Below, piece by piece: positions 1-64,000 of a DNA stretch of 64,000 bases. The notes beneath the pieces were generated by a model that did no database searches, had not been told where the DNA came from, and saw only the letters and a program-made list of their open reading frames with translations. The translations under genes and the position numbers were made by a program. This DNA is from Fimbriimonadaceae bacterium (GTDB lineage: Bacteria > Armatimonadota > Fimbriimonadia > Fimbriimonadales > Fimbriimonadaceae), in assembly GCA_019187105.1 (NCBI GenBank), contig JABAQM010000001.1, positions 1,426,001-1,490,000 on the forward strand. Reading direction: 5' to 3'. Within the stretch, counting starts at the first letter, position 1. Every line of letters starts with the position of its first letter.

Positions 1-383
1 GCCGCGTGCGTGGAAGTGTGGTTCCCGATCTCGAAACCAAGCCGGGCCAGGTTCCTGAGTGAGTCCCAGCATGCGAGAGGCCGTGCATTGGAACTTTCCC
101 AAGCCGAAGTCAGGCCCACCAGCGATGGCACCGCGTAGACCGATGCGGTGAAGCGGTCGGCCACGCCCTCCAGGTGATGGACTGCCGCAGCGTAGGCGTC
201 GTCGAACGTGAAACAGACCGTTCGCTCTGCGTCGAGCGAGAGATTTTCCGCACGTACGAATCGCCAACCCCTCCGGCGGAAGAAGTTGATGTGGCTATTC
301 AGGGTCTCAGGCTCGATATTGAGCCGGCGTCCCCATTCAGAGGCGGTTCCAACTTGGTGGTAGCACAGGATCGGCAAGGCCAT
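1..383 (-). CDS. polysaccharide deacetylase (NodB-like), 3' end missing
   Basis: An open frame runs from an ATG at 383 off the left edge; 127 codons are visible. It starts MALPILCYHQVG, the usual beginning of polysaccharide deacetylases, followed by the TFDDAY motif holding the catalytic base and metal Asp, and near the edge by EIGNHTSTHA, the His-x3-His metal motif of the NodB fold. These enzymes remove N- or O-acetyl groups from cell-wall or extracellular polysaccharides. No signal peptide is seen, so it is either cytoplasmic or the gene starts further upstream. It is divergent from the propeller gene at 490. The family call is firm; the substrate is unknown. Confidence 0.85.
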   Translation of the reverse strand, partial: MALPILCYHQVGTASEWGRRLNIEPETLNSHINFFRRRGWRFVRAENLSLDAERTVCFTFDDAYAAAVHHLEGVADRFTASVYAVPSLVGLTSAWESSNARPLACWDSLRNLARLGFEIGNHTSTHA

Positions 384-432
384 GGGGTGACATTAGTGCC
401 TCGGGCGAGCGTCTTAGAGTTGGGGCGTCTTC

Positions 433-462
433 TGGACAAACCGAACGTGATCGAACTATACT
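433..462 (+). promoter_or_regulatory. sigma-70-type promoter of the PQQ-propeller gene
   Basis: TGGACA (433-438) and TATACT (457-462) are separated by 18 bases, a near-consensus pair. Transcription would start near 469, downstream of the ATG at 466, which argues against that codon as the start of the following gene. Confidence 0.5.
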
Positions 463-489
463 CGGATGACTCCCACAGGTGGTGAAGGC

Positions 490-2055
490 TTGTTGAATTC
501 TCGTTTGATGCGACCCTTGGCGGCAATGCTGGTCCTTACTGCGCTTTCGGGCGCCTGGGCACAATTCGAGGGCCCAGCTCCCTTGGCCTGGCGTTGGGCC
601 CAGCCGACCTCGGTCACGCCAGGTGGCATGCCGGTGGTGCAAGGCGAATCGGTATTCGTCGCGGTTGGCTCCCGCATCTATTGCATCGACCGCGCAACCG
701 GTAACCAGAAGTGGCGATACCCGGCCGGCGAACCCCTCGATGGGGCGTTTCGGCATGGCTTGATCGCCTCTGACGGCACCGTTGTCGCCGCCGCAGACAA
801 CCGCACGGCCTACGCCGTCGACATGGCAACCGGACAGGGCAAATGGCAAGTCAGCCTTCCTGCCACTCCCCGAGCCATGCCCGTGATCGCTGGCGGCGCC
901 GTCGTCATCGCGCTTGCCGATGACAGCCTGATATCGATCGGAATCGCGGATGGCAAGCCCCTGTGGGCCAACCCTGAGCGGATCTTCGACGGAATTCTCG
1001 GCGAGATCGCCGGCTACGGCAGCAGCGTGCTCGTATTCAACCAGAACTACGAGCTGTTCTCCATCGACGTCAACACCAAGAAGGTCAATTGGAAGCTCCG
1101 TTTCTCCAGCTTGGGTCCGGAAGCTCGTCCAACCGTAAACGGAGACACGGTGTACATCGTCAATGGCGACTTCATTAGCGCGCTCCATGCGGGCACCGGC
1201 CGACGAAAGTGGGAACGCGATGTGCGCGAGCCTTTGACGCTAAACCCCTCCGTCAGCCAGGAAGGGATTCTAACCGTGACTCGGGATGGCAAACTGATGA
1301 CCTTCGACCCCAGTGGCCGTCCGACCTCGAAGAAGCCCATCGATTTGGGTACCACGCCGATCACCGACCCCTCCGGGATTGGACGCCTGGTCGCGGTTCC
1401 GACTTCTAACGGAGCCCTGAACCTGATCGACGTTCGCGACGGAAAGACGGTCTGGAGCTACATCGTTCGCCCCATTACGAACTACATCTCATCGTCGGGC
1501 GGGTCCAGTGGCGGCAACGGCAGCAGCGGACAGAGCCTTCCGACGTTTGTAACGGCAGCGAGCCCACCCGTGCTCGCCGGTCAGACCCTGCTACTGCTTG
1601 CGGCGGATGGCAGCCTGCTCGCATTCGACCGTACCCTGGGCGTCGACCTGACCGCACCATCGGTCAAGCTCCTTTGGCCCCGTCCGGGCGATCAAACTTC
1701 TGGTCAATCCGGACTCGAGATATTCTGGCGGCTTGCTGACGAGGCTTCCGGTGTGAACCCGGACACCATCGTCGTCAAGGTCGGCGACCAAGTGCTTGAG
1801 CACGCTTACACCGGAGATGGAATCCTCCACGTTAGAATCGGCAGCGGCAAAAACCAGCCCCTGACCGAGGGACGAAAGGAACTTGCCGTCACGTGCACCG
1901 ACTGGATGGGCAATACGGCCACCCACAAGGTTGCTCTGATCATCGACAATACGCTTCCTGTCTTGCGGCCCCCGACGGATGCCACCGGCACTGGTGGTAC
2001 CGGAGGCGGCGGCGGCAAAGGCAAGGGCAAGGGTGGCGGCGGCATCGACGGCTAG
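490..2055 (+). CDS. secreted PQQ-like beta-propeller protein
   Basis: A 521-residue protein. The TTG at 490 is preferred because AGGTGGTGA lies 7 bases before it; an in-frame ATG at 508 is the alternative. A signal peptide (hydrophobic MLVLTALSGAWA) precedes repeated blades of the type WRYPAG, KWQVSL, NWKLRF and KWERDV, characteristic of PQQ/WD-like propellers without proof of cofactor binding. The last 150 residues form an Ig-like domain, ending in a Gly/Lys-rich tail. Its role may be surface binding or scaffolding. Its stop codon overlaps the GTG of dprA by one base, so the two are co-transcribed, but no functional link is evident. Confidence 0.75.
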   Translation: MLNSRLMRPLAAMLVLTALSGAWAQFEGPAPLAWRWAQPTSVTPGGMPVVQGESVFVAVGSRIYCIDRATGNQKWRYPAGEPLDGAFRHGLIASDGTVVAAADNRTAYAVDMATGQGKWQVSLPATPRAMPVIAGGAVVIALADDSLISIGIADGKPLWANPERIFDGILGEIAGYGSSVLVFNQNYELFSIDVNTKKVNWKLRFSSLGPEARPTVNGDTVYIVNGDFISALHAGTGRRKWERDVREPLTLNPSVSQEGILTVTRDGKLMTFDPSGRPTSKKPIDLGTTPITDPSGIGRLVAVPTSNGALNLIDVRDGKTVWSYIVRPITNYISSSGGSSGGNGSSGQSLPTFVTAASPPVLAGQTLLLLAADGSLLAFDRTLGVDLTAPSVKLLWPRPGDQTSGQSGLEIFWRLADEASGVNPDTIVVKVGDQVLEHAYTGDGILHVRIGSGKNQPLTEGRKELAVTCTDWMGNTATHKVALIIDNTLPVLRPPTDATGTGGTGGGGGKGKGKGGGGIDG

Positions 2056-3095
2056 TGACGCAGAGCCGCGACGCTCTCTATTGGCACACGTACCTAACGG
2101 CTGCGTTCTCTCGTGAACGCGGCCGTTCGCTTATTGAAGCGACCTCGAAGGCGCCCGATCCCGTGGTGGCCCTCCGATCCCATCCAAGGCTTTCCCAAGC
2201 TGAGCGCGGCCGGATCGGCAAGGTAAGCGACCGTCAAGTCCGTGACGCTATTGAACTGGGGATTGAGGTCCTTGTCCCAGACAGCTTTCCAGCATCTTTG
2301 GCCGAATCGGAACTGTTCGACCATGCACTCTTTGCCTGGGGCGACGTTTCTGTTCTGCAGCAGCCGATGGTAGGGATCGTCGGCACGCGGCGAGCAAGCG
2401 TTTACGGGCGAGCCGTGGCGCAAAAGTTCGCAGAGGCCCTCGGTCGAGCCGGCGTTACGGTTGTGAGCGGAGGCGCCCAAGGGATCGATGCCGCTGCCCA
2501 CAAGGGAGCGATCGAGGTCGGAGGCAAGACCGTTGCCGTGCTGGGTGGCGGCGTTGATCGCGTTTTCCCGGCGGTCCATGCCGAGCTCTTTCGCGGCATT
2601 CGCGGCAGCGGATGCCTTGTCAGCCAGTTTCCCATCGGTTATCCGACGCTGATGCATAACTTCCTGGCCCGGAACCACCTGATCGCCGCCCTGTCCCAAG
2701 CCGTCGTCATTGTCGAGGCTCCGACGCAATCAGGAGCGCTTTCGACCGCGCACGCCGCCACCGAGATGAATCGACCGGTCTTCGTAGTTCCTGGCTCGAT
2801 CGACCGTGACGGCTTTCGAGGATCGCACGACCTTATCCGCCAAGGGGCAACGCTGGTCGACCACCCCGACCAGGTTCTGGAGGACTTGGGCATCCAACCG
2901 GTGCTGGAGCTTGCCCACCCGGCGACCGTCCTCGGCGATCGGATTCTTGCTGCGCTGGATGTCGATCCTCGCCGCCCAGAGGCAATCGCCGAATCGGTTG
3001 GAATGGATTTGTCAGACCTACTCGCCGAGTTGACGATCCTTGAGATCGAGGGCAAGGTTCTACGGAATGGGATTGGTTTTGCCAAGAGGCCTTAG
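2055..3095 (+). CDS. dprA: DNA-processing protein DprA
   Basis: A 346-residue DprA/Smf protein. It binds incoming single-stranded DNA during natural transformation and loads RecA. The Rossmann-like core shows VGIVGTRRAS, VVSGGAQGIDAAAH, VAVLGGGVD, the FLARN segment and a GALSTAHAA motif, in family order. A winged-helix C-terminal domain (about residues 290-346) is present. The GTG start at 2055 overlaps the preceding TAG by one base. It is followed without a gap by nagA. Together with comM at 59363 it suggests a transformable host. The call is secure. Confidence 0.93.
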   Translation: MTQSRDALYWHTYLTAAFSRERGRSLIEATSKAPDPVVALRSHPRLSQAERGRIGKVSDRQVRDAIELGIEVLVPDSFPASLAESELFDHALFAWGDVSVLQQPMVGIVGTRRASVYGRAVAQKFAEALGRAGVTVVSGGAQGIDAAAHKGAIEVGGKTVAVLGGGVDRVFPAVHAELFRGIRGSGCLVSQFPIGYPTLMHNFLARNHLIAALSQAVVIVEAPTQSGALSTAHAATEMNRPVFVVPGSIDRDGFRGSHDLIRQGATLVDHPDQVLEDLGIQPVLELAHPATVLGDRILAALDVDPRRPEAIAESVGMDLSDLLAELTILEIEGKVLRNGIGFAKRP

Positions 3096-4157
3096 ATGAG
3101 GGAATTCATTGCTGAAGCGATCGGACCGGCGGGCTTCGGCCCGTACCGTATAGGGATTCGGGCCAATGGCGTCGACCTCGAACGGGTCGATGGACCCTCC
3201 GAAGGCTACTTCCTTCCCGGTTTCGTGGATCTCCATATCCACGGCGGATTCGGAATCGACTTTATGTCGTCGACGGCCGAGCAAATGGCAACTCTCGACG
3301 GCAAGTTGGCCGACCTCGGGTACGACACCTATCTGCCGACAACGGTGACGGCCGAAGTTGAGCACATCCGATCCGCACTCGCCAGCTTGTCCGGAGCCAC
3401 CCACGCGTCAGGTTTCCACCTCGAAGGTCCCTTCATCAGCCCCGCCTATCCCGGCGCCCAGGATCCGGCTCGAATCACCGGCGTGAGGATCGGCGAGCCC
3501 GCGTGGGAAGCTGAGTGGCAGGCAGTGCTCGAGGACCCGAGGCTTCGGATCGTGACGCTCGCTCCCGAGGTACCCAACGCCCTCGAACTGACAAGTCGAT
3601 TGATGAAGCGTGGCGTGATCGTCAGCATGGGCCATAGCAACGCCACCTATGACGAGGCTCGCTACGGGTTCGAATTTGGAGCAACCCATGTCACGCACGT
3701 TTTCAATGCGATGAGAGGTATCCACCACCGCGAATTCGGACTCGCCGGCTATGCCCTCCTCAACCCGGACATCGCCACGGAAGTCGTCTATGATCGGAGG
3801 CATGTTTCTCGCGAGGCCATCGCCCTGCTGTTGAAAGTCAAGCCACCCGATCGAATCATTGCCGTAAGCGACGGCACAAAGGCCATCGGACTCGCACCGA
3901 AAACCGACATTCAGCTCTGGGGACGTACGGCCGTTGTGGGCGACGGTGAAGTTCGACTGGCCGACGGAACACTGGCGGGTAGCACCATCACTCTCCTCCA
4001 TGCGTTCAAGAACTTGACCGACGATTTCGGCGCCGAGGTGGCGATTCGGGTCTGTTCCTTGAATCCGGCCAAGGCGATAGGACATACGCCTCGCCGGTAC
4101 TTGCTCCTAGACTACAGCCTCAACCTGATAGGTACGTGGAGCGTAGAGGCGTTATAA
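3096..4157 (+). CDS. nagA: N-acetylglucosamine-6-phosphate deacetylase
   Basis: A 353-residue amidohydrolase that converts GlcNAc-6-phosphate to glucosamine-6-phosphate and acetate, in amino-sugar and cell-wall recycling. Visible motifs are GFVDLHIHGG (metal His-x-His), FHLEGPFI (metal Glu), MGHSNA, THVFNAM and AVSDGT (catalytic Asp). The start ATG immediately follows the dprA stop. The length is slightly shorter than the usual 380 residues because the N-terminal beta domain is short. No nagB or transporter is adjacent, so the pathway partners lie elsewhere. Confidence 0.93.
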   Translation: MREFIAEAIGPAGFGPYRIGIRANGVDLERVDGPSEGYFLPGFVDLHIHGGFGIDFMSSTAEQMATLDGKLADLGYDTYLPTTVTAEVEHIRSALASLSGATHASGFHLEGPFISPAYPGAQDPARITGVRIGEPAWEAEWQAVLEDPRLRIVTLAPEVPNALELTSRLMKRGVIVSMGHSNATYDEARYGFEFGATHVTHVFNAMRGIHHREFGLAGYALLNPDIATEVVYDRRHVSREAIALLLKVKPPDRIIAVSDGTKAIGLAPKTDIQLWGRTAVVGDGEVRLADGTLAGSTITLLHAFKNLTDDFGAEVAIRVCSLNPAKAIGHTPRRYLLLDYSLNLIGTWSVEAL

Positions 4158-4158
4158 T
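4153..4158 (+). promoter_or_regulatory. -10 element before the KimA-like gene
   Basis: A perfect TATAAT overlaps the stop codon of nagA and would give a leader of about 33 bases before the ATG at 4198. No good -35 box is seen. Confidence 0.35.
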
Positions 4159-4197
4159 TGCCTAGGTTCTCTCGATGGTGAGCGGCAACCATTCCAT

Positions 4198-6042
4198 ATG
4201 GCCCTATATGCACGCTTAAAGCGATTCCTTCTCGGGCAGCCGATTGCGACCAAGCACGCACACCACGAGCGCCTTCCCAAGCGCATTGGCCTCGCGGTGT
4301 TCGCCTCCGACGCCTTATCATCGGTTGCCTACGCTACTGAAGAAGTCCTGATCATCCTCGTTCTTGGTGGGCTGGCGGCCTACAACAACCTGATTTGGAT
4401 ATCGCTCGCCCTCTGCGTCCTGCTGCTAATCGTGGTCTTCAGCTATTACCAAACCATTCACGCCTATCCAGAGGGCGGTGGCAGCTATATTGTCTCCAAG
4501 ACCAACATCGGCCCGTTTTGGGGGAAGGTCGCCGGCGCCGCACTTCTCATGGACTACGTCCTGACCGTGGCGGTATCGATCTCCTCGAGTGTGAGCTTCC
4601 TGGTTTCGGCCTTTCCACCGCTACAGAAGTACATGGTGATCCTCGCGTGCGTCGGCATCGCGGTCATTGCATTTGCCAACCTGCGCGGTCTCAAGGAGAG
4701 CGGTGCGATCTTTGCCATACCCACGTACGCCTTTGTCGCTCTGATTCTGGGACTGGTGGTTACCGGTCTGGTGCAGGGCGCGGGCCGTCCGCCTGTCGAG
4801 CCCGTTATCGAGCCTCCGAAAGAGGGATTCCACGACCTTGGCGGTGTGCTTGGGCTCTTGTTCATGATGCGGGCCTTTGCCGCAAGCTGTACGGCGATGA
4901 CCGGTGTCGAAGCCATATCAGACGGGGTGGCCGCATTCAAGGCGCCAGAAGCGGTGAACGCCAGCAAGACCCTCCTCGCGATGGCGGGGTTGCTGATGGC
5001 GATGTTTATTGGCGTCGGCTGGTGCGCCCAGCACTTTGGAATCACGCCAATACCGGCCGGCACCGCAGGCTACCAAACCGTTGTTGCGCAGCTGGCGGCG
5101 ACGCTGTACGGTGAACGGCACTTGCTGTTCTATGCGACATCGATTACGACCACGCTGATCCTCTTTCTGGCCGCGAATACGGCCTTTGCCGATTTCCCAC
5201 GGCTCGCCAGTTTCCTGGCCCGGGACGGGTACTTGCCCCGGCAGATGCTGTCCGTCGGCGACAAGCTGGTTTTCCAGAACGGAATCATCGTGCTCGCCGC
5301 GGTCTCCATGCTGTTGGTTATCGTCTTCCACGGTGACACCCACAGCCTTATTCCACTCTATGCCGTTGGAGTCTTTACGGCCTTCACCCTTTCCCAAAGC
5401 GGCATGGTGTCCCGCTGGCTGAAGCTCGGCAAGAAGGGCGCTGCCTTTTATGTCAACTTGCTGGGAGCCGTTGCAACCGGGATCGTCACCGTCATCCTCT
5501 CGTACACCAAGTTTTGGGAGGGCGCCTGGATCACGATCTTCGCGATCGGCGGCATCATGCTGATGTTCGCGGGAATTCGACGCCACTACGACTATCTGGC
5601 AAAGGAGCTCACGGTTGGTGAGGCTGAAGGGCTTCCTAAGACCAAAACCACGGTACTGCTCCTGATTCCACGGGTCCACCGTGGCGTTCTCCACGCCATC
5701 GCCTACGCCAAATCCATGGCTAAGGACGTTAGAGCCCTGCACGTGACACTCGATCCAAAGAACGTGGAGCAAGTGAAGACGGAGTGGGCGCGGGTGGCAC
5801 CCGATATGCCCCTGGTTATTCTTGAATCGCCCTATCGCTCCCTCGTCGAGCCAGTCATCGAATACGTCGACCAAGCGCTCACCGAAGACCCGTCGACCAT
5901 GGTAACCGTGATCGTGCCCCAGGCCGTACCCAAATACTGGTGGCATGGCCTGCTTCACAATAACGCCGCGGTACCTCTCAAACTCGCTCTGGGGGCGCGA
6001 AAGAATGTCGTCATTACGAACGTGAGGTATTTCCTGAAGTGA
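4198..6042 (+). CDS. APC-superfamily transporter, KimA (YdaO)-like
   Basis: A 614-residue membrane protein. The N-terminal 470 residues contain about twelve hydrophobic segments. The region LAVFASDALSSVAYATEE and the EGGGSYIVSK motif match the KimA/YdaO branch of the amino acid-polyamine-cation superfamily, as does the overall length (KimA of Bacillus is about 607). The last 140 residues form a soluble domain resembling the cytosolic USP-like dimerisation domain of KimA. KimA imports potassium with protons and is inhibited by c-di-AMP in known cases; some relatives move amino acids. The stop overlaps the GTG of the STAS-USP gene by four bases, so the two proteins are probably made together. 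The substrate is inferred, not shown. Confidence 0.8.
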   Translation: MALYARLKRFLLGQPIATKHAHHERLPKRIGLAVFASDALSSVAYATEEVLIILVLGGLAAYNNLIWISLALCVLLLIVVFSYYQTIHAYPEGGGSYIVSKTNIGPFWGKVAGAALLMDYVLTVAVSISSSVSFLVSAFPPLQKYMVILACVGIAVIAFANLRGLKESGAIFAIPTYAFVALILGLVVTGLVQGAGRPPVEPVIEPPKEGFHDLGGVLGLLFMMRAFAASCTAMTGVEAISDGVAAFKAPEAVNASKTLLAMAGLLMAMFIGVGWCAQHFGITPIPAGTAGYQTVVAQLAATLYGERHLLFYATSITTTLILFLAANTAFADFPRLASFLARDGYLPRQMLSVGDKLVFQNGIIVLAAVSMLLVIVFHGDTHSLIPLYAVGVFTAFTLSQSGMVSRWLKLGKKGAAFYVNLLGAVATGIVTVILSYTKFWEGAWITIFAIGGIMLMFAGIRRHYDYLAKELTVGEAEGLPKTKTTVLLLIPRVHRGVLHAIAYAKSMAKDVRALHVTLDPKNVEQVKTEWARVAPDMPLVILESPYRSLVEPVIEYVDQALTEDPSTMVTVIVPQAVPKYWWHGLLHNNAAVPLKLALGARKNVVITNVRYFLK

Positions 6043-6827
6043 TCGTCGAATCCTACGAGGACGTCGTTATCCTCACCGGAGCGCTCCGCAGCAATTACTG
6101 GGAAACTATCCACACGGCGGTTTCCCTCATCCTAAGGCGGCATCCAGAGGGCGTGATCATCGACTGTAGCCACATCACGGAGTGCACGCCTGAGGGAGCC
6201 GAGACATTTCACGATGCAATGGATTTCATCAACGCGAATGAAGGCCGTGTCATCGTCGCCGCCGTCCCAGAGGCCGTGTTGGATGTATTGAAGTCGGTGC
6301 CAGAAGTTCGTTCCCAACTGCCCATCGCCGCCACGATCGAAGAAGCTCGGTCCTCGCTCAATCTTACGGTCGAGACTTCCCCAAAGAAGAAAAAGCGCGA
6401 TTCGGAGGGGATGCGAAAGATCATCGTCTGCCTGAGCGGTGGCTCAGGCGACATCAACTTGATCAGCACCGCAATCAGCCTCGCGAACGACGGGGGTATC
6501 GCGACAATTCTCGTGTATCCAATCCTGATGCCGAGGGAATTGCCCCTGCAGTCTCCAATGCCGGCGGAGGAGGCAGCCGCATCGGCCGCGTTCTCAAAGG
6601 CCACGATCTACTTCGAGGAATCCGAGATTCCGGTTTCGGCGCGGGTTGAGCGCGCCCGGGATATACCATCCGCGATCGAAATGATCTTGGAAGAAGTGCC
6701 GGCTACGACAGTTGTTATCGGGCTACCCGACGAAGAAGCCACTCCCGACGCTTCGTCAAAGCTGGTGAAAGCTGTGCTGGCCAAAATCCCGATTCAGGTC
6801 GTCTTTACCCGCGGCAGGACCACTTAG
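6039..6827 (+). CDS. STAS-like and universal-stress-protein fusion
   Basis: A 262-residue soluble protein with two parts. Residues 1-110 look like a STAS domain (alternating strands with [19 protein letters not shown], the loop that in anti-sigma antagonists carries the phosphorylated Ser/Thr). After a Lys-rich linker (KKKKRD), residues 128-262 form a USP-type Rossmann domain beginning [11 protein letters not shown]. The GTG at 6039 overlaps the transporter stop, indicating translational coupling. By analogy with SulP STAS domains and with USP partners of transporters, it may regulate the upstream transporter; this is inference. It converges on hutU with a four-base overlap. Confidence 0.65.
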
Positions 6828-8458
6828 CCCATTGGAATCTTCACGTTTGCCTTCGAGGCAAACGCTCTGGCTTCAGGGTAACCCGCGTCGACATGGCGGA
6901 TGATTCCCATTCCCGGATCGGACGTCAGCACCCGCTCCAGCCGTTGGGCTGCGGAAGGCGTACCGTCCACCACCACCACCATGCCGGCATGCTGGGAGTA
7001 GCCGATGCCAACACCCCCGCCGTTGTGGATCGATACCCATGATGCCCCGGCAGCGGTGTTGACTAGCGCGTTGAGCAACGCCCAGTCCGCAACGGCGTCC
7101 GTGCCATCCCGCATTCCCTCCGTTTCACGGTTCGGAGAGGCGACAGATCCGCAGTCGAGATGGTCTCGGCCAATCACAATCGGGGCCGAGAGCTGACCGC
7201 TGGCTACCATCTCGTTGAACTTCAACCCGGCCTTGTCGCGCTCGCCGTAGCCGAGCCAGCAGATTCGGGCCGGAAGGCCCTGAAAGTGGATGCGCTGCTG
7301 GGCCTTGGTCATCCATCTTCGAAGCGAAGCATTGTCTGGGAAGAGGTCGAGTACGGCTTGGTCGGTTTTGGCGATATCTTCTGGATCGCCGGACAAGGCG
7401 GCCCAACGGAACGGCCCTTTCCCTTCGCAAAACAGAGGGCGAATGTACTCGGGGACGAACCCAGGAATGTCAAACGCATTGCTTACGCCTGCCTCGAAGG
7501 CGAACGCACGTATGTTGTTCCCATAGTCGAAGGTGACGGCGCCCATGCGCTTGAGGTCGAGCATCGCACGGACATGAACTCCCATCGATTCAATCGACCG
7601 CTTTGTGTATTCCCCAGGACTTTGACGAAGTTCTTCCGCCTCAGTGAGCGTCATTCCCGATGGCACGTAGCCATTTAATGGGTCATGTGCGCTCGTTTGA
7701 TCCGTCAGGATGTCGGGAACGATCCCTCGCCTGACCATTTCCGGGATAACATCCGCACAGTTCCCAACCAGACCTACCGAAATCGGCGGATTTCCATCCA
7801 GCATCTGCAGCGCTTCGTCGAGCGAGTAGGCAATCTTGTCGCAGTAACCCGACTTTAGGCGCTTCTCGATGCGACTTGGATCGACGTCGATGCCCAAGAA
7901 GGCCGCCCCATTCATCGTGGCCGCGAGAGGTTGAGCGCCGCCCATACCCCCCATACCTCCGCTCACGACGAGCTTCCGTTCCAGCGATCCACCGAAATGC
8001 CGGTCGGCACAGGCGGCAAACGTCTCGAACGTGCCTTGAACGATTCCCTGGGACCCAATGTAAATCCACGAGCCGGCCGTCATTTGGCCGTACATCATCA
8101 GGCCCTTGCGTTCGAGCTCGTTGAAGTGATCCCAGTTGGACCATTTGCCCACCAGATTCGAATTGGCGATCAGGACCCGTGGGGCCTGGTCGTGGGTGCG
8201 GAAGACGCCAACCGGCTTTCCGCTCTGAATGAGCAAGGTCTCATCGTTTTCCAGTTCACGAAGGCACGCGACAATTGCATCGAAGCACTGCCAATTCCGT
8301 GCCGCCTTGCCGGTGCCGCCATAGACAATCAGGTCCTCGGGCCGTTCGGCCACGTCGGGGTCGAGATTGTTCATCAACATCCGCATGGCCGCCTCTTGGT
8401 GCCAGCCCTTACAACTCAATGCGGATCCCCGCGGAGAACGAACGGCGGTGGTCGTCAT
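6824..8458 (-). CDS. hutU: urocanate hydratase
   Basis: A 544-residue enzyme of histidine degradation that adds water to urocanate to give imidazolonepropionate, using NAD+ as an electrophile. The whole protein matches the family: an N-terminal segment with [17 protein letters not shown], the [10 protein letters not shown] motif, the Gly-rich [13 protein letters not shown] region, the [16 protein letters not shown] signature with NAD contacts, and a C-terminal [17 protein letters not shown]. An upstream extension is possible but the ATG at 8458 gives the normal start. No hutH, hutI or hutG is adjacent, so the rest of the pathway lies elsewhere. A -10-like CATAAT sits 10 bases before the start. 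Confidence 0.96.
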
Positions 8459-8468
8459 CGCGAGTTCG

Positions 8469-8474
8469 ATTATG
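8469..8474 (-). promoter_or_regulatory. -10-like box of hutU
   Basis: On the minus strand CATAAT is followed by 10 bases and then the ATG at 8458, with no Shine-Dalgarno sequence. This predicts a leaderless or nearly leaderless mRNA. It faces the pfkB box at 8480 only 5 bases away. Confidence 0.45.
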
Positions 8475-8479
8475 GCGGC

Positions 8480-8485
8480 TAAACT
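8480..8485 (+). promoter_or_regulatory. -10-like box of the PfkB gene
   Basis: TAAACT is followed by 10 bases and the ATG at 8496, the same geometry as the hutU box on the other strand. There is no ribosome-binding site. It supports the start at 8496 over the in-frame ATG at 8472. Confidence 0.35.
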
Positions 8486-8495
8486 CCGCATCGGC

Positions 8496-9401
8496 ATGAT
8501 CACCGTGTATGGGACCGTGTGCCTCGATCGGCTGCGCCGCGTTGCAAAGCTTCCTCCTTTGGGTGGCTACGCCGAAATCCTCGGGGAGCAGGTTTTTCTT
8601 GGGGGCGAAGCTGCGAACACGGCAGTTGCCTTGCGATATTGGGAGGCGAACGTGGAGGTAATTGGCAACGAGATAGGCGACGACGACTCAGGCCAATGGC
8701 TCCGAAACGCCTTGCGCGACCGGAACCTCTCCGATGCCGGCATCCCGACCAGCAGTGTGGTGACGCCGTTCACCGACATTTACGTCACGCCAGACGGCGA
8801 GCGAACGATGTTCGGCATGGGCTTTGCCGACATGTATCTCCACAGCCCGGTTAACGCAATCCGGCCCAGAGCAGGAGACTGGATTACCTTCGATCCCAAC
8901 CACGGCATCGCCGCCCGGCAAGCCGCCGTCACGGCCCGAGCAGCCGGAATGCGAATCTATGCCTTGGACTTCAACGGCGAGGACGAGCCGATCGATGCTG
9001 ACACCTTTTGGCAATCGAGCACGGATTGGGTTGGTTACCGTGGCAACACGCAGCGAAATGTCGAATTCGTTCGCAAGTGGGTGGACCGATATGGCTGCTA
9101 CGCCATCCTAAGCGACGGGCCCAACGGTTTCGTGGCTGGGTCCACAGAACACGAGATTCGGCATTACCCGCCATTTCCTTGCCCCAAACTGGTTGATTCG
9201 ACCGGAGCCGGCGACGTCTTTCGTGCCGGAATGCTGTTCGGTCTTTCCCAAGTCTGGAGCCTGCCCGACTGCCTGCGGTTCGCTTCGGTCGCAGGCTGCT
9301 TAAACTGCCGCGGTCTTGGCGCTACTGGGGATCTGCCGACTAAGGACGAGATCCTTTCCTTTGTTGCCCGCCATCCGGGCGTAGCATCGCATTACGGCTA
9401 G
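8496..9401 (+). CDS. PfkB-family carbohydrate kinase
   Basis: A 301-residue ribokinase-fold kinase. It starts [13 protein letters not shown], as PfkB members do, carries an early [11 protein letters not shown] substrate motif, and ends with the signature [14 protein letters not shown], in which the GAGD Asp is the catalytic base and the anion hole is formed. The substrate (sugar or nucleoside) cannot be told. An in-frame ATG at 8472 would add eight residues, but the family N-terminus and the -10-like box favour 8496. It is divergent from hutU, with start codons 38 bases apart. Confidence 0.85.
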
Positions 9402-9424
9402 CCCGACTGCCACAATGGGTTCAG

Positions 9425-10288
9425 ATGCTTACCGTTGCCGTTGCCGTCCTTGCGATTTCGACTCAAGCCTCCCAAAATCTGCCGCGCAACTTCCAGTATC
9501 CAGAGCTGATGTGCAGCCTGAGCAGCAACGTGATTAACGAGAGTTCTGGAATCGGGGCAAGCAGGGCCGAAGACGGAATGTTTTTCACCCACAACGACAG
9601 CGGTGACTCGGCTCGCTTCTTCAAGTTCGATTCGACGGGAAAGGTCTTGGGTAGTTTCGCCCTGCAGGGCGCCACGGCCATCGATTGGGAGGACATGGCC
9701 ACGGCCGTGGTGGACGGAATTCCCTACGTTTACATCGGTGACATCGGAGACAACCTTCGCATTAGGACCTCGATCAAAGTACACCGATTGCTCGAACCAC
9801 TCCAATCGCAAGGCACGATCACGAAATTCGAAACCTATACGCTTACGTATCCCGACCGGGCTCATAACGCGGAAACCCTGATGGTCCGGCCCCAAACTGG
9901 GGACATCTACATTGTCACCAAGATCTCCGGCGAGGACAGCAAGGTCTTTAAGTGCCCAAAGCCGGATGGTAGCGGCAACTATGTGCTGCAGGAAGTCGGA
10001 CGCCTTCGCATTGGTACGAACATGGGAGCGACCCAATTGATTACGGGTGGCGACATTTCCGGCGATGGCAAATACGTCGTGATCCGCGGAATGTATGCCG
10101 CCCACGAATTCAAAGCGCCCGCCGGCAACTTCGACGGCTGGTGCAATGAGCCTCGCACGAACATCACGTTACGGCCAGAGGGGCAAGGCGAGGCGATCTG
10201 CTACAGCCGGACGGGCACGACGCTATACACCACGTCCGAAGGAACGCCGTGCCCGGTTACGAAGATCACGATGAAGAAGAAGGGCTAG
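9425..10288 (+). CDS. secreted hypothetical protein, propeller-like
   Basis: A 287-residue protein with a short signal peptide (MLTVAVAVLAIST). The body contains SSGIGASR, FTHNDSGDSARFF and AIDWEDMA followed by YIGDIGDN, a conserved pattern of a family of secreted bacterial proteins that appear beta-propeller-like. No catalytic residues can be named. It follows the PfkB gene by 23 bases and ends in a Lys-rich tail. Its last 23 bases overlap the end of the convergent DUF4349 gene. Function unknown. Confidence 0.6.
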   Translation: MLTVAVAVLAISTQASQNLPRNFQYPELMCSLSSNVINESSGIGASRAEDGMFFTHNDSGDSARFFKFDSTGKVLGSFALQGATAIDWEDMATAVVDGIPYVYIGDIGDNLRIRTSIKVHRLLEPLQSQGTITKFETYTLTYPDRAHNAETLMVRPQTGDIYIVTKISGEDSKVFKCPKPDGSGNYVLQEVGRLRIGTNMGATQLITGGDISGDGKYVVIRGMYAAHEFKAPAGNFDGWCNEPRTNITLRPEGQGEAICYSRTGTTLYTTSEGTPCPVTKITMKKKG

Positions 10289-11510
10289 CCGCTCTTCGCT
10301 GCATCCAACGGAAGATCAGGATCAGCGGCAGCCAGATCGGAGCCAGGACGAAGACATAGATTGCGCCTTGGGCGATGAACTGCCAAGCCGTGCCGAGGAT
10401 GACCTTCGCATGCGCGAAGGTTTCATCCGTCCAGCTCGAGCCTGCTGCTCCGGCTTCGTCCCGGTAGTTCTGGGTAAGGCTGACGCCGATGGTAGCGAAC
10501 GACGTCTCGTTCTTGAGGAACCGCTGCTGAGCTTCGAGGCCCTCGATCTCCATCCTCACATCACCCAGCCGCTGCTTGACGTCGAGAATGTCACCGATTC
10601 GCCACGCCTTGCGAAGGATGGTTCGATACTGCTCTTCTTCCGTGCGGAGGGTCTTTAGCCGGGCAGCGACATCCATTACCTGAGCGGTGACGTCGTCCCC
10701 GTCCAGATTCTCGCCGAGCACTTCGCCCATGCTTCGCAACTTGTCCAGTGCGGTCTCGAAGTTTCGGCTCGGCAGACGGAGGACCATCGAGGCAGTTGGC
10801 CTCTTGGGATCATCCATGTTGAGGTTGCTGGACTCGGTGTAGCCGCCGAGCGTGCGGGACAGGTTCGTCGCCTCCCCCAACCGCTTGGAGACACTGTCGA
10901 CCTTGACCTTTACGTCTGCACGGCGGATGATCTCGCGGTTACCGAGGGCAGGTGCTTTGTCGGCAGGCTTCGCCTGAGGCCAGGCTTCCGCTGGGACGCG
11001 CTGTGTCCTGAAATTCGCTTCACCAGCCTGACTCTCAATGCCACCTTTCATCTTGCCCGGATGAGGCATTTCCATGTCTGGGTTTGGCGGTGCAGCGCCA
11101 TCGGAGCCCAGACCTTCCACACCATTCTTGGTCCGGTCTGGCATTGCGGTCGTCCGTCCGGAAAGAGCAGCAGTCGGAGCGATATCGGCGCCCTCCGCTG
11201 CCCTGCCGCCCACGTTGGGCAGCAGTCGGCTGCCGAGCATGCCTATTCCTGCCAGCAGAACGACGCTGCCTACCGCATAGCCCCAGATTGGCAAACGGAA
11301 CCGGCGTCCGGCAGAGCTGCCCTCGACCCGAGCCTGTCCCTTGACGGGCGCGTCGCTTCGAAGCGCCTTGAGTGATGCCGCTAGTGATTTCATGAATTCG
11401 ACCTCCTGGCGGAGATCTGCATCCTGTTCAATCGCAGCCTGGACTTCGCGTGCACGCTCAGCCGTCAGTTCGCCATCCACGTAGGCTTTCAAGTCTTCGC
11501 GGATGCTCAT
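10266..11510 (-). CDS. DUF4349 membrane protein with anti-sigma-like N-terminus
   Basis: A 414-residue protein. Residues 1-50 (REDLKAYVDGELTAERA, then EQDADLRQE) resemble the N-terminal sigma-binding helix of anti-sigma factors but have no zinc cysteines. A transmembrane helix follows (WGYAVGSVVLLAGIGML, about residues 90-106), then a low-complexity stretch. A DUF4349 domain comes next, with paired helices predicted as coiled coil (VKVKVDSVSKRLGEA; LRLPSRNFETALDKL), and a final transmembrane segment. The ATG at 11510 overlaps the sigma-factor stop in ATGA. Role as the cognate anti-sigma factor is inferred from topology and coupling. Confidence 0.75.
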   Translation of the reverse strand: MSIREDLKAYVDGELTAERAREVQAAIEQDADLRQEVEFMKSLAASLKALRSDAPVKGQARVEGSSAGRRFRLPIWGYAVGSVVLLAGIGMLGSRLLPNVGGRAAEGADIAPTAALSGRTTAMPDRTKNGVEGLGSDGAAPPNPDMEMPHPGKMKGGIESQAGEANFRTQRVPAEAWPQAKPADKAPALGNREIIRRADVKVKVDSVSKRLGEATNLSRTLGGYTESSNLNMDDPKRPTASMVLRLPSRNFETALDKLRSMGEVLGENLDGDDVTAQVMDVAARLKTLRTEEEQYRTILRKAWRIGDILDVKQRLGDVRMEIEGLEAQQRFLKNETSFATIGVSLTQNYRDEAGAAGSSWTDETFAHAKVILGTAWQFIAQGAIYVFVLAPIWLPLILIFRWMQRRAASPSSSS

Positions 11511-12013
11511 CGAATGGCTCCCTCGCAAAGCTGCTCTCGCATCTTGAGGATGGCGTGATGCAGCCTCGACTTCACCGTGCCTTCCGGTACGCCCAGCACG
11601 GCGGCAATTTCGCCGTACCGGAGCCCCTCGACTTCGTGCAGGACAATAACTTCCCGGTGTTCGTCCGATAGGCGCCCAAGCGCCTGCTTGAGCATTGCCA
11701 CATCGAAAGCCACCGGTTCGGCAGCCTGCTCCATCAGCACCAAATCCGGTACCAGAAACTCCCGTCGGTATCGCCGGGCGAGGTTTCGGCAGACGTTATT
11801 GGCGATGCCAAACAGCCACGTCCGGGGACTAGTGGCTTCGTCATATCGGGCAAGGGTCTGATGGGCGATCACGAATGATTCCTGGGTTGCGTCTTCGGCC
11901 CTGTCGTCGCCGATACGGCGGGCACAAAACCGGAACACGTCGGCGTAGTGCTCACGCACCCAGACGTTTATTCGCGAATCCGCGCCGTACGATCGCCGTA
12001 AGCGGCTGAACAT
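11507..12013 (-). CDS. ECF-type RNA polymerase sigma factor
   Basis: A 168-residue sigma-70 factor with regions 2 and 4 only. Region 2 includes VFRFCARRIGDDRAEDATQESF and RTWLFGIANNVCRN; region 4 includes LSDEHREVIVLHEVEGLRY and the helix-turn-helix IAAVLGVPEGTVKSRLHHA. It directs transcription of an unknown regulon. It is translationally coupled to the DUF4349 putative anti-sigma gene. A hairpin-forming dyad lies at 12030-12054 just upstream of its start. Confidence 0.93.
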   Translation of the reverse strand: MFSRLRRSYGADSRINVWVREHYADVFRFCARRIGDDRAEDATQESFVIAHQTLARYDEATSPRTWLFGIANNVCRNLARRYRREFLVPDLVLMEQAAEPVAFDVAMLKQALGRLSDEHREVIVLHEVEGLRYGEIAAVLGVPEGTVKSRLHHAILKMREQLCEGAIR

Positions 12014-12029
12014 GAACTAATTTCGATCT

Positions 12030-12054
12030 CCGGCAATGAATGTCTTCATGCCGG
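12030..12054. promoter_or_regulatory. dyad between ctpA end and ECF sigma start
   Basis: CCGGCA (12030-12035) pairs with TGCCGG (12049-12054), and inside them TGAA pairs with TTCA, with one bulged A and a four-base loop. There is no T-run, so it is a poor terminator; an operator or leader structure for the sigma gene is equally possible. Confidence 0.3.
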
Positions 12055-12085
12055 GCAATCGTTCATGAAATCGTTGAAATCGCGG

Positions 12086-13426
12086 TCACGCGTCCATCGC
12101 CAGATAGTCCGCATGGGTTACCGCCGCAGTCCCATGCTCGGCAAGGGTCTTTGGCGGCACGAGAAAGGCGCGGGTGCCGCTGGCCGATTTGCTCTGAATG
12201 ATCTCGATCGCCTTTTGAAGCTGGTTGTCCGTCTTGGGAACTCCCGGCACGAGGTCGATGTTGGCAGGAACCCGTACATCCGGCTTCAGGCCTCCCGACA
12301 CGTACTCGCCATCGACATCCACCTTGCGGCTGATGTCGCTGCCATTCGGCAGGTAGTAGCGAGCGATGGTGATCTTGGCGCTGGCGCCGTCGATCAGCTG
12401 GAAGACGTTTTGCACCGAGGCCTTGCCGTACGTGTGCTCGCCTACGATCGTGGCCAGGCGATAGTCCTGCATCACCCCGGCAAAAATCTCGGCCGCGCTT
12501 GCCGATTCCTCGTTAACGAGGACGACGACCGGATATTCCAGTCGACGCGATCGGTTGCTTTCCGTACGATGGACTTCTTCGGTACCGTCCCGATACCGCA
12601 TCTTCACGACCACCGAGTCGGGTTTGAAGTTGGACAGCATCATGACCGCGGTCTTCAGCAGCCCGCCGGGATTGCTTCGCAAGTCGACGACCAAGCCCTT
12701 GATCTTCTTGTCGGTCAGCTCGTCCAGTGCGGAATCGAACTGTTCAACGGTCGTCTCGCTGAACTGGGCGACATTGATAATGCCGATCTCGGTGTCCGGA
12801 ATAACCTGGCCTTCAGCCGTCGGAATGTAAACCATCGCTCGACGGATTTTCAAATCGATCGCCTTGTCGGCATTGGCTCTGACAACCGTAAGCCGAACTT
12901 CGGTGCCTTCCTTGCCACGGATCTGGGAGACGATCTTGTCGACGGGTTGTCCGGCAACGTCGTTTCCATCGACCTTTGTGATCAAGTCGCCAGGACGGAG
13001 TCCTGAACGGGCGGCAGGGCCATCCTTGAAGACGGTTGCGACCTTCGCACCCAAGGGATCGGGAGCCAGACGCGCCCCGACTCCAACGAAGTTGCCGCGG
13101 GTGTCCTGGGCAAATTCGCGAGCGATCTTGGGCTCCATGTATTGGGTGTGAGGATCGCCGAGGGAACCCATTGCCCCTTCCATTCCCGCCCACTTGAGGT
13201 CGATCTGGTCGATGGGACGGTAGTAGTCCTTGATGATTCGGTGAAACGCGTCGCTGAATTCCTGCGTGGCGGTGACCTTAGCGGTGGCTTCCGGCCTTCC
13301 GATGAGTCTGCCGATTGCTTCCTGCGAAGGTGCGGAGCCGCTACGAAGGTCCTTCCACGTAAAACCAAAAGCAAAGGCAGCGAAGAGGACGATCAAGACA
13401 ATGAGCATCCTGGCGAGGTTCTTCAC
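12086..13426 (-). CDS. ctpA: S41 C-terminal processing protease
   Basis: A 446-residue envelope protease. One N-terminal membrane anchor (residues 5-22) is followed by a helical region, a PDZ domain (about residues 112-195, with RPGDLITKVDG) and an S41 catalytic domain. The catalytic Ser310 lies in NEESASAAEI and Lys335 in HTYGKAS, exactly 25 residues apart as in Prc/CtpA. It should trim or degrade periplasmic proteins. Its start overlaps the end of a degenerate S41 paralogue by four bases, so both are made together. It is the last gene of the long leftward operon. Confidence 0.92.
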   Translation of the reverse strand: MKNLARMLIVLIVLFAAFAFGFTWKDLRSGSAPSQEAIGRLIGRPEATAKVTATQEFSDAFHRIIKDYYRPIDQIDLKWAGMEGAMGSLGDPHTQYMEPKIAREFAQDTRGNFVGVGARLAPDPLGAKVATVFKDGPAARSGLRPGDLITKVDGNDVAGQPVDKIVSQIRGKEGTEVRLTVVRANADKAIDLKIRRAMVYIPTAEGQVIPDTEIGIINVAQFSETTVEQFDSALDELTDKKIKGLVVDLRSNPGGLLKTAVMMLSNFKPDSVVVKMRYRDGTEEVHRTESNRSRRLEYPVVVLVNEESASAAEIFAGVMQDYRLATIVGEHTYGKASVQNVFQLIDGASAKITIARYYLPNGSDISRKVDVDGEYVSGGLKPDVRVPANIDLVPGVPKTDNQLQKAIEIIQSKSASGTRAFLVPPKTLAEHGTAAVTHADYLAMDA

Positions 13427-14679
13427 TTGGTTCCCTCCGATTTGGGGGCTTCATACTGGCCTATCACCAACGTGTAGCCCGAGCCGTCGCTCAAACGATA
13501 GCTTGTCGTGAATACGGCGTCATCCGGCAGAAACTTGCCTTGAATTTTTACGCCGTGGGCTTGTGCGGCTTGGGCAAAAACGGCGGCGGCGCCACGGGTG
13601 CTGTCATCCACGATCAGCGTCAACTTCACGGCGTCACCCTTGCCCTTGATCGGAAGCTCCTTGGCCCCTCCACCCTTCCTATCCCTCATTGATCCGGCCG
13701 CACCCGGAGGCAGCACCACCTCCAAACACTTCAGCATCGTGTCGGTATCGCCGGCAAAGCTGTTGCGTAGATCGAGGGTCAACACCTTGTTGTCACGAAC
13801 CACCGCCTCAAGGTCGCGCTCAGCACCCTTGAAGAACCGTAACGTCATGTTCGCCTCTCTTTCTAGCGGCTTAACCATGGTCGTCTTTCGCTCGACCGAT
13901 CCCCGGAACATTTGGTCGCCCCGCGCCCACTCGACGAGGACGGGCGCGCCGTTCTCGGCAAGAATCTCCTTGGCCCGCATGGGCGTCCGGTCGTTCTTGG
14001 TCTTGGTTCGGATGTCTTGTCTGAGCTGGTTCAGCTTGGCTGTGTTTCCTTCGGCCTGGAGCTTCCGTTGCTGCTCCCGCCAAGACTTCACCACTGCCGG
14101 CGAGGGAATCCACTTCCCATCGATTGACTCGATACGGTCGCCGGGTCTGATACCTGCCTTATCGGCAGGGCTGCCGGGAGCCACCGCCGTTACTTTGAGT
14201 TCGGGAACGAAGACGCTGGTGTCGGAATCGGGCGAGACCTCCTCGTCCTCTTGGGATCCGGTGCTACCCAGCTTCCTCATGTCATCGCTGAAATAAAGCA
14301 TCAGCTCGACACCGATACCATCGAATTGGCCGCGCTGCTGGCGCTGAAACGCCGCAAACTGGACAGGATTCATATATTGAGACCACGGATCCACCAGGCT
14401 GGAGACCATCCCTCGAACCGCTCCCACGGCAAGTTTCGTGTCATCGCCTACCGGTTCGACGAACTCCCGTTTGATCAGGTCCATGAGCTTGAGGAAGTAT
14501 TGGCCCTCTGGAACCTGAAGGTCGACATCGGAGGCAACCGGCTCCAACGAGGCCTGTAACCTTCGCTCCGGCTCGGGCCCACGGTCGATCCCTTCGCGCA
14601 GCATGTACCCGGCCAGCACGGAACCTAAGAGTCCCAATACACCGCCGGTCACGATGAGGCTTGCGTGCGCTGTCTTCAT
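13423..14679 (-). CDS. degenerate S41/PDZ protein, probable pseudoenzyme
   Basis: A 418-residue paralogue of the neighbouring CtpA. It has an N-terminal membrane anchor, a CtpA-like helical region (SLVDPWSQYMNP matches SLGDPHTQYMEP of CtpA), a PDZ domain (about 118-265, with RPGDRIESIDG) interrupted by a charged insert, and an S41-like fold with LDLRNSFAG. In the catalytic segment VDDSTRGAAAVFA, the position of the catalytic Ser is Gly363 and no Lys occurs 25 residues later. It probably cannot cleave by the Ser-Lys mechanism. A regulatory or substrate-delivery role for CtpA is inferred from the four-base gene overlap. Confidence 0.75.
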   Translation of the reverse strand: MKTAHASLIVTGGVLGLLGSVLAGYMLREGIDRGPEPERRLQASLEPVASDVDLQVPEGQYFLKLMDLIKREFVEPVGDDTKLAVGAVRGMVSSLVDPWSQYMNPVQFAAFQRQQRGQFDGIGVELMLYFSDDMRKLGSTGSQEDEEVSPDSDTSVFVPELKVTAVAPGSPADKAGIRPGDRIESIDGKWIPSPAVVKSWREQQRKLQAEGNTAKLNQLRQDIRTKTKNDRTPMRAKEILAENGAPVLVEWARGDQMFRGSVERKTTMVKPLEREANMTLRFFKGAERDLEAVVRDNKVLTLDLRNSFAGDTDTMLKCLEVVLPPGAAGSMRDRKGGGAKELPIKGKGDAVKLTLIVDDSTRGAAAVFAQAAQAHGVKIQGKFLPDDAVFTTSYRLSDGSGYTLVIGQYEAPKSEGTK

Positions 14680-14694
14680 GGATTTCTCTCTATC

Positions 14695-15150
14695 CTAACC
14701 CGTTTTCGCATCGTTTAGGTCCTGGTCCAGCTTTTTTACGCGCCTGACATGGCGTGCCTCAAGATCTGGGCCCGTTTCCAAGAACATTCTTAGAATAGCT
14801 TCTGCCTGGACAACCTCCGTGAATCGCGCACCTAAGCAGAGCACATTCGCGTGGTTATGTTGGCGGGCAAGGGCGGCCATATCGACGGAACAGCAATTCG
14901 CGGCTCGAATGCCCGGATGCCGATTGGCACGCATACATATGCCGACGCCAGAACCACAAATCAGGATTCCACACTCGACCGTTTCATCCAATACAAGTTG
15001 AACGGTCTCGTCGGCCGCATCCGGATAATCGTAGGCTTCCGAGCTCGTCGCGCCCGCTTCCAAAACCTCGTGGCCCCAGCTTTTCGCCACGTCCACCAGA
15101 CGCTTTCGCAGTTCGAAGCCGGCATGGTCTGATCCGAAAGCGAGTTTCAT
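14695..15150 (-). CDS. rpiB: ribose-5-phosphate isomerase B
   Basis: A 151-residue RpiB/LacAB enzyme interconverting ribose-5-phosphate and ribulose-5-phosphate in the pentose phosphate pathway. It starts MKLAFGSDHAGFELR and contains DYPD, the CGSGVGICMRANRH loop (active-site Cys and phosphate-binding Gly/Ser) and NHANVLCLGAR. Its length is normal. Its start overlaps the HEAT-repeat gene by four bases. The CGSG loop with GICMRANR is the usual substrate-binding segment. It shares an operon with mtnP, both being enzymes of ribose-containing metabolites. Confidence 0.95.
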   Translation of the reverse strand: MKLAFGSDHAGFELRKRLVDVAKSWGHEVLEAGATSSEAYDYPDAADETVQLVLDETVECGILICGSGVGICMRANRHPGIRAANCCSVDMAALARQHNHANVLCLGARFTEVVQAEAILRMFLETGPDLEARHVRRVKKLDQDLNDAKTG

Positions 15151-17720
15151 TGAGACAACCCTCCCGCAGCCCGTCGAACCTCGGGATCGATACTTGCCTT
15201 TAGCCGCGCCTTGACTTCATCCGATAACTTGAGGGAAAAGTGGGTGCTTGTCGAGATGAGCTCCATCTGGACCCTTGGATCGGAATCGGTGATGGCAGGG
15301 AGCAAATCATCGGGTTTCGGGCCTTCCTCAAACCGCCTCCACGACCGTAGAGCCGCTGCTCGAACCAATGGATTCGAATCGGCAATCCCATTTTTCACCG
15401 CGATCAAATGCTTGGGGTTGGCTAGCGTCCCAATGAACTCGAGAAGGTCCATACGTACCCAGGGACTCTCGTCCCGTACTCCCTTCAACGCTTCGTTCAT
15501 GGCCGGTCCCTCAGTGGCCAGAAGTCGTTTCAGTGCGGCCAAGCGGACCGGCTCGCTGGGATCGTTCACGGAAACAAATTGAAGTCGCTTGAGGAGCAGG
15601 TCCACATTCGGATTCGCGGCGTGCACGGCCGCATATCGGACCACAGGGTCGGCATCTTGGAAGAACCCTGCCATCAGAATCTGCGTTTCCGCCGCTCCCG
15701 ACCTTCCCATAGCACGGACCGCGCTTGTGCGAGTAATCGCATTTGGAGCCGCCAGCAGCACGGAAAGACCCGGGCCGGCAAGCTTGGAGCCATCGGAATC
15801 AAGCACGTTCGCCGCCGACTCCCGGTTGCTGTCGAACGGCCCGGTAAAGATGATCTCGGTGAGGGTCGGCCTTGCCGTAGCCGGCGCGTTGAATTGGAGC
15901 GCCTCAGCCGCGGCCATGGCGATGAACGGATTGGCCGACTTGACTTGAGCGGCAACGACACTTTCAGCCCCCTCGACTTTCCGTTTCGATAACAGAACCA
16001 GCGCCGGCAGCCGCTTGGCGTCGTCCTCGGATGCCGCCCACTGTAACAGCTCGGCGTCTGCTGGGACTGCGGCAAGGGAAGGAGTGCTCTCGTCAGGCGG
16101 CGTCGCATCACTGCCGCTTGATACCGAAGCCTCGACAATCGTAACGTCCAGCGGATCGCCACGAGGCGGCTCCACCGAAGCGCCCTCCGGTGACGGACCG
16201 AGGAAATACTCCCCGGCCTGAATTGCCAGGGCCAGCTTGCGCGGTGTACTGGCTTCGAGGCGGTATCCGGCCCTCGATCCTTCGATTTCAATCGGTGTCG
16301 GGGCGACCGTGCCAACGTTGTAGATCGGAACAAATTTCTGGTCGAGGCCCGGAGGGCTGAGATGCCAAATCGCAAGCGGCTCGGCCCGAGTAATCGACAC
16401 TTCGAGGGAGAGCAAGCCTGGCCGGTCCGCTCTGGCCAACCGGATCATCCCGGTTCGCGTACCTGTCGGGAACCGAAAGACGCGGGAATCGCCTCCACCG
16501 ACCTGCTCAATCAACCCGCATGGATAAACAGCCTGGTCATCCACGGACGTTTCACTCTTGCCGGTCGTCCACTTCGGGAAATCCAAGTCTCCCTTTGCAG
16601 TCAGCGCGATCGAACGTCCATCAGCCTTCACCACTGCCTCAGGCATCGCTTCTGCGGGAATCACTTCAGCCATGGCTGGCAGGGCGCTAACTTCTGCATC
16701 CCGTTGCCCTGAAGGTCCTTTACCGTCGGCCTCGACGCCTGCTTTCGGGTCGTCCAGCAGTGCCGGCAAAGGCACGGGCGTAGTCGGTCGCTCGGCATAT
16801 CGTCCCGGATCCACGATCCGATCGAGGATCCTTGCCCCAGCCAACTTCGGCCAAATCGATAATGGTGTCCAAGGATCGGCGCTGCCGGCGTGGCGGCCAA
16901 CTAGCCGGGATCGCGATGCCACGTCGGACTCCCACCGTTTCAGAAGGTCGCGCGCCAGCCCGTCCGGCCGATGCCAGACACCGGGACGTCCGAATGAGAA
17001 GACCTGGATGGCTCCGGTGCTATCGGCATACTCCTCGGTTCGGAGAGTCGGGCCGCTATGGACCACCCAGCGGCTATCGAAGGGGCCCCGGTACTTACCG
17101 TCGTCGGCATCCCAACTTCCACGATTAAACCGTGGCTCCACGTGGTTGCGAATCCATCGCAGGGAGGGAAAGCCCTTCGCTTCTAGAGCCGGGTCTCGGT
17201 CCTTGCCGCCTACATCGAGGCCATCGGAATCCAGTCGCAGGCGATGGGAGGACGAATCCACCTCAACATCGACGATTACGTCGACCCGGCCCTGCGTCCG
17301 CATTTCGATGAGCGCTTCGACACCCGCGAGCTGTTCTCGCAGGAGCTTCATCTGAGGCTCGTTTATTGCCGCACGGCGGACTCTGGCTGCGCCATTTGCA
17401 GAGACCTCCAAGAAGCCGAATATTGGCAGCACGACGACCTTTACTCGCCACTTGAGGGCGTCTGGTCCTGGACGGGTCTGGCTATAAAGCTCCCTGAGCC
17501 TTGCGTCGCTCAGGCCGTCGACCACGATATCGCTGAGCCGGTCAGGATAAACAGCGAAGGATCGCCCTGCCGAAACATACACCGTTGGAGTCGGCGCTGC
17601 CGCTCGATACAGCCGAATCGGGGTAGTGGTCCCTGAAACCGTTCCCGCCCCAAGCTCCGTCCAACCCGATGTCTCGAGCGGCAATCCAAACGCAAGGGCA
17701 GCCCCGATCAAGCCTATCAT
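15147..17720 (-). CDS. secreted HEAT-repeat protein
   Basis: An 857-residue protein with a short signal-like N-terminus (MIGLIGAALAFGLPL). The first 560 residues are not recognised and contain a Pro/Ala/Glu-rich linker (about 320-370). From about residue 565 to the end, repeats of 30-35 residues with alternating helices (NPFIAMAAAEALQ, DPVVRYAAVHAA, EPVRLAALKRLL, NPLVRAAALRSW) identify HEAT/PBS-lyase repeats, usually protein-binding scaffolds. Coupled by four-base overlaps to mtnP upstream and rpiB downstream. It is the only unrecognised gene of the operon; no enzymatic role is apparent. Confidence 0.7.
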   Translation of the reverse strand: MIGLIGAALAFGLPLETSGWTELGAGTVSGTTTPIRLYRAAAPTPTVYVSAGRSFAVYPDRLSDIVVDGLSDARLRELYSQTRPGPDALKWRVKVVVLPIFGFLEVSANGAARVRRAAINEPQMKLLREQLAGVEALIEMRTQGRVDVIVDVEVDSSSHRLRLDSDGLDVGGKDRDPALEAKGFPSLRWIRNHVEPRFNRGSWDADDGKYRGPFDSRWVVHSGPTLRTEEYADSTGAIQVFSFGRPGVWHRPDGLARDLLKRWESDVASRSRLVGRHAGSADPWTPLSIWPKLAGARILDRIVDPGRYAERPTTPVPLPALLDDPKAGVEADGKGPSGQRDAEVSALPAMAEVIPAEAMPEAVVKADGRSIALTAKGDLDFPKWTTGKSETSVDDQAVYPCGLIEQVGGGDSRVFRFPTGTRTGMIRLARADRPGLLSLEVSITRAEPLAIWHLSPPGLDQKFVPIYNVGTVAPTPIEIEGSRAGYRLEASTPRKLALAIQAGEYFLGPSPEGASVEPPRGDPLDVTIVEASVSSGSDATPPDESTPSLAAVPADAELLQWAASEDDAKRLPALVLLSKRKVEGAESVVAAQVKSANPFIAMAAAEALQFNAPATARPTLTEIIFTGPFDSNRESAANVLDSDGSKLAGPGLSVLLAAPNAITRTSAVRAMGRSGAAETQILMAGFFQDADPVVRYAAVHAANPNVDLLLKRLQFVSVNDPSEPVRLAALKRLLATEGPAMNEALKGVRDESPWVRMDLLEFIGTLANPKHLIAVKNGIADSNPLVRAAALRSWRRFEEGPKPDDLLPAITDSDPRVQMELISTSTHFSLKLSDEVKARLKASIDPEVRRAAGGLSQ

Positions 17721-18556
17721 TGCTCGTATAGCCTCAGATCCAATCCCGAATGTGAAAAGCCATCGCCGCGGCTGAATGCCAGACCCTCGGCTGCGCCGAG
17801 GGTATCGAGGTCTGCGGGCATCTTCTTCACAAGATCGAGGACCACACCCCTCACGCGCTCAGCGTTTCGCTTGAAGACCTCAAGAACACTCTCCGCCGTG
17901 ACCGCCTCGGCGTCCGCCACTACTCCGCTGTCGTAATCGGTGATCAGGGAGATATTGACCACGGCCATGCCAAGTTCCCGGCATAGGTATGCCTCCGGAT
18001 ACTGCGTCATGTTGATGACCTCCCAACCAGCTTCCGTAAACCACTTGCTTTCTGCCTTGGTGCTGAAGCGGGGGCCGTTGATGACGACGATCGTCCCCCG
18101 GTCATGACAGTCGATCCCGTGCTCGCGGATCGTGGTCGCTGCCAGCCGGCTGAGGATCGGATCGTAGGTTTCTGCGGGTGAAACGTGGGCGACGATCGGC
18201 CCTTCGTAAAAGGTGTCGCTACGTCCGGTCGTTCGATCCACAAACTGATCGCAGACGACAAAGTCGCCCGGCTTGACGTGCGCCTGCAGCGAGCCTGCCG
18301 CACAAGGACTGATGACTGCCTTCACTCCTAACTTATGAAACGCCCACACGTTGGCACGATAGTTGATTCGGTGCGGCGGAATCGTGTGGTGACGGCCATG
18401 TCGGGGCAAGAAGGCGACCTTTCGATCCCCGACCGACGCGACCATGATCAAGTCGCTGGGCGGACCGTACGGCGTATCGACTTTGACCTCCTCGACATCA
18501 TCGAGCAAGTTGTAGAAACCCGACCCGCCAAAGATTCCGATTTCAATGCCTCTCAT
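17717..18556 (-). CDS. mtnP: S-methyl-5'-thioadenosine phosphorylase
   Basis: A 279-residue nucleoside phosphorylase of the MTAP family, cleaving methylthioadenosine to adenine and methylthioribose-1-phosphate in the methionine salvage pathway. It begins IGIFGGSGFYN (phosphate-binding), followed by FLPRHGRHHTIPPHRINYRAN (methylthio and ribose contacts), AAGSL and NMTQYPEAYLCRELGM, with the base-binding DYD region at TDYDSGV. A purine nucleoside phosphorylase or methylthioinosine activity is a less likely alternative. It overlaps its neighbours by four bases on both sides. Confidence 0.9.
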   Translation of the reverse strand: MRGIEIGIFGGSGFYNLLDDVEEVKVDTPYGPPSDLIMVASVGDRKVAFLPRHGRHHTIPPHRINYRANVWAFHKLGVKAVISPCAAGSLQAHVKPGDFVVCDQFVDRTTGRSDTFYEGPIVAHVSPAETYDPILSRLAATTIREHGIDCHDRGTIVVINGPRFSTKAESKWFTEAGWEVINMTQYPEAYLCRELGMAVVNISLITDYDSGVVADAEAVTAESVLEVFKRNAERVRGVVLDLVKKMPADLDTLGAAEGLAFSRGDGFSHSGLDLRLYEQ

Positions 18557-19446
18557 GGCTTCGACGTGGCCAGGAAGAACTGGTAGAGGTTCGAGATCAG
18601 CTTGTCGACCCGACTGCCGGCTCGTAGAAGGATGTCTTGGTTGATCGCCGCAACCGCACCATTCTTGATCGCCTTGATGGGCTTCAGCCTCGCATCGCGC
18701 AGCACGGCATCTGCTTCGGTTGGGTCCTCATCCGACATGCCGCTCGTATCGGTGGTCATCTGGTCAGGCGATGCACCCACCACGATCACGTCTGGATTCC
18801 AGGAGATCAGCGCCTCAAGGTTGGCGGTCTCAAACTTGTCCGTATCCGGACCGACCGGATCCCCGCCTGCAGCTCGGATGCAATCGGCCAGAAATCCCTT
18901 CGTACCGGAAATCATGTAGCCGTTGCCGGCCAGCAGAACCGCAACCTTGGGCCTTGGATTTGGTGGCGACGACAGCGCGACCTTGCGGGCGTTAAAAACC
19001 TTGTCGCTGTACTCCGCGATCTTCATCGGCTGGTCGATTCGGCTTCCTAGCGCATCCAAGAACAGAAGATAGCGATCAACGCTGTCGACCTCGAGTGGGA
19101 ATAGATCGACGCCCAGCGCGCGCATCTTCTCGACTTCCTGGTCGTTGTAGAGCGACGCATCATAAAAGATCAGGTCAGGCTTGAGTGACGCGATCTTCTC
19201 ATAGTTCGGCTTGACATCCCCGACCACAGCGGCAGTTTCCACGTTGCCCGGATAATTGCAGCTCGAAGTTCGTCCAACCAGGGCCCCATATGGCAAGTGG
19301 ATACCAAGCAATTCGGTGGTGCTCGGGCTCAAACTGACGACGCGCTGTGGCGGCTTTGGGTGAAGGTAACCGCCGGAATGGCGGGGAGATTCACAGCCGC
19401 AGACAAGCAAGACGGCAAAGATCCCGACCAGGAGCCGAAGGGACAT
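18553..19446 (-). CDS. BtuF/TroA-like substrate-binding lipoprotein
   Basis: A 297-residue periplasmic-binding-fold protein. The ATG at 19446 gives a signal peptide ending in the lipobox VCGC. The body begins RVVSLSPSTTELL, with SSCNYPG, KPDLIFYDASL and DVIVVGASPD, the pattern of cobalamin, haem or siderophore binding proteins. No permease or ATPase gene is adjacent; the transporter, if any, is elsewhere. It is coupled to mtnP by a TCAT (ATGA) overlap of four bases. The ligand is not deducible. Confidence 0.78.
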   Translation of the reverse strand: MSLRLLVGIFAVLLVCGCESPRHSGGYLHPKPPQRVVSLSPSTTELLGIHLPYGALVGRTSSCNYPGNVETAAVVGDVKPNYEKIASLKPDLIFYDASLYNDQEVEKMRALGVDLFPLEVDSVDRYLLFLDALGSRIDQPMKIAEYSDKVFNARKVALSSPPNPRPKVAVLLAGNGYMISGTKGFLADCIRAAGGDPVGPDTDKFETANLEALISWNPDVIVVGASPDQMTTDTSGMSDEDPTEADAVLRDARLKPIKAIKNGAVAAINQDILLRAGSRVDKLISNLYQFFLATSKP

Positions 19447-19483
19447 AGGGCAATTGTGAACTACGCCAATCGAAATCCGCCGG

Positions 19484-20422
19484 TTACCGGGTAATCCGCC
19501 ATCGTGAGATCGGCATCCAGATGGCATCGGACCGTCCGACAATCTGTTCCCGCTTGATAAGACCCCAGCCTCGGCTGTCAAAGGAGCCGTTCCGGTTATC
19601 TCCCATCATCAGGTACCAGCCCTTGGGAATTTCGACAGGCTTGGCCGCCATTAGTTCGCGGTTCACGTCCTCGGGTGTCTTGCCCAATTTCTGGGCCAAG
19701 GCATCGATCGTGTACTCGTCTGCCACCCCGATACCGAACATCCTCTGCGGGTTGGCGAGCTCGCCCTGGTACTGGACCGGAATAAACTCTCCGTTGATCT
19801 GAACGAGCTTGAAGTCCGTTGCCGGATCTGCCGCGAGTTCCTGCGTGGTCAGGTCGCGGTAAATCGGCGGTACTCGGCTTGTCATCGCCGTGTAGTGCTT
19901 GTACGACTCCTCAACCGGCTTACCATTGCGATAGAGCACTCGGTTTCGAATTTCGATCGTGTCGCCAGGCACGCCGATGAGTCGTTTGATGTAATCCGTC
20001 ATCTTCTGGCCAGGCATCAACGCCCTTTCCGGTGGCTTGAAGACGATAATGTCGCCCCGCTGCGGCTCCGTGTAGCGGTAAATCAGCTTGTTGACGATAA
20101 CGAAATCGTTCTCCCGCATCGTGGTCTGCATCGAACCACTAGGAATGTAAAAGGTCTGGAGGAAGAACGGTCGAATAACGAAGAAGACGAAGATGCCGGC
20201 ATAGATCACGGCATCGAGCAGCTCGTTTAGAAACTTGCCGAAGACGTAAGGGCCTGAACGAAGATGCCTAGGCGTGTTTTTAAGCCACGGATGCATGAGC
20301 ACACGCAAGATCGTGGCGCCCAGGACGAAGTAGAAAATGCTGGTTAGACTGGCCCTGGCGAGGGTATCGACCACGCCCATGAAGCCCGAAGGCTGCTGTG
20401 CGTGTGCGAAAGTCCAGATCAT
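19484..20422 (-). CDS. lepB: signal peptidase I
   Basis: A 312-residue membrane protease that removes signal peptides from exported proteins. Two hydrophobic segments occupy residues 25-45 and 70-90. The catalytic Ser97 lies in IPSGSMQ and Lys146 in DYIKRLIGVPGD; the family box MMGDNRNGSFDSR-GWG near the C-terminus is intact. It is about 50 residues longer than simple type I enzymes because of an insert near residues 170-240. The rplS-lepB order is the conserved bacterial one. A TAATAT box lies 9 bases before the start, overlapping the rplS stop. Confidence 0.95.
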   Translation of the reverse strand: MIWTFAHAQQPSGFMGVVDTLARASLTSIFYFVLGATILRVLMHPWLKNTPRHLRSGPYVFGKFLNELLDAVIYAGIFVFFVIRPFFLQTFYIPSGSMQTTMRENDFVIVNKLIYRYTEPQRGDIIVFKPPERALMPGQKMTDYIKRLIGVPGDTIEIRNRVLYRNGKPVEESYKHYTAMTSRVPPIYRDLTTQELAADPATDFKLVQINGEFIPVQYQGELANPQRMFGIGVADEYTIDALAQKLGKTPEDVNRELMAAKPVEIPKGWYLMMGDNRNGSFDSRGWGLIKREQIVGRSDAIWMPISRWRITR

Positions 20423-20434
20423 GCGCTAGAAATA

Positions 20435-20785
20435 TTAGCGCTTTTCGCGAATGCGCGCGTCTTTACCGACCTTGTCCCGAAGGTAATAGAGCTTGGCCCG
20501 GCGGACGCGGCCGCGTCGAAGCACCTCGAAGCCTGCCACGTTCGGCGAATGGACGGGGAAGGTTCGTTCGACTCCGACGCCGTTGCTGATCTTTCGGACG
20601 GTGACGTTCTTCGCGATGCCGCCATTGCGGACGGCCAATACCAAGCCCTCGAACGCCTGGATGCGCTCTTTGCCGGCTTCGCGTACCTTAACCTTCACGC
20701 GAACCGTGTCGCCAGGTCGCATATCGGGGACATCGGCTTTGATGCACGGTGCGGCAACGCTTTCCAAAATGGCTTGCTTGGACAT
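20435..20785 (-). CDS. rplS: 50S ribosomal protein L19
   Basis: A 116-residue ribosomal protein at the 30S-50S interface. Diagnostic segments are [48 protein letters not shown] and [19 protein letters not shown]. It lies between trmD and lepB, the classical order. An extended -10 promoter within the trmD stop and a leader hairpin precede it. Confidence 0.97.
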
Positions 20786-20797
20786 GGTGAACCCTCT

Positions 20798-20836
20798 GCG
20801 ATCCCGCAGGACGGGTCGCGAGGCAAAATTATAGCA
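20798..20836 (-). promoter_or_regulatory. extended -10 promoter and leader hairpin of rplS
   Basis: On the minus strand TGCTATAAT (20836-20828) overlaps the trmD stop. Downstream, GCGA and CCCG (20798-20806) pair with CGGG and TCGC (20812-20819) around a CAGGA loop with a one-base bulge, forming a hairpin at the start of a 36-base leader. The rpsR gene has the same TGCTATAAT followed by a hairpin. Confidence 0.5.
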
Positions 20837-21539
20837 GATTCAGGTCGTCTTTGGAAAGGCGCGCCTTGGCAAAGAGGTCCGGCCTGCGTTCACGGGTTAT
20901 CTGCAGCGATATCTTGCGCTTCCACGCCGCGATCTGGCCGTGGTTTCCCGACTGGAGCGGTGCCGGCACCTCGAGGCCACGAAACTCGGCCGGTCTCGTA
21001 TATTGTGGTGCGGTGAGCAGTCCATCTTGATGGCTATCCGCCTCCAGGCTGTCCGGATCGCCCAAAACGCCCGGAATCAGTCGCGTAACCGCATCAGCGA
21101 TCACCAGTGCAGGCAGCTCGCCACCGGTCAAGACAAAGTCGCCCAGGCTCAACGTATGAGTCGCGAATAGCTCCCGTGCCCTGTCGTCGATGCCCTCATA
21201 GTGGCCGCAAACCAGAACAAGCCGGGACTTCCGCGCCAAGTCCCTGGCCAGCGACTGGCTAAACACCTCGCCCGTCGGATCCGTAAAGACGACCGCTGCA
21301 CCCGTCGGCAAGTGGAGGCTCTCGATCGCCTTTGCCACGGGTTCGACCTTGAGCAGCATCCCGGGACCACCCCCAAATGGATGGTCGTCCACGGTCCGGT
21401 GGCGATCTTCGGTGAAGTCACGTGGATTCACGGCCTTCAATGACAGCTTGCCGCTCTCGATGGCGCGATGCATGATGCTGTGGTCGAGCATCCCCAAGAC
21501 TTGCTCCGGAAAGAGCGTCACAAAATCAATCTGCAGCAT
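20829..21539 (-). CDS. trmD: tRNA (guanine-37-N1)-methyltransferase
   Basis: A 236-residue SPOUT-fold enzyme that methylates G37 of tRNAs, preventing frameshifts. It starts [14 protein letters not shown]. The deep-knot motifs [13 protein letters not shown] and [21 protein letters not shown] are intact, as is the [12 protein letters not shown] region. The ATG at 21539 is chosen by homology; it overlaps the end of the GT4 gene by 14 bases. trmD-rplS-lepB is a conserved bacterial order, though rimM and rpsP are not here. Confidence 0.97.
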
Positions 21540-22911
21540 CGACTTCCGCCGCCAGCGCGTCGTCGGCGCTGATTCGTTCGCGAGGAGCAATGACTGCGGT
21601 TGGCCGTGCCGGCCGCGTGGCGAAGGCTCCCGTTAGCGCCTTCTCCTTCACGTTGAGTTCGCGAGCGCGCTCCTCGGCGCCAGGGGTGACCGGCCACAGG
21701 GTCTTGTCGGCCCAATAGCTATGCATGAACTCGCTCCACACCCGTTCGTAGGTCGCAATCGTCTTCGTGGCGAGCTTGGACCAATCAAAGTCCGCTTTCA
21801 GCCTGTCGCGAGCAGCTGCAACCAGCCGGTCGCTTCGCTGAGGATCGTTAAGGGTTCTCAAGATCGCCCAGGCCAGGCTGCCGGCATCTCCCGCAAAGCT
21901 CGTCGTTCCGGTCAGGTCGTGAAGAACGACCTCCTTCAGGCCTCCCGCGTCGCTGGAGACCACCGGCGCGCCGGCTGCCATGCCCTCCAGGGCGACGATT
22001 CCAAAGGGCTCATAGAGCGAGGGGAAGACGGCCACATCGGCAACCCGGTAAAGCTGGTGCAGCGACCGGTTCGCCATAAAGCCAGTAAACAGCACCTTCT
22101 CTTCGAGCCCGTACCAGCGGACGAACTTCTCAAAGCGCTCCCGATGGCCGCCGCCGACGATAAGGAATTTGGCATTGGGCTCGGAAGCGAGAATCGCACT
22201 CGCCGCATTCAGTAAGACGTGGATGCCTTTCTCGCGGACGAACCGACCGACATACATGACGATCTTTTCGTGAGGTAACGCCAGCCTCGATCGCCAGTCA
22301 GCCCGCTCCTTTTCCGACCAATCGAACTCGAATTTGGTGGGCTCCACCCCGTTGAAGATAACGTCCACCTTATCAGCGGGGCTGTGGAAGAGGCGCTGAA
22401 CCTCACCCTTCATAAATTCGGAACAGACGATAATTCGCCAGGCCTCGTATGTCAGCCAATATTCCTGCTCGTGGATGTAGCGGCTGATGTCCGAATGGAT
22501 ACCTCCGTGCCGTCCGGCTTCCGTGGCATGGATCGTCGCCACGAGCGGTAACTGGTACTCGTACTTCAGCTCTCTTGCCGAATCCAGCGAAAGCCAGTCA
22601 TGGGCGTGGAAGATCGTCGGCTGACCACCGGGCCTCCAGTCCTCGAGCAACTGCCGCACCCTTAAGTCCGTGGCCTGGTTTAGGAGCTGGATCTCATGGA
22701 CAAAGTCATTCGGCTCCTCCTCCAAGTGGACACGATGGACCACGACCCCCGATGCTTCGACCTCTTCGTCCGGAGCTTGCGGCGTCGCCTTCGTTACGAC
22801 GTGAACTTCGACGTCCTGCTTGACAAGCTGCTGGGAGAGCTCGAACACATGCGGACTGATCCCCCCGACGATCCGGGGTGGGTACTCCCAAGACAGCATG
22901 ATGACGCGCAT
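21526..22911 (-). CDS. family 4 glycosyltransferase, glycogen-synthase-like
   Basis: A 461-residue GT-B enzyme. The N-terminal domain has MLSWEYPPRIVGGISPHV and FHAHDWLS; the C-terminal domain has VMYVGRFVREKGIHVLL and the nucleotide-sugar motif FPSLYEPFGIVALEGMAAG. The GGISPHV and HAHDW-LS segments and the HSDISRYIHEQEYWLT region are close to the GT4 glycogen/maltose-1-phosphate synthase type. A different sugar polymer is possible. It heads the long leftward operon and is followed by trmD with a 14-base overlap. A TATAAT box lies 10 bases before the ATG. Confidence 0.85.
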   Translation of the reverse strand: MRVIMLSWEYPPRIVGGISPHVFELSQQLVKQDVEVHVVTKATPQAPDEEVEASGVVVHRVHLEEEPNDFVHEIQLLNQATDLRVRQLLEDWRPGGQPTIFHAHDWLSLDSARELKYEYQLPLVATIHATEAGRHGGIHSDISRYIHEQEYWLTYEAWRIIVCSEFMKGEVQRLFHSPADKVDVIFNGVEPTKFEFDWSEKERADWRSRLALPHEKIVMYVGRFVREKGIHVLLNAASAILASEPNAKFLIVGGGHRERFEKFVRWYGLEEKVLFTGFMANRSLHQLYRVADVAVFPSLYEPFGIVALEGMAAGAPVVSSDAGGLKEVVLHDLTGTTSFAGDAGSLAWAILRTLNDPQRSDRLVAAARDRLKADFDWSKLATKTIATYERVWSEFMHSYWADKTLWPVTPGAEERARELNVKEKALTGAFATRPARPTAVIAPRERISADDALAAEVDAAD

Positions 22912-22921
22912 GTGCCCTCGG

Positions 22922-22927
22922 ATTATA
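22922..22927 (-). promoter_or_regulatory. -10 box of the GT4 gene and its operon
   Basis: A perfect minus-strand TATAAT is followed by 10 bases and the ATG at 22911. No -35 box is seen. The leader would be at most a few bases, although GAGGG lies inside the spacer. Confidence 0.5.
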
Positions 22928-22997
22928 GTCGCTGGCCGATCAGCCCTCCAGAAACCTCACAAATCACCCGAAGTTTAGCGTCGAGGCGAATCAAATC

Positions 22998-24635
22998 ATG
23001 TCTGCACCCGTCATGCCAACTCCGGAATACACGTCTCTCACCTGGACCGGTGAGCGGATGATTCCCAATGCCAGCGACGTACTCACCGAGATGTACCACT
23101 GGCAGCGGTATCTCTATTTCAGACCATGGTATGTCGACGCGGCTGTCGTCGACGCCGCCAGCGGTGAAGGGTATGGCATCAACTACGCCTCCGGCTTTAC
23201 CACCAAAGCCCTTGGAATCGACATCAACGATGCTGCGGTGGACCACGGACGCCGGCGGTATCCCCATATTGAATTCGAGGTCAGTGATGTCACGAACTAC
23301 GACTACAGTGGCGCCGACCTCGTCACCAGCTTCGAAACCATCGAACACCTCGAGGATCCCAGCGCCTTCCTTCAGTCGCTGTCTCGGTGCCCTGGCGCAA
23401 TCGTGGTTTCCACACCGAACCGCGAGACCCATTCGCCAGGGAACCAGCTGGACGACAAGCCGCTTAACGAATTCCACACGGTCGAGTGGACGCCGGCCGA
23501 GTTTGCCAAGCTGGTCGGACAAAGCTTTCCCAATCGGCAGGTTCGTTTCCTGAGCCAGCAAATGGGTTGGCCGGGCACGGTCCGAGAGGGCCTCGACGAG
23601 TCAGCGATGTATACGATCGCAGTCATCGACGGACCTGAACTCCCTTCGTGGCCGAAAGTAGGGATTTCCATCCCAACCGTCGATGCCGACATGGCAGCGG
23701 ATGCCTTCCTAACCCTCAGCCGAACCTATCCAGGAGATATCGTGTTCTGCCTCGTCGTAAATGGTGTCGACGACCTCCAGAGAGCGAAGTTTGAGAAGTT
23801 GAGAGCGACCGCTCCCAAGCAGATCGAAGTCCTCTATCAGCCCCGCAACCTGGGCTACGGTGTGGGCGCCAACATCGGGCTCGATCACCTCGCCCACCGC
23901 GGCGACTGTGAGTTCCTGGCGGTCTCCAACGACGATGTCTTTGCCACCCCGGGCATGCTCTCGGAGCTCGTTTGCGGACTGATTGAACTGCAGAAATCAG
24001 GCCTGAAGCCGGGCGCCATCGGCCCCGTCAGCAATTACGTGCATGGGCCACAGCAAGTGGACCTTGGCGAGACCAGTTCCTTCGACGAGCTGCTGTTCAG
24101 GGTCGAAGGAAGGCACTCGCAGACCGCCAATTCGGTTTCCCAGACGGACATTCTCCGGGGCCTCTTTGTGCTGTTCGACCAGGATTGCCTCGCCGAGATT
24201 GGCGGTTTCGATCCCCGGTTCGGTCTCGGAAACTTCGAGGATGCCGACCACAACTTGCGATGCCAGCTTGCCGGTTACTCGCTGTGGATCGCTGACGGCG
24301 CTTTTCTCTATCACAAGGGATCGCAGACGTTCCAGAAGCTTGGCATCGATTACGAACAGTCGATGCTTCGCACGCGGGACCTTTTCTGGGAGAAGTGGGG
24401 CGTTGCCTCCGACGAGGATGCGCTCTCGCTGCGCGCGAAGCCGGAAGGCGTCCAACTATTTGTTCCCCTAACTCCGCCCACGTCGAGCGGGCCGAAGCTC
24501 ATTCTTGGCCCCCAGGAAATCGACGTTTTCAGCCAAGCAACCAACCTCGAATTCGGTGTCTGGGTGTCTCAGCAGCTGAGAGGCAAGGGAATTTCCGAGC
24601 GGGAAGCGATCGCCAAGATTCTTGACGCCGCGTAG
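22998..24635 (+). CDS. methyltransferase and GT2 glycosyltransferase fusion
   Basis: A 545-residue two-domain protein. Residues 25-215 are a SAM-dependent methyltransferase: VDAASGEGYGINYA (motif I), LGIDINDAAV, and TSFETIEHLEDP. Residues 220-480 are a family 2 glycosyltransferase: RNLGYGVGANIGLDH, VSNDDVF (the nucleotide/metal-binding acidic motif) and GGFDPRFGLGNFEDADHNLR. Such fusions occur in surface-glycan or glycoprotein assembly; the acceptor is unknown. It ends one base before the convergent gene at 24636. GAGGCG lies about 11 bases before the ATG. Confidence 0.85.
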   Translation: MSAPVMPTPEYTSLTWTGERMIPNASDVLTEMYHWQRYLYFRPWYVDAAVVDAASGEGYGINYASGFTTKALGIDINDAAVDHGRRRYPHIEFEVSDVTNYDYSGADLVTSFETIEHLEDPSAFLQSLSRCPGAIVVSTPNRETHSPGNQLDDKPLNEFHTVEWTPAEFAKLVGQSFPNRQVRFLSQQMGWPGTVREGLDESAMYTIAVIDGPELPSWPKVGISIPTVDADMAADAFLTLSRTYPGDIVFCLVVNGVDDLQRAKFEKLRATAPKQIEVLYQPRNLGYGVGANIGLDHLAHRGDCEFLAVSNDDVFATPGMLSELVCGLIELQKSGLKPGAIGPVSNYVHGPQQVDLGETSSFDELLFRVEGRHSQTANSVSQTDILRGLFVLFDQDCLAEIGGFDPRFGLGNFEDADHNLRCQLAGYSLWIADGAFLYHKGSQTFQKLGIDYEQSMLRTRDLFWEKWGVASDEDALSLRAKPEGVQLFVPLTPPTSSGPKLILGPQEIDVFSQATNLEFGVWVSQQLRGKGISEREAIAKILDAA

Positions 24636-25175
24636 CTACTTGTCTCGCTTCCGGGCGGGATTGATCGTCAAGTCCTCATCCCCTTGAAGATAGGGGCTGT
24701 ACTTGCGGGTCGGCGTGTGGGTCAGGTCGGCCACGCGAGCCAAGAAGAACCCAACCGAATCCGCAAAGTCCTCGAGCGTCATGGATTCCTCCGGGCCAAC
24801 GGCAATGGGTCCCACGGGGGATACGAAGCCGTTCGAAACCAGCTCGGCGAGCGCGCGGTTTGCAGCCTCGCTCGAAGCCTTGGCCCTGGCATCCACGGGC
24901 AGCTTTGGCGGCATAAACCGAAAGGAGGGTTTGGCAAGATCGTACAGCCGCTTAAACTCCAGAAGGAGGGAAGAACGGCTTGCCGGGGCCTTATCCTGGG
25001 TGGACGTCGCTGGGCGCTGAGCCACCGACTTGATCCGCAACACCTTTCGGATCGACTTTTCGACCCGCTCGATCACGGTCATCATCTCCGCCTGAGTGAC
25101 CGGCTCAGCCGGAGCCGCGGCCATCGCAACCGTACAGCCAACCGCAAGAAATGCTACCGATAGTCGCCGCAGCAT
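24636..25175 (-). CDS. secreted hypothetical protein, possible SLH-like repeat
   Basis: A 179-residue exported protein with a signal peptide (MLRRLSVAFLAVGCTVAMAAA). The remainder is helical and charged. The segment ALAELVSNGFVSPVG followed by MTLEDFADSVGFFLA vaguely resembles an S-layer-homology module. The ATG at 25175 overlaps the mreB stop by one base; a TTG lies one codon upstream. Coupling to murA-mreB hints at an envelope or cell-shape role, but the function is unknown. No membrane helix follows the signal peptide. Confidence 0.6.
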   Translation of the reverse strand: MLRRLSVAFLAVGCTVAMAAAPAEPVTQAEMMTVIERVEKSIRKVLRIKSVAQRPATSTQDKAPASRSSLLLEFKRLYDLAKPSFRFMPPKLPVDARAKASSEAANRALAELVSNGFVSPVGPIAVGPEESMTLEDFADSVGFFLARVADLTHTPTRKYSPYLQGDEDLTINPARKRDK

Positions 25176-26203
25176 CAAGTGGAGCTTACCGCCCCGCTGG
25201 CGCGAATTTCGTCGAGATGCTCCAAAGCACGACCAGTTCCGATCGCGACACAGTTCATTGCGTTCTCCGCGACGCGCACCGGAATGTCGGTGACGCTCTG
25301 GAGCAGTCGGTCCAGCCCCTTCAGGAGGGAGCCTCCACCGGTCAGGGTGATTCCGCGTTCGATGATATCGGCACCGAGTTCGGGCGGAGTCTCCTCAAGC
25401 ACTTGGCACAGCTTCTCGGCGATCATCCGCACGGGATCGGCGAGGGCGTCCCGAATCTCCTCGCTGCTAACCGTGATCGTCGTCGGGAGTCCGGCAACCG
25501 TATCCCGCCCTTTCACCTGCATCTGCAGCTCCTGCTGCATCGGAAATGCGGAACCGATCTTGATCTTTATCTCCTCCGCGGTGGGGTCGCCGATCGCAAG
25601 GTTGTACTTGTTCCGGATGTGGCGAATAATCGCCTCGTCCATCTTGTTTCCACCCACCCTCAGCGATTGGCTCAGCACGATACCACCGAGGCTGATTACG
25701 GCAATATCGGTCGTGCCTCCACCGATGTCGACGACCATGTTGCCCCCCGGTGACGCAATCGGAAGTCCGGCGCCGATTGCGGCAGCCATCGGCTCTTCGA
25801 TCGTCATCGCTTCGCGGGCTCCCGCACTCTTGGTGGCCTTTTCGACCGCCCGCCGTTCGACCCCGGTTACCCCGCTTGGCACACACACCAGGACCCTCGG
25901 CGCGAACAGCCTTGGCCTGGGCAGAACCTTGTTCAGGAGGAACTCGATCATCTTCAAGGTGGTCGAGTATTCCGCGATAACGCCATCCCGCAATGGCTTC
26001 GTGGCGATGATGTGGCCTGGGGTGCGGCCGAGCATCTCGTGGGCTTCGTTACCGACTGCCAGCACCTTGCCGTTCACGGTGCTTACCGCTACGACGGTCG
26101 GCTCGGCCAGTACGATTCCCTTCCCTCGCCGGTAGACGAGGGTGTTGGCCGTTCCGAGGTCGATGCCGATTTCAGGGATGAACCGAAAGGAGCTAAGTCG
26201 CAT
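25175..26203 (-). CDS. mreB: rod-shape protein MreB
   Basis: A 342-residue bacterial actin that organises lateral wall synthesis. It begins EIGIDLGTANTLVY (phosphate 1), and carries VPSGVTGVERRAV, VVDIGGGTTDIAVISL (phosphate 2) and TLTGGGSLLKGLDRLL. The start ATG at 26203 is chosen because upstream sequence lies inside murA; the overlap is 11 bases. mreC and mreD are not adjacent, which is unusual. It is probably co-transcribed with murA, linking precursor synthesis to wall placement. Confidence 0.96.
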   Translation of the reverse strand: MRLSSFRFIPEIGIDLGTANTLVYRRGKGIVLAEPTVVAVSTVNGKVLAVGNEAHEMLGRTPGHIIATKPLRDGVIAEYSTTLKMIEFLLNKVLPRPRLFAPRVLVCVPSGVTGVERRAVEKATKSAGAREAMTIEEPMAAAIGAGLPIASPGGNMVVDIGGGTTDIAVISLGGIVLSQSLRVGGNKMDEAIIRHIRNKYNLAIGDPTAEEIKIKIGSAFPMQQELQMQVKGRDTVAGLPTTITVSSEEIRDALADPVRMIAEKLCQVLEETPPELGADIIERGITLTGGGSLLKGLDRLLQSVTDIPVRVAENAMNCVAIGTGRALEHLDEIRASGAVSST

Positions 26204-27485
26204 CGGACGCCAAGCTCGCTCGTCGGTCCGCTGGCGAGGAGTGTCGCTGAATGCTGGCGCCGAGCTTTGCGAGCTTGCCTTCCAAATCTTCGTACCCGCG
26301 GTCAATGAAATGCACGTTGCTGACGACCGTCTCGCCGTCGGCGGCAAGGGCGGCAAGCACGAGGGCGGCGCCTGCTCGAAGATCGCTTGCTTCCACGTGG
26401 GCGCCGCTCAAGGTCGCCACTCCATCAATCACCGCACTTCGGCCCTCCAAGCGGATTTTTGCACCCATCCGATTAAGTTCGGGCACATGCCCAGTCCTGC
26501 TCTCGTAGATGGTCTCTTCCACGACGCTGACCCCGGACGCCATCGCCAGCAGCGCAGCCATCGGCTGCTGAATATCGGTCGGAAAACCGGGATAGGGCAT
26601 CGTTTTGACTCGGATCGAACTTAGGCGACCGTTCGCTCCAACGGTGACCCAATCGGGCCCCTCCGTTGCAACCGCTCCGGCCTCTCGAAGCTTGTTGATC
26701 AGTGCGTTCTGATGTTCCGGCACGATTCCTTTTACGGTGACCTGCCCCTGCGTCATTGCACCGGCGAGCAAATACGTGCCGGCCTGGAGCCTGTCGGCAG
26801 GAACGAGAAACTCACAACCGTGCAGCCGCTCGACACCAATGATCGTGATCGTGCTGGTGCCGGCTCCCTCGATTCTTGCGCCCATCCGATTCAGGAATTC
26901 CGCCAGCGTAACGATCTCCGGCTCGACGGCGGCGTTCTGAATTTCGGTGACCCCGTGGGCCAGGGTCGCGGTTGCCATGAGGTGCTGGGTGGCCCCTGCA
27001 CTTGGCACATCCAGGTAGATCTGAGCTCCGACGAGCTGGTCGCAGGAAGCGTAATAGCAGCCTTCTTCCAACTCGATGCGGGCCCCCATCAGGGCCAGTC
27101 CCTTGAGGTGGAGGTCTACGGGGCGTGCCCCGATCTTGCAGCCGCCCGGCGCGGGCAGCTTTGCCAATCCCGTACGGGCGAGGAGCGATCCAAGCAGATA
27201 GAACGAGGTGCGAATCGGTCGCACCATATCCTCTTCGACCTCGTTGGCGACCACATTAGAGCAGTCGATAAACAGTGAGCCTTCGCGCCAATCCACGATC
27301 GCTCCAAATCGCTCGAGGAGCTTGAGCTTGATGTGGATGTCGCTAACGGTCGGCAGGTTGTGAATAACGGTCGGGCCATCGGCCAACAGCACCGCACTCA
27401 AGATGGCGAGAGCCGCATTTTTGCTGCCGGGAACGTCGACTTCTCCCTGAAGTCGCTTGCCTCCCGTGATGCGATAAGTAGTCAT
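26193..27485 (-). CDS. murA: UDP-N-acetylglucosamine 1-carboxyvinyltransferase
   Basis: A 430-residue enzyme that transfers enolpyruvate from PEP to UDP-GlcNAc, the first committed step of peptidoglycan synthesis. Motifs are VPGSKNAAL (Lys and Asn contacts), the mobile loop APGGCKIGARPVD with catalytic Cys116 (so fosfomycin-sensitive in principle), and PGFPTDIQQP. The ATG at 27485 has AAGGACGG upstream. The gene leads the murA-mreB-hypothetical unit. A 7-bp hairpin (27525-27541) lies in its leader. Confidence 0.97.
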   Translation of the reverse strand: MTTYRITGGKRLQGEVDVPGSKNAALAILSAVLLADGPTVIHNLPTVSDIHIKLKLLERFGAIVDWREGSLFIDCSNVVANEVEEDMVRPIRTSFYLLGSLLARTGLAKLPAPGGCKIGARPVDLHLKGLALMGARIELEEGCYYASCDQLVGAQIYLDVPSAGATQHLMATATLAHGVTEIQNAAVEPEIVTLAEFLNRMGARIEGAGTSTITIIGVERLHGCEFLVPADRLQAGTYLLAGAMTQGQVTVKGIVPEHQNALINKLREAGAVATEGPDWVTVGANGRLSSIRVKTMPYPGFPTDIQQPMAALLAMASGVSVVEETIYESRTGHVPELNRMGAKIRLEGRSAVIDGVATLSGAHVEASDLRAGAALVLAALAADGETVVSNVHFIDRGYEDLEGKLAKLGASIQRHSSPADRRASLASDAT

Positions 27486-27524
27486 CGATCGGTTCCGTCC
27501 TTGGATTTTCAATCGCGTCGATAA

Positions 27525-27541
27525 CGAGGGCGTTGCCCTCG
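27525..27541 (-). promoter_or_regulatory. hairpin in the murA leader
   Basis: CGAGGGC (27525-27531) and GCCCTCG (27535-27541) are perfect inverted repeats around a three-base loop, about 40 bases before murA. There is no T-run, so it is not a terminator. It may be an operator or an mRNA structure. Confidence 0.3.
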
Positions 27542-27670
27542 AAACGTTAAGTGTACCGCGAACGACCACGAACCAATAAAACTGCGAGTTTTAAAAGATT
27601 TTGTTAAGCCTCGAGATTTTTCTCTCAGTTCCGATGCCAAAACAAGGCGAACCTCGTTAACAATATAGAG
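27542..27670. other. A/T-rich intergenic region between murA and the HNH unit
   Basis: This part of the 345-base gene-free stretch is A/T-rich. It contains an inverted repeat AAAACT-GCG-AGTTTT (27578-27592). It contains a minus-strand TACACT that could serve murA and a plus-strand TATAGA (27664-27669) that could serve the RNA or HNH unit. No protein gene is evident. Confidence 0.35.
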
Positions 27671-27799
27671 CAGTGGTTGCATTCGGCGTGGACACTCATG
27701 GAGGCGTGAGGTGGTCGGCTCACTGGGCCGACACGATGATACGCGCGCGGGCAACTCATCCAATTGGGGTTCGCGAGCCTTGGCTAGCGAACCCTTTTT
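27671..27799 (+). ncRNA. candidate structured RNA or leader upstream of the HNH gene
   Basis: GTTGC (27676-27680) pairs with GCAAC (27751-27755) and GCGT (27686-27689) with ACGC (27741-27744). Enclosed are CTCA/TGAG (27695-27698/27707-27710) and GTCGGC/GCCGAC (27714-27719/27727-27732), giving a closed multi-branch fold that leads straight into an intrinsic terminator. A TATAGA box precedes it at 27664. It matches no RNA family I recognise. An alternative is a short open frame (27673-27834) ending in TGA over the HNH start; it lacks a ribosome-binding site and coding-like codon use. Confidence 0.35.
27767..27799 (+). terminator. intrinsic terminator or attenuator before the HNH gene
   Basis: GGGTTCGC (27767-27774) pairs with GCGAACCC (27787-27794); inside, AGCC pairs with GGCT around a two-base turn. 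TTTTT follows. It stands 31 bases before the HNH start, with no room for a separate promoter after it. Confidence 0.65.
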
Positions 27800-27830
27800 G
27801 CTTTGAATTCCTTGGGGAGGATTTAGTCGC

Positions 27831-28370
27831 TTGAGCTGTCCCGAAGTGCTGTTGCTGAACTCCGACTTCGAGCCACTGAACGTCTGCAACGTTCGTCGCG
27901 CGATGTCGCTCATCGTTCTGGGCAAGGCCGACGTGCTGCAAGAGCACGATGGCCAAATCCGAACGTCGCGGGGCCATCTTCCGGCGCCGTCGATCGTCAA
28001 GATGCGATACCACGTCAAGCGACCTTTGCCACAGCTTCGTTTGTCACGCCACTCGATCCTCGCCCGCGACCATTACACCTGCCAATATTGCGGCTACCGT
28101 GGCCGGGATTTGACCATCGACCACGTCATCCCTCGATGGATGGGTGGCCCGCAAGCTTGGGACAACTTGGTGGCCTGCTGCCGGAAATGCAACCTCAAGA
28201 AAGGCGACAAGACGCCTCAGCAGGCAAACATGAAGCTGTATCGCTCGCCACGCAGGCCAAAGTTCATTCCCTACATCTCGCTTCCCGCCTACATGAAGGC
28301 TCGGCAGCGCGAGGATTGGCTGCTATATCTCCCCGTCTTCGAAGAGCTCCACCACGAAAGAACTCATTGA
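27831..28370 (+). CDS. HNH endonuclease family protein
   Basis: A 179-residue protein with a central HNH/His-Me finger: zinc cysteines in CQYCGY and CCRKCN bracket TIDHVIPRWMGG, the catalytic His region. The N-terminal 80 residues (LLLNSDFEPLNVCNVRRAMSLI, split here) are conserved in a widespread family of standalone bacterial HNH proteins of unknown role. The TTG start has GGGGAGGA 10 bases before it. It is too small and differently built to be IscB. Its end overlaps the convergent kinase gene by seven bases. Confidence 0.85.
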   Translation: MSCPEVLLLNSDFEPLNVCNVRRAMSLIVLGKADVLQEHDGQIRTSRGHLPAPSIVKMRYHVKRPLPQLRLSRHSILARDHYTCQYCGYRGRDLTIDHVIPRWMGGPQAWDNLVACCRKCNLKKGDKTPQQANMKLYRSPRRPKFIPYISLPAYMKARQREDWLLYLPVFEELHHERTH

Positions 28371-30511
28371 GCTGGAGGGCTGCGGCGCACGAGCCTTTTC
28401 AGCCTCAGTGCCAATTCCTGGGACCCAATCTGCAGACGGTAGCGTCCAGATTGCAGGGGGACGCTGTAGACGGCGGGCTCTAGCTCCAGTTCCAGTTGTT
28501 CGGATCCAAGATCCAAAAGGAGCACCCCGCCGTCTGCTTCGACCCCTACCAGCGAGGATATCGGCCATCGCTGCTTCCTGAGGAGTCCTCCCACCTCAAT
28601 CTCGTTCTCGGTGACGGTGACGGAGCCGGCATCCGACTTGCCTCGCCAAATAACCTCCGGATGCTTCGCGTCCAAGTCCAGATGACCCTGCACATACGAA
28701 TCCAGCAAAGCGTCTTCCAAGGTTTCGGCCAGGCTTCCTTCCTCCCCTCGGAGGGGCAGGTCACGCGCAACCCTATGCCAGTTCTCCAACGTTTTCGATT
28801 CACCAATGTGGTCGACGAGGTTCGGATGTCGGGCTGAGACGAGGTGGAGCCGATCCCCCTCGCGGTCGAATTCGAGGCGGCATTCTTGACAAACCCAACC
28901 GGGATGGCCGCTGAGTTTTCCGACTCCGGCAAAGCGAATCGTTTCCATCGTCATGCGCTCTCCTTGGTGGCGGTCGCTGAACTTGAAGGGGTCGCGGTTT
29001 ACGCCAAGCAGCGTGATGGAGTTGCCATCTCGGAAATACTCTGCCTGGCAGGTCGGACACACCGCGTTGCCGGCTCCCGGATCGAGACCTGCCGCGACCA
29101 TCGCCCACTCTTCGGGAAAGAGCTCACGGTAGTCGCATGAGAACCCGTCGGCAAGCCTCAGCCGACCCCCTTGAAGTTCATCGAAAACAGCCGGGCAATG
29201 GTCGCAAAGATGCACCACCGCCGAGCGGTTCGACTGTGAGAGGAGCTCCTCCCATGATGTCGGCATCGCGGCGCCCTCTTTGACGACCCCATCCTTTGTT
29301 GCCGCGTAGGCCGCGCCACACGTCGCGCAAACGTGTCGACGCTTCGAGGGAAGCATGCCCTGGAGCTTTAGTCGCCCTGTTTTACATTCCGGACAGACGG
29401 CTAACGGCCCTGAGTTATCGGTTCGATGGAGGACTCCCGCCCGACATACCGGGCAGATGCCTTGGTCGATCTTGCGAGTCTGAATCTTTCCGTCTCGGCA
29501 GCATGGGCAAAGCCCGGGCGCCAAGGGCTTGGGGTCATCGAGGACTCCGCCACACTCCGGACACTCCCGTCGGTCGAATCGAAACTTGGCCAGAGCGACA
29601 AGCTTTTCATCGATCAAGTCGACGCGATTACCGGCCATTTGCGTGGTCACACCACGCACAAGTTGCTTTCGTAGCGCCGCAGCCGATTGGGGCCTTTCTC
29701 CCGGGTGCAGGGCAAGCCCTGCCTCGATCGCGTCGCAAAACACGGGATCAACATCGGGCCGGAGCTCGTGAATCGGCTTCAGCTCGACGCCTGTGACGCG
29801 GTCGGTCGCCGAGGCAGGCTGGACTCCCGTCAGCAGGGTGTAGGCTGTCGCCGACAAAGCATAAAGGTCGGTCCACGGACCTCTCCGCGCTTGCTCGCTA
29901 AGCTGCTCAAGCGGGGCAAACCCCGGGGTGAACTGGACGGTGTGCAGGACGGTGAGGTCGGCGTGCCATTCACGGGCACTGCCGAAGTCGATCAGAACCG
30001 GTCCGCTCGTGCTGACCAGGATGTTCGACGGCTTGATGTCGCGATGAAGGATGCCGCGCTGGTGCAGTTGTTCCAGGATGCCCAGCATCGCCACCACGAC
30101 CTGCCGCACTTCCTCGACCGGCAACGGCCCCACCTGTTTAAGCCGCTGCTCCAGGGAGGCCGATCCCTCCATGTAGTCGGACGCAAAGTAGCAGGTTCCA
30201 AGCTCGCGGAACACATCGCGGATGGAGAGGATGCCCTCCATGCGGAGCGCTCTCAGGAGCGAAGCCTCGCGCAAGAACTGATTTCGAATGCGGCGGGCAT
30301 GATCCGGTTCCAAGCCGGCCCAGTCGATTGCAGAGTCCGGAAGACGGCGCGTTCCCGCTGGGGCAAGTTCCTTGATGGCCGCGCGATCCCCTCGCTTGCT
30401 ATCGGTGGCAAGGTATGTGATGCCGAAGCCGCCCTGGCCGAGGACGGCAGCGATTTCGAAGCGACCGTCCAATACGGCTCCGGTTGGCAACGGTTCGGGG
30501 CGAGACTGCAC
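28364..30511 (-). CDS. Ser/Thr protein kinase with multiple zinc-ribbon knuckles
   Basis: A 715-residue protein. Residues 16-290 are a Hanks-type kinase: GQGGFG loop (25-30), Lys47, HRD (156-158), DFG (175-177). Then come eight CxxC pairs (starting at residues 317, 335, 353, 373, 395, 436, 485 and 541), enough for about four zinc ribbons, and a 150-residue C-terminal beta-rich region. No membrane helix is seen, so it is cytoplasmic, unlike PknB-type receptors. The ribbons probably bind protein or nucleic acid. The GTG start has CATAAT 9 bases upstream and no ribosome-binding site. It is divergent from the BlaI gene. Confidence 0.85.
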   Translation of the reverse strand: MQSRPEPLPTGAVLDGRFEIAAVLGQGGFGITYLATDSKRGDRAAIKELAPAGTRRLPDSAIDWAGLEPDHARRIRNQFLREASLLRALRMEGILSIRDVFRELGTCYFASDYMEGSASLEQRLKQVGPLPVEEVRQVVVAMLGILEQLHQRGILHRDIKPSNILVSTSGPVLIDFGSAREWHADLTVLHTVQFTPGFAPLEQLSEQARRGPWTDLYALSATAYTLLTGVQPASATDRVTGVELKPIHELRPDVDPVFCDAIEAGLALHPGERPQSAAALRKQLVRGVTTQMAGNRVDLIDEKLVALAKFRFDRRECPECGGVLDDPKPLAPGLCPCCRDGKIQTRKIDQGICPVCRAGVLHRTDNSGPLAVCPECKTGRLKLQGMLPSKRRHVCATCGAAYAATKDGVVKEGAAMPTSWEELLSQSNRSAVVHLCDHCPAVFDELQGGRLRLADGFSCDYRELFPEEWAMVAAGLDPGAGNAVCPTCQAEYFRDGNSITLLGVNRDPFKFSDRHQGERMTMETIRFAGVGKLSGHPGWVCQECRLEFDREGDRLHLVSARHPNLVDHIGESKTLENWHRVARDLPLRGEEGSLAETLEDALLDSYVQGHLDLDAKHPEVIWRGKSDAGSVTVTENEIEVGGLLRKQRWPISSLVGVEADGGVLLLDLGSEQLELELEPAVYSVPLQSGRYRLQIGSQELALRLKRLVRRSPPAQ

Positions 30512-30520
30512 TTTTTACGA

Positions 30521-30526
30521 ATTATG
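30521..30526 (-). promoter_or_regulatory. -10-like box of the kinase gene
   Basis: Minus-strand CATAAT is followed by 9 bases and the GTG at 30511, predicting a leaderless message. Confidence 0.4.
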
Positions 30527-30553
30527 GGGCGGACGGGAACTGGAAACCTTTCC

Positions 30554-30569
30554 TACGAATTGAATCGTA
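30554..30569. promoter_or_regulatory. putative BlaI-type operator
   Basis: TACGA-N6-TCGTA forms a dyad 10 bases before the blaI-like start; a further half-site TACGAATT sits at 30516-30523 beside the kinase box. BlaI repressors bind dyads in their own promoters, so self-control and possible control of the divergent kinase are inferred. Confidence 0.35.
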
Positions 30570-30578
30570 ACAGTTCTC

Positions 30579-30980
30579 ATGGCGATGAAGGACGTCCACA
30601 ACCCCGCAAAGCCCACCGAAGGTGAGCTTGAATTGCTTCAAATCTTATGGAAGCATGGTCCCAGCACCGTCCGGGAGGTTCATGGACGTCTGGATGGCAG
30701 CCGCCATGTCGGCTATACGACGGTTTTGAAGCTGCTCCAGATCATGCACCGAAAAGGTCTCGTCCTCCGGCAGGACGACGAGCGGGCACACGTCTACATG
30801 CCGGCCGCACCGGAATCCGAGTCCAAAGCCCGTCTCGTCACCGACCTCATCGACCGTGCATTTGACGGCTCTTCGGCTGCCTTGATGCTGTATGCCATCC
30901 AATCCAAGCCGGCTTCCGCCGATGAGCTAGCGGAACTGCGACGAGAGCTGGAACGACTGGAGCGTGAAACCTTCCAATGA
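30579..30980 (+). CDS. BlaI/MecI-family transcriptional repressor
   Basis: A 133-residue winged-helix repressor. The DNA-binding domain shows PTEGELELLQILWKHGPSTVREV and HVGYTTVLKLLQIMHRKGLV, the standard BlaI pattern, followed by the dimerisation region with RAHVYMPA and the C-terminal Asp/Leu helix. In the known systems the cognate M56 protease causes its inactivation on stimulus. The M56 gene follows with a four-base overlap. No beta-lactamase gene is near, so the inducer is unlikely to be simply a beta-lactam. Confidence 0.92.
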   Translation: MAMKDVHNPAKPTEGELELLQILWKHGPSTVREVHGRLDGSRHVGYTTVLKLLQIMHRKGLVLRQDDERAHVYMPAAPESESKARLVTDLIDRAFDGSSAALMLYAIQSKPASADELAELRRELERLERETFQ

Positions 30981-32023
30981 TGGACGTCCTCTTTCAGGCC
31001 CTCCTCCACAGCCTCTGGCAGGGGCCGCTGGTGGCCCTTCTCGCTATCGGCGCCTCGCGGCTGACAACCGATCCGGCCATCCGGCACAAGGTCTTCGGCC
31101 TTGGCATCGCCCTCGTCCTTGCGCTCGTACCGATCTCCGCAATCTGGGCTGCATCATCCACCGCAAGTTCCCCGGCCTGGGCTTTGGCCCCTGGTCTCCA
31201 GACAGGACTCGTTTGGGCCTGGGCTGCCGGGTCATTGATTTCCCTGATCAGGCTTGTTCTCCGGTGGTCAAAACCACGTCGAACAACCAGCGGCGCGCAG
31301 CCGGCGCCAAAGCAAATCCAGAAAGTCGCCGACGACCTGGTTCGACGGTTCGGGCTCGCACCCGTATTCCCGGTCTTGCTTGGGCCGGAGCGGCTTTCAC
31401 CGACCGTGTTCGGGTGGCTGAAACCCGTGATTCTGGTGCCTGGCGCCCTGTTGACCCGCCTAAGTCCGCCAGAAGTAGAAGCGCTGATCGCTCACGAAAT
31501 CGCCCATATCGCTCGGCGAGACTATCTGTGGCTCCTTATGCAATCTATTGCTGAATCGGTGCTGTTCTACAATCCCGCAGTTTGGCTGCTGAGCGGTTTG
31601 ATGCGAGAAGAGCGGGAAAACGCGTGCGATGACCTCGCCGCCCAGGTGCTCGGGTCCAAGCTTCGCGTGGCGCGGGCACTGGTCGAACTCGAAAATCTTC
31701 GGCTTCAGCCAACCTGGAGCCCGGCGGGAGTCGGCGGCTGTGTCACCGGCCGGATTCGACGCCAGCTTGGAATGCCGGAAGTGGTGCAGCGGGCATGGCG
31801 GCTGTGGTCGCTTGGCTTGACCATTCTGGGTGGTCTCGCCTTCTACTTCTCGCCATCTGCAACGCCGACCGCGTTGCCGACTTCAGGCAGCGCGAAGATG
31901 CAGAGCAAGGTCATCACTATTCGAATGGAGGCGCACCCCCATGATCGGCTGCCGGCCCAACCGCGCATGCTGATCCTCGGCTCTGATGGAACCGACCAGG
32001 TGCTAGAAATTATCGCGCTCTAG
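30977..32023 (+). CDS. M56 family (BlaR1-like) membrane metalloprotease
   Basis: A 348-residue membrane protein. Four hydrophobic segments are visible, with the zinc motif HEIAH at residues 173-177 and the downstream Glu in REERENACDD. It lacks the C-terminal penicillin-binding domain of BlaR1 and ends in a short extracytoplasmic tail of about 60 residues, so its stimulus is sensed otherwise. It is translationally coupled to the BlaI repressor (ATGA at 30977), the expected partner it would relieve. The convergent methyltransferase gene overlaps by four bases. Confidence 0.88.
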   Translation: MMDVLFQALLHSLWQGPLVALLAIGASRLTTDPAIRHKVFGLGIALVLALVPISAIWAASSTASSPAWALAPGLQTGLVWAWAAGSLISLIRLVLRWSKPRRTTSGAQPAPKQIQKVADDLVRRFGLAPVFPVLLGPERLSPTVFGWLKPVILVPGALLTRLSPPEVEALIAHEIAHIARRDYLWLLMQSIAESVLFYNPAVWLLSGLMREERENACDDLAAQVLGSKLRVARALVELENLRLQPTWSPAGVGGCVTGRIRRQLGMPEVVQRAWRLWSLGLTILGGLAFYFSPSATPTALPTSGSAKMQSKVITIRMEAHPHDRLPAQPRMLILGSDGTDQVLEIIAL

Positions 32024-32766
32024 CTTGGTTTTCTGGCCACGTACATCGCCTCGATCTCATCGAGCTTGACGGGCCGCTTACCCCACTCGCCTGCGGTTCC
32101 ACCCCAGACGTGTTCCACCGAGAATCCCACGTGCTGGAGCATGGCGACCACCTCCGGAGGAATCAAGAGCCGTTCTCGAATTGCCATCGACTGGCGACCG
32201 CTCGGTAGTTCCCAGTCGTCCACATACCGGCTAACCATCGTGGCAGGGTCGAATGCGCCGCTGGCCACGTGCTCGTCGGTCATCGCTCGAATGGTGGCGT
32301 AACCGTTCATCGCGGTTAACACGAAGAAGCCGCCGGGAGCAAGGTGCTCGTAGGTCCGGCGCAGGATGGCAAGGTCATGCTTTACAGGATCCTCACCCAA
32401 ACCCACAAGCCCAAAGCCACCTTCGCAAAGGCAGACCACGCCGTCGAACTGTTCGCCCAGGTCGAAGTTCGTAGCATTGCCCTCAACCCAGCGAACTTCC
32501 ACACTTGCGCCTTCGGCGGCCGACTGTGCCTGAGCCAGCATTCCTGGGGATAGGTCGATCCCGGTAACGACATATCCCCGCTTGGCTAGCTCGACTGAGT
32601 GTCTGCCGACCCCACAGCCGATGTCCAAGATCGTCATTCCTGGGGTGAGGCTCATAACCTCCTCAAGAAACGTCACTTCCGAGAATGTCCACTTGGTGAA
32701 CCCGTTTTCCAGGTAGGTCGGCGCCTCGTGGTCAAAAAACGCCTTCCAGTCCGTTTCCGCCGTCAC
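32020..32766 (-). CDS. class I SAM-dependent methyltransferase
   Basis: A 248-residue enzyme with motif I ILDIGCGVGRHSVELAKRG, an acidic end of strand 2 (GIDLSPGML) and the motif LAPGGFFVLTAMNG. The substrate is unknown; the closest looking members methylate small molecules or quinone precursors. It is a single gene, convergent with the M56 protease gene and divergent from the pseudopilin unit. No partner gene suggests a pathway, and the length is normal for the class. Confidence 0.85.
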   Translation of the reverse strand: MTAETDWKAFFDHEAPTYLENGFTKWTFSEVTFLEEVMSLTPGMTILDIGCGVGRHSVELAKRGYVVTGIDLSPGMLAQAQSAAEGASVEVRWVEGNATNFDLGEQFDGVVCLCEGGFGLVGLGEDPVKHDLAILRRTYEHLAPGGFFVLTAMNGYATIRAMTDEHVASGAFDPATMVSRYVDDWELPSGRQSMAIRERLLIPPEVVAMLQHVGFSVEHVWGGTAGEWGKRPVKLDEIEAMYVARKPS

Positions 32767-32864
32767 GACTCCAAGTAAACCTTTTCGCCGGTCTTACGAA
32801 AAAACTCTGGAAAGTGGAAAACTGGGGTTGATACCAGGACGCAACTTCGTGTAACTTTACGTCC

Positions 32865-32887
32865 GGTTAACATTTTCTGAGGTTAAC
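32865..32887. repeat. GGTTAAC direct repeat upstream of the pseudopilin gene
   Basis: GGTTAAC occurs at 32865-32871 and 32881-32887, a centre spacing of 16 bases. The core GTTAAC is a palindrome. It could be a tandem regulator site; nothing else supports this. Confidence 0.25.
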
Positions 32888-32972
32888 TTGAAAGAGCGGG
32901 CACGTTGCGGGCACCTTATTCTAAGTTATCCACAACTGGTATTGCCACGAAATCCCAGAGGAGAAAATATCC

Positions 32973-33899
32973 ATGAGAAAAGCGTTTACGCTTATCGAAC
33001 TGCTGGTCGTAATCGCCATTATCGCCATCCTGGCCGCTATCCTATTCCCAGTTTTCGCTCAGGCCAAAACTGCCGCCAAGAAGACGTCGTCGATCAACAA
33101 CGTCAAGCAGTTTGGCCTCGGCTTGCTGATGTACACGGGCGACCACGACGACACGTACCCGCGCAACGACGACTGCGTCCCAAAGTCCTCGCTGAACCCT
33201 GATCTGAACCGGGATGGAGCGGTAAATGGCGACGGCTGTTCGGGCGCAGGACCCTACCCATACCGAACGAACCACTACTCGTGGCAGAAGTGGATCATGC
33301 CTTATGTCAAGAACATCGACATCTTCCGACACCCGAAGTTCCCGCGGGTGGAGCAGCAGTGGAAGGACAACGGGCAGCTGTACGGCTACGCACTGAACCT
33401 CGCTCTCACCGGCGCACTCAATACGTGGGAGAACCCCAATCGCAACGGAGCGAACCGCGCCAGCTTCTTGGGAGGAACTCAGACCGCAATCCCCGATCCC
33501 TCTTCTGCCATGATCTTCATGGAGTTCGCCAGTGTGAGCATCAACTTTGCGCCGGTGTTTACGACACCCAACGCTCGCGACCAGACCGCCTATCCCCTGG
33601 CTCTCCGACGGCTGTGGGCTCCGTTCTTCCTGAAGTGGCGGTCGAAGAGCGACTGCACGCCTACCGACCAGGTTGACCCGGTGACGACGCCATGGGGCGA
33701 GCACATCGTCATGGGCCGGGCAGACGGCAGCGCCACCACGATGAACGTCAAGAAGTTCCTTGCCAACACTCCGACCGACGCCGACTACGTCACCAGTGGC
33801 TGGAGCGGGTGGAACTGTGGCCCAGATAGCGGCGCCCGCACAATTCCATCGGCGCCGCGCTGGTCGCAGCCTTGGCCGATGTGGGCGCTGGACTACTAA
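32973..33899 (+). CDS. type II/IV pseudopilin-like protein
   Basis: A 308-residue protein with a class III signal: short basic leader, cleavage before Phe5 of KAFTLIE, and the long hydrophobic helix [14 protein letters not shown]. The body ([36 protein letters not shown] near the end) matches the DUF1559-type pseudopilins expanded in Armatimonadota and Planctomycetes. It would be processed by a prepilin peptidase and form a pseudopilus or surface protein. A good AGAGGAG ribosome-binding site precedes the ATG. The stop overlaps the next gene by one base. Confidence 0.9.
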
Positions 33900-34072
33900 T
33901 GAAGCGAATCGCCCTGTTGCTGGTCGGTGTCGGTGTCATTGCTGCGATGGGATGCTCCGGCGATCCGTCCGAAGGTGACATCGAAAACCGCGAGAAGTCG
34001 GCCAAGGAAATCAGCGATCAGATGGATCGTGCCAAGGGCATCGAGCCGACCAAGGAAGAGGGCCAGAACTAA
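33899..34072 (+). CDS. small lipoprotein of 57 residues
   Basis: The ATG lies in TAATG overlapping the pseudopilin stop. A signal peptide (RIALLLVGVGVIAAM) ends at a lipobox AMGC, then a short charged peptide. Mature length is about 38 residues, rich in Glu/Lys and probably helical. It is followed by a terminator. Co-translation suggests it may help to localise or stabilise the pseudopilin; no homologous family is recognised. Confidence 0.7.
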   Translation: MKRIALLLVGVGVIAAMGCSGDPSEGDIENREKSAKEISDQMDRAKGIEPTKEEGQN

Positions 34073-34087
34073 GCCCGCTGAAACCTA

Positions 34088-34120
34088 GGGACCGATCTGA
34101 ACTGGATCGGTCCCTATTTC
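34088..34120 (+). terminator. intrinsic terminator after the pseudopilin unit
   Basis: GGGACCGATC (34088-34097) and GATCGGTCCC (34105-34114) form a perfect 10-bp stem with a seven-base loop, followed by TATTTC. The T-run is weak. Confidence 0.6.
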
Positions 34121-34123
34121 CGT

Positions 34124-34129
34124 CATAAT
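34124..34129 (+). promoter_or_regulatory. -10-like box of darA
   Basis: CATAAT is followed by 9 bases and the GTG at 34139, again without a ribosome-binding site. It follows the terminator directly. Confidence 0.4.
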
Positions 34130-34138
34130 GGCCGCACG

Positions 34139-34468
34139 GTGAAGCTCTGCCTTTGCATCGTACACAACCGGGACAAAACTAGGATCGGCGATGAGCTGAT
34201 CAAAGCCGGTTTCAAAATGACCATGGTCGCCTCGACCGGTGGTTTTCTGCGCGAAGGCAATACCACCTTCATGATCGGAGTGGAGGATGACGAGTTACCC
34301 GCACTCAAGGCGTTGATCATGGAGAACTGCCGCGCGCGGGAGCAAGTGGTCAACGTGGGAACCTTCGAATCCAGCGCGGTGGGGGCCTTCATGACGACGC
34401 CAGTGAAAGTCCCCGTTGGCGGAGCCGTTCTCTTCGTCATGCCGGTGGAGGAGTATGAGCGCTACTAG
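34139..34468 (+). CDS. darA: PII-like cyclic-di-AMP receptor (DarA/PstA)
   Basis: A 109-residue protein of the DUF970 family. It has IVHNRDKTRIGDELIKAGFK, ASTGGFLREGNTTFMIGVED and a C-terminal VGGAVLFVMPVEEYERY. In Bacillus and Staphylococcus such trimers bind c-di-AMP, using Gly and Thr/Arg of the STGGF-REGN loop, which is intact. In B. subtilis the order tmk-darA-yaaR-holB occurs; here darA precedes holB, without yaaR. The GTG start is the only one available. c-di-AMP controls potassium and wall functions in relatives. Confidence 0.93.
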   Translation: MKLCLCIVHNRDKTRIGDELIKAGFKMTMVASTGGFLREGNTTFMIGVEDDELPALKALIMENCRAREQVVNVGTFESSAVGAFMTTPVKVPVGGAVLFVMPVEEYERY

Positions 34469-35315
34469 CACCCGAATTGATCGAGCGCTCAAGAAAGTGG
34501 CGGAGCGGGATTCCGGCATCCACGCCGTTTTGCTTTACGGTAACGATGCCGTGGTGCTCGACAGGTTAAGCCGCCAGGTCGCAAAGGGTTGGCTCTGTAA
34601 CGCCGATTCCGGACGACCATGCGGCTCGTGCACTCCCTGCTCGCTCTTTGAGAAAGGTGAGACCGTCGATGAGCTTGCCGTCGCTCCATCGGGACCCTCG
34701 AACCTAATCACTCTCGAACAGATCACCCGCGTGCCGGTCCCAAAGGACCGGAACGTTCTCCCGGTCAAAGAATTCAGCCAGATTCGGCCGGTGATAGCCT
34801 CCCATCGTGTAGTTCGCGTGGTGGATGCCGACCGTATGAACGAGGATGCTTCCAATGCCCTCCTCAAAACGCTTGAGGAGCCATCGCCGTCGATGCGATT
34901 CGTGCTGACTACACAAAACCTTGGGGTGCTGAGATCCACGATCGTCTCAAGGTGTCTCGCGGTGGCATGCCCGGTCGGCGAGGACTCCATCGAGCAAGAG
35001 CGGCCCATGTTGACCGAGATTCTCCGACAGATAACGCCTACCAACGCGCTGTTCTTCGCGGACCGGTTCCGGAAATCAGTCGGAGAGGAAGGGGACGACG
35101 CCGACCTCGCACAGCGCCTCGCCAACACCCGAGCCATCGACGAACTCGGACGCTGGATCTCAAGGCACGATCCCGGTGGCACCGAATCTCGCAAAGCCGT
35201 TGCCGTAGCGCACCGTCGCACGCAAGGAAACGGCAATTTTGCCATCATTACGGACTGGCTCTTCCTCAGGCTTGCACGAACGCGAAACTCGTGGAACCTG
35301 GGCGAACGAGAGTAG
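34455..35315 (+). CDS. holB: DNA polymerase III delta-prime subunit
   Basis: A 286-residue clamp-loader subunit. The AAA+ fold lacks a true P-loop (YGNDAVVLDRLS instead of GKT), as in delta-prime. The zinc module is CGSCTPC, and the SRC motif is VSRCLAV; ASNALLKTLEEPSP is conserved. The ATG at 34455 overlaps darA by 14 bases, with the next gene 23 bases away. It would work with DnaX and HolA to load the beta clamp. The C-terminal collar domain is short. Confidence 0.88.
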   Translation: MSATSTRIDRALKKVAERDSGIHAVLLYGNDAVVLDRLSRQVAKGWLCNADSGRPCGSCTPCSLFEKGETVDELAVAPSGPSNLITLEQITRVPVPKDRNVLPVKEFSQIRPVIASHRVVRVVDADRMNEDASNALLKTLEEPSPSMRFVLTTQNLGVLRSTIVSRCLAVACPVGEDSIEQERPMLTEILRQITPTNALFFADRFRKSVGEEGDDADLAQRLANTRAIDELGRWISRHDPGGTESRKAVAVAHRRTQGNGNFAIITDWLFLRLARTRNSWNLGERE

Positions 35316-35338
35316 CGTACACTTTCGATACTCCTGCC

Positions 35339-35929
35339 GTGCAATTTACGCTGACCAAACCTGCCCAACACGCGGACGAAGCCTCTCCCGAGCTTTTCGA
35401 GAGGCTGATGGAGAGTTCGCACCGCCAAGCGTACAGCTTGGCTTACCGTTTGACCGGTAACGCTAGCGAAGCCGAGGATCTCGTCCAAGAAGCCTTCGTT
35501 CGCGCCTACCGCTTCTTCCGGCGTTACGATCGTTCGTTGCCCTTCACCAGTTGGCTCTACCGGATCATTACCAATGTCCACATTGATTCCGTTCGCCGAC
35601 GGGGCAAGCTCCAAACGACGAGCTTGGATCACACCGGCGCCGACGGCGCGTCGACCTGGGAGATTGCCGATCCGAACGATTCGCCGGAAAAGGTCACGGT
35701 CGACCAGATTCTCGATAGCCACATTCAGCTTGGACTGAAAGCGATGACGCCCGAATTCCGAGCTGCCGTAGTGTTAGCCGATATTGAAGGCATGGCATAC
35801 GAGGATGTCGCTGAAGCGATGGGTACCTCCATCGGTACTGTCCGGTCCCGCATTCATCGCGGTCGGAAGCAACTTCGCGAGTACCTCAAGCTTTATTTCC
35901 CCAAGGAGTACGAGGAGGCGGCACGATGA
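35339..35929 (+). CDS. ECF sigma factor, sigma-E-like
   Basis: A 196-residue sigma-70 factor. Region 2 has AYRLTGNASEAEDLVQEAFVRAY and SWLYRIITNVHIDSVR; region 4 has TPEFRAAVVLADIEGM and IGTVRSRIHRGRKQLREYL. The GTG at 35339 is the family-fitting start; GATACT lies six bases before it. It heads a cluster with a zinc anti-sigma, an RseB-like protein and HtrA, the arrangement of envelope-stress sigma-E systems. It should activate periplasmic quality control. Confidence 0.93.
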   Translation: MQFTLTKPAQHADEASPELFERLMESSHRQAYSLAYRLTGNASEAEDLVQEAFVRAYRFFRRYDRSLPFTSWLYRIITNVHIDSVRRRGKLQTTSLDHTGADGASTWEIADPNDSPEKVTVDQILDSHIQLGLKAMTPEFRAAVVLADIEGMAYEDVAEAMGTSIGTVRSRIHRGRKQLREYLKLYFPKEYEEAAR

Positions 35930-36414
35930 ACTGCAATAACGTAAACGCCAAGCTCTCGGCTTATCTCGACGGCGAGGTCTGCGGTACCGAGATGATGATG
36001 ATCCGCAGCCACCTGCAATACTGCGACTCCTGCCGACAGGAGCTCGAGGAGATGCGTAACATCAAGCTCCTCTTGGGTGCACTGCCCGGCGCCGAACCGA
36101 ATGACACTCTCGTCGACCGGCTGAAGGGGCGGATTGCCTTGGAAAGCGGCACCGCTACCAGGCCCGTCTGGTGGGCTCGACCGCTCTTCTGGGCGCCCGC
36201 GGCAGCCGCCGTCGCCATCGGTATCTTCGCTGTTACGCGACAAAGCCAACCAGCTCCGACGACTGCACCCATGGATCCGACCAATCATATGGATCGGATT
36301 GTCGTGGAGACGTCGCCACGGTTCAATGCCGAGTTCGACCAAGTCATGCAAGCCAGCGCCGATCCGATCGGGGGCTCGAGCCCAATCATAACGGTGAACC
36401 ATGGCGGCCAGTAA
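35926..36414 (+). CDS. anti-sigma factor with zinc-binding N-terminus
   Basis: A 162-residue membrane protein. The N-terminal HxxxCxxC zinc motif (SHLQYCDSC, with an earlier NCNNVNAKLSAYLDGE) is that of ZAS anti-sigma factors; one transmembrane helix (about residues 88-107, FWAPAAAAVAIGIFAV) follows. The ATG overlaps the sigma stop by four bases, so the pair is made together. It should hold the sigma factor at the membrane until envelope stress. It overlaps the RseB-like gene by 14 bases. Confidence 0.9.
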   Translation: MNCNNVNAKLSAYLDGEVCGTEMMMIRSHLQYCDSCRQELEEMRNIKLLLGALPGAEPNDTLVDRLKGRIALESGTATRPVWWARPLFWAPAAAAVAIGIFAVTRQSQPAPTTAPMDPTNHMDRIVVETSPRFNAEFDQVMQASADPIGGSSPIITVNHGGQ

Positions 36415-37465
36415 GCAGCTCGCAGCATTGCTGGCAGCGGCTGCGGTCACTGCCGCGCAGGCCGATCCCCTCCAGGATGCCGATAGCCTCCTTCGAAAGG
36501 CCCTCAACGGGATCCCGAAGGTCAACGTCACCCTGATCCAGTCGATTCTGTCGCCCGATGGGTTCGATCTCGTTGTCAAGCTCCAGTCGGACGGTAATGG
36601 CCGGTCGCGGCGGGTGGTGCTGCAGCCCTTGCGGGAGCAAGGCATGTACGCGATCGACGACGGCAAAACCTGGTTCACGGTTAACCCTGACCGGAACGAG
36701 ATCTTCATCCAGGACTCCCCCGCACGGTTCCGACCTTGTCCGAAGATGCGATGGGGGCTGATCGAGCAGAACTACAAGCTTTCGATGGGGGCGACCGAGC
36801 GTGTCGCCGGCAAGCGCGCGATGACCGTCGTGGCGACCCCCAAGGCGCCGGGGATGTCCGTTCGGCGCTATACAATCGAACCGGATACCGGCCTCGTTCT
36901 TCGAATTCAGGTAACGGATAGCGCTCGAACCAAAACCTTGGTCGACACCATCGATGCCAAATTCAACATCGACCGTGACCCCGTTCTTTTCACGCCGCCA
37001 GACTTTGATCGCAATAAACTGGTTCGCTGTCCGAGCCCCAGGATCATGCGGAAGGCAAGCGACGCCCGGCCATTCGTTGGATTTGAGCCGCAAGTACCCA
37101 AAAAACTGCCGCTCGGCTTCAGCATTTATGAGACCCACGTGCTCGGGGCGAATGGCGACGCCTTTGTCGGCTTTAGGCTGTCAGACGGCTTAGCCACGGC
37201 CACCTTGTACCAATATCGCGAAGGCGCCAACACCAAGGAAGCTCCATTCGAGGCGTCCGAAGGCATCCGTAACAGCCAGGGCATCTTCTTCGTACTTCGG
37301 GGGGACCTACCTGAGGCCGCCCGCAAGAAGCTGCTCCAAGCCTTCCTTGAGCGGATGAAACTTCAGGCCGCCGTTTTCGGGGAACTTCCCGATCTGCGAC
37401 CGATGTTAGATTTACTACGACAACTTTCGGAGATGTCGGCACAGGGCTCGTTTGGGTCCTCCTAG
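36401..37465 (+). CDS. RseB/MucB-like periplasmic regulator
   Basis: A 354-residue exported protein (signal peptide LAALLAAAAVTAAQA). Residues 30-215 look like the LolA/LolB-like lipid-binding fold of RseB (FTVNPDRNEIFIQDS; RRYTIEPDTGLVLRIQVTD) and residues 230-330 like its smaller C-terminal domain (VPKKLPLGFSIYETHVL; SDGLATATLYQYRE). In E. coli RseB shields RseA from DegS; a similar shield here is inferred from gene order between anti-sigma and HtrA. The DUF1559-like families are excluded. Confidence 0.75.
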   Translation: MAASKQLAALLAAAAVTAAQADPLQDADSLLRKALNGIPKVNVTLIQSILSPDGFDLVVKLQSDGNGRSRRVVLQPLREQGMYAIDDGKTWFTVNPDRNEIFIQDSPARFRPCPKMRWGLIEQNYKLSMGATERVAGKRAMTVVATPKAPGMSVRRYTIEPDTGLVLRIQVTDSARTKTLVDTIDAKFNIDRDPVLFTPPDFDRNKLVRCPSPRIMRKASDARPFVGFEPQVPKKLPLGFSIYETHVLGANGDAFVGFRLSDGLATATLYQYREGANTKEAPFEASEGIRNSQGIFFVLRGDLPEAARKKLLQAFLERMKLQAAVFGELPDLRPMLDLLRQLSEMSAQGSFGSS

Positions 37466-37497
37466 CCGCCTCGCCAAGTGTCATTTGAGGCAGAACT

Positions 37498-39081
37498 GTG
37501 AAATCTTCAGCTCATTTCTTTAACCGACCCCTTGTCTGGATAGCCGGCGGAGCCCTCATGATGGCGGCCGCCTTCGCCACTCTAAAGACGGATGCGCCGG
37601 AATTGGTGCGATCGCATAGCCCGCTCCAGCCGGCAAAAATGTCGACGGTTAACACCCAAGTCGGCGAACCGCTTGAGAATCTAAGGGCCTTAGATCAGGC
37701 TTTCGTTAGCATTGTCGACTACGTGTCCCCTGCCGTCGTCCACATCAAGACGATGAGCAACAGCGGAGCCGACGAGGATGGCCGCAGGATCGGTACGGTT
37801 TCCGGCCAAGGCAGCGGCGTTATCTTCCGTCCTGACGGATGGATCATCACCAACGATCACGTCGTCAACGGGTTCGACAAGGTTACCGTTGTCCTGAACG
37901 ATGGGCGCGAGCTCCAGGGCACGGTCCGCCGGGCAAATGACCCGACGATCGACATTGCCGTCGTCAAGATCGATGGTGACCAGTTCCCGACAGCGCGACT
38001 TGCCGACAGCAACAAGATTCGATCTGGTCAATACGCGATCGCGATTGGCTCGCCTTTCGGCTTCGAGAACAGCGTTACGATCGGACACATCAGTGGTCTT
38101 GGTCGCTCCAATGCCGTAACCGATATGGTGCAGGGCACGCGGTCCTATTCCGACCTGCTCCAGACCGATGCGCCGATCAACCCTGGTAACTCTGGTGGAC
38201 CGCTCGCCAATATCGATGGCGAGGTCGTGGGTATCAATACTTCGATCTACAGCGGCAACGGCGGCAATATGGGAATCGGCTTTGCCATCCCGAGCAACCA
38301 AGCACGCCTTATCGCGGAGATGCTGATTGAGAAGGGCAAAATCGTCCGCGGATACCTGGGCGTTCTTCCTGAGAACCTCAAGGAATTCGAGAAGAAGAAG
38401 CTCAAGGTCGAGAAGGGTGCCATCTTGCGTGAAGTACCTAGCGACGGCCCTGGCGCAACCGCCGGCCTCAAGCCGTCGGACATCGTAACCCGGGTTGGCG
38501 ATGTGGATGTCGTGACCCACGTTGACCTTCGGAATGCCATGCTCAAGTACGGCCCTGGCACGACCGTGGAAGTTAACTACCTTCGCAACGGCCTGGCGAG
38601 GACGGCTAAGATCAAGGTCGCCGAGCCACCGAGCCTCGTTGCCCGTGCACCAGAGAGCAGCGGCTCACCCGATGATATGCCGAAGCGACTCCGTGAGTTC
38701 TTCGGTAATCCCGACCGGAGCATGCCAAGGCTGTTCGAATCCGAACCCGAAGGCAAGGACGTTCCACCTCTGCGAGAGGGCAAGGCTCGACTCGGCGTCT
38801 CCGTCGGATCCATCAGCGATGCCGACCGCAAGCAGTTCCATATCCCGGCCGACGTAACGGGCGTGGTTGTCAAGGCTGTGGAGCCGGATTCGGTGGCGGC
38901 CAAGCTGGGCATGGAGACCGGAGATGTGATTCAGACGTTGGGTTCCAAGCCAATCAAGACTCCAGAAGATCTGATCAAGGCGATGGCCGATGTTAAGTGG
39001 GGTGATACCCGCCAGCTGAAGGTCAGCCGATTCTCAGAATCCGGGCGAATGGATCAAGACCGTCCCGTCACCTTTAAGTAG
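37498..39081 (+). CDS. htrA: HtrA/DegP-type periplasmic serine endopeptidase
   Basis: A 527-residue Do-family protease with an N-terminal membrane anchor (residues 12-28). The triad is His121 (TNDHVV), Asp152 (DIAVVKI) and Ser232 (GNSGGP), all present. Two PDZ domains (about 280-380 and 425-515) follow, the second with GDVIQTLGSKPIKTPEDL. It degrades or refolds misfolded periplasmic proteins. The GTG start has TTGAGGC upstream. It is the last gene of the sigma-E-like operon and is followed by a strong terminator. Its role matches the upstream regulators. Confidence 0.95.
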   Translation: MKSSAHFFNRPLVWIAGGALMMAAAFATLKTDAPELVRSHSPLQPAKMSTVNTQVGEPLENLRALDQAFVSIVDYVSPAVVHIKTMSNSGADEDGRRIGTVSGQGSGVIFRPDGWIITNDHVVNGFDKVTVVLNDGRELQGTVRRANDPTIDIAVVKIDGDQFPTARLADSNKIRSGQYAIAIGSPFGFENSVTIGHISGLGRSNAVTDMVQGTRSYSDLLQTDAPINPGNSGGPLANIDGEVVGINTSIYSGNGGNMGIGFAIPSNQARLIAEMLIEKGKIVRGYLGVLPENLKEFEKKKLKVEKGAILREVPSDGPGATAGLKPSDIVTRVGDVDVVTHVDLRNAMLKYGPGTTVEVNYLRNGLARTAKIKVAEPPSLVARAPESSGSPDDMPKRLREFFGNPDRSMPRLFESEPEGKDVPPLREGKARLGVSVGSISDADRKQFHIPADVTGVVVKAVEPDSVAAKLGMETGDVIQTLGSKPIKTPEDLIKAMADVKWGDTRQLKVSRFSESGRMDQDRPVTFK

Positions 39082-39109
39082 TCCGACTCATAGCACGACC
39101 AACATAAAA

Positions 39110-39144
39110 CGGCTCCACCCCTAGTGGGAGGAGCCGATTTTTTT
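39110..39144 (+). terminator. bidirectional terminator between htrA and the Fur-like gene
   Basis: CGGCTCC and CCC pair with GGG and GGAGCCG around a CTAGT loop, with one A-A mismatch, followed by ATTTTTTT. Reading leftward, the same stem is followed by TTTT, so it can also end the convergent Fur-like transcript. Confidence 0.85.
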
Positions 39145-39164
39145 GTGAGAGCTGACCGAGGCAA

Positions 39165-39617
39165 CTACTTCTTGATGAATCTGCCCGTAATCTCAAGCTT
39201 GATGCTGTCCGGATCGAACTTCATCGATGAAATCAGCTGTCGCACGGCGTTTGCGGTCGGAGCGTCGATCGTGATTTCCCGAACCGTCCCCTTGTCTCGA
39301 TCGATGACATGGGCAATATCGACCTTGTGCTCGTCGTCCATCGTGCAGGCGATATAGCCGTCCAAAATGCCGATATGATGGATCAGCCCCACTTCCATCA
39401 GAGTCGACAAGATCCGATATACGCTGACGACGTCGATGCGGCCCCCGGCATTGACTATCTTCTCGTGAACGCCGTACGCGCTCAGAGCAACGTCAGAGTC
39501 GGCAAGCCCCCGGATGACCTGGATACGAGGCATGGTGATGCGGTAGCCGTGTCGTCTCAGTACCTCAATGCAGCGATCCTCGTATGCCCGGGCTGTTTTG
39601 CTGTTTGCTTGCAACAT
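39165..39617 (-). CDS. Fur-family transcriptional regulator, atypical metal site
   Basis: A 150-residue protein with the Fur winged helix (RRHGYRITMPRIQVI; VSVYRILSTLMEVGLIHHI). The C-terminal domain has only one Cys (YIACTMDDEHKVDIAHVIDRD, listed here within a broken motif), and the CxxC structural-zinc pairs of Fur, Zur and PerR are missing. Sensor-site His and Asp/Glu are partly kept. It may sense metal without structural zinc, or not sense metal at all. GAGGGAG lies 5 bases before the start. Likely a repressor; regulon unknown. Confidence 0.8.
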   Translation of the reverse strand: MLQANSKTARAYEDRCIEVLRRHGYRITMPRIQVIRGLADSDVALSAYGVHEKIVNAGGRIDVVSVYRILSTLMEVGLIHHIGILDGYIACTMDDEHKVDIAHVIDRDKGTVREITIDAPTANAVRQLISSMKFDPDSIKLEITGRFIKK

Positions 39618-39634
39618 TGGTTCTCCCTCTCGTC

Positions 39635-39654
39635 GCGCCAGTGGTTGCTGGCGC
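39635..39654 (-). promoter_or_regulatory. hairpin in the leader of the Fur-like gene
   Basis: GCGCCAG (39635-39641) and CTGGCGC (39648-39654) form a perfect 7-bp stem with a six-base loop, 17 bases before the start. It may be an operator or mRNA structure. Confidence 0.35.
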
Positions 39655-39782
39655 TACCCCGTGAGGTTAGCCCACGGCCATTCCAATTGTTCGCATTCGG
39701 GTATCGGCGAACCTGATTGAGGCGGCGTTCTTATGATTTTTTGATAGCAATTTACAGCGTATTCGGCCTCCGGAGAAATTTA

Positions 39783-39813
39783 GGTTCATTTGAACCGGAT
39801 TTCGTGATATGAT
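39783..39813 (+). promoter_or_regulatory. extended -10 promoter with palindrome
   Basis: TGATATGAT (39805-39813) is an extended -10 (TGn plus TATGAT). Upstream, GGTTCA-TT-TGAACC (39783-39796) is a perfect palindrome overlapping the -35 position, so it could be an operator. Confidence 0.5.
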
Positions 39814-39871
39814 AGGTCTCGTGGATTTACCGGCGGGAAACTGACCGATAAACCTAATCACGGAGGGATTG

Positions 39872-40069
39872 ATGAAGTTTTACGACCTCAAGAAGCGAGA
39901 TCACGTCGAAGTTCCGGAATCGGACATTAAGAAGAAGAAGATGGTTCGAAAAACCAAATCGGGTGAACAGACTCGATATGCCCTGATGGCAAGCTATGAT
40001 GGCCGCACGCTGTACAAGTTCGTCAACGAGGCCACTTACAAGTCGACTAACGTGCCTGAGACGAAGTAA
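39872..40069 (+). CDS. small basic protein of 65 residues
   Basis: A short, highly charged protein starting MKFYDLKKRDHVEVPESDI, with a central KKKKMVRKTKSGEQTRY. It has no membrane segment or signal. CGGAGGG lies 4 bases before the ATG, giving one of the best ribosome-binding sites in the window. It forms an independent unit with its own promoter and terminator. Codon use is coding-like. Its family is not recognised; a nucleic-acid or ribosome-binding role is only suggested by charge. Confidence 0.75.
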   Translation: MKFYDLKKRDHVEVPESDIKKKKMVRKTKSGEQTRYALMASYDGRTLYKFVNEATYKSTNVPETK

Positions 40070-40088
40070 CGACTCAACAGATTTTTCT

Positions 40089-40118
40089 AGCCCGGCCCCG
40101 TGCCGGGCTTTCTTTTTT
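40089..40118 (+). terminator. intrinsic terminator of the 65-residue gene
   Basis: AGCCCGGC (40089-40096) pairs with GCCGGGCT (40102-40109) around CCCGT; TTCTTTTTT follows. Confidence 0.85.
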
Positions 40119-40165
40119 ATAGTGCTCCAGCAACGGCTCGGGGGTCTCGCTTCGTAGAAACCTAA

Positions 40166-41587
40166 ATGCGCCCAGCATCCGACAACGAGATCGAAACCGA
40201 GTCGGGCCTGGTCGTCACTCCCCACGATACGGAACACCCGGCACGCGTGGTTTGGGCTTTAGCCTGGCCAGCGGTCGCGCTTAACTCGATGCAAGTCATC
40301 AACGTCCTGTTGGACCGGGGCTTCATCGGGCAACTGGAGGCCAGCGCATTGACCGCTCAGGGTGGCTCGACCAACGTGATGTTCCTGATGTTCTCAATCG
40401 CGATGGCGATTGGAACCGCCGCGACCGCCCTTGTTAGCCGGGCCTACGGCGCGGGGCAGGTGTCCGAATTCCGAGCCGCCAACCGCCAGACTCTCGCTCT
40501 GACGATTTGGCTTGGAATCCTCTTTGCATTGCTCGGCATGGCTGCAGCGGGGCCCAGCGCGCGAGCCCTTTTGCCGGCGAACGACACGCGCGCCATTGAG
40601 CTGATGACGCAGTTCCTGACGGTTTATGCCATCGGGATGCCAGCCATCTACGTCATTCAGACCCTAGCCGGCTCCTTGCGTGGAATTGGCGACACCAAGA
40701 GCCCGATGGTCATCTCGGGCATCCAGATCGGGCTCCATATCCTGTTCAACTTCATCTTCATCTTTCCGCCTCGGTCGACATCCATCGGCATCACCATCCC
40801 TGGCCTGAACCTCGGACTCAACGGAGCGGCGTGGGCACTTTCCCTTTCTGCCTGGTGTGCCGCCGCTGGCTATATGTTCTATGTCGCAAGAACGCCACTC
40901 GGCACGATCGCCGGCTTTGGCCTGCCCGATCTCGGATGGGCTAAACGGATCCTGCGGATCGCAACACCCGCAGCTACAATGTCTGTCCTTCGGGTGGCGT
41001 CGCTGGCCGCGTTTACGCTCGTTCTCAAGACAGTGCCCAACGCCTCTGCGGCGATCGCCGCCATGTCGATTGCGTTTGCCATCGAAGCGATCATGTTCAT
41101 GCCTGCTTTCGGCCTATCGATGGCTGCGGCAGCCCTGGTCGGACAGAGCCTTGGAATGAACCGCCCCGACCGAGCCGAACGCCTCGCCTGGACAGCCGGC
41201 CACCACGGGGCTCTCGTTGTCGCTCTGGTCGCGATCCCCATCTTCTTCGGCGCCTCCGGCATCGCACATTTTCTGGTTGACGGGAAGGAGGCGATTGTGA
41301 CGGAAGCGACGAATCTCATCCGTTGGCTGTGCATCACCGAAGTTCTGTTCGCCTATGCGATGGTGATGATCGGTGGAATGCAGGGCGCGGGGGATACGGT
41401 TCGGCCGATGTGGATCACCATCGTCTGCATGTGGCTGCTGCGCGTGCCGCTGTCGTGGGCGCTCGCAATTCCGTTCGGCCTTGGAGCAACCGGAGCCTGG
41501 ATCGCGATGAGTGGCACCCAGGCGGTTCAAGGATTTATGGCGATCGCCCTTTTCAAGCAAGGGCGCTGGAAGCACCAGAAAGTCTGA
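40166..41587 (+). CDS. MATE-family efflux transporter
   Basis: A 473-residue membrane protein with about twelve hydrophobic segments in two related halves, as in MATE exporters. Near the start of each half are VVWALAWPAVALNSMQVINVLLDRGFIG (split in text) and the matching second-half LRIATPAATMSVLRVASLAAF. It should expel cationic or lipid-linked compounds using a sodium or proton gradient. No regulator is adjacent. The start ATG has weak translation signals. It is followed by corA after 41 bases. Confidence 0.9.
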   Translation: MRPASDNEIETESGLVVTPHDTEHPARVVWALAWPAVALNSMQVINVLLDRGFIGQLEASALTAQGGSTNVMFLMFSIAMAIGTAATALVSRAYGAGQVSEFRAANRQTLALTIWLGILFALLGMAAAGPSARALLPANDTRAIELMTQFLTVYAIGMPAIYVIQTLAGSLRGIGDTKSPMVISGIQIGLHILFNFIFIFPPRSTSIGITIPGLNLGLNGAAWALSLSAWCAAAGYMFYVARTPLGTIAGFGLPDLGWAKRILRIATPAATMSVLRVASLAAFTLVLKTVPNASAAIAAMSIAFAIEAIMFMPAFGLSMAAAALVGQSLGMNRPDRAERLAWTAGHHGALVVALVAIPIFFGASGIAHFLVDGKEAIVTEATNLIRWLCITEVLFAYAMVMIGGMQGAGDTVRPMWITIVCMWLLRVPLSWALAIPFGLGATGAWIAMSGTQAVQGFMAIALFKQGRWKHQKV

Positions 41588-41628
41588 TTCGGAATCATTT
41601 TCCGACCGGCTAGCGTGTACACCGATAG

Positions 41629-42630
41629 ATGAATTCTCCAGAAATGCCGTGGCGAACGGACACGGAGCGGGGCGTGGAATATCGCGCCGCCGTTTTCCTG
41701 GGTCGAGGCACGCCCGTAGCGGCGGAACTTGAAGAAGCGGCCCATAGCCAAGGCCAAGGCATGGCCTGGATCCAGCTTCGGCGGGGACCCGAGGCCATGA
41801 TCGACAATCTGGCCAGCCTCTTCGATCTTCCGGTGGAGTCGATCCACGGCCTGTTCGAGGTCAACGTGCTGCCCAAGTACCGTGAGGCGGGAGCATGGGC
41901 CATTCTCGCCGTTTTCAAGCCGTATTCGGGACCGTCTCGGGAGCCGGACGAAACTCAACTTGGGTTGATGTTGAGCGAGCATGTGCTGGTCACGGTCGTG
42001 CGGGACGAATGCGAGATCACCAACCCTTGGTTTGGAAGCTGGATCGCAGACCCTCAGGGCATCGGCAATACCCCGGCCGAGGTCTTGGCCAACATCCTGG
42101 ATGATGTGGTGGACGGCTTCTTTCCCGTAATCGACGGCATCGAGGATGAAGTGGAGGACATGGAAGAGCAAGTGTTTGCCAATGAGCCCTTCTCGATTCC
42201 TTCGGCCCTACGACTCAAACGCAAGCTCCTGGGGGTGCGCAAAGCTATTTCGCCAACCAGGGATGGACTGAATGCCTTGATGCGCCGGGATGCCGCTGGA
42301 TTTACGCGGAACGTCCGTGCGGATGTCCAAGACGTGTACGACCACAGCTTGAGGCTCATCGAGCGGTGCGACGTCAACCGTGAACTGCTCGCCGACGTCC
42401 TTGATGGTCACCAAAACGTCGTCGCCAATCAGATGAACGTGGTGATGAAGACCCTCACGGTGATCAGTACCATGCTCATGTCGATCGGTTTGATATCGGG
42501 AATTTACGGGATGAACTTCCAGTTCATGCCGGAAACGGAGTCGGTCTTGGGCTATCCGATCGCGCTAGGGGCAATGGTTCTCGTCGCCTGGATTGAATGG
42601 ATCATTTTCCGAAAGAAGGGCTGGGTATAG
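41629..42630 (+). CDS. corA: CorA-family magnesium/cobalt transporter
   Basis: A 333-residue protein with a large cytoplasmic alpha/beta funnel domain followed by two C-terminal transmembrane helices. The signature GMN lies in GIYGMNFQFMPE at the pore entrance, and the preceding VISTMLMSIGLISGIYG is the first helix. It ends with a short basic tail (FRKKGWV). CorA pentamers import Mg2+ and are gated by it. The neighbour MATE gene is only 41 bases upstream, but no link is implied. Confidence 0.92.
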   Translation: MNSPEMPWRTDTERGVEYRAAVFLGRGTPVAAELEEAAHSQGQGMAWIQLRRGPEAMIDNLASLFDLPVESIHGLFEVNVLPKYREAGAWAILAVFKPYSGPSREPDETQLGLMLSEHVLVTVVRDECEITNPWFGSWIADPQGIGNTPAEVLANILDDVVDGFFPVIDGIEDEVEDMEEQVFANEPFSIPSALRLKRKLLGVRKAISPTRDGLNALMRRDAAGFTRNVRADVQDVYDHSLRLIERCDVNRELLADVLDGHQNVVANQMNVVMKTLTVISTMLMSIGLISGIYGMNFQFMPETESVLGYPIALGAMVLVAWIEWIIFRKKGWV

Positions 42631-42658
42631 ACATCAAACCGACCCCTGGAGTCTGACC

Positions 42659-43966
42659 CTAGCTGGGAACCAGCAGGAGGTCTGCGCTCGACGCAACCAT
42701 ACTTCGACCGTGCTCGACGTAGTAGTCGAACTCCTGCGGAAAGACCCGTAGCGCTGCGGCAACGGGCCAGGCTGCGGCATCGCCAAGACCGCAGAAGCTC
42801 CGCCCATCGATCAAGCCGCAAATCTCCAACAGAAGAGCCGGATCGGATGCTTGGCCTTGTCCTTTGACGATGCGCTCAAGGATCTGGAGCATCCAAGTAG
42901 TGCCTTCGCGGCAAGGCGTGCATTTGCCGCAGCTCTCCCGTGCGTAAAACAGCGCGGTACGCCAGATGAAGCTCACGATGCAGGTGTGCTCGTTCAAGAA
43001 CATGCATCCGCCGCTACCCACCATGGACTGCACTTCGGCCATTTCCTCGTAACCGATCACGGCCCGTCGACACATTTCCGCATCCATAATCGGCACCGAG
43101 CTTCCACCCGGCACACAGGCCTTGAGGTCGCCGCCCTTCATGCCTCCCGCCATTTCGAGGAGCTCCATTAGGGTCGTACCGAATTCGATCTCGTAGTTGC
43201 CCGGCTTATTCACATGGCCGGAAACGCTAAACAGCTTGGTTCCTCGGGAGTTCTTGGTCGAGGCGCCGAGGGTCGCATACCATTCGCCGCCTTTCGTGAT
43301 AATCGCCGGCGCGCAGGCATAGGTCTCGACATTGTTGATCACGGTCGGGTGATCCCAAAGGCCGGCAACCGTTGGTAGAGGAGCGTGCGGGAACTTGAGG
43401 CGCGGCATGCCACGCTCACCCATCAAGCTGCTCATCAGGGCCGACTCCTCGCCGCATTCGTAAGAACCCGCGCCGAGATGGATATCAAGATCGAAGTCGA
43501 AGCCCGAGCCCATGATGTTCTTGCCAAGCAGACCAGCGGCATACGCCTCGTCGATCGCCTTTCGCATCGCCCGAGCAGCGTCGACGAATTCGCCTCGGAT
43601 ATAAATGAACCCCTGATCGCCCTGTGTCGCGTAGCCGGCGATCGTCATCCCCTCAATGACGAGGAACGGAGTTTCCTCCATGAGCTGCTTGTCTTTGAAC
43701 GTCCCCGGCTCACCCTCGTCGGCATTGCAGAGAATGTAGTGGCGCCGAACCTTTTCCTTCTCAATGCCGTTCCACTTGATCCAAGTGGGAAACCCGGCTC
43801 CCCCGCGGCCACGCAGGCCCGAGGCTTTGACTTGGTCAATGACCGCCTGCCGTTCCATTCCCAAGGCTTTCTTTAGCGCTTCGAAGCCTCCCTTTGCGCG
43901 GTAGCCGTCCAGGGTGGCAAAAGCGGGATCGTGGGCATGCTCCAGCAGCAGCTTGTACTCGGCCAT
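42659..43966 (-). CDS. nuoF: NADH-quinone oxidoreductase subunit F
   Basis: A 435-residue subunit that carries FMN and the N3 [4Fe-4S] cluster and accepts electrons from NADH. It has RGRGGAGFPTWIKW and NADEGEPGTFKD (NADH/FMN binding), GAGSYECGEESALMSSLMG, and the cluster motif SCGKCTPC with the later Cys in SFCGLGDAA. It stands alone, without nuoE or nuoG next to it, as complex I genes are scattered or the operon lies elsewhere. TAGAAT sits 12 bases before the start. Confidence 0.95.
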   Translation of the reverse strand: MAEYKLLLEHAHDPAFATLDGYRAKGGFEALKKALGMERQAVIDQVKASGLRGRGGAGFPTWIKWNGIEKEKVRRHYILCNADEGEPGTFKDKQLMEETPFLVIEGMTIAGYATQGDQGFIYIRGEFVDAARAMRKAIDEAYAAGLLGKNIMGSGFDFDLDIHLGAGSYECGEESALMSSLMGERGMPRLKFPHAPLPTVAGLWDHPTVINNVETYACAPAIITKGGEWYATLGASTKNSRGTKLFSVSGHVNKPGNYEIEFGTTLMELLEMAGGMKGGDLKACVPGGSSVPIMDAEMCRRAVIGYEEMAEVQSMVGSGGCMFLNEHTCIVSFIWRTALFYARESCGKCTPCREGTTWMLQILERIVKGQGQASDPALLLEICGLIDGRSFCGLGDAAAWPVAAALRVFPQEFDYYVEHGRSMVASSADLLLVPS

Positions 43967-44040
43967 AGGCTCAATCAGATTCTACTGAATTTGGGTTATC
44001 GGGGTCATAGCCGACGACGCCTCCAAACTCGCCAAACCAA

Positions 44041-44071
44041 CAAAAAAGCCCCTGCCTTGAAAGCAGGGGCT
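44041..44071 (-). terminator. intrinsic terminator after flgE
   Basis: AGCCCCTGC (44047-44055) pairs with GCAGGGGCT (44063-44071) around CTTGAAA. Read on the minus strand, TTTTTT follows. Confidence 0.85.
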
Positions 44072-44086
44072 ACATGGTCAAAGCGG

Positions 44087-45367
44087 CTACCGCTTCATGT
44101 TGAGCAGGTCCTGCAGCATTTCGTCAACAGTCGTGACGACGCGCGTGTTCGCCTGGAAGCCACGTTGAGTGACGATCAAGTCGGTGAACTCGGCACCAAT
44201 ATCGACGTTGGACTGCTCAAGGAAGCCCGCATTGATCGACCCGCGGCCACCTGTTCGGGGCGCACCGATGACGGGTATCCCTGAGTTGTCGGTATTGCGC
44301 CAAAGGTTGTTGCCTGTCCGCTCCAAGCCGCCCGGATTCGGGAAGATCGCCATACCGATTTGGCCCAGCGGCCGGGTCAGACCGTTCGTGAAGAGACCGG
44401 TGATAATGCCGTCGTTGCCGATCGTGAAGCCCTGAAGCGAACCGGGCGGGAAGCCGTTCTGGTCGCTCGGGTTGACCTGGGTCTCGGTCTTCAACTGGCC
44501 GATATTGGCAAAGTTGAGGTCGACTGGAAACGCGGGCGCACCACCGGCTGAAGCCGGAACCGTGACTCGCCCAAGAACCGTGCCATTGATGAGCTCGCCA
44601 TTGCTGTCGAAGTACAGCCGCTGGTTGGAACCCGTACTATAGTCGCCGATTCCTGTAGCCCCCTCCGTCGCCGTCCATCGCCACGAGGAAACCGCCCCGG
44701 GAGGCGGCGCACCCTCGGGAGGATCGGCCCGGTTGCTGAAGTTCACGGAAATGTCATGTGGGCCACCCAAGGTATCGAAGACGCGAACGGTCGTGCTCCA
44801 GCTTTCGGTCGGGCCGGCAAGGCCGTTTAGGTTTCCAGCAAAGTTGACTTGGGTGGTTACCTGAACCGCATTGAGCGCCCCAAGCGGGATCGTGATCGGC
44901 GACGCCGGCCCCAACGGGATGTTGTTGTCGATGCCTCCAAACGAGTCGGCGCTCCAGCCGATGACCCGTTCGCCGGTTGCTCGATGAACAAGTTGTCCGG
45001 CGGCGTCGAGGTCGAAGCCACCGTCCCGCGTGTAAGCCATGCGCTCACCGTTCGAAACGATAAAGTAGCCGTTGCCCTGGACGGCGATATCAGTCGGCCG
45101 GTTGGTCGCGTTCAACGACCCCTGTTCGATGTTCACGTCCGTGCCGGCAACGAGAACGCCCAGTCCGAACTGGATCGGGTTGGTGCCACCTCGCTCGGTC
45201 GTCGGACGAGAGGCGCCGCGAATCGTCTGGGCAAGCATGTCCTGGAACGTAACTCGGCTGCCTCGATAGGCGGTCGTGTTGACGTTGGCCAGGTTGTTGC
45301 CGATAACGTTCATTCGGGTCTGCTGAGCCTTGATGCTCGCAACACCCGCTAAGAGTGCTTGTAACAT
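44087..45367 (-). CDS. flgE: flagellar hook protein FlgE
   Basis: A 426-residue axial protein. The N-terminal rod motif LLAGVASIKAQQTRMNVIGNNLANVNT and the C-terminal LEQSNVDIGAEFTDLIVTQRGFQANTRVVTTVDEM (quoted in parts) are the paired flagellar rod/hook helices that form the coiled-coil core. A central variable domain with TRDGGFDLDAAGQLVH is as in FlgE/FlgF/FlgG. It is the major hook subunit. The start has GGAGGAG, and a terminator follows. It is last of the fliK-flgD-flgE unit. Confidence 0.9.
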   Translation of the reverse strand: MLQALLAGVASIKAQQTRMNVIGNNLANVNTTAYRGSRVTFQDMLAQTIRGASRPTTERGGTNPIQFGLGVLVAGTDVNIEQGSLNATNRPTDIAVQGNGYFIVSNGERMAYTRDGGFDLDAAGQLVHRATGERVIGWSADSFGGIDNNIPLGPASPITIPLGALNAVQVTTQVNFAGNLNGLAGPTESWSTTVRVFDTLGGPHDISVNFSNRADPPEGAPPPGAVSSWRWTATEGATGIGDYSTGSNQRLYFDSNGELINGTVLGRVTVPASAGGAPAFPVDLNFANIGQLKTETQVNPSDQNGFPPGSLQGFTIGNDGIITGLFTNGLTRPLGQIGMAIFPNPGGLERTGNNLWRNTDNSGIPVIGAPRTGGRGSINAGFLEQSNVDIGAEFTDLIVTQRGFQANTRVVTTVDEMLQDLLNMKR

Positions 45368-45482
45368 TTCTCCTCCACTACGGTCGTCGAGGTCACGGCC
45401 GAACTCATCCTTTCTGGATAGTTCGAGGAGTCCCGCTTGTGCGGTCCACTCGGTCGCCTTGCCTCTACTGGTTGTCGATGCG

Positions 45483-45860
45483 TTACACGATGACCGCGCT
45501 GTCGATGTTCGTGAAAACGTTTTCCTTCAAACGGTCTCGATCCACAGCCGTGATCACGGTCCGGTTTTTGACACTCACGACAAGCGCGATGTCATCGAGC
45601 ATGACCAGCGACTCCCTTGCGCCCTTTTCCGCCGCCTTGTCCACGCCTTGAATCACCCGTTCCCAGGCGTCGCGATCCAGTTCGATGTTTCGGCTGGAAA
45701 GGCGAGTCTTGGCATGGCCACTCAACTTGAGCCGGGCATCGAGGATCGAGTCGAACTCACCCGGCGGCAGCTTCGGCTGGCCGACTGGCGACGACGCGGT
45801 CCCAACCGACCGGTTGGTCAGCAGTCCTTGTACGTGCGGGTTCTGGATCGGAACGCTCAT
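45483..45860 (-). CDS. flagellar operon protein (Flg_new, TIGR02530-like)
   Basis: A 125-residue cytoplasmic protein. The pattern LSGHAKTRLSSRNIELDRD, then KAAEKGARESLVMLDDIALVVSVKNRTVITAVD, split here, matches a small family found between flgD and flgE in Firmicutes-type hook operons. Its role in hook or motor assembly is not known. The ATG at 45860 lies eight bases after the flgD end. A 115-base gap separates it from flgE. Its position between flgD and flgE supports the call. Confidence 0.8.
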   Translation of the reverse strand: MSVPIQNPHVQGLLTNRSVGTASSPVGQPKLPPGEFDSILDARLKLSGHAKTRLSSRNIELDRDAWERVIQGVDKAAEKGARESLVMLDDIALVVSVKNRTVITAVDRDRLKENVFTNIDSAVIV

Positions 45861-45867
45861 GGTTTTG

Positions 45868-46293
45868 CTAGCCCGAAACCTCTCGAACTGCCGACATGGG
45901 GACATCAACGATGCCGCCATCCGGCTCCTGAAGTCCGAGATACTGCTGGCCCTGGCGCACGGTTAGCTTCACGACCTTCCCGGACACGATGCCGTTCTCG
46001 CCGCCGCTACCGCTTTCGGTCATGGAGCGTAGCGCCGTCACGGTCTTGCCCATCAGCGCGCTCGCCTGGGTCATTTCCATAGAGTCACGCAGCTTGTCCA
46101 TGCCCTCGACTTGGCCAAGCTGTGCCATTTGCGCGAAGAAGTCGCGATCGCTCATTGGCTCCAGCGGGTTTTGGTTGGCCAACTGGACCGTAAGCAATCG
46201 AATGAACGTCGAGATGTCGAGCTCAGACTTCGGTTCGACGCGTGGCGTCTCCTTGTAAAAGCTCGTGTCGAGAGATTGAACTCGGTTTAGCAT
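45868..46293 (-). CDS. flgD: flagellar hook-capping protein FlgD
   Basis: A 141-residue protein. The segment ISTFIRLLTVQLANQNPLEPMSD is the hallmark N-terminal helix of hook assembly scaffolds, followed by AQMAQLGQVEGMDKLRDSM. It lacks the larger C-terminal Ig/FLG domains of E. coli FlgD (about 231 residues), so it is a short form. It should cap the growing hook so that FlgE subunits can add. It ends one base before fliK's stop, on the same strand. Confidence 0.92.
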   Translation of the reverse strand: MLNRVQSLDTSFYKETPRVEPKSELDISTFIRLLTVQLANQNPLEPMSDRDFFAQMAQLGQVEGMDKLRDSMEMTQASALMGKTVTALRSMTESGSGGENGIVSGKVVKLTVRQGQQYLGLQEPDGGIVDVPMSAVREVSG

Positions 46294-46294
46294 G

Positions 46295-47854
46295 TTAGAT
46301 CGTTAGGTCCAGTTGGCCAGACCAGCCTTCCCACCGGGCGTGCCTAGGCGGCGTCGGCTCCGTTTCCTGGCGAGTGAGTCGTGCGCCAACCATCTGCTGG
46401 AACTGCTGCTGAGCCTGTGGATCGGTTTGGCGAGAGTGTCCGTCCGTCCAGGACGAAGCACTCGGGTTATGAATGGTGAGGTTGGCAAGCTGGTGGCCCT
46501 TGGCCTCCACAACCGGCGCCAATAGGGGTCGGGAGGTCTCAAGCGCTCCCCTGACCGAATCGTTCGTTGCCGCGATCTCCGCCTCGACCCGGTTGCCGGT
46601 CGTTCGGACCGTAACCGTTATGCTGCCCAAATCCTCAGGGTGAAGCTGAATCTTGACTTGGCCGAACGGTCGCGACTCGATCAATCGCTCAATCGCCGCA
46701 GCCGCTCGCTCCACGATCACCTCACGGGTAGCAGCATCGAGTTTTCGCCCTGGTGAAAGTCGAATCGGTTCCTTTGCTTCGACCCGAACCGCATGAGCAG
46801 ATTCGGGCCTGATTGGAGCGGCATCCTCGATGGTGGCAGTCGGTTCCTCCTCATGCCGGACTTCCTGAATCTCGTTCAAATCCGGCGATGCTTTTGGCGT
46901 GCCCGTAGCGCGGGTGGTCGATGGCTTGGAGTCCTTGCCCATCGGGCCAGTAGCATCGGGAGTGTCGCCGCTCGCCTTTGGTTCAGAGACCGTCGGCTTC
47001 CGTTCAGCACTGGTCGGAATCGGTTCGTTTGCAGTGGACCGAGGCTTACTGTTCGTGACTTCTGGCCCGACAGTTTCCGCACTCTGCGCCACCGTCGGCG
47101 GATGCTTTGCCGGATCCACAATCACGGGTTTCCCAAGTTGCTGGGATCCCTCCGGACGTTGATCGGTAACCACTTCGGTCACCTTCGGCTGAACGGCCGG
47201 TAGCGCGGCGTTCGGCCGAGTATGGCTCAGCAACCGGTCGGGGCTTTCAGGGTCCGCCGTAGGGGGAGACGGTAAGGAAATCTCGACTTTTGTCGGGGTC
47301 AGCGCGCGCAGAACCTCGTCGGGCAATTCCTGATCGACCTGCCGCGGGCCGGCACCGCGCACCTCAACCAGCCGCTGTGGACCCACGGGCTGGGGTTCTG
47401 GATGGCCGGTAACGGCAGGAGCCGCTTCCGGACAGGCTGCTGTGATCGCCGGCTGAGCGATCGGCTGCGGCACGGAGACGGCTTTGGAAGCAGATGTGAG
47501 ATTGGGCAGGGGAGACGTTGCCACTGGAGTCGTGGTCGCGGGCACCCATTCCGATTTCCAGGTCAGAAGCGCGGCGAGCCAGTCCATGGCCGGCGTCGCC
47601 GGTGTGGTCTCCGAGTCGTCCGGTTCGATTCGCAGGGCAATCGGCCCATTTGCGAGTTCCTCGACTCCTAAATTGACCGCCAGGGCCAATTCGGGTGGCG
47701 ATTCACCGGGCGGCGCCAAGATTGCAAGCTGGGCTTGGAACAAGGCTGCATCGAATCCGACCTCAGTCGGGTTCGGCATGGCTTCCGCCGTTTCCGGAAT
47801 AGCCGCTTGCCCGCCCAAAAAGATGGTGGCGATGTTCATGCCGATTGAAATCAT
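46295..47854 (-). CDS. fliK: flagellar hook-length control protein FliK
   Basis: A 519-residue protein. The first 370 residues are Pro/Thr/Ala-rich and of low complexity, as in FliK rulers. The conserved C-terminal domain (about 375-470) has GQVKIQLHPEDLGSITVTVR and VEAEIAATNDSVRGAL, and ends QQQFQQM. It measures hook length and switches the export apparatus to late substrates. The upstream ATG (47854) and a second at 47839 are both possible; GGAGGAT precedes the first. It starts the hook unit, divergent from the HAD gene. Confidence 0.9.
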   Translation of the reverse strand: MISIGMNIATIFLGGQAAIPETAEAMPNPTEVGFDAALFQAQLAILAPPGESPPELALAVNLGVEELANGPIALRIEPDDSETTPATPAMDWLAALLTWKSEWVPATTTPVATSPLPNLTSASKAVSVPQPIAQPAITAACPEAAPAVTGHPEPQPVGPQRLVEVRGAGPRQVDQELPDEVLRALTPTKVEISLPSPPTADPESPDRLLSHTRPNAALPAVQPKVTEVVTDQRPEGSQQLGKPVIVDPAKHPPTVAQSAETVGPEVTNSKPRSTANEPIPTSAERKPTVSEPKASGDTPDATGPMGKDSKPSTTRATGTPKASPDLNEIQEVRHEEEPTATIEDAAPIRPESAHAVRVEAKEPIRLSPGRKLDAATREVIVERAAAAIERLIESRPFGQVKIQLHPEDLGSITVTVRTTGNRVEAEIAATNDSVRGALETSRPLLAPVVEAKGHQLANLTIHNPSASSWTDGHSRQTDPQAQQQFQQMVGARLTRQETEPTPPRHARWEGWSGQLDLTI

Positions 47855-47912
47855 CGGAGTCCGGATCCTCCGCGCTTAGGGTCGAAATTGCGGCAATATT
47901 GTCGCGATCTGT

Positions 47913-47918
47913 CATAAT
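47913..47918 (+). promoter_or_regulatory. -10-like box of the HAD gene
   Basis: CATAAT is followed by 10 bases and the ATG at 47929, with a possible TTGCGG 19 bases upstream. No ribosome-binding site. Confidence 0.4.
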
Positions 47919-47928
47919 TCGAGAAGCG

Positions 47929-48657
47929 ATGACCGTTCGGTCCGCCTCTTTTCCTTGCTGCGCAGTGCTTTTCGACATTGATGGCACGCTCGCGGATACG
48001 CTCGACACCCTCATTGCCGGACTCGGCGATGGATACAAGTTCGCCAGCGGCATTCGCCCATCGGACGATGAGATCAAGTCCACAATCGGCACTCCGTTAC
48101 GTCAGCAAATGAATCTCTTCAGAGCGGAGCCCCTACCAGCCGACAAGCTGGCAGAGGCAGTGGCATACACGATCGAACGGTTCCATTTCCACGCTGGCAT
48201 GAGCCGCCTGTTCGAACCGGCCGTCGAGGCCCTTCGGTACTGCCATCGCCAGGGAATCCCCTGTGCCTTGGTCACCAGCAAGAGCCGACCCGAGTTGGAT
48301 CGCTTCTACACCAAGTTTCCGTTGCGAGACCTCGCCGTCGCTGATGTATGCGCCGACGATGTGTCCGCACCAAAGCCTAATCCAGAGAGCGCCTTTTTGG
48401 CATGCCGCAAGCTCGGCGTGCAACCCACTTCTGCCGTCTGGATGATCGGCGATTCTGTTTTTGACATCCGCTGCGGACGCGCGGCTGGCCTATCCACCGT
48501 CGCCGTCACCTATGGCGCAGGCAAGGCCCCCGAATTGCGTGCGGAGCAGCCCGACATCGTTCTCGATGAACCCCAAGATCTGCTGGAATTTGTCCAGCGA
48601 CAGTTTGATCCATCCCTATGCCTAGAAAGCCAAAATCCGAAGTTAACGCCGACCTAA
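47929..48657 (+). CDS. HAD-superfamily phosphatase
   Basis: A 242-residue hydrolase, phosphoglycolate-phosphatase-like. The nucleophile is in FDIDGTLADT; the next motifs are ALVTSKSR (Ser/Thr), KPNP (Lys) and WMIGDSVFDIRCGRAAG (acidic motif IV). A helical cap lies between. Substrates of this group include phosphoglycolate and pyrophosphate; specificity is unknown. The ATG at 47929 is chosen because of the motif position. Its end overlaps the following large gene by 40 bases. Confidence 0.88.
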   Translation: MTVRSASFPCCAVLFDIDGTLADTLDTLIAGLGDGYKFASGIRPSDDEIKSTIGTPLRQQMNLFRAEPLPADKLAEAVAYTIERFHFHAGMSRLFEPAVEALRYCHRQGIPCALVTSKSRPELDRFYTKFPLRDLAVADVCADDVSAPKPNPESAFLACRKLGVQPTSAVWMIGDSVFDIRCGRAAGLSTVAVTYGAGKAPELRAEQPDIVLDEPQDLLEFVQRQFDPSLCLESQNPKLTPT

Positions 48658-51600
48658 ACCTCCCGACCGAGAAGACACCGGAAAAACCGAAACGCATCTC
48701 TCGTGCCGCAAAGGCGGTCGTCACTCCAGAGGTCGTCCTCGAACCGCCTGCGAAATCGTCTCGACGCTCGCGCACCAAGGCGGCACCAAAGGAGCCCACC
48801 AAGGTCGAAGCCAATGCCAAAGCCACCGTCAAAAAGACCGCGCCTAAGCCAAGGGCCGCAAAGTCAGGGCCGCCGGCAAAGTCGACTGTCGCAACGCCGG
48901 TCGACGAAGATATGCTGGTGCCGATCTGGCGGCCAGTTTCCAGAGCCAATGCGCCTGAAGTAGAGGCCGCAGAGCTAACGGTCGGACCGATAGCGCCCCG
49001 CCGATCGCGAAAGGCGCGGGGAGTGGCGGCCGCCCGGCCCGCAGCCGAGCAGCCAGCCGCAGAATTGGAACCGATGGACATCGCCGTCGAGTTCCGGTCC
49101 GCCGGCGACCGGGCCGAACCTACTCGGGACCGTAAGCGCCGACGACGTGGACGCAGAGGCGAGGAGGAGGCGGCATCCGCTGGAAGCGAGGCTCCCATTG
49201 CCGTTGCGCCACCGACGACGCCACAGGCGCCGGAAGCCGTGCCCATTCCCGACGATGCGCCTCGCATCGTGGAGGTCCATGGCCAACCGGTGATCTACCG
49301 CGAGGGTCGCGTGATTCCTCCGCAATTCTTCTTTGGCGCCTCGCTCGATAGCAAGCGAGCAAACAACGTATTTGACGAGATTCGGCTCGCCACCGAAAGC
49401 GGCATCGACCTCTTCATCCATCTCGTCGATCTCACTGTTGATCCGGACTCGGTTGACGATGCCGTTTCCTTCGCCGGTTACCTACTCAAGAAGACGGTGG
49501 AGATCAATCCAAACGCGCTCGTCGCCTTCAGAACCGTATTCCAAGCACCCAAGGGGTGGGACCGTACTTACCCTCATGCCAAATTTACGATCGAAACCGG
49601 CGGATTGGCCGAGCCGAGCGTTTGCGACGATGCTTTCTGGAAAGTGGCTGAGGATTGCTTGGCGGACTTTATTCACAAGCTTCGGATGCTCGACACCAAC
49701 CGGCACGTCCTTGGCATTCATTTGGAGCGCGGGGAGTGGTTCTTTGCCGACGGCTGGGGATACGACACCTCGATTGCGGCGCACGAGAAGTTCCGGGATT
49801 GGGTCAAGATGCGGTACCGCGACGATATCGTCGCTCTTCGCGCCGCATGGTACGACGGAAGCGTCCAATTCCAAACGGTTTCGGTACCGGAATATGGCGC
49901 GGAATACCGTCAGGGCGAACAGTTCGTCCGAATGGGTCGCAAAGCCCGCTGCTGGGTCGACTACCACCTTTTCCTGAGCGATACCACGGTCGAACGGATC
50001 GGCAAGCTGGCCAACACGGTCAAGAAAGCCTCCGAAGGCTACTACCTTGCCGGCGTGAGCTATGGCTACACGTTTGAATGGTCGCATCCCGGAAGCGGTC
50101 ACCTTTCCCTCGGAAAGCTCCTTCGCAACCGCGACGTCGACTTCATCGCCGGGCCGCCAAGCTACAAGAACCGGGAGCCCGGTGGTGTGGCGGCGTTCCC
50201 CTGCCCCATCGATAGTTTCGCGATCAACCAGAAGCTCTATATCAGCGAGGAGGACTTCAAAACTCCGATCAGCGGCCTGCAGGAGCCTGACGACTTCAAT
50301 CCCGTCATGAAAACGCCGCAGGCGCTCGACAGCGTGCATTGGCGTGGCGCCGGCGCAGCGCTTGCCCACTCGTCCGGTGTCTGCTGGATGGACCTCTGGG
50401 GCAACGGATGGCTCAACACGAGGGGAATCTGGCAGCGAGCTTCGAAGATCCGGCAGTCGATGATCAGCCGTCTCGCGGTCGATCCCCAAGAACCTGACGT
50501 TGCGGTGTTCATCGACGAACGCTCCCTTGCCTATCTCGTCGATCAAACCGCGTTTGCCCTTCTCGTGCAGAACGTCAGGGAGTCGATTTTGCGAAGCGGT
50601 CTGTCGGCGGGCTTCTATCTTCTTTCGGACCTCGCCCATCGGGAACGATTCCCGGAAAGCAAGCTCTACGTCTTCATGAACGCCTGGGACATTCGTCCCG
50701 AAGTTCGCAGTGCTATCAAATCGCGCCTCCAGCGAGACGACAAGGTTCTGTTTTGGCTTTATACAGCGGGACTGTTCGATGGCGGACGAGATGCGCTGGA
50801 GCGGGTACGAGAAGTAACGGGCATCCCCCTTCGCAAGCAGCCGTTCGGCAGCAAGCCCGGCTCGACCGTTCTCAATCGAAGGAACCCGCTTTGCGAGGCG
50901 GTGCCAGAGAAGCTCTTGGCCGCGGGTGGCCAGTTGGAGCCGAGCTATTTCGCCATCCCTGAAGAGTCCACGGTGCTTGCGGAATACACCCAGTCAGGGC
51001 TGCCGTCTTTCGTCATGCGAAACTTCGTCGGCGACGCCGGAATGTGGAAGTCGGTGTTCCTTGGAGAGCCAATTGTAACGCCGGCCCTCTTCCGCGCCCT
51101 TGGACAGATGGCCCACGCTCATGTGTGGTCGTTTATGGACGATCTCGTCCACGTAAGGCCCCCCTTCCTTACGATCCACTGCAGAGGTACGGGAAACCGG
51201 ACGATTACACTGCCTAACAAATGGTCTGCATACAATCTGGTGACCGAACAATGGGCCACGGTTGATTCCACGCACCTTTCAATCCAGGCGATCGATGGCA
51301 CAACCCACCACTTCCTGATCGGTACCCAATCCGATATCGAAGTGATCCTCAGCCAAGACCCCGAAAGCCTCTTGCGAATGGAGGAAGCACCGCCGAAGCC
51401 TGACAACACGCTAAGCCTCGACTCGATCCACTTCGACGTTCCAATCATGAAGCTCGACGAGTGGATGGAGGAATCCTGGTCCGAAGATCTTGCCGACGAC
51501 CTCTTGTTGAAGCCCAGCCAGTTCGATTTCGACATTGCACCTGAAGACCGGAGCGATAAGTCGCGAACGAAGCGCAGTGATCGTGGCAAGGGGCGTCGCC

Positions 51601-51680
51601 GCCAGGGCGCCGCTACCGGCAAGAGCGTTCCCAGCGATGGAGACCTCGAGGTGAACGTGGTCTTCCGCAAGAGAAGCTGA
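48618..51680 (+). CDS. large glycosidase-like protein with basic tails
   Basis: A 1020-residue protein. The first 215 residues are Lys/Ala/Pro-rich, histone-H1-like, with KRRRRGRRG at 173-181. From about 235 to 900 the sequence looks like a clan-A TIM barrel plus beta domains, like beta-galactosidases of GH42 type (QFFFGASLDSKR; LGIHLERGEWFFADGWGYD; HWRGAGAALAHSSGVCWMDLW), though the catalytic Glu pair is not certain. A second basic tail (about 975-1000) follows. No signal peptide is present, so it is cytoplasmic. It overlaps the HAD gene and is coupled to era. Enzyme activity is unproven. Confidence 0.6.
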   Translation: MPRKPKSEVNADLNLPTEKTPEKPKRISRAAKAVVTPEVVLEPPAKSSRRSRTKAAPKEPTKVEANAKATVKKTAPKPRAAKSGPPAKSTVATPVDEDMLVPIWRPVSRANAPEVEAAELTVGPIAPRRSRKARGVAAARPAAEQPAAELEPMDIAVEFRSAGDRAEPTRDRKRRRRGRRGEEEAASAGSEAPIAVAPPTTPQAPEAVPIPDDAPRIVEVHGQPVIYREGRVIPPQFFFGASLDSKRANNVFDEIRLATESGIDLFIHLVDLTVDPDSVDDAVSFAGYLLKKTVEINPNALVAFRTVFQAPKGWDRTYPHAKFTIETGGLAEPSVCDDAFWKVAEDCLADFIHKLRMLDTNRHVLGIHLERGEWFFADGWGYDTSIAAHEKFRDWVKMRYRDDIVALRAAWYDGSVQFQTVSVPEYGAEYRQGEQFVRMGRKARCWVDYHLFLSDTTVERIGKLANTVKKASEGYYLAGVSYGYTFEWSHPGSGHLSLGKLLRNRDVDFIAGPPSYKNREPGGVAAFPCPIDSFAINQKLYISEEDFKTPISGLQEPDDFNPVMKTPQALDSVHWRGAGAALAHSSGVCWMDLWGNGWLNTRGIWQRASKIRQSMISRLAVDPQEPDVAVFIDERSLAYLVDQTAFALLVQNVRESILRSGLSAGFYLLSDLAHRERFPESKLYVFMNAWDIRPEVRSAIKSRLQRDDKVLFWLYTAGLFDGGRDALERVREVTGIPLRKQPFGSKPGSTVLNRRNPLCEAVPEKLLAAGGQLEPSYFAIPEESTVLAEYTQSGLPSFVMRNFVGDAGMWKSVFLGEPIVTPALFRALGQMAHAHVWSFMDDLVHVRPPFLTIHCRGTGNRTITLPNKWSAYNLVTEQWATVDSTHLSIQAIDGTTHHFLIGTQSDIEVILSQDPESLLRMEEAPPKPDNTLSLDSIHFDVPIMKLDEWMEESWSEDLADDLLLKPSQFDFDIAPEDRSDKSRTKRSDRGKGRRRQGAATGKSVPSDGDLEVNVVFRKRS

Positions 51681-52585
51681 TGTCCTATCGCGCCGGGTAC
51701 GTCGCTCTTATTGGGAAGCCGAATGTCGGCAAAAGCACGCTGTTGAACGCGGTGGTTGGGCAAAAACTCGCGATCGTCAGCGACAAGCCCCAAACGACTC
51801 GACGTCGACTCCTCGGCATTGCCACCATGCCGGAAGGCCAAATCGTGTTTATCGACACTCCCGGCCTCCATGACGCTCACACGCGGCTCGGCAAGCTGAT
51901 GAACGAGTCGATTCGCGAATCGCTTGCCGGCATCGACTTGGTGCTTGTCGTCGTGGATGGATCGAAGCGTCCCGACGACAAAGACGAAGCCGTTGCGAAG
52001 CTTCTCGCGGCGGCAGGCATTCTTGGCGGTTCGATGCCGGTCATCGTGTGCATGAATAAGATGGACAAGCTCCTTCCAAACGACGTCATTCCCAACGTCG
52101 AAGCCTATGGCCGGCTCTTCCAGACCGAGTCGTATATGATGACCAGTCTCATCAAAGAGCGGAACATCGACAAGCTGGTCGAAATGGTATTAGCCAACCT
52201 TCCGGAGCAGGAACCACTTTTCGAGGAAGATTGGATCACGAACGAGCCCATGCGGAACCTCGCCGCTGAGTTCATTCGAGAGGAAGTGCTGAAGCGGACC
52301 CGGCAAGAATTGCCTCACGCAGTGGCTACGCTCATCGAAGAGTGGGAAGAAGATCCAGAGGGCGACCTCGTCCGCATCAATGCCTCTATCATCGTTGAAA
52401 AAGAGAGCCAGAAGCCGATCATCATCGGTCAACGGGGGCAGATGATCAAGGAGATCGGCACCAAAGCTCGCCAAGAGATCGAAAGCCTTATTGGAAAGCG
52501 GGTCTTTCTCGAGCTCTTCGTGAAAGTCCGTAGCGAGTGGCGCCAGAATCCGCGCATGCTTCGTGATCTCGAATACACCCAGTAG
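51680..52585 (+). CDS. era: GTPase Era
   Basis: A 301-residue ribosome-assembly GTPase. G1 GKPNVGKST, switch DKPQTTRRR, G3 FIDTPGLHD and G4 NKMD are present; the C-terminal KH domain shows IIIGQRGQMIKEIGTKARQ. It binds 16S rRNA 3' end during 30S maturation. The ATG overlaps the upstream TGA by one base, so it depends on translation of the large glycosidase-like gene. That pairing is unusual; era commonly follows ybeY or cdd. A secreted barrel gene follows after 29 bases. Confidence 0.96.
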   Translation: MSYRAGYVALIGKPNVGKSTLLNAVVGQKLAIVSDKPQTTRRRLLGIATMPEGQIVFIDTPGLHDAHTRLGKLMNESIRESLAGIDLVLVVVDGSKRPDDKDEAVAKLLAAAGILGGSMPVIVCMNKMDKLLPNDVIPNVEAYGRLFQTESYMMTSLIKERNIDKLVEMVLANLPEQEPLFEEDWITNEPMRNLAAEFIREEVLKRTRQELPHAVATLIEEWEEDPEGDLVRINASIIVEKESQKPIIIGQRGQMIKEIGTKARQEIESLIGKRVFLELFVKVRSEWRQNPRMLRDLEYTQ

Positions 52586-52614
52586 AAACTTAACCTATGC
52601 TAAGATAATTAGCA

Positions 52615-53343
52615 ATGGCTTTGTGCTGCTTCGCTGCTTACCTCGTGGTCGCTGTCGCCTTGGCGGAGCATGACGAGCCGATTATCACCGATCGGCCAGA
52701 CTTCACCGAGTCCGCGGTCGTTGTGAGAAGGGGCAGGCTCCAGATCGAAAACGGCGTGACCTGGGACGATGACAATGGTCAGCGCTCCGCCCAGTTTTCC
52801 GAGTCGTTGGTTCGCTACGGTGTGGCCGATCGCTTTGAAGCCCGACTTGAAATCCCAAACTGGGTGGCTGTAACCGAAGGTTCGGGTTGGGGGCCGACCG
52901 CGGTCGGCTTTAAATGGCAGGTCGGACCCACCGCGACTGGCTTCGATGCGGCTTGGATCGCGATGCTGGGGATCCCGTCAGGGAGCATAGACCACGGCAT
53001 TCGCCGAGTTGAGCCCAGCCTTAGTTTCTGCCTTTCCAGGGATCTCGGAGAGCGATTATCCGTTGCAGGGATGATCAACTTGACCTGGCCCGCAGCCGAT
53101 ACCGCTCGAACCGCAGAATTCGGACCAACGATTTCGTTCGCGTATTCCTTGGCTGAGAAGCTGGGCGCCTTTTTGGAATACGCCGGCACTTTTGCCGAGC
53201 GAGCCCAACCGGAGAACCTGCTCCATTTGGGCTTGACTTATCAGCCCCAACGCAACCTTCAGTGGGACGTTCACGCAGCCGTTCGCCTCGACCGGGGCAC
53301 GCGCCGGACCCTCTTTGGCCTTGGGCTCTCGTATCGGTTTTAG
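52615..53343 (+). CDS. outer-membrane beta-barrel (transporter family)
   Basis: A 242-residue exported protein with a signal-like N-terminus (CCFAAYLVVAVALAEHDE). ITDRPDFTESAVVVRRGRLQ and many alternating strands resemble the MetA-pathway phenol-degradation/outer-membrane transporter family. The C-terminus ends in Phe (SYRF), as bacterial outer-membrane proteins recognised by BamA do. It suggests a diderm cell. The cargo is unknown. It is 29 bases after era on the same strand and convergent with the DapA-family gene. Confidence 0.7.
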   Translation: MALCCFAAYLVVAVALAEHDEPIITDRPDFTESAVVVRRGRLQIENGVTWDDDNGQRSAQFSESLVRYGVADRFEARLEIPNWVAVTEGSGWGPTAVGFKWQVGPTATGFDAAWIAMLGIPSGSIDHGIRRVEPSLSFCLSRDLGERLSVAGMINLTWPAADTARTAEFGPTISFAYSLAEKLGAFLEYAGTFAERAQPENLLHLGLTYQPQRNLQWDVHAAVRLDRGTRRTLFGLGLSYRF

Positions 53344-53345
53344 GC

Positions 53346-54248
53346 TCAGACACCGATGAGCGATGGCCGACGAGATACCGTTTCGCGCACCATTTCGATG
53401 ACCGCTTCAGCTTGCTGCTGACCCAACTCCTGTCGCGGTGCCCGCACCCTCGGCGATCCCTTGCCGACTGCAGCCTGCATCAGCTTGATGAGCTGGACGA
53501 ACTCCGGAACCACGTCGAGCTTGAGCAGCGGCAGCGCCCATTCATACCAGCGATCGGCGTCGGAGGCGGGACCGCGCATGGCAAGCTCAAATAGGCGGCA
53601 GCTTTCCCGTGGCAGAGCGTTCGGCATACCCGCGATCCACCCCACGGCTCCGGCACGAACCCCTTCCAGGAGCAGGTCATCCACCCCGACGAAAATGGCC
53701 AAACGTCCACCGCAGAGCGCTTTGATTGACGTGATACGACGGACGTCCGCACTCGATTCCTTCACGGCATGCAGGTTCTCGAATGCTTTGGCCATCGAGA
53801 AGATTGTCTCTGGCAAGACGTCGACGCCATAGGCGATTGGGTTGTTGTAAAGCATGCAGCTCAGTCCGGTCGCGCGGATTACGGCTTCGAAGTGGCGTAG
53901 CTGCTCGATGAGCGTGCCTTTGTAAACGTAGGGCGGCAATACCATGAGACCGGCGCAACCGGCGCGCTCGCTTTCCTTCGCCAGCGACACACATTCGGCA
54001 GTGGACAGCCCGCTCACCCCTGCCACCAGGGGAACCTTTCCAGCAATGGCGTCCTTGCAGACCTTCAGGATTCGGAGTTTCTCTGGCCAGGTTAGGGTCG
54101 CTCCTTCGCCCAGAGACCCAAGGGCAACGATGCCATCACAGCCTTGATCGATCAGCCACCGAACGTGTTCGAACAAGAACGGTTCATCAACGTCGCCGTT
54201 TTCAAGAAAGGGGGTTGTGATGGCGGGAAAGACGCCTTGCCACTTCAT
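53346..54248 (-). CDS. DapA-family lyase, likely not true DHDPS
   Basis: A 300-residue class I aldolase-fold enzyme. The Schiff-base Lys is in AVKESSAD, and the Tyr in LYNNPIAYG. The first substrate loop is GSLGEG rather than GTTGE, so a canonical dihydrodipicolinate synthase is unlikely. Sequence features (VLPPYVY; VGVDDL-EGV; VPEFVQLIKL) resemble 1-pyrroline-4-hydroxy-2-carboxylate deaminases of hydroxyproline catabolism; that is a recollection, not a search result. TAGAAT lies seven bases before the ATG, within the stop codon of the ABC gene's neighbour region. Confidence 0.7.
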   Translation of the reverse strand: MKWQGVFPAITTPFLENGDVDEPFLFEHVRWLIDQGCDGIVALGSLGEGATLTWPEKLRILKVCKDAIAGKVPLVAGVSGLSTAECVSLAKESERAGCAGLMVLPPYVYKGTLIEQLRHFEAVIRATGLSCMLYNNPIAYGVDVLPETIFSMAKAFENLHAVKESSADVRRITSIKALCGGRLAIFVGVDDLLLEGVRAGAVGWIAGMPNALPRESCRLFELAMRGPASDADRWYEWALPLLKLDVVPEFVQLIKLMQAAVGKGSPRVRAPRQELGQQQAEAVIEMVRETVSRRPSLIGV

Positions 54249-54255
54249 TGAAAAG

Positions 54256-54261
54256 ATTCTA
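54256..54261 (-). promoter_or_regulatory. -10-like box of the DapA-family gene
   Basis: Minus-strand TAGAAT overlaps the stop codon of the ABC ATPase gene and is followed by seven bases and the ATG at 54248. Leaderless geometry. Confidence 0.4.
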
Positions 54262-54912
54262 GCGCTCTTCGATGCGGTCGATCATCCCGTCACTAATGAC
54301 GACGACTCTGTCGGCACTGTCTAGCATCGACGGGTCGTGGGTCACCATCACCAGGGCGCCGTCGCCACGATGGTGCCTTAGCGCTTCTACCACCTGCAAT
54401 CCGTTGGTGTGGTCCAAGGACGCGGTGGGCTCGTCCGCGAAGATGGTACGCGGATTCCCAAGGAGTGCACGGGCCACGCAAACCCGCTGACGCTCGCCGC
54501 CGCTAAGTTCGTGCGGGAGACGATGAAGCTTGTCCTGCAATCCCAGAGCGTTGAGGAGCTCCGCTGCCTCCTCGCGATCGGATTCGGGTAGGGCGATCGC
54601 CACATTTTCAAGTGCCGACAAGTAACCCAATAGGTACGGATATTGGAACACGAATCCGAACTGGCGGAGTCTGATTTTGCTCCGCTCCTCGTCTCCGAGT
54701 TCGCTGAGATCCCGTTCGTCAAACTGAATACTGCCAGACGTGGGAAGCTTCAATCCGCTTAGCAAGTACAGCAGCGACGACTTTCCCGACCCGGATGGGC
54801 CGAGGATGCCGAGGAACTCTCCCGGATATATGGTCAGCGAGATTTCCTTGCAGGCATACACGTCCCGTCCATGGTCGCTGTAAACGAGCGAAACGTCTTC
54901 CGCATGGATCAT
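54259..54912 (-). CDS. ABC transporter ATP-binding protein, LolD/MacB-like
   Basis: A 217-residue ATPase. Walker A is GPSGSGKSS, the signature LSGGERQR, and Walker B TIFADEP, followed by the switch His in VTHDP. The type (with LSGLKLPTSGSIQFD) is that of LolD/MacB/FtsE exporters. The ATG at 54912 overlaps the permease stop by four bases. With the FtsX-like permease it should form an exporter or envelope mechanotransmitter. No substrate is evident. All nucleotide-binding motifs are intact. Confidence 0.92.
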   Translation of the reverse strand: MIHAEDVSLVYSDHGRDVYACKEISLTIYPGEFLGILGPSGSGKSSLLYLLSGLKLPTSGSIQFDERDLSELGDEERSKIRLRQFGFVFQYPYLLGYLSALENVAIALPESDREEAAELLNALGLQDKLHRLPHELSGGERQRVCVARALLGNPRTIFADEPTASLDHTNGLQVVEALRHHRGDGALVMVTHDPSMLDSADRVVVISDGMIDRIEER

Positions 54913-56060
54913 GCCAGTCTTCGCTCCACAACGCCGACGGGATCGAATCGTCGGAATCGGTTGGCAACGACGGCATTGGCTGCCACGAGTATCGTCATCG
55001 GGATCGGCAACGTGTACAGATAAGACCGTGGATTGAGAACGTCCAGGGCGAAGGCCTGCGGGTCCATCAGCTGCGACCGCACCACGAGCAGCAAGAGAAT
55101 GGCGGTGGCGACGCCAATGATCCAACCGATGATCACGACCACCAGATTCTCTCGCCACACACGCTGGAGGAGCTGTCGCTTCGTGTATCCGAGAGCCTGC
55201 AGCAACCCAAACTCCTGCATGCGCTGAACCTGGTAAATGTTGATGAGCATCACCATCATCAGGGTGATCACCAAGACCAAGGTGCCGATGACGACGTTCA
55301 GAATCTTATAGAGAATGTCGAACATCTCGTTCGTCGACTTTTCGAGATCATGGTAGGCAAAGATTTGCGCCCGCTCGCCTTTGAACTCCCGCTCGGCCCA
55401 CCTGTCGAGCTTCTCCTGGTCCGTTAGATTTCTGGCGAAAGCGAGGAGGTTGTCGACAGGTGGAAAGTGGTGCGTCTGGTGATACTCGATGGGGGCCAGC
55501 ATGACCCACTGTGGGCTTCTGGCGATGCCGACGATGTGGACCGGATTGATCGAGTAGCTGTCGGGCAAGTCAGGCCCGATGAGGACATCTCCCAGCTTCA
55601 GGTTCAGGTTTCGCGCTACCGGTTCGCTGATCAGCGCCTCGGCTGCGCCAGGATTCGGCAGCCTGCCCACGATGTCCGTGGCTCCCAGCTTGTCGAGGTA
55701 ATAGCGAAGGTCGTCCTGCTTCATCGCAAGTACCACGAAGGGCCACTTGCCCACGATGGAGCGAACTTGCGAGCCGCTGGCGCGGCAGAGAATGATCCGT
55801 TCGATCGGCACGGGCGAGCCACTGATTAGCCGTTTCCGGAGTTCAGGGGTCATAGCGGCATCGCCACGGGGCGTGATACCGAGGCTATACCGCGAGTAGT
55901 TGTAGATCGTTCGGATGGAGTAGGGAATGGAATCCATCATGGCGACGATTCCGGCGACGAGCATCACCGCCAGGACGATCACGGCCGTGAGTGGAATTGA
56001 CCGGTTCGCATTGCGGAGCAGGTAGACCTTTGCCGAAAGGGGCCTCGACGCTAATGCCAT
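54909..56060 (-). CDS. FtsX/MacB-like ABC permease
   Basis: A 383-residue protein with an N-terminal transmembrane helix (VIVLAVMLVAGIVAMM), a large extracytoplasmic MacB-like domain (about residues 50-250) and three C-terminal helices. The ILNVVIGTLVLVITLMMVMLINIYQVQRMQEFGLLQALG segment, quoted here in part as INIYQVQRMQEFGLLQALG, is the FtsX coupling region. It is paired with the ATPase gene by an ATGA overlap. One-base overlap with the RibD-like gene upstream. Substrate unknown; lipoprotein or peptide export are possibilities. Confidence 0.85.
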   Translation of the reverse strand: MALASRPLSAKVYLLRNANRSIPLTAVIVLAVMLVAGIVAMMDSIPYSIRTIYNYSRYSLGITPRGDAAMTPELRKRLISGSPVPIERIILCRASGSQVRSIVGKWPFVVLAMKQDDLRYYLDKLGATDIVGRLPNPGAAEALISEPVARNLNLKLGDVLIGPDLPDSYSINPVHIVGIARSPQWVMLAPIEYHQTHHFPPVDNLLAFARNLTDQEKLDRWAEREFKGERAQIFAYHDLEKSTNEMFDILYKILNVVIGTLVLVITLMMVMLINIYQVQRMQEFGLLQALGYTKRQLLQRVWRENLVVVIIGWIIGVATAILLLLVVRSQLMDPQAFALDVLNPRSYLYTLPIPMTILVAANAVVANRFRRFDPVGVVERRLA

Positions 56061-56743
56061 TAGCCAGCCAACCTACGATATCGCAAGAAGACTTCGTCGC
56101 CTACGGGTCGGCACGAAATCAGGTCGAAACGCATCACCGCCTTTCGGGGAAGTGGCTCACCATCGGCGATCGTGGGGACGTCCTTGCCAAGTTTGATTTT
56201 GGGGGCAACCGTCAAGAAGATTTCATCGACGAGGTCTGCTTGCAAGAGCTGGGCATTGAGCATGCTGCCGCCCTCGACCAAGAGCCTTCTCACGCCTTGC
56301 TTCACGATGCTCTCCAGCGTCGAGCGCCAGTCCGTGAGCGGCAAGACCGCTTGCCAAGAGATGCTTGCCCCAGGCGGGGCCACAACCGTGGCGAGGTCGG
56401 GCACGTCGGTAAAGAAACGGCTGGAGAAATCGAGGTTGCCGCTACCGGAGACCACGTACCGCCGCAACTGTGCGGGATACCACAGTCCAGGCGTCGCGCG
56501 GAGCGACCCCGCCCCGATCAACACGGCATCGAATTGCTCCTCGATCTGTCGCATTGTCCGGTGATCAAGCTCGCTGCCGAGGTCCATTACGGGCTCGTCC
56601 CGCTCTCCCGTCAGGATCTTGCCATCGATCGTCGCCACCATATTGATGGCTACGAAAGGTCGATCGGCATGCGGACCTGGCAATTGAAGGTCTGGGTAAA
56701 CCGGTTCCACGTTATCGATTGACGAGCGCCGCCTCCATCGCAT
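56060..56743 (-). CDS. RibD C-terminal-like (dihydrofolate-reductase-fold) protein
   Basis: A protein of about 227 residues. RPFVAINMVATIDGKI and the later LVEGGSMLNAQLL are the signatures of the RibD reductase domain, with a Gly-rich NADPH loop between. Most members are pyrimidine reductases or uncharacterised reductases. The start is uncertain: ATG at 56743 overlaps the DsbA-like gene by 32 bases; a GTG at 56710 directly after its stop gives 216 residues. No riboflavin gene is adjacent, so a role in riboflavin synthesis is unsure. Confidence 0.78.
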   Translation of the reverse strand: MRWRRRSSIDNVEPVYPDLQLPGPHADRPFVAINMVATIDGKILTGERDEPVMDLGSELDHRTMRQIEEQFDAVLIGAGSLRATPGLWYPAQLRRYVVSGSGNLDFSSRFFTDVPDLATVVAPPGASISWQAVLPLTDWRSTLESIVKQGVRRLLVEGGSMLNAQLLQADLVDEIFLTVAPKIKLGKDVPTIADGEPLPRKAVMRFDLISCRPVGDEVFLRYRRLAG

Positions 56744-57317
56744 CGCGCAACACGACGTAGGGCTGCTCAGCATAACGCCCGCCACCGATGAAGAAGGTCG
56801 GGAGGTTGTAAACCCCCGCAGCGTAAGCCTGTTCGTTAAATCCGACGATCCGATCCGTATAATGGCGGTCGAGGATTCGATTGCGAAGCCCGTCGAGATC
56901 TGAAAACCAGTCCCGGCCAAGTTCCATCAAGACATCCAGCGAGCCGATCTCGTCACCATCCTCCCAGTACGCTCGGTACAGGCGTCCAACCCACTCGTGG
57001 CCGAATCCCAGCTCTTTGGCGTGCTCGACCGATTCGAGGGCGGCGTGATCGCGCATTCGATTCGGTCGCAGTGCAGTCGGCTTTGCGATCCCTTGCGCAG
57101 CATAGGCTAGATCCAGACGGCTGGGCGTGGCGGGACGATTACTGGCGACGGTGGGGATCGTTGGCGGCTCCGGCCACGGGATTGCCTCTGGATACAGCTC
57201 GAATCCCAACCAGTCGAACTCGACGTCAAACTCCTTCCGGAGCTGCTCCACTTGATGCCACCCGATCCAGCACCACGAGCAGATGAAGTCGTGGGCGACC
57301 GGAATCGTCAGCGGCAT
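56712..57317 (-). CDS. DsbA-family (FrnE-like) thiol oxidoreductase
   Basis: A 201-residue thioredoxin-fold protein of the FrnE/2-hydroxychromene isomerase type. The active-site motif is CSWC (residues 13-16), following VAHDFI, and the cis-Pro loop is NLPTFFIGG. No signal peptide is present, so it is cytoplasmic, as FrnE proteins are. It could act as a disulfide isomerase or glutathione-independent oxidoreductase in stress. The next gene is the RibD-like reductase, overlapping slightly. CACAAT lies seven bases before the start. Confidence 0.85.
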   Translation of the reverse strand: MPLTIPVAHDFICSWCWIGWHQVEQLRKEFDVEFDWLGFELYPEAIPWPEPPTIPTVASNRPATPSRLDLAYAAQGIAKPTALRPNRMRDHAALESVEHAKELGFGHEWVGRLYRAYWEDGDEIGSLDVLMELGRDWFSDLDGLRNRILDRHYTDRIVGFNEQAYAAGVYNLPTFFIGGGRYAEQPYVVLRDAMEAALVNR

Positions 57318-57355
57318 TGTCCCTATTGTGGCCCGTTGAGAGCCCGGCAGGCGGC

Positions 57356-57391
57356 AAAAGACCCCATGCCACGCATTGGCGGCATGGGGTC
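57356..57391 (-). terminator. intrinsic terminator of rpsR
   Basis: GACCCCATGCC (57360-57370) pairs with GGCATGGGGTC (57381-57391) with a ten-base loop; read leftward, TTTT follows (complement of 57356-57359). Confidence 0.85.
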
Positions 57392-57400
57392 CGCAGAAAG

Positions 57401-57898
57401 TTATTCCGTCGTTGCTTCGGTTGCGGCTTCGGCCGCTGGAGCCTGGGCGGGTGCTGGAGCGGGGGCCTGCTGGGGTGCCTCCACCGGTTCGTGCTGCCGA
57501 GGGGCGCGCGGACGGGCAAATCGCTCGGCGGCGGCCATCTCCTTCACCACGAAAGGTAGCAGCGCCATTTCTCGGGCGCGGTGAACGGCGCGTGAGATCA
57601 TTCGCTGCTGCTTGGCGGTGTTACCAGTCTGGCGAGCAGGAAGGATCTTGCCACGGTCGTTGATAAATCGTCGAAGAATCGCCACGTCCTTGTAGTCGAC
57701 GTACTCGATCTTGTTGATGGTCAGATAGCTGACCTTGCGCCGCTTTCGGCCCTTGAACTTCGGTTCGCCGGGAATGCCAGCCGCTCCCAATGCCGAATCC
57801 TTGTCGCGGAATGTCCGCTCCGGAGTCGGGGCGCCACCGGAGTTCGACGTCGCGCTCGGGGCTGGAGCCGGCGTCGGGGTGGTTTCGTCACTCATCAT
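57401..57898 (-). CDS. rpsR: 30S ribosomal protein S18 with extended ends
   Basis: A 165-residue S18, compared with about 75 usually. The core (about 47-125) has [29 protein letters not shown] in conserved order, then [30 protein letters not shown], quoted in parts. The N-terminal 45 residues are Pro/Thr/Ser-rich and the C-terminal 40 are Pro/Ala/Gln-rich. S18 binds S6 on the 30S platform. An extended -10 promoter (57936-57944) and a hairpin precede it. The tails are disordered and unlike other S18 proteins. Confidence 0.93.
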
Positions 57899-57910
57899 GT
57901 TTGTTTGGAT

Positions 57911-57944
57911 TGCCCGGCCTACCGGGCAGAAGGAAATTATAGCA
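57911..57944 (-). promoter_or_regulatory. extended -10 promoter and leader hairpin of rpsR
   Basis: Minus-strand TGCTATAAT (57944-57936) is followed by TGCCCGG (57928-57922) pairing with CCGGGCA (57917-57911) around TAGG, at the very start of a leader of about 30 bases. Confidence 0.5.
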
Positions 57945-57985
57945 TCCGCGGGCCGAGAATTTCCCTTCGGTAAGCTCGAACCCGC

Positions 57986-59164
57986 ATGAAAACGGCTCTC
58001 ATCGTCTATTCCGGTGGCCTCGATACCACGATCTGCATTCCGCTGATGCGCGAGGACGGATTCGACCGGATCGTGACCGTTACGGTGGACGTCGGGCAAC
58101 CCGCCGAGGATATCGCCCAGGCTTCCGAAAGAGCCAAATTGCTGGGCACGGAGCATCACGTCGTCGATGCGAAGGCCGAATTCGCCGCGGACTATTGCTT
58201 CGAAGCCATCCGATTCAACGCCGATTACTTCGGCTATCCGCTTTCCACCTCGATTGCCAGGCCGCTGATCGCCCAGAAAGCCGCCGAAGTCGGGCTTAGG
58301 TCGAACATCGACGCCTTCGTCCACGGCTGCACCGGCAAGGGGAACGACCAGTTCCGCCTTGAGCACGGCATCCGCTTGTTCGCTCCAGGCAGACCGATTC
58401 TTGCCCCGGTGCGAGAACGGAACCTGACCCGAACGTGGGAAATCGAGTACGCCGAGCGCGTTGGCGCCCCGATCGGGCAGTCGAAGGAGAAGATCTGGTC
58501 GATCGACGAGAATCTTTGGGGCCGCTCCATCGAGGGTGGTCGGCTCGAAGATCCCGCGTACGCACCGCCAGAGGAGATTTTCGCCTGGACCAACGACCCG
58601 ATCAAGGCCCCCAACCAACCTGAGACGGTTGAAGTTGGCTTCGATGCCGGGCGGCCGGTATCCCTGTGCGGAAAGAAGCATGACCCGATGGAAATCATCG
58701 TCGAGGCTAACCGGCTTGCAGGCAACCATGGAGTCGGGAGGATCGACATCATGGAGGATCGCATGATCGGCCTCAAGGTGCGCGAGAACTACGAGTGCCC
58801 CGGGGCGACGCTCCTCATCGCCGCCCACCGAGCGCTCGAGGCCCTGGTGGCGAGCCATGCCGAGCGCGAATTCAAAGCCCATGTCGACCAGCGCTGGGCC
58901 GATCTCGCCTACAAGGGCCTCTGGTGGGAGCCCCTAAAGGCCGATCTGGTCGCCTTTGCCGACCACATGGCTCCGAGGGTTTCCGGGAAGGTGGTCTTGC
59001 GACTGTTCAAGGGATCGCTGCAGGTGGTTTCCCGTTCGAGCCCCTATGCGCTTTACAGCGAAGCTGCGGCGAGCTTCGACGACACCCAAGCCCTCGACCC
59101 AAGCCTGATGACCGGGATGGTCCGCGTCCATGGAATGGAAAGCGAGCTTTTCCGAAGATTGTAA
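57986..59164 (+). CDS. argG: argininosuccinate synthase
   Basis: A 392-residue enzyme that joins citrulline and aspartate using ATP in arginine synthesis. The ATP loop is [11 protein letters not shown] (residues 8-18), and [15 protein letters not shown] contains the aspartate/citrulline contacts; [13 protein letters not shown] and a C-terminal tetramer region follow. Its length is standard. It is divergent from rpsR, with TAAGCT nine bases before the ATG. No other arg genes are adjacent. The end is followed by a G-rich tandem repeat. Confidence 0.96.
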
Positions 59165-59168
59165 ATGT

Positions 59169-59196
59169 CGGGGATCGGGGATCGGGGATCGGGCGT
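59169..59196. repeat. 7-bp tandem repeat, G-quadruplex-like
   Basis: CGGGGAT occurs three times in tandem (59169-59189), then once imperfectly (CGGGCGT). The plus strand thus has four G-runs of three or four separated by three bases. A second short tandem, TCACGAT twice (59216-59229), follows. No gene is seen in 59165-59362. Confidence 0.8.
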
Positions 59197-59362
59197 CGGG
59201 TCCTGGATCACGCAATCACGATTCACGATTCACCCAATGGACGCCGGAATCGACTTCGTTACGATAGGCTGTCTTGGCCTCATCTTGATGGGCGGTGACT
59301 ATCGAACTCATGACGCCCTTCGCCTTCATCGACGCGAGAACGCGCGAAGTCTTAGCCGCCGC

Positions 59363-60865
59363 TCATTCCACTTCCCGGTACTGTACGGCTTCCGATAGGT
59401 GCGCCTTCTCGATCGCATCTGACTCCGCCAAGTCCGCGATCGTCCGCGCCACCTTCAGAATACGGTCATACACCCGCGCGGATAGATTCAACCGCGACGA
59501 AACGACGCGCATGAACTCCACGCATTCCGCCGAGAGATCGATGCCATCCCGTAGCTCGCGAGGCGACATCTTGGCGTTGACTCGGGAATTGCCCAGCCGC
59601 GCATCCTGCCTCGCCCGGGCCTGGATCACCCGCTCTCGGATCGCCGCGCTGGCTTCAGCTTCGGGCGCCTTGATCAGCTCATCCGGTCGCAGTCTCGGTA
59701 CATTGAGATGGATGTCGATCCGGTCCATGAGGGGTCCGCTGATCCGGCCCGCGTAGCGGCCGCATCCGGCGCCGATGCACTTTTCCTCGGGATAGCCTTT
59801 GAACCCGCACGGACAGGGATTCATCGCTCCGACGAAGATGCACTCGGCGGGAAACACCAGACTGGCCTGCACCCGCGCCACGCTGACGATCCCATCCTCA
59901 AGCGGTTGACGAAGGGCTTCCAGCACGTCCCTATCGAATTCGGGCAGCTCGTCCATGAACAAGACTCCGAAATGACCCAGCGAGACCTCGCCCGGTTTGG
60001 GATTCTTGCCCCCGCCGACGATCGCCGCATAGCTGCTCGTGTGGTGGGGCGCGCGGAAAGGCCGCTCCCAGATGAGCCCTTCCCGCTGGCCCTTGTTGCC
60101 GCTCGCGCTGTGGATGCGCGTGACTTCGATGCTCTCCTCCAGGCTGAGTGGCGGCAGAATCGTGGGCAGGCGCCGTGCGAGCATGGTTTTGCCCGACCCC
60201 GGCGGGCCCGTCATCAGCACGTTGTGGCCACCCGCTGCGGCGATTTCGAGAGCCCGGATGGCGTGCTTCTGGCCCTTCACGTCGCTGAAGTCGACCAGGT
60301 ACTGAGGCAGCGCTGCCTGGCCGTTCATCACCGGTTCGACGGCATTGAACGCCAGCGAGCCGTTGAGCAGCTCGGCCATCTCGACAAGGTGGTCGATGCC
60401 ATAGACCTCCACCGGCACGGCGACGGAGGCTTCCGCCGCATTCTCACGCGGGACGATCAGCCGCTTGATTCCCTTGTCGCGGCACATCAGCGCGATGTTC
60501 ACCGCACCGTCGATTGGCCTCAGCTTGCCGTCAAGTCCTAGCTCACCGATCACCAAGGTCTCGTCCAACTCGGATTGAGGCACCTGCTTTTGGGCGCAGA
60601 GAATGGCAGCTGCGATGGGCAGGTCGAGCGCGGGACCCTCCTTGCGGACATCGCCGGGCGCCAGGTTGCAGATCACGCGCCGATTGGGCCAATCCAATCC
60701 GCTGTTGCGAACCGCTGTATGCACGCGCTCACGGCTTTCTTCGACCGCCTTGTCGGGGAGGCCAACGAGAATGAACTTGAAGTCGCCGCTGACAAGATCG
60801 ACCTCGACGTGAACGGGCAGGGCTTCAATTCCGCTCAAGGTTGCCCCCGTCGCCCGTGCGATCAT
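59363..60865 (-). CDS. comM: ComM/YifB AAA+ protein
   Basis: A 500-residue Mg-chelatase-like AAA+ helicase that promotes branch migration during natural transformation. It has an N-terminal Lon-like domain (ILVGLPDKAVEESRERV), Walker A TGPPGSGKTMLA, Walker B VLFMDELPEF, and the zinc-type Cys motif NPCPCGFKGYPEEKC. All are intact. It is leaderless by appearance: TAAAAT six bases before the ATG. Together with dprA at 2055 it points to competence in the host. Confidence 0.95.
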   Translation of the reverse strand: MIARATGATLSGIEALPVHVEVDLVSGDFKFILVGLPDKAVEESRERVHTAVRNSGLDWPNRRVICNLAPGDVRKEGPALDLPIAAAILCAQKQVPQSELDETLVIGELGLDGKLRPIDGAVNIALMCRDKGIKRLIVPRENAAEASVAVPVEVYGIDHLVEMAELLNGSLAFNAVEPVMNGQAALPQYLVDFSDVKGQKHAIRALEIAAAGGHNVLMTGPPGSGKTMLARRLPTILPPLSLEESIEVTRIHSASGNKGQREGLIWERPFRAPHHTSSYAAIVGGGKNPKPGEVSLGHFGVLFMDELPEFDRDVLEALRQPLEDGIVSVARVQASLVFPAECIFVGAMNPCPCGFKGYPEEKCIGAGCGRYAGRISGPLMDRIDIHLNVPRLRPDELIKAPEAEASAAIRERVIQARARQDARLGNSRVNAKMSPRELRDGIDLSAECVEFMRVVSSRLNLSARVYDRILKVARTIADLAESDAIEKAHLSEAVQYREVE

Positions 60866-60871
60866 GGCCGC

Positions 60872-60877
60872 ATTTTA
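60872..60877 (-). promoter_or_regulatory. -10 box of comM
   Basis: Minus-strand TAAAAT followed by six bases and the ATG places the transcription start at or very near the start codon. Confidence 0.5.
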
Positions 60878-60965
60878 GCCGCTGTTCGGCGCCGACTGTT
60901 AAAATTCGATAGGGAACGGCCGACAAAGTGAACTAAGGGGGTGGCAACACCCATCATTTAAGGTC

Positions 60966-61118
60966 ATGACGAGCACTGTAATGGATCACGGATCCACCCC
61001 GGCAGAATCACTCTCCCACCAGGAAAACCCATTCGTCGCCGTTGCCCTGGAAGTATCGAGAGAGCAACTTCAGAAGGCCTTGGCCCACCTCGAAGACCTG
61101 AAGTCCCGCCGAAACTAA
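60966..61118 (+). CDS. possible small protein of 50 residues
   Basis: An ATG-started frame after AAGG, beginning MTSTVMDHGSTPAESLSH and ending with an amphipathic helix (SREQLQKALAHLEDLKSRR). An extended -10-like TGTTAAAAT lies about 60 bases upstream. The stop overlaps the convergent typA end by four bases. There is no known family, and chance occurrence is possible. It may be a small cytoplasmic protein. Confidence 0.4.
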   Translation: MTSTVMDHGSTPAESLSHQENPFVAVALEVSREQLQKALAHLEDLKSRRN

Positions 61119-62947
61119 GCCGGCACTTCGGATCGCCGCTCCTCCACCCGCCGTTGCGAGTGGTCGAGCGTTTTCTTTCTGAACCGCAGTTGCTTCGGCG
61201 TGACCTCGAGCAGTTCGTCGTCCCGCAGCCAGCTCAGAGCTTGCTCTAACGAGAAATCCTTGTGAGGATCGAGCACGGTTGTTGAGTCGCTCGTCGCCGA
61301 TCGCATGTTCGTGGCGTGCTTCTCTTTGATCGCATTGACGATCATGTCTTCGTCACGGGCGTTCGCCCCGACGACCATGCCGCCGTACACCTCGGTTCCG
61401 ACCGGATAAAACAGCACCCCGCGCTCCTGGATGTCCTCATAGGCATAGCGAGTCAGCTTGCCTGGGTCCTTCGCGATCAGCGAGCCCTGCGTGCGGCTCA
61501 CGACTTCCCCTCGATACGGGCCGTAGCCCTCGAAGATGGATGAGAGGATGCCGAGGCCGCGCGTCATCGTCAGGTAGTTCGATCGGAAGCCGATGATGCC
61601 CCGGGTGGGAATCCGGTATTGGATGCGGACAGTGCCGTTGGCGTTCTGCTGCATATCGAGCATCTCGCCTTTGCGGCGGGCCAGCTCCTCCATGACGTCG
61701 CCCATGTATTCGCTCGGCAGTTCGAGAGTCAAAACCTCGATCGGCTCCTCGTTACCCTCGAGACCCTTGCGATAGATCACCTGCGGACGCGAAATCTGCA
61801 TCTCATACGACTCGCGCCGCATCGTCTCAATCAAAATGGCGAGTTGCAATTCGCCGCGCGCCTTCACCTTGACCGTATCGGCGGGAGCGTCCCGGTCGAT
61901 CTGGAGCGAAACACTTACGGCCTCTTCCTTCTCGATCCGCTCGCGTATCTTCTGAATCGTGATGAACTTGCCGCCATCTCGCCCCGCAAGCGGCGAATTA
62001 TTGGCAAAGAAGTTCATGCTCAGCGTGCTGGGCTCGATGTCGAATGCCGGCAATGCCTCGGTGATTTCTGGCGCGGCGATCGTGTCGAAGAGCAGGACAT
62101 CGTCGAGGCCGGCCAGCATCACGATCTCTCCCGCCGACGCCGACTCGACTTCCTTCAGCTCGATGCCTTCGTAGGTCCACAGCTTCGTCACATTGAATCC
62201 GACGACCTTGTCGGTGTGCGGCTTGCGGTGGTTCAGGCGGTCGCCGACGCGAACTGTGCCCTGAAGAACCTTTCCGCCAAACATCCGGCCCACGTAATCG
62301 TTGTAATCGAGGTTGTTGATCTGGAGCTGAAACGGCCCGTCCACGGTGCCATCGTGGGGTGGCACCGCGTTGACGATCGTCTCAAAGAGCTCCCGCATCG
62401 TCTGTTCGCTGCCATCGGGCGAAACCCGCGCAAAGCCCGCCGAGCCGCTCGTGTAGAGGTGCGGAAAGAAGAGGTCGTCCTCGTTGGCCCCGAGGTCGAT
62501 AAAGAGGTCGATCGTGCGATCGTATGCCTCAAGCGGTCGGGCGCCCTCGCGGTCGATCTTGTTGATGCAGACGATCGGCTTCAATCCGTGCTGGAAGGCC
62601 TTCTTGAGCACGAATCGCGTCTGCGGCATCGGCCCCTCGTGGGCATCGACGACAAGGAGGACACCGTCGACCATGCTGAGCACCCGCTCCACTTCACCCC
62701 CGAAGTCGGCATGGCCGGGTGTATCGACGATGTTGATCTTGTAATCCTTATAGCGGACGGCCGCGACCTTCGAGAGGATGGTGATCCCCCGCTCGCGTTC
62801 CAAATCGTTCGAGTCCATGACCCGTTCCTGCATGTGCTGGTTCTCGCGGAACGTGCCGGCTTGGCGGAAGATGGCGTCGACGAGCGTCGTCTTGCCATGA
62901 TCGACATGGGCAATGATCCCGATGTTACGGATAGTTCCAGAGCCCAT
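61115..62947 (-). CDS. typA: translational GTPase TypA/BipA
   Basis: A 610-residue ribosome-binding GTPase. G1 is [11 protein letters not shown]3 [11 protein letters not shown]4 NKID; EF-G-like domains and the TypA-specific C-terminal domain ([27 protein letters not shown]) follow. It assists ribosome assembly and stress adaptation. The ATG at 62947 is preferred over upstream starts because [17 protein letters not shown] is the family N-terminus; TATAGC lies six bases before it. Slightly long C-terminal tail. Confidence 0.96.
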
Positions 62948-63102
62948 GGGTTGGCTATAAGGATACCGTTTGGCCCGGGTTCGGCCTCCGCGGGAAGACA
63001 CCTGCATTCGGGCCACGGAGCGCGGGCGTCTTGCTCGCACGTCTTTGACCCACGAACAACTCGTCCGCTTCCTATCCTCAAACTCCGGAATGGAGTATCC
63101 GT

Positions 63103-64000
63103 CTAGTCCGGAATAGCCTGCAAAACCGAAACCTCAACGGCGTCAGGCAGCGCTAGCTCCTCCTGACCCACCTTAACGATAGCCGAATACTTTCCAAGCG
63201 GCGCTTTCGCGACGTCAAAGCTCGCATCGGCTACAAAGGCACTTAGGCGGGTCACACTCGATGCCTGGACAACCATCGCCCCTCTTTCTAGCCGGAAGGT
63301 GACGCCCGGCTCAAAGCCTGAACCGACGAAACGGACTTTGACACGCGAGCGCCGCGGAACGGTTCCTGGCGTCGCAGTTCTGAGCCCCAGACCCTGCTCT
63401 GCCGGGAGAGGATTGGCGATTACGCCAGACAAGTAATATCCGCCGGCAAGGGCAAGCGACATACCATCTGGGGAGTAAGAGATCTGGATTAGACTTGGAA
63501 CCTGCTGGTCGAAAAAGTGCAGTAAAGACCCTGACGCCGCATCCCAGAATCGGAGAGTGCTATCTCTTGAACCAGTGACAATCGACCTTCCATCCGGACA
63601 GAAAGCAGCCCGGACCGGTCCAGCATGTCCGGTTAGGGTACGCACTAAGGCACCGGATTGTACGTCCCATACGCGAGCAGTATTGTCCTCTGCTCCCGAG
63701 ACGATCCATTCTCCATCGGGTGAAAACGCAACGGATCGCACTCGTCCTGTATGGCCGATAAAAGAACGCTGCAGGCTTCCGGTAAGGGGATTCCACAAGC
63801 GGATAATATTGTCGGCAACGGTCGCCAAAAACTGACTGTCTAGCGAAAATGCCACGGCGTTGACGCCGTCTGGGTGTGGACCCAGTTTCCGCAACAAGGT
63901 ACCGGACTGCAGATCCCATATCCCGACGTCACGATCGCCTGATCCTGTCGCTAGTAGCAATCCATTAGGCGAGAAGGCCAAACTTGATAATCCAGCAGTA
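63103..64000 (-). CDS. WD40-repeat protein, N-terminus missing
   Basis: An open frame that continues past the right edge; at least 299 residues are visible. It has about four WD40 repeats, such as VAFSPDGEWIVSGAEDNTARVWD and LRFWDAASGSLL, quoted in short parts, forming half or more of a propeller, then a C-terminal Ig-like IPT/TIG domain (about the last 85 residues, with VRFVGSGFEPGVTFRLERG). It is likely a secreted or surface scaffold. Its beginning, including any signal peptide, lies outside. It is 155 bases upstream of typA on the same strand. Confidence 0.8.
   Translation of the reverse strand, partial: TAGLSSLAFSPNGLLLATGSGDRDVGIWDLQSGTLLRKLGPHPDGVNAVAFSLDSQFLATVADNIIRLWNPLTGSLQRSFIGHTGRVRSVAFSPDGEWIVSGAEDNTARVWDVQSGALVRTLTGHAGPVRAAFCPDGRSIVTGSRDSTLRFWDAASGSLLHFFDQQVPSLIQISYSPDGMSLALAGGYYLSGVIANPLPAEQGLGLRTATPGTVPRRSRVKVRFVGSGFEPGVTFRLERGAMVVQASSVTRLSAFVADASFDVAKAPLGKYSAIVKVGQEELALPDAVEVSVLQAIPD

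Follow-up and report, generated by a model that had tools for sequence, protein, structure and literature searches.

Among described proteins, GH42 beta-galactosidases (3tts, 1kwg; PF02449) come closest to the product of the gene studied here. Its predicted structure shares their three-domain fold over the whole length (Z 21.5 and 20.8, respectively) and has candidate catalytic glutamates at two places, one past strand 4 and one within strand 7; the best solved match, 3tts, superimposes 609 residues with an rmsd of 3.8 and 14% identity. At the sequence level, a profile including paralogues reached GH42 chains with E 6e-9. Nevertheless, identity to GH42 is only ~11–14% and the protein stays below the Pfam gathering cut-off (14.3 bits versus 21; E 0.026). 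Moreover, the strand-4 Asn-Glu dyad of GH42 is changed to (E/D)RGEW and, unlike GH42 enzymes, the protein carries basic arms of ~200 and ~90 residues; seven members of its family lack the putative catalytic pair. The GH164 beta-mannosidase Bs164 (6t5o, 6t7g) is similarly matched in whole-length fold (Z 20.4–20.8, the highest with 6t7g) at 10–12% identity, and to our knowledge has no arms of such kind. Foldseek agreed with the GH42 and GH164 matches; only GH42 chains, and none of GH164, were listed in the sequence-profile search. Secreted GH42-like paralogues from Armatimonadota (L145–L152) are nearer in sequence, with ~22–29% core identity and mostly the same GEW and ED/ExD motifs, but mostly have an N-terminal signal, lack basic arms and often occur several per genome.

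The arms invite two other comparisons. Scaffolds of the RNase E type combine a structured enzyme with a disordered Arg-rich region bearing short docking motifs (PMC4435900). This likeness concerns the way of working only: there is no sequence relation, and the core of our protein is a glycosidase fold. AT-hook and histone-like basic-tail proteins have K/A/P-rich arms as well, and AT-hooks are present in four members of the family (L004, L032, L043, L052), whereas the protein examined here has no AT-hook and has a large enzyme-fold body.

The window, that is, the whole stretch of 64,000 nucleotides analysed, contains this gene, hereafter the armed gene, between a phosphatase-like gene and era:

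47929–48657, + strand: upstream HAD-IA phosphatase-like gene, with PpaX-, Gph- and MupP-like NCBIfam scores (PpaX E 5e-30, MupP 2e-24), all below cut-offs
48618–51680, + strand: armed GH42-like gene, 1020 aa (open reading frame; single copy in its own genome)
48618–49235, + strand: N-terminal disordered basic arm, residues 1–206, start MPRK (pLDDT, composition, conserved start)
48915–48938, + strand: arm motif copy 1, LVPIWRPV, residues 100–107 (motif family)
49077–49100, + strand: arm motif copy 2, DIAVEFRS, residues 154–161 (motif family)
49134–49160, + strand: KRRRRGRRG cluster, residues 173–181 (sequence)
49236–51407, + strand: GH42/GH164-like three-domain core, residues 207–930 (AlphaFold2 model, fold and profile matches)
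49734–49736, + strand: putative acid/base residue E373, three positions past barrel strand 4
50247–50249, + strand: putative nucleophile E544, within barrel strand 7 (alternative E545)
51408–51677, + strand: C-terminal disordered arm, residues 931–1020, with an Arg/Lys cluster near 979–996 (pLDDT <50 from 933)
51651–51674, + strand: C-terminal motif VNVVFRKR, residues 1012–1019, followed by a single residue and the stop (kept in almost all Fimbriimonadales)
51680–52585, + strand: era (GTPase Era, above the NCBIfam cut-off), in TGATG overlap with the stop of the armed gene

The sequence-only reading had described an open reading frame of 1020 residues at 48618–51680 without secretion signal, and both points were confirmed. 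In the window DNA a stop codon lies four codons upstream of the start, and the next possible start is at about residue 99. The first 40 nt of the armed gene lie within the end of the upstream HAD gene, an overlap unnoticed in the sequence-only reading; the two genes overlap in 35 of 40 measured loci. The MPRKK-type start is also kept: 64 of 76 N-arms open with M and have a basic pair among their first five residues. Since both the HAD-gene overlap and the M(P/A)RKK-type start are conserved, the start is secure, and hence no signal peptide has been missed. No alternative start yields one, the N-terminus of the window protein is charged and disordered, and no hydrophobic stretch was found in its N-arm. 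The upstream stop, the conserved start and the overlap thus rule out a wrong start. Dozens of divergent loci encode the arms in one and the same reading frame, so these are no out-of-frame artefact.

We modelled the full-length protein and the core with its C-arm by AlphaFold2. pLDDT was below 50 across nearly all of residues 1–195 and across 933–1020, and above 70 in most of the core. Residues 1–206 contain 42 K/R, 27 D/E and 67 A/P, and residues 961–1020 of the C-arm 15 K/R; the net charge of the core is −23 (acidic). The basic tails noted earlier on both sides, with KRRRRGRRG in front, are therefore present. Their like was not seen elsewhere in the sampled part of the genome: we took 464 kb (14% of the total, made up of the window and stretches amounting to 400 kb), and among its 434 mechanical ORFs the armed gene was the only one with such an arm above 90 residues, the longest comparable arm measuring 227 residues in the armed protein versus 86 in the runner-up. 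By their nature, the arms align poorly. Four members of a single subgroup carry 3–4 AT-hooks each (KRGRGRPR/KRPRGRPR; in L032 found by reading), and a search for the RGRP core with basic flanks found none in the window protein. Features of nucleic-acid binding, as first proposed, are thus present and even extended by these AT-hooks and by Arg-rich clusters throughout the arms, while binding itself is only predicted. On this sequence evidence, we favour the view that the arms would bind nucleic acid, bearing in mind that low-complexity arms of basic character may serve solubility or crowding only. The arms also share aromatic-Arg motifs recurring on both sides of the core, which the sequence-only reading had not noticed.

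In Fimbriimonadales arms this motif reads acidic-phi-x-phi-x-(F/W)-R-x-(R/K). Usually 1–5 copies are found in the N-arm, with a consensus of about (D/E)(D/E)-L-P-(V/I)-P-x-(F/W)-R-(P/S/A)-(R/K), and the very C-terminus almost always carries one (NVxFRKR; consensus (M/V/L/I)-(N/S)-V-(M/V/L)-F-R-K-R-(D/E)-COOH). F1016 and R1017 were invariant in alignments of 38 and 30 members. With related sequences taken as independent, [VIL]x[FW]R occurred 75 times in N-arms versus 3.9 in shuffles (maximum 10) and 76 times in C-arms versus 5.0 (maximum 11), and in the N-arms, which are poor in aromatics, F/W preceded R in 147 of 299 cases versus 31.6 expected. Copy number and position of the motif differ between lineages, which argues against one string plainly inherited. 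Copies in the N-arm are confined to part of the armed clade: family f2 has a C-terminal WR(R/K) form (e.g. IIAIQWRRPGEEE) and mostly no N-arm copies, and in armed orthologues of other classes the C-terminal motif was not seen, Arg-rich clusters being found instead. In its own genome the armed gene was the sole match to a DNA pattern of the C-terminal motif (reversed control: 5 + 1 matches), and no other ORF of the 434 carried the motif. A P-x-P-x-W-R DNA pattern was uninformative (43 matches versus 29 in the control). Both arms were disordered in the AlphaFold2 models, computed with the partner absent, and showed no sign of the motif docking on the protein's own core. The single RNase E/G of the genome was considered as a second bearer and rejected, as it has no motif; no long scaffold arm was obvious in the ORF read. 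No partner came to light; from the conserved motif we infer that there may be one to dock on, though conservation by itself does not tell which.

A clan-A-like core resembling GH42, as proposed by the sequence-only reading, was borne out by the fold matches, the sequence profile and the AlphaFold2 model, where an eight-strand TIM barrel is present and mostly confident. In the model, a (beta/alpha)8 barrel extending to around residue 620 (strands 236–240, 265–273, 301–309, 364–370, 477–481, 509–512, 540–546 and 587–592) is followed by a Rossmann-like middle domain and a beta C-domain. The window protein has no NCBIfam match at cut-offs, and 12 of 38 close members match Pfam GH42 at E<0.01. E373 directly follows strand 4 and E544 lies within strand 7, which are the positions of the catalytic residues in clan A. 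Both putative catalytic residues align with glutamates retained in most secreted paralogues, E373 within GEW. In the profile alignment, the acid/base Glu of GH42 falls one residue before E373, and the Asn usual before it is missing.

Both glutamates are retained in 77 of the 90 members scorable at both sites, and with the putative pair so widely present, the protein may still serve mainly in catalysis. Six of the 90 lack one, and seven lack both (L022, L029, L092, L098, L100, L101 and L105). In a FastTree phylogeny, losses require at least five changes; the seven double losses fall in one branch group, which also holds one single-loss member. All seven nevertheless still have their arms and a C-terminal FRKR/FRRR motif, and the three loci that lack era (see below) include none of them. 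E545 is retained in all of them, so that a shifted nucleophile is conceivable.

The gene has a single copy in its own genome, even with a broad profile, and in 40 of 41 relatives, the exception being a genome 72% complete. In the class Fimbriimonadia it was present in each of 61 sampled genomes and 32 genera; these two samples share some genomes. A sample of the phylum gave some match in 28 of 41 genomes. The search in other Armatimonadota that the sequence-only reading had proposed yielded armed orthologues in five further families (f8, f12, f17, f26 and f28), strong matches (E ≤ 1e-160) outside the class being found in eight genomes. All eight loci encode a long R/K/A/P/E-rich arm before the core and a basic stretch behind, and arms in other classes carry RRRRRGGRGRGR-type clusters. 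Those weaker matches that were read, L145–L152, have mostly signal-like N-termini without basic arms. In the tree, a branch supported by 100% SH-aLRT separates all 25 armed proteins, which form one clade, from the secreted armless paralogues. We found no previous description of this architecture of basic arms and glycosidase core: the literature, searched mostly outside subscription journals, yielded neither such a protein in Fimbriimonadia nor a nucleic-acid-binding GH42.

The TGATG coupling to era reported from the sequence (TGA 51678–51680, ATG 51680) is real, and NCBIfam identifies the downstream gene as Era. We found era adjoining the armed gene in 77 of 80 non-redundant loci (68 by pattern search, one of them at 278 nt, and nine Era-type P-loops by reading the other 12), nearly always within ~80 nt and often overlapping; it was absent at L013, L030 and L106. 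HAD gene, armed gene and era thus form a conserved cluster, and era adjacency is confined to part of the armed clade: no era lies next to armed orthologues of family f2 and of other classes. Hence Era is not an obligate partner. The HAD gene is upstream in about half of f1 loci, in all f2 loci, and in f3 and f8; its presence in f2, f3 and f8, together with the usual overlap, makes HAD and armed gene seemingly the older pair, and it looks as if era joined them later, in part of the order.

Our preferred explanation, to which we give slightly less than even chances, is a cytosolic GH42-like protein whose arms would probably sit on nucleic acid and whose motifs would dock it multivalently to a partner, probably still active in most lineages. 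The body would be multimeric like other GH42 enzymes, its middle domain most likely joining three chains into a trimer. Arg/Lys clusters, with AT-hooks in one subgroup, would hold the disordered arms on nucleic acid, and the acidic-phi-x-phi-x-(F/W)-R-x-(R/K) repeats could dock the chain several times to one partner. In most lineages the body probably retains glycosidase or transglycosidase activity on a small cytosolic glycoside. The protein would be made together with the HAD phosphatase encoded directly upstream, presumably a metabolic neighbour. In the few lineages where the putative catalytic residues are gone, it may persist as an armed scaffold. The best reading of the conserved role is thus one that is not only catalysis. 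A bolder statement would make the protein a near-universal housekeeping hub of Fimbriimonadia, a glycosidase fold recruited as a nucleic-acid-anchored multivalent body (nucleoid or RNA/ribosome-associated) with an undescribed docking motif and with catalysis dispensable in some lineages; this we propose tentatively and consider somewhat unlikely.

It is clearly less probable than our preferred explanation that the protein is an ordinary cytosolic GH42-like glycosidase in housekeeping carbohydrate chemistry, for example one that joins the HAD phosphatase in turning over a glycoside used for storage or as an osmolyte, its arms being solubility or crowding tails without specific target. The fold, the frequent retention of the putative catalytic pair, the translational overlap with the HAD gene and the fact that no partner came to light would all fit. 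However, motif repeats and the conserved C-terminus far exceed what composition gives, one subgroup has AT-hooks, arms are kept across classes, and the members without both putative catalytic residues have arms as well. An exported or envelope-bound enzyme with an overlooked signal is very improbable: the hydrophobic N-termini of paralogues in other Armatimonadota families are its argument, but the start is fixed by the HAD-gene overlap and MPRKK, and the arm has no hydrophobic stretch.

Two further explanations are both improbable. One is a factor of ribosome assembly or one associated with rRNA, working with Era, with rRNA as the target of the arms and Era, or some other assembly factor, as that of the motif. 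It draws on the Arg-rich arms and on era lying directly downstream, often overlapping or within a few nt, at nearly all loci. Yet armed orthologues of f2 and of other classes are not beside era, although f2 has the C-terminal motif, and era is often found beside unrelated genes in other bacteria. The ribosome-linked function hinted at by the sequence-only reading found no support in that form. Slightly less probable again is a nucleoid or DNA-associated protein with the barrel as sugar sensor or scaffold rather than enzyme. AT-hooks, histone-like K/A/P composition and the disappearance of the putative catalytic pair within one branch group, along with scattered single losses, argue for it, but the AT-hooks are limited to one subgroup and most members retain the putative pair.

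Returning to the preferred explanation, should binding of nucleic acid by the arms prove true, bacteria would have a protein of glycosidase fold that works on DNA or RNA or next to it, and its gene would be one that almost every member of an entire class keeps in single copy. Because its C-terminal copy hardly varies, the repeated motif offers a direct handle on the partner, and lineages with arms and motif but no putative catalytic pair let enzyme and scaffold be compared.

Two minor observations may be added. The mechanical ORF of the HAD gene runs from TTG 47845, and its likely start is ATG 47929. In the one pattern-based scan made for such proteins beyond the phylum, covering 84,980 species genomes, all matches with a named lineage belonged to Armatimonadota with one exception labelled Methanoregulaceae, likely a mislabelled MAG.

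The sole RNase E/G of the window's own genome (locus L189, G000:C1:1294610-1295416) lies within a 651-codon open frame, in which the repeated aromatic-Arg arm motif was absent and no obvious long scaffold arm was seen.

Among homologues of the armed gene, both putative catalytic residues (E373 and E544 in the window protein) were gone in L022, L029, L092, L098, L100, L101 and L105, with retention of the arms and of the C-terminal motif; several of these members also showed longer branches. Canonical AT-hooks, three or four per N-terminal arm, were observed in one subgroup (L004, L032, L043 and L052), which is surprising for a protein of glycosidase fold.

On its upstream side, the armed gene is accompanied in the window by the following features:
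44087-47854, minus strand, putative flgE-, flgD- and fliK-like flagellar genes, assigned by reading, adjoining the cluster on the opposite strand
47845-48657, plus strand, HAD-IA phosphatase-like gene, overlapping the armed gene

The HAD-IA phosphatase-like gene, for which PpaX, Gph and MupP types are candidate subfamilies, appears to be the oldest of the conserved neighbours. In the family f2 loci L163, L164 and L167, a hisF-like gene and not era follows the armed gene; flgE/flgD-like genes lie upstream in L163 too, matching the window arrangement. Finally, the Fimbriimonadia gene turns up, at 62% identity, in a record titled Methanoregulaceae archaeon (L053, JADZEW010000005.1); era lies beside it in the matching genome. 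This record is probably a mislabelled or mixed MAG.
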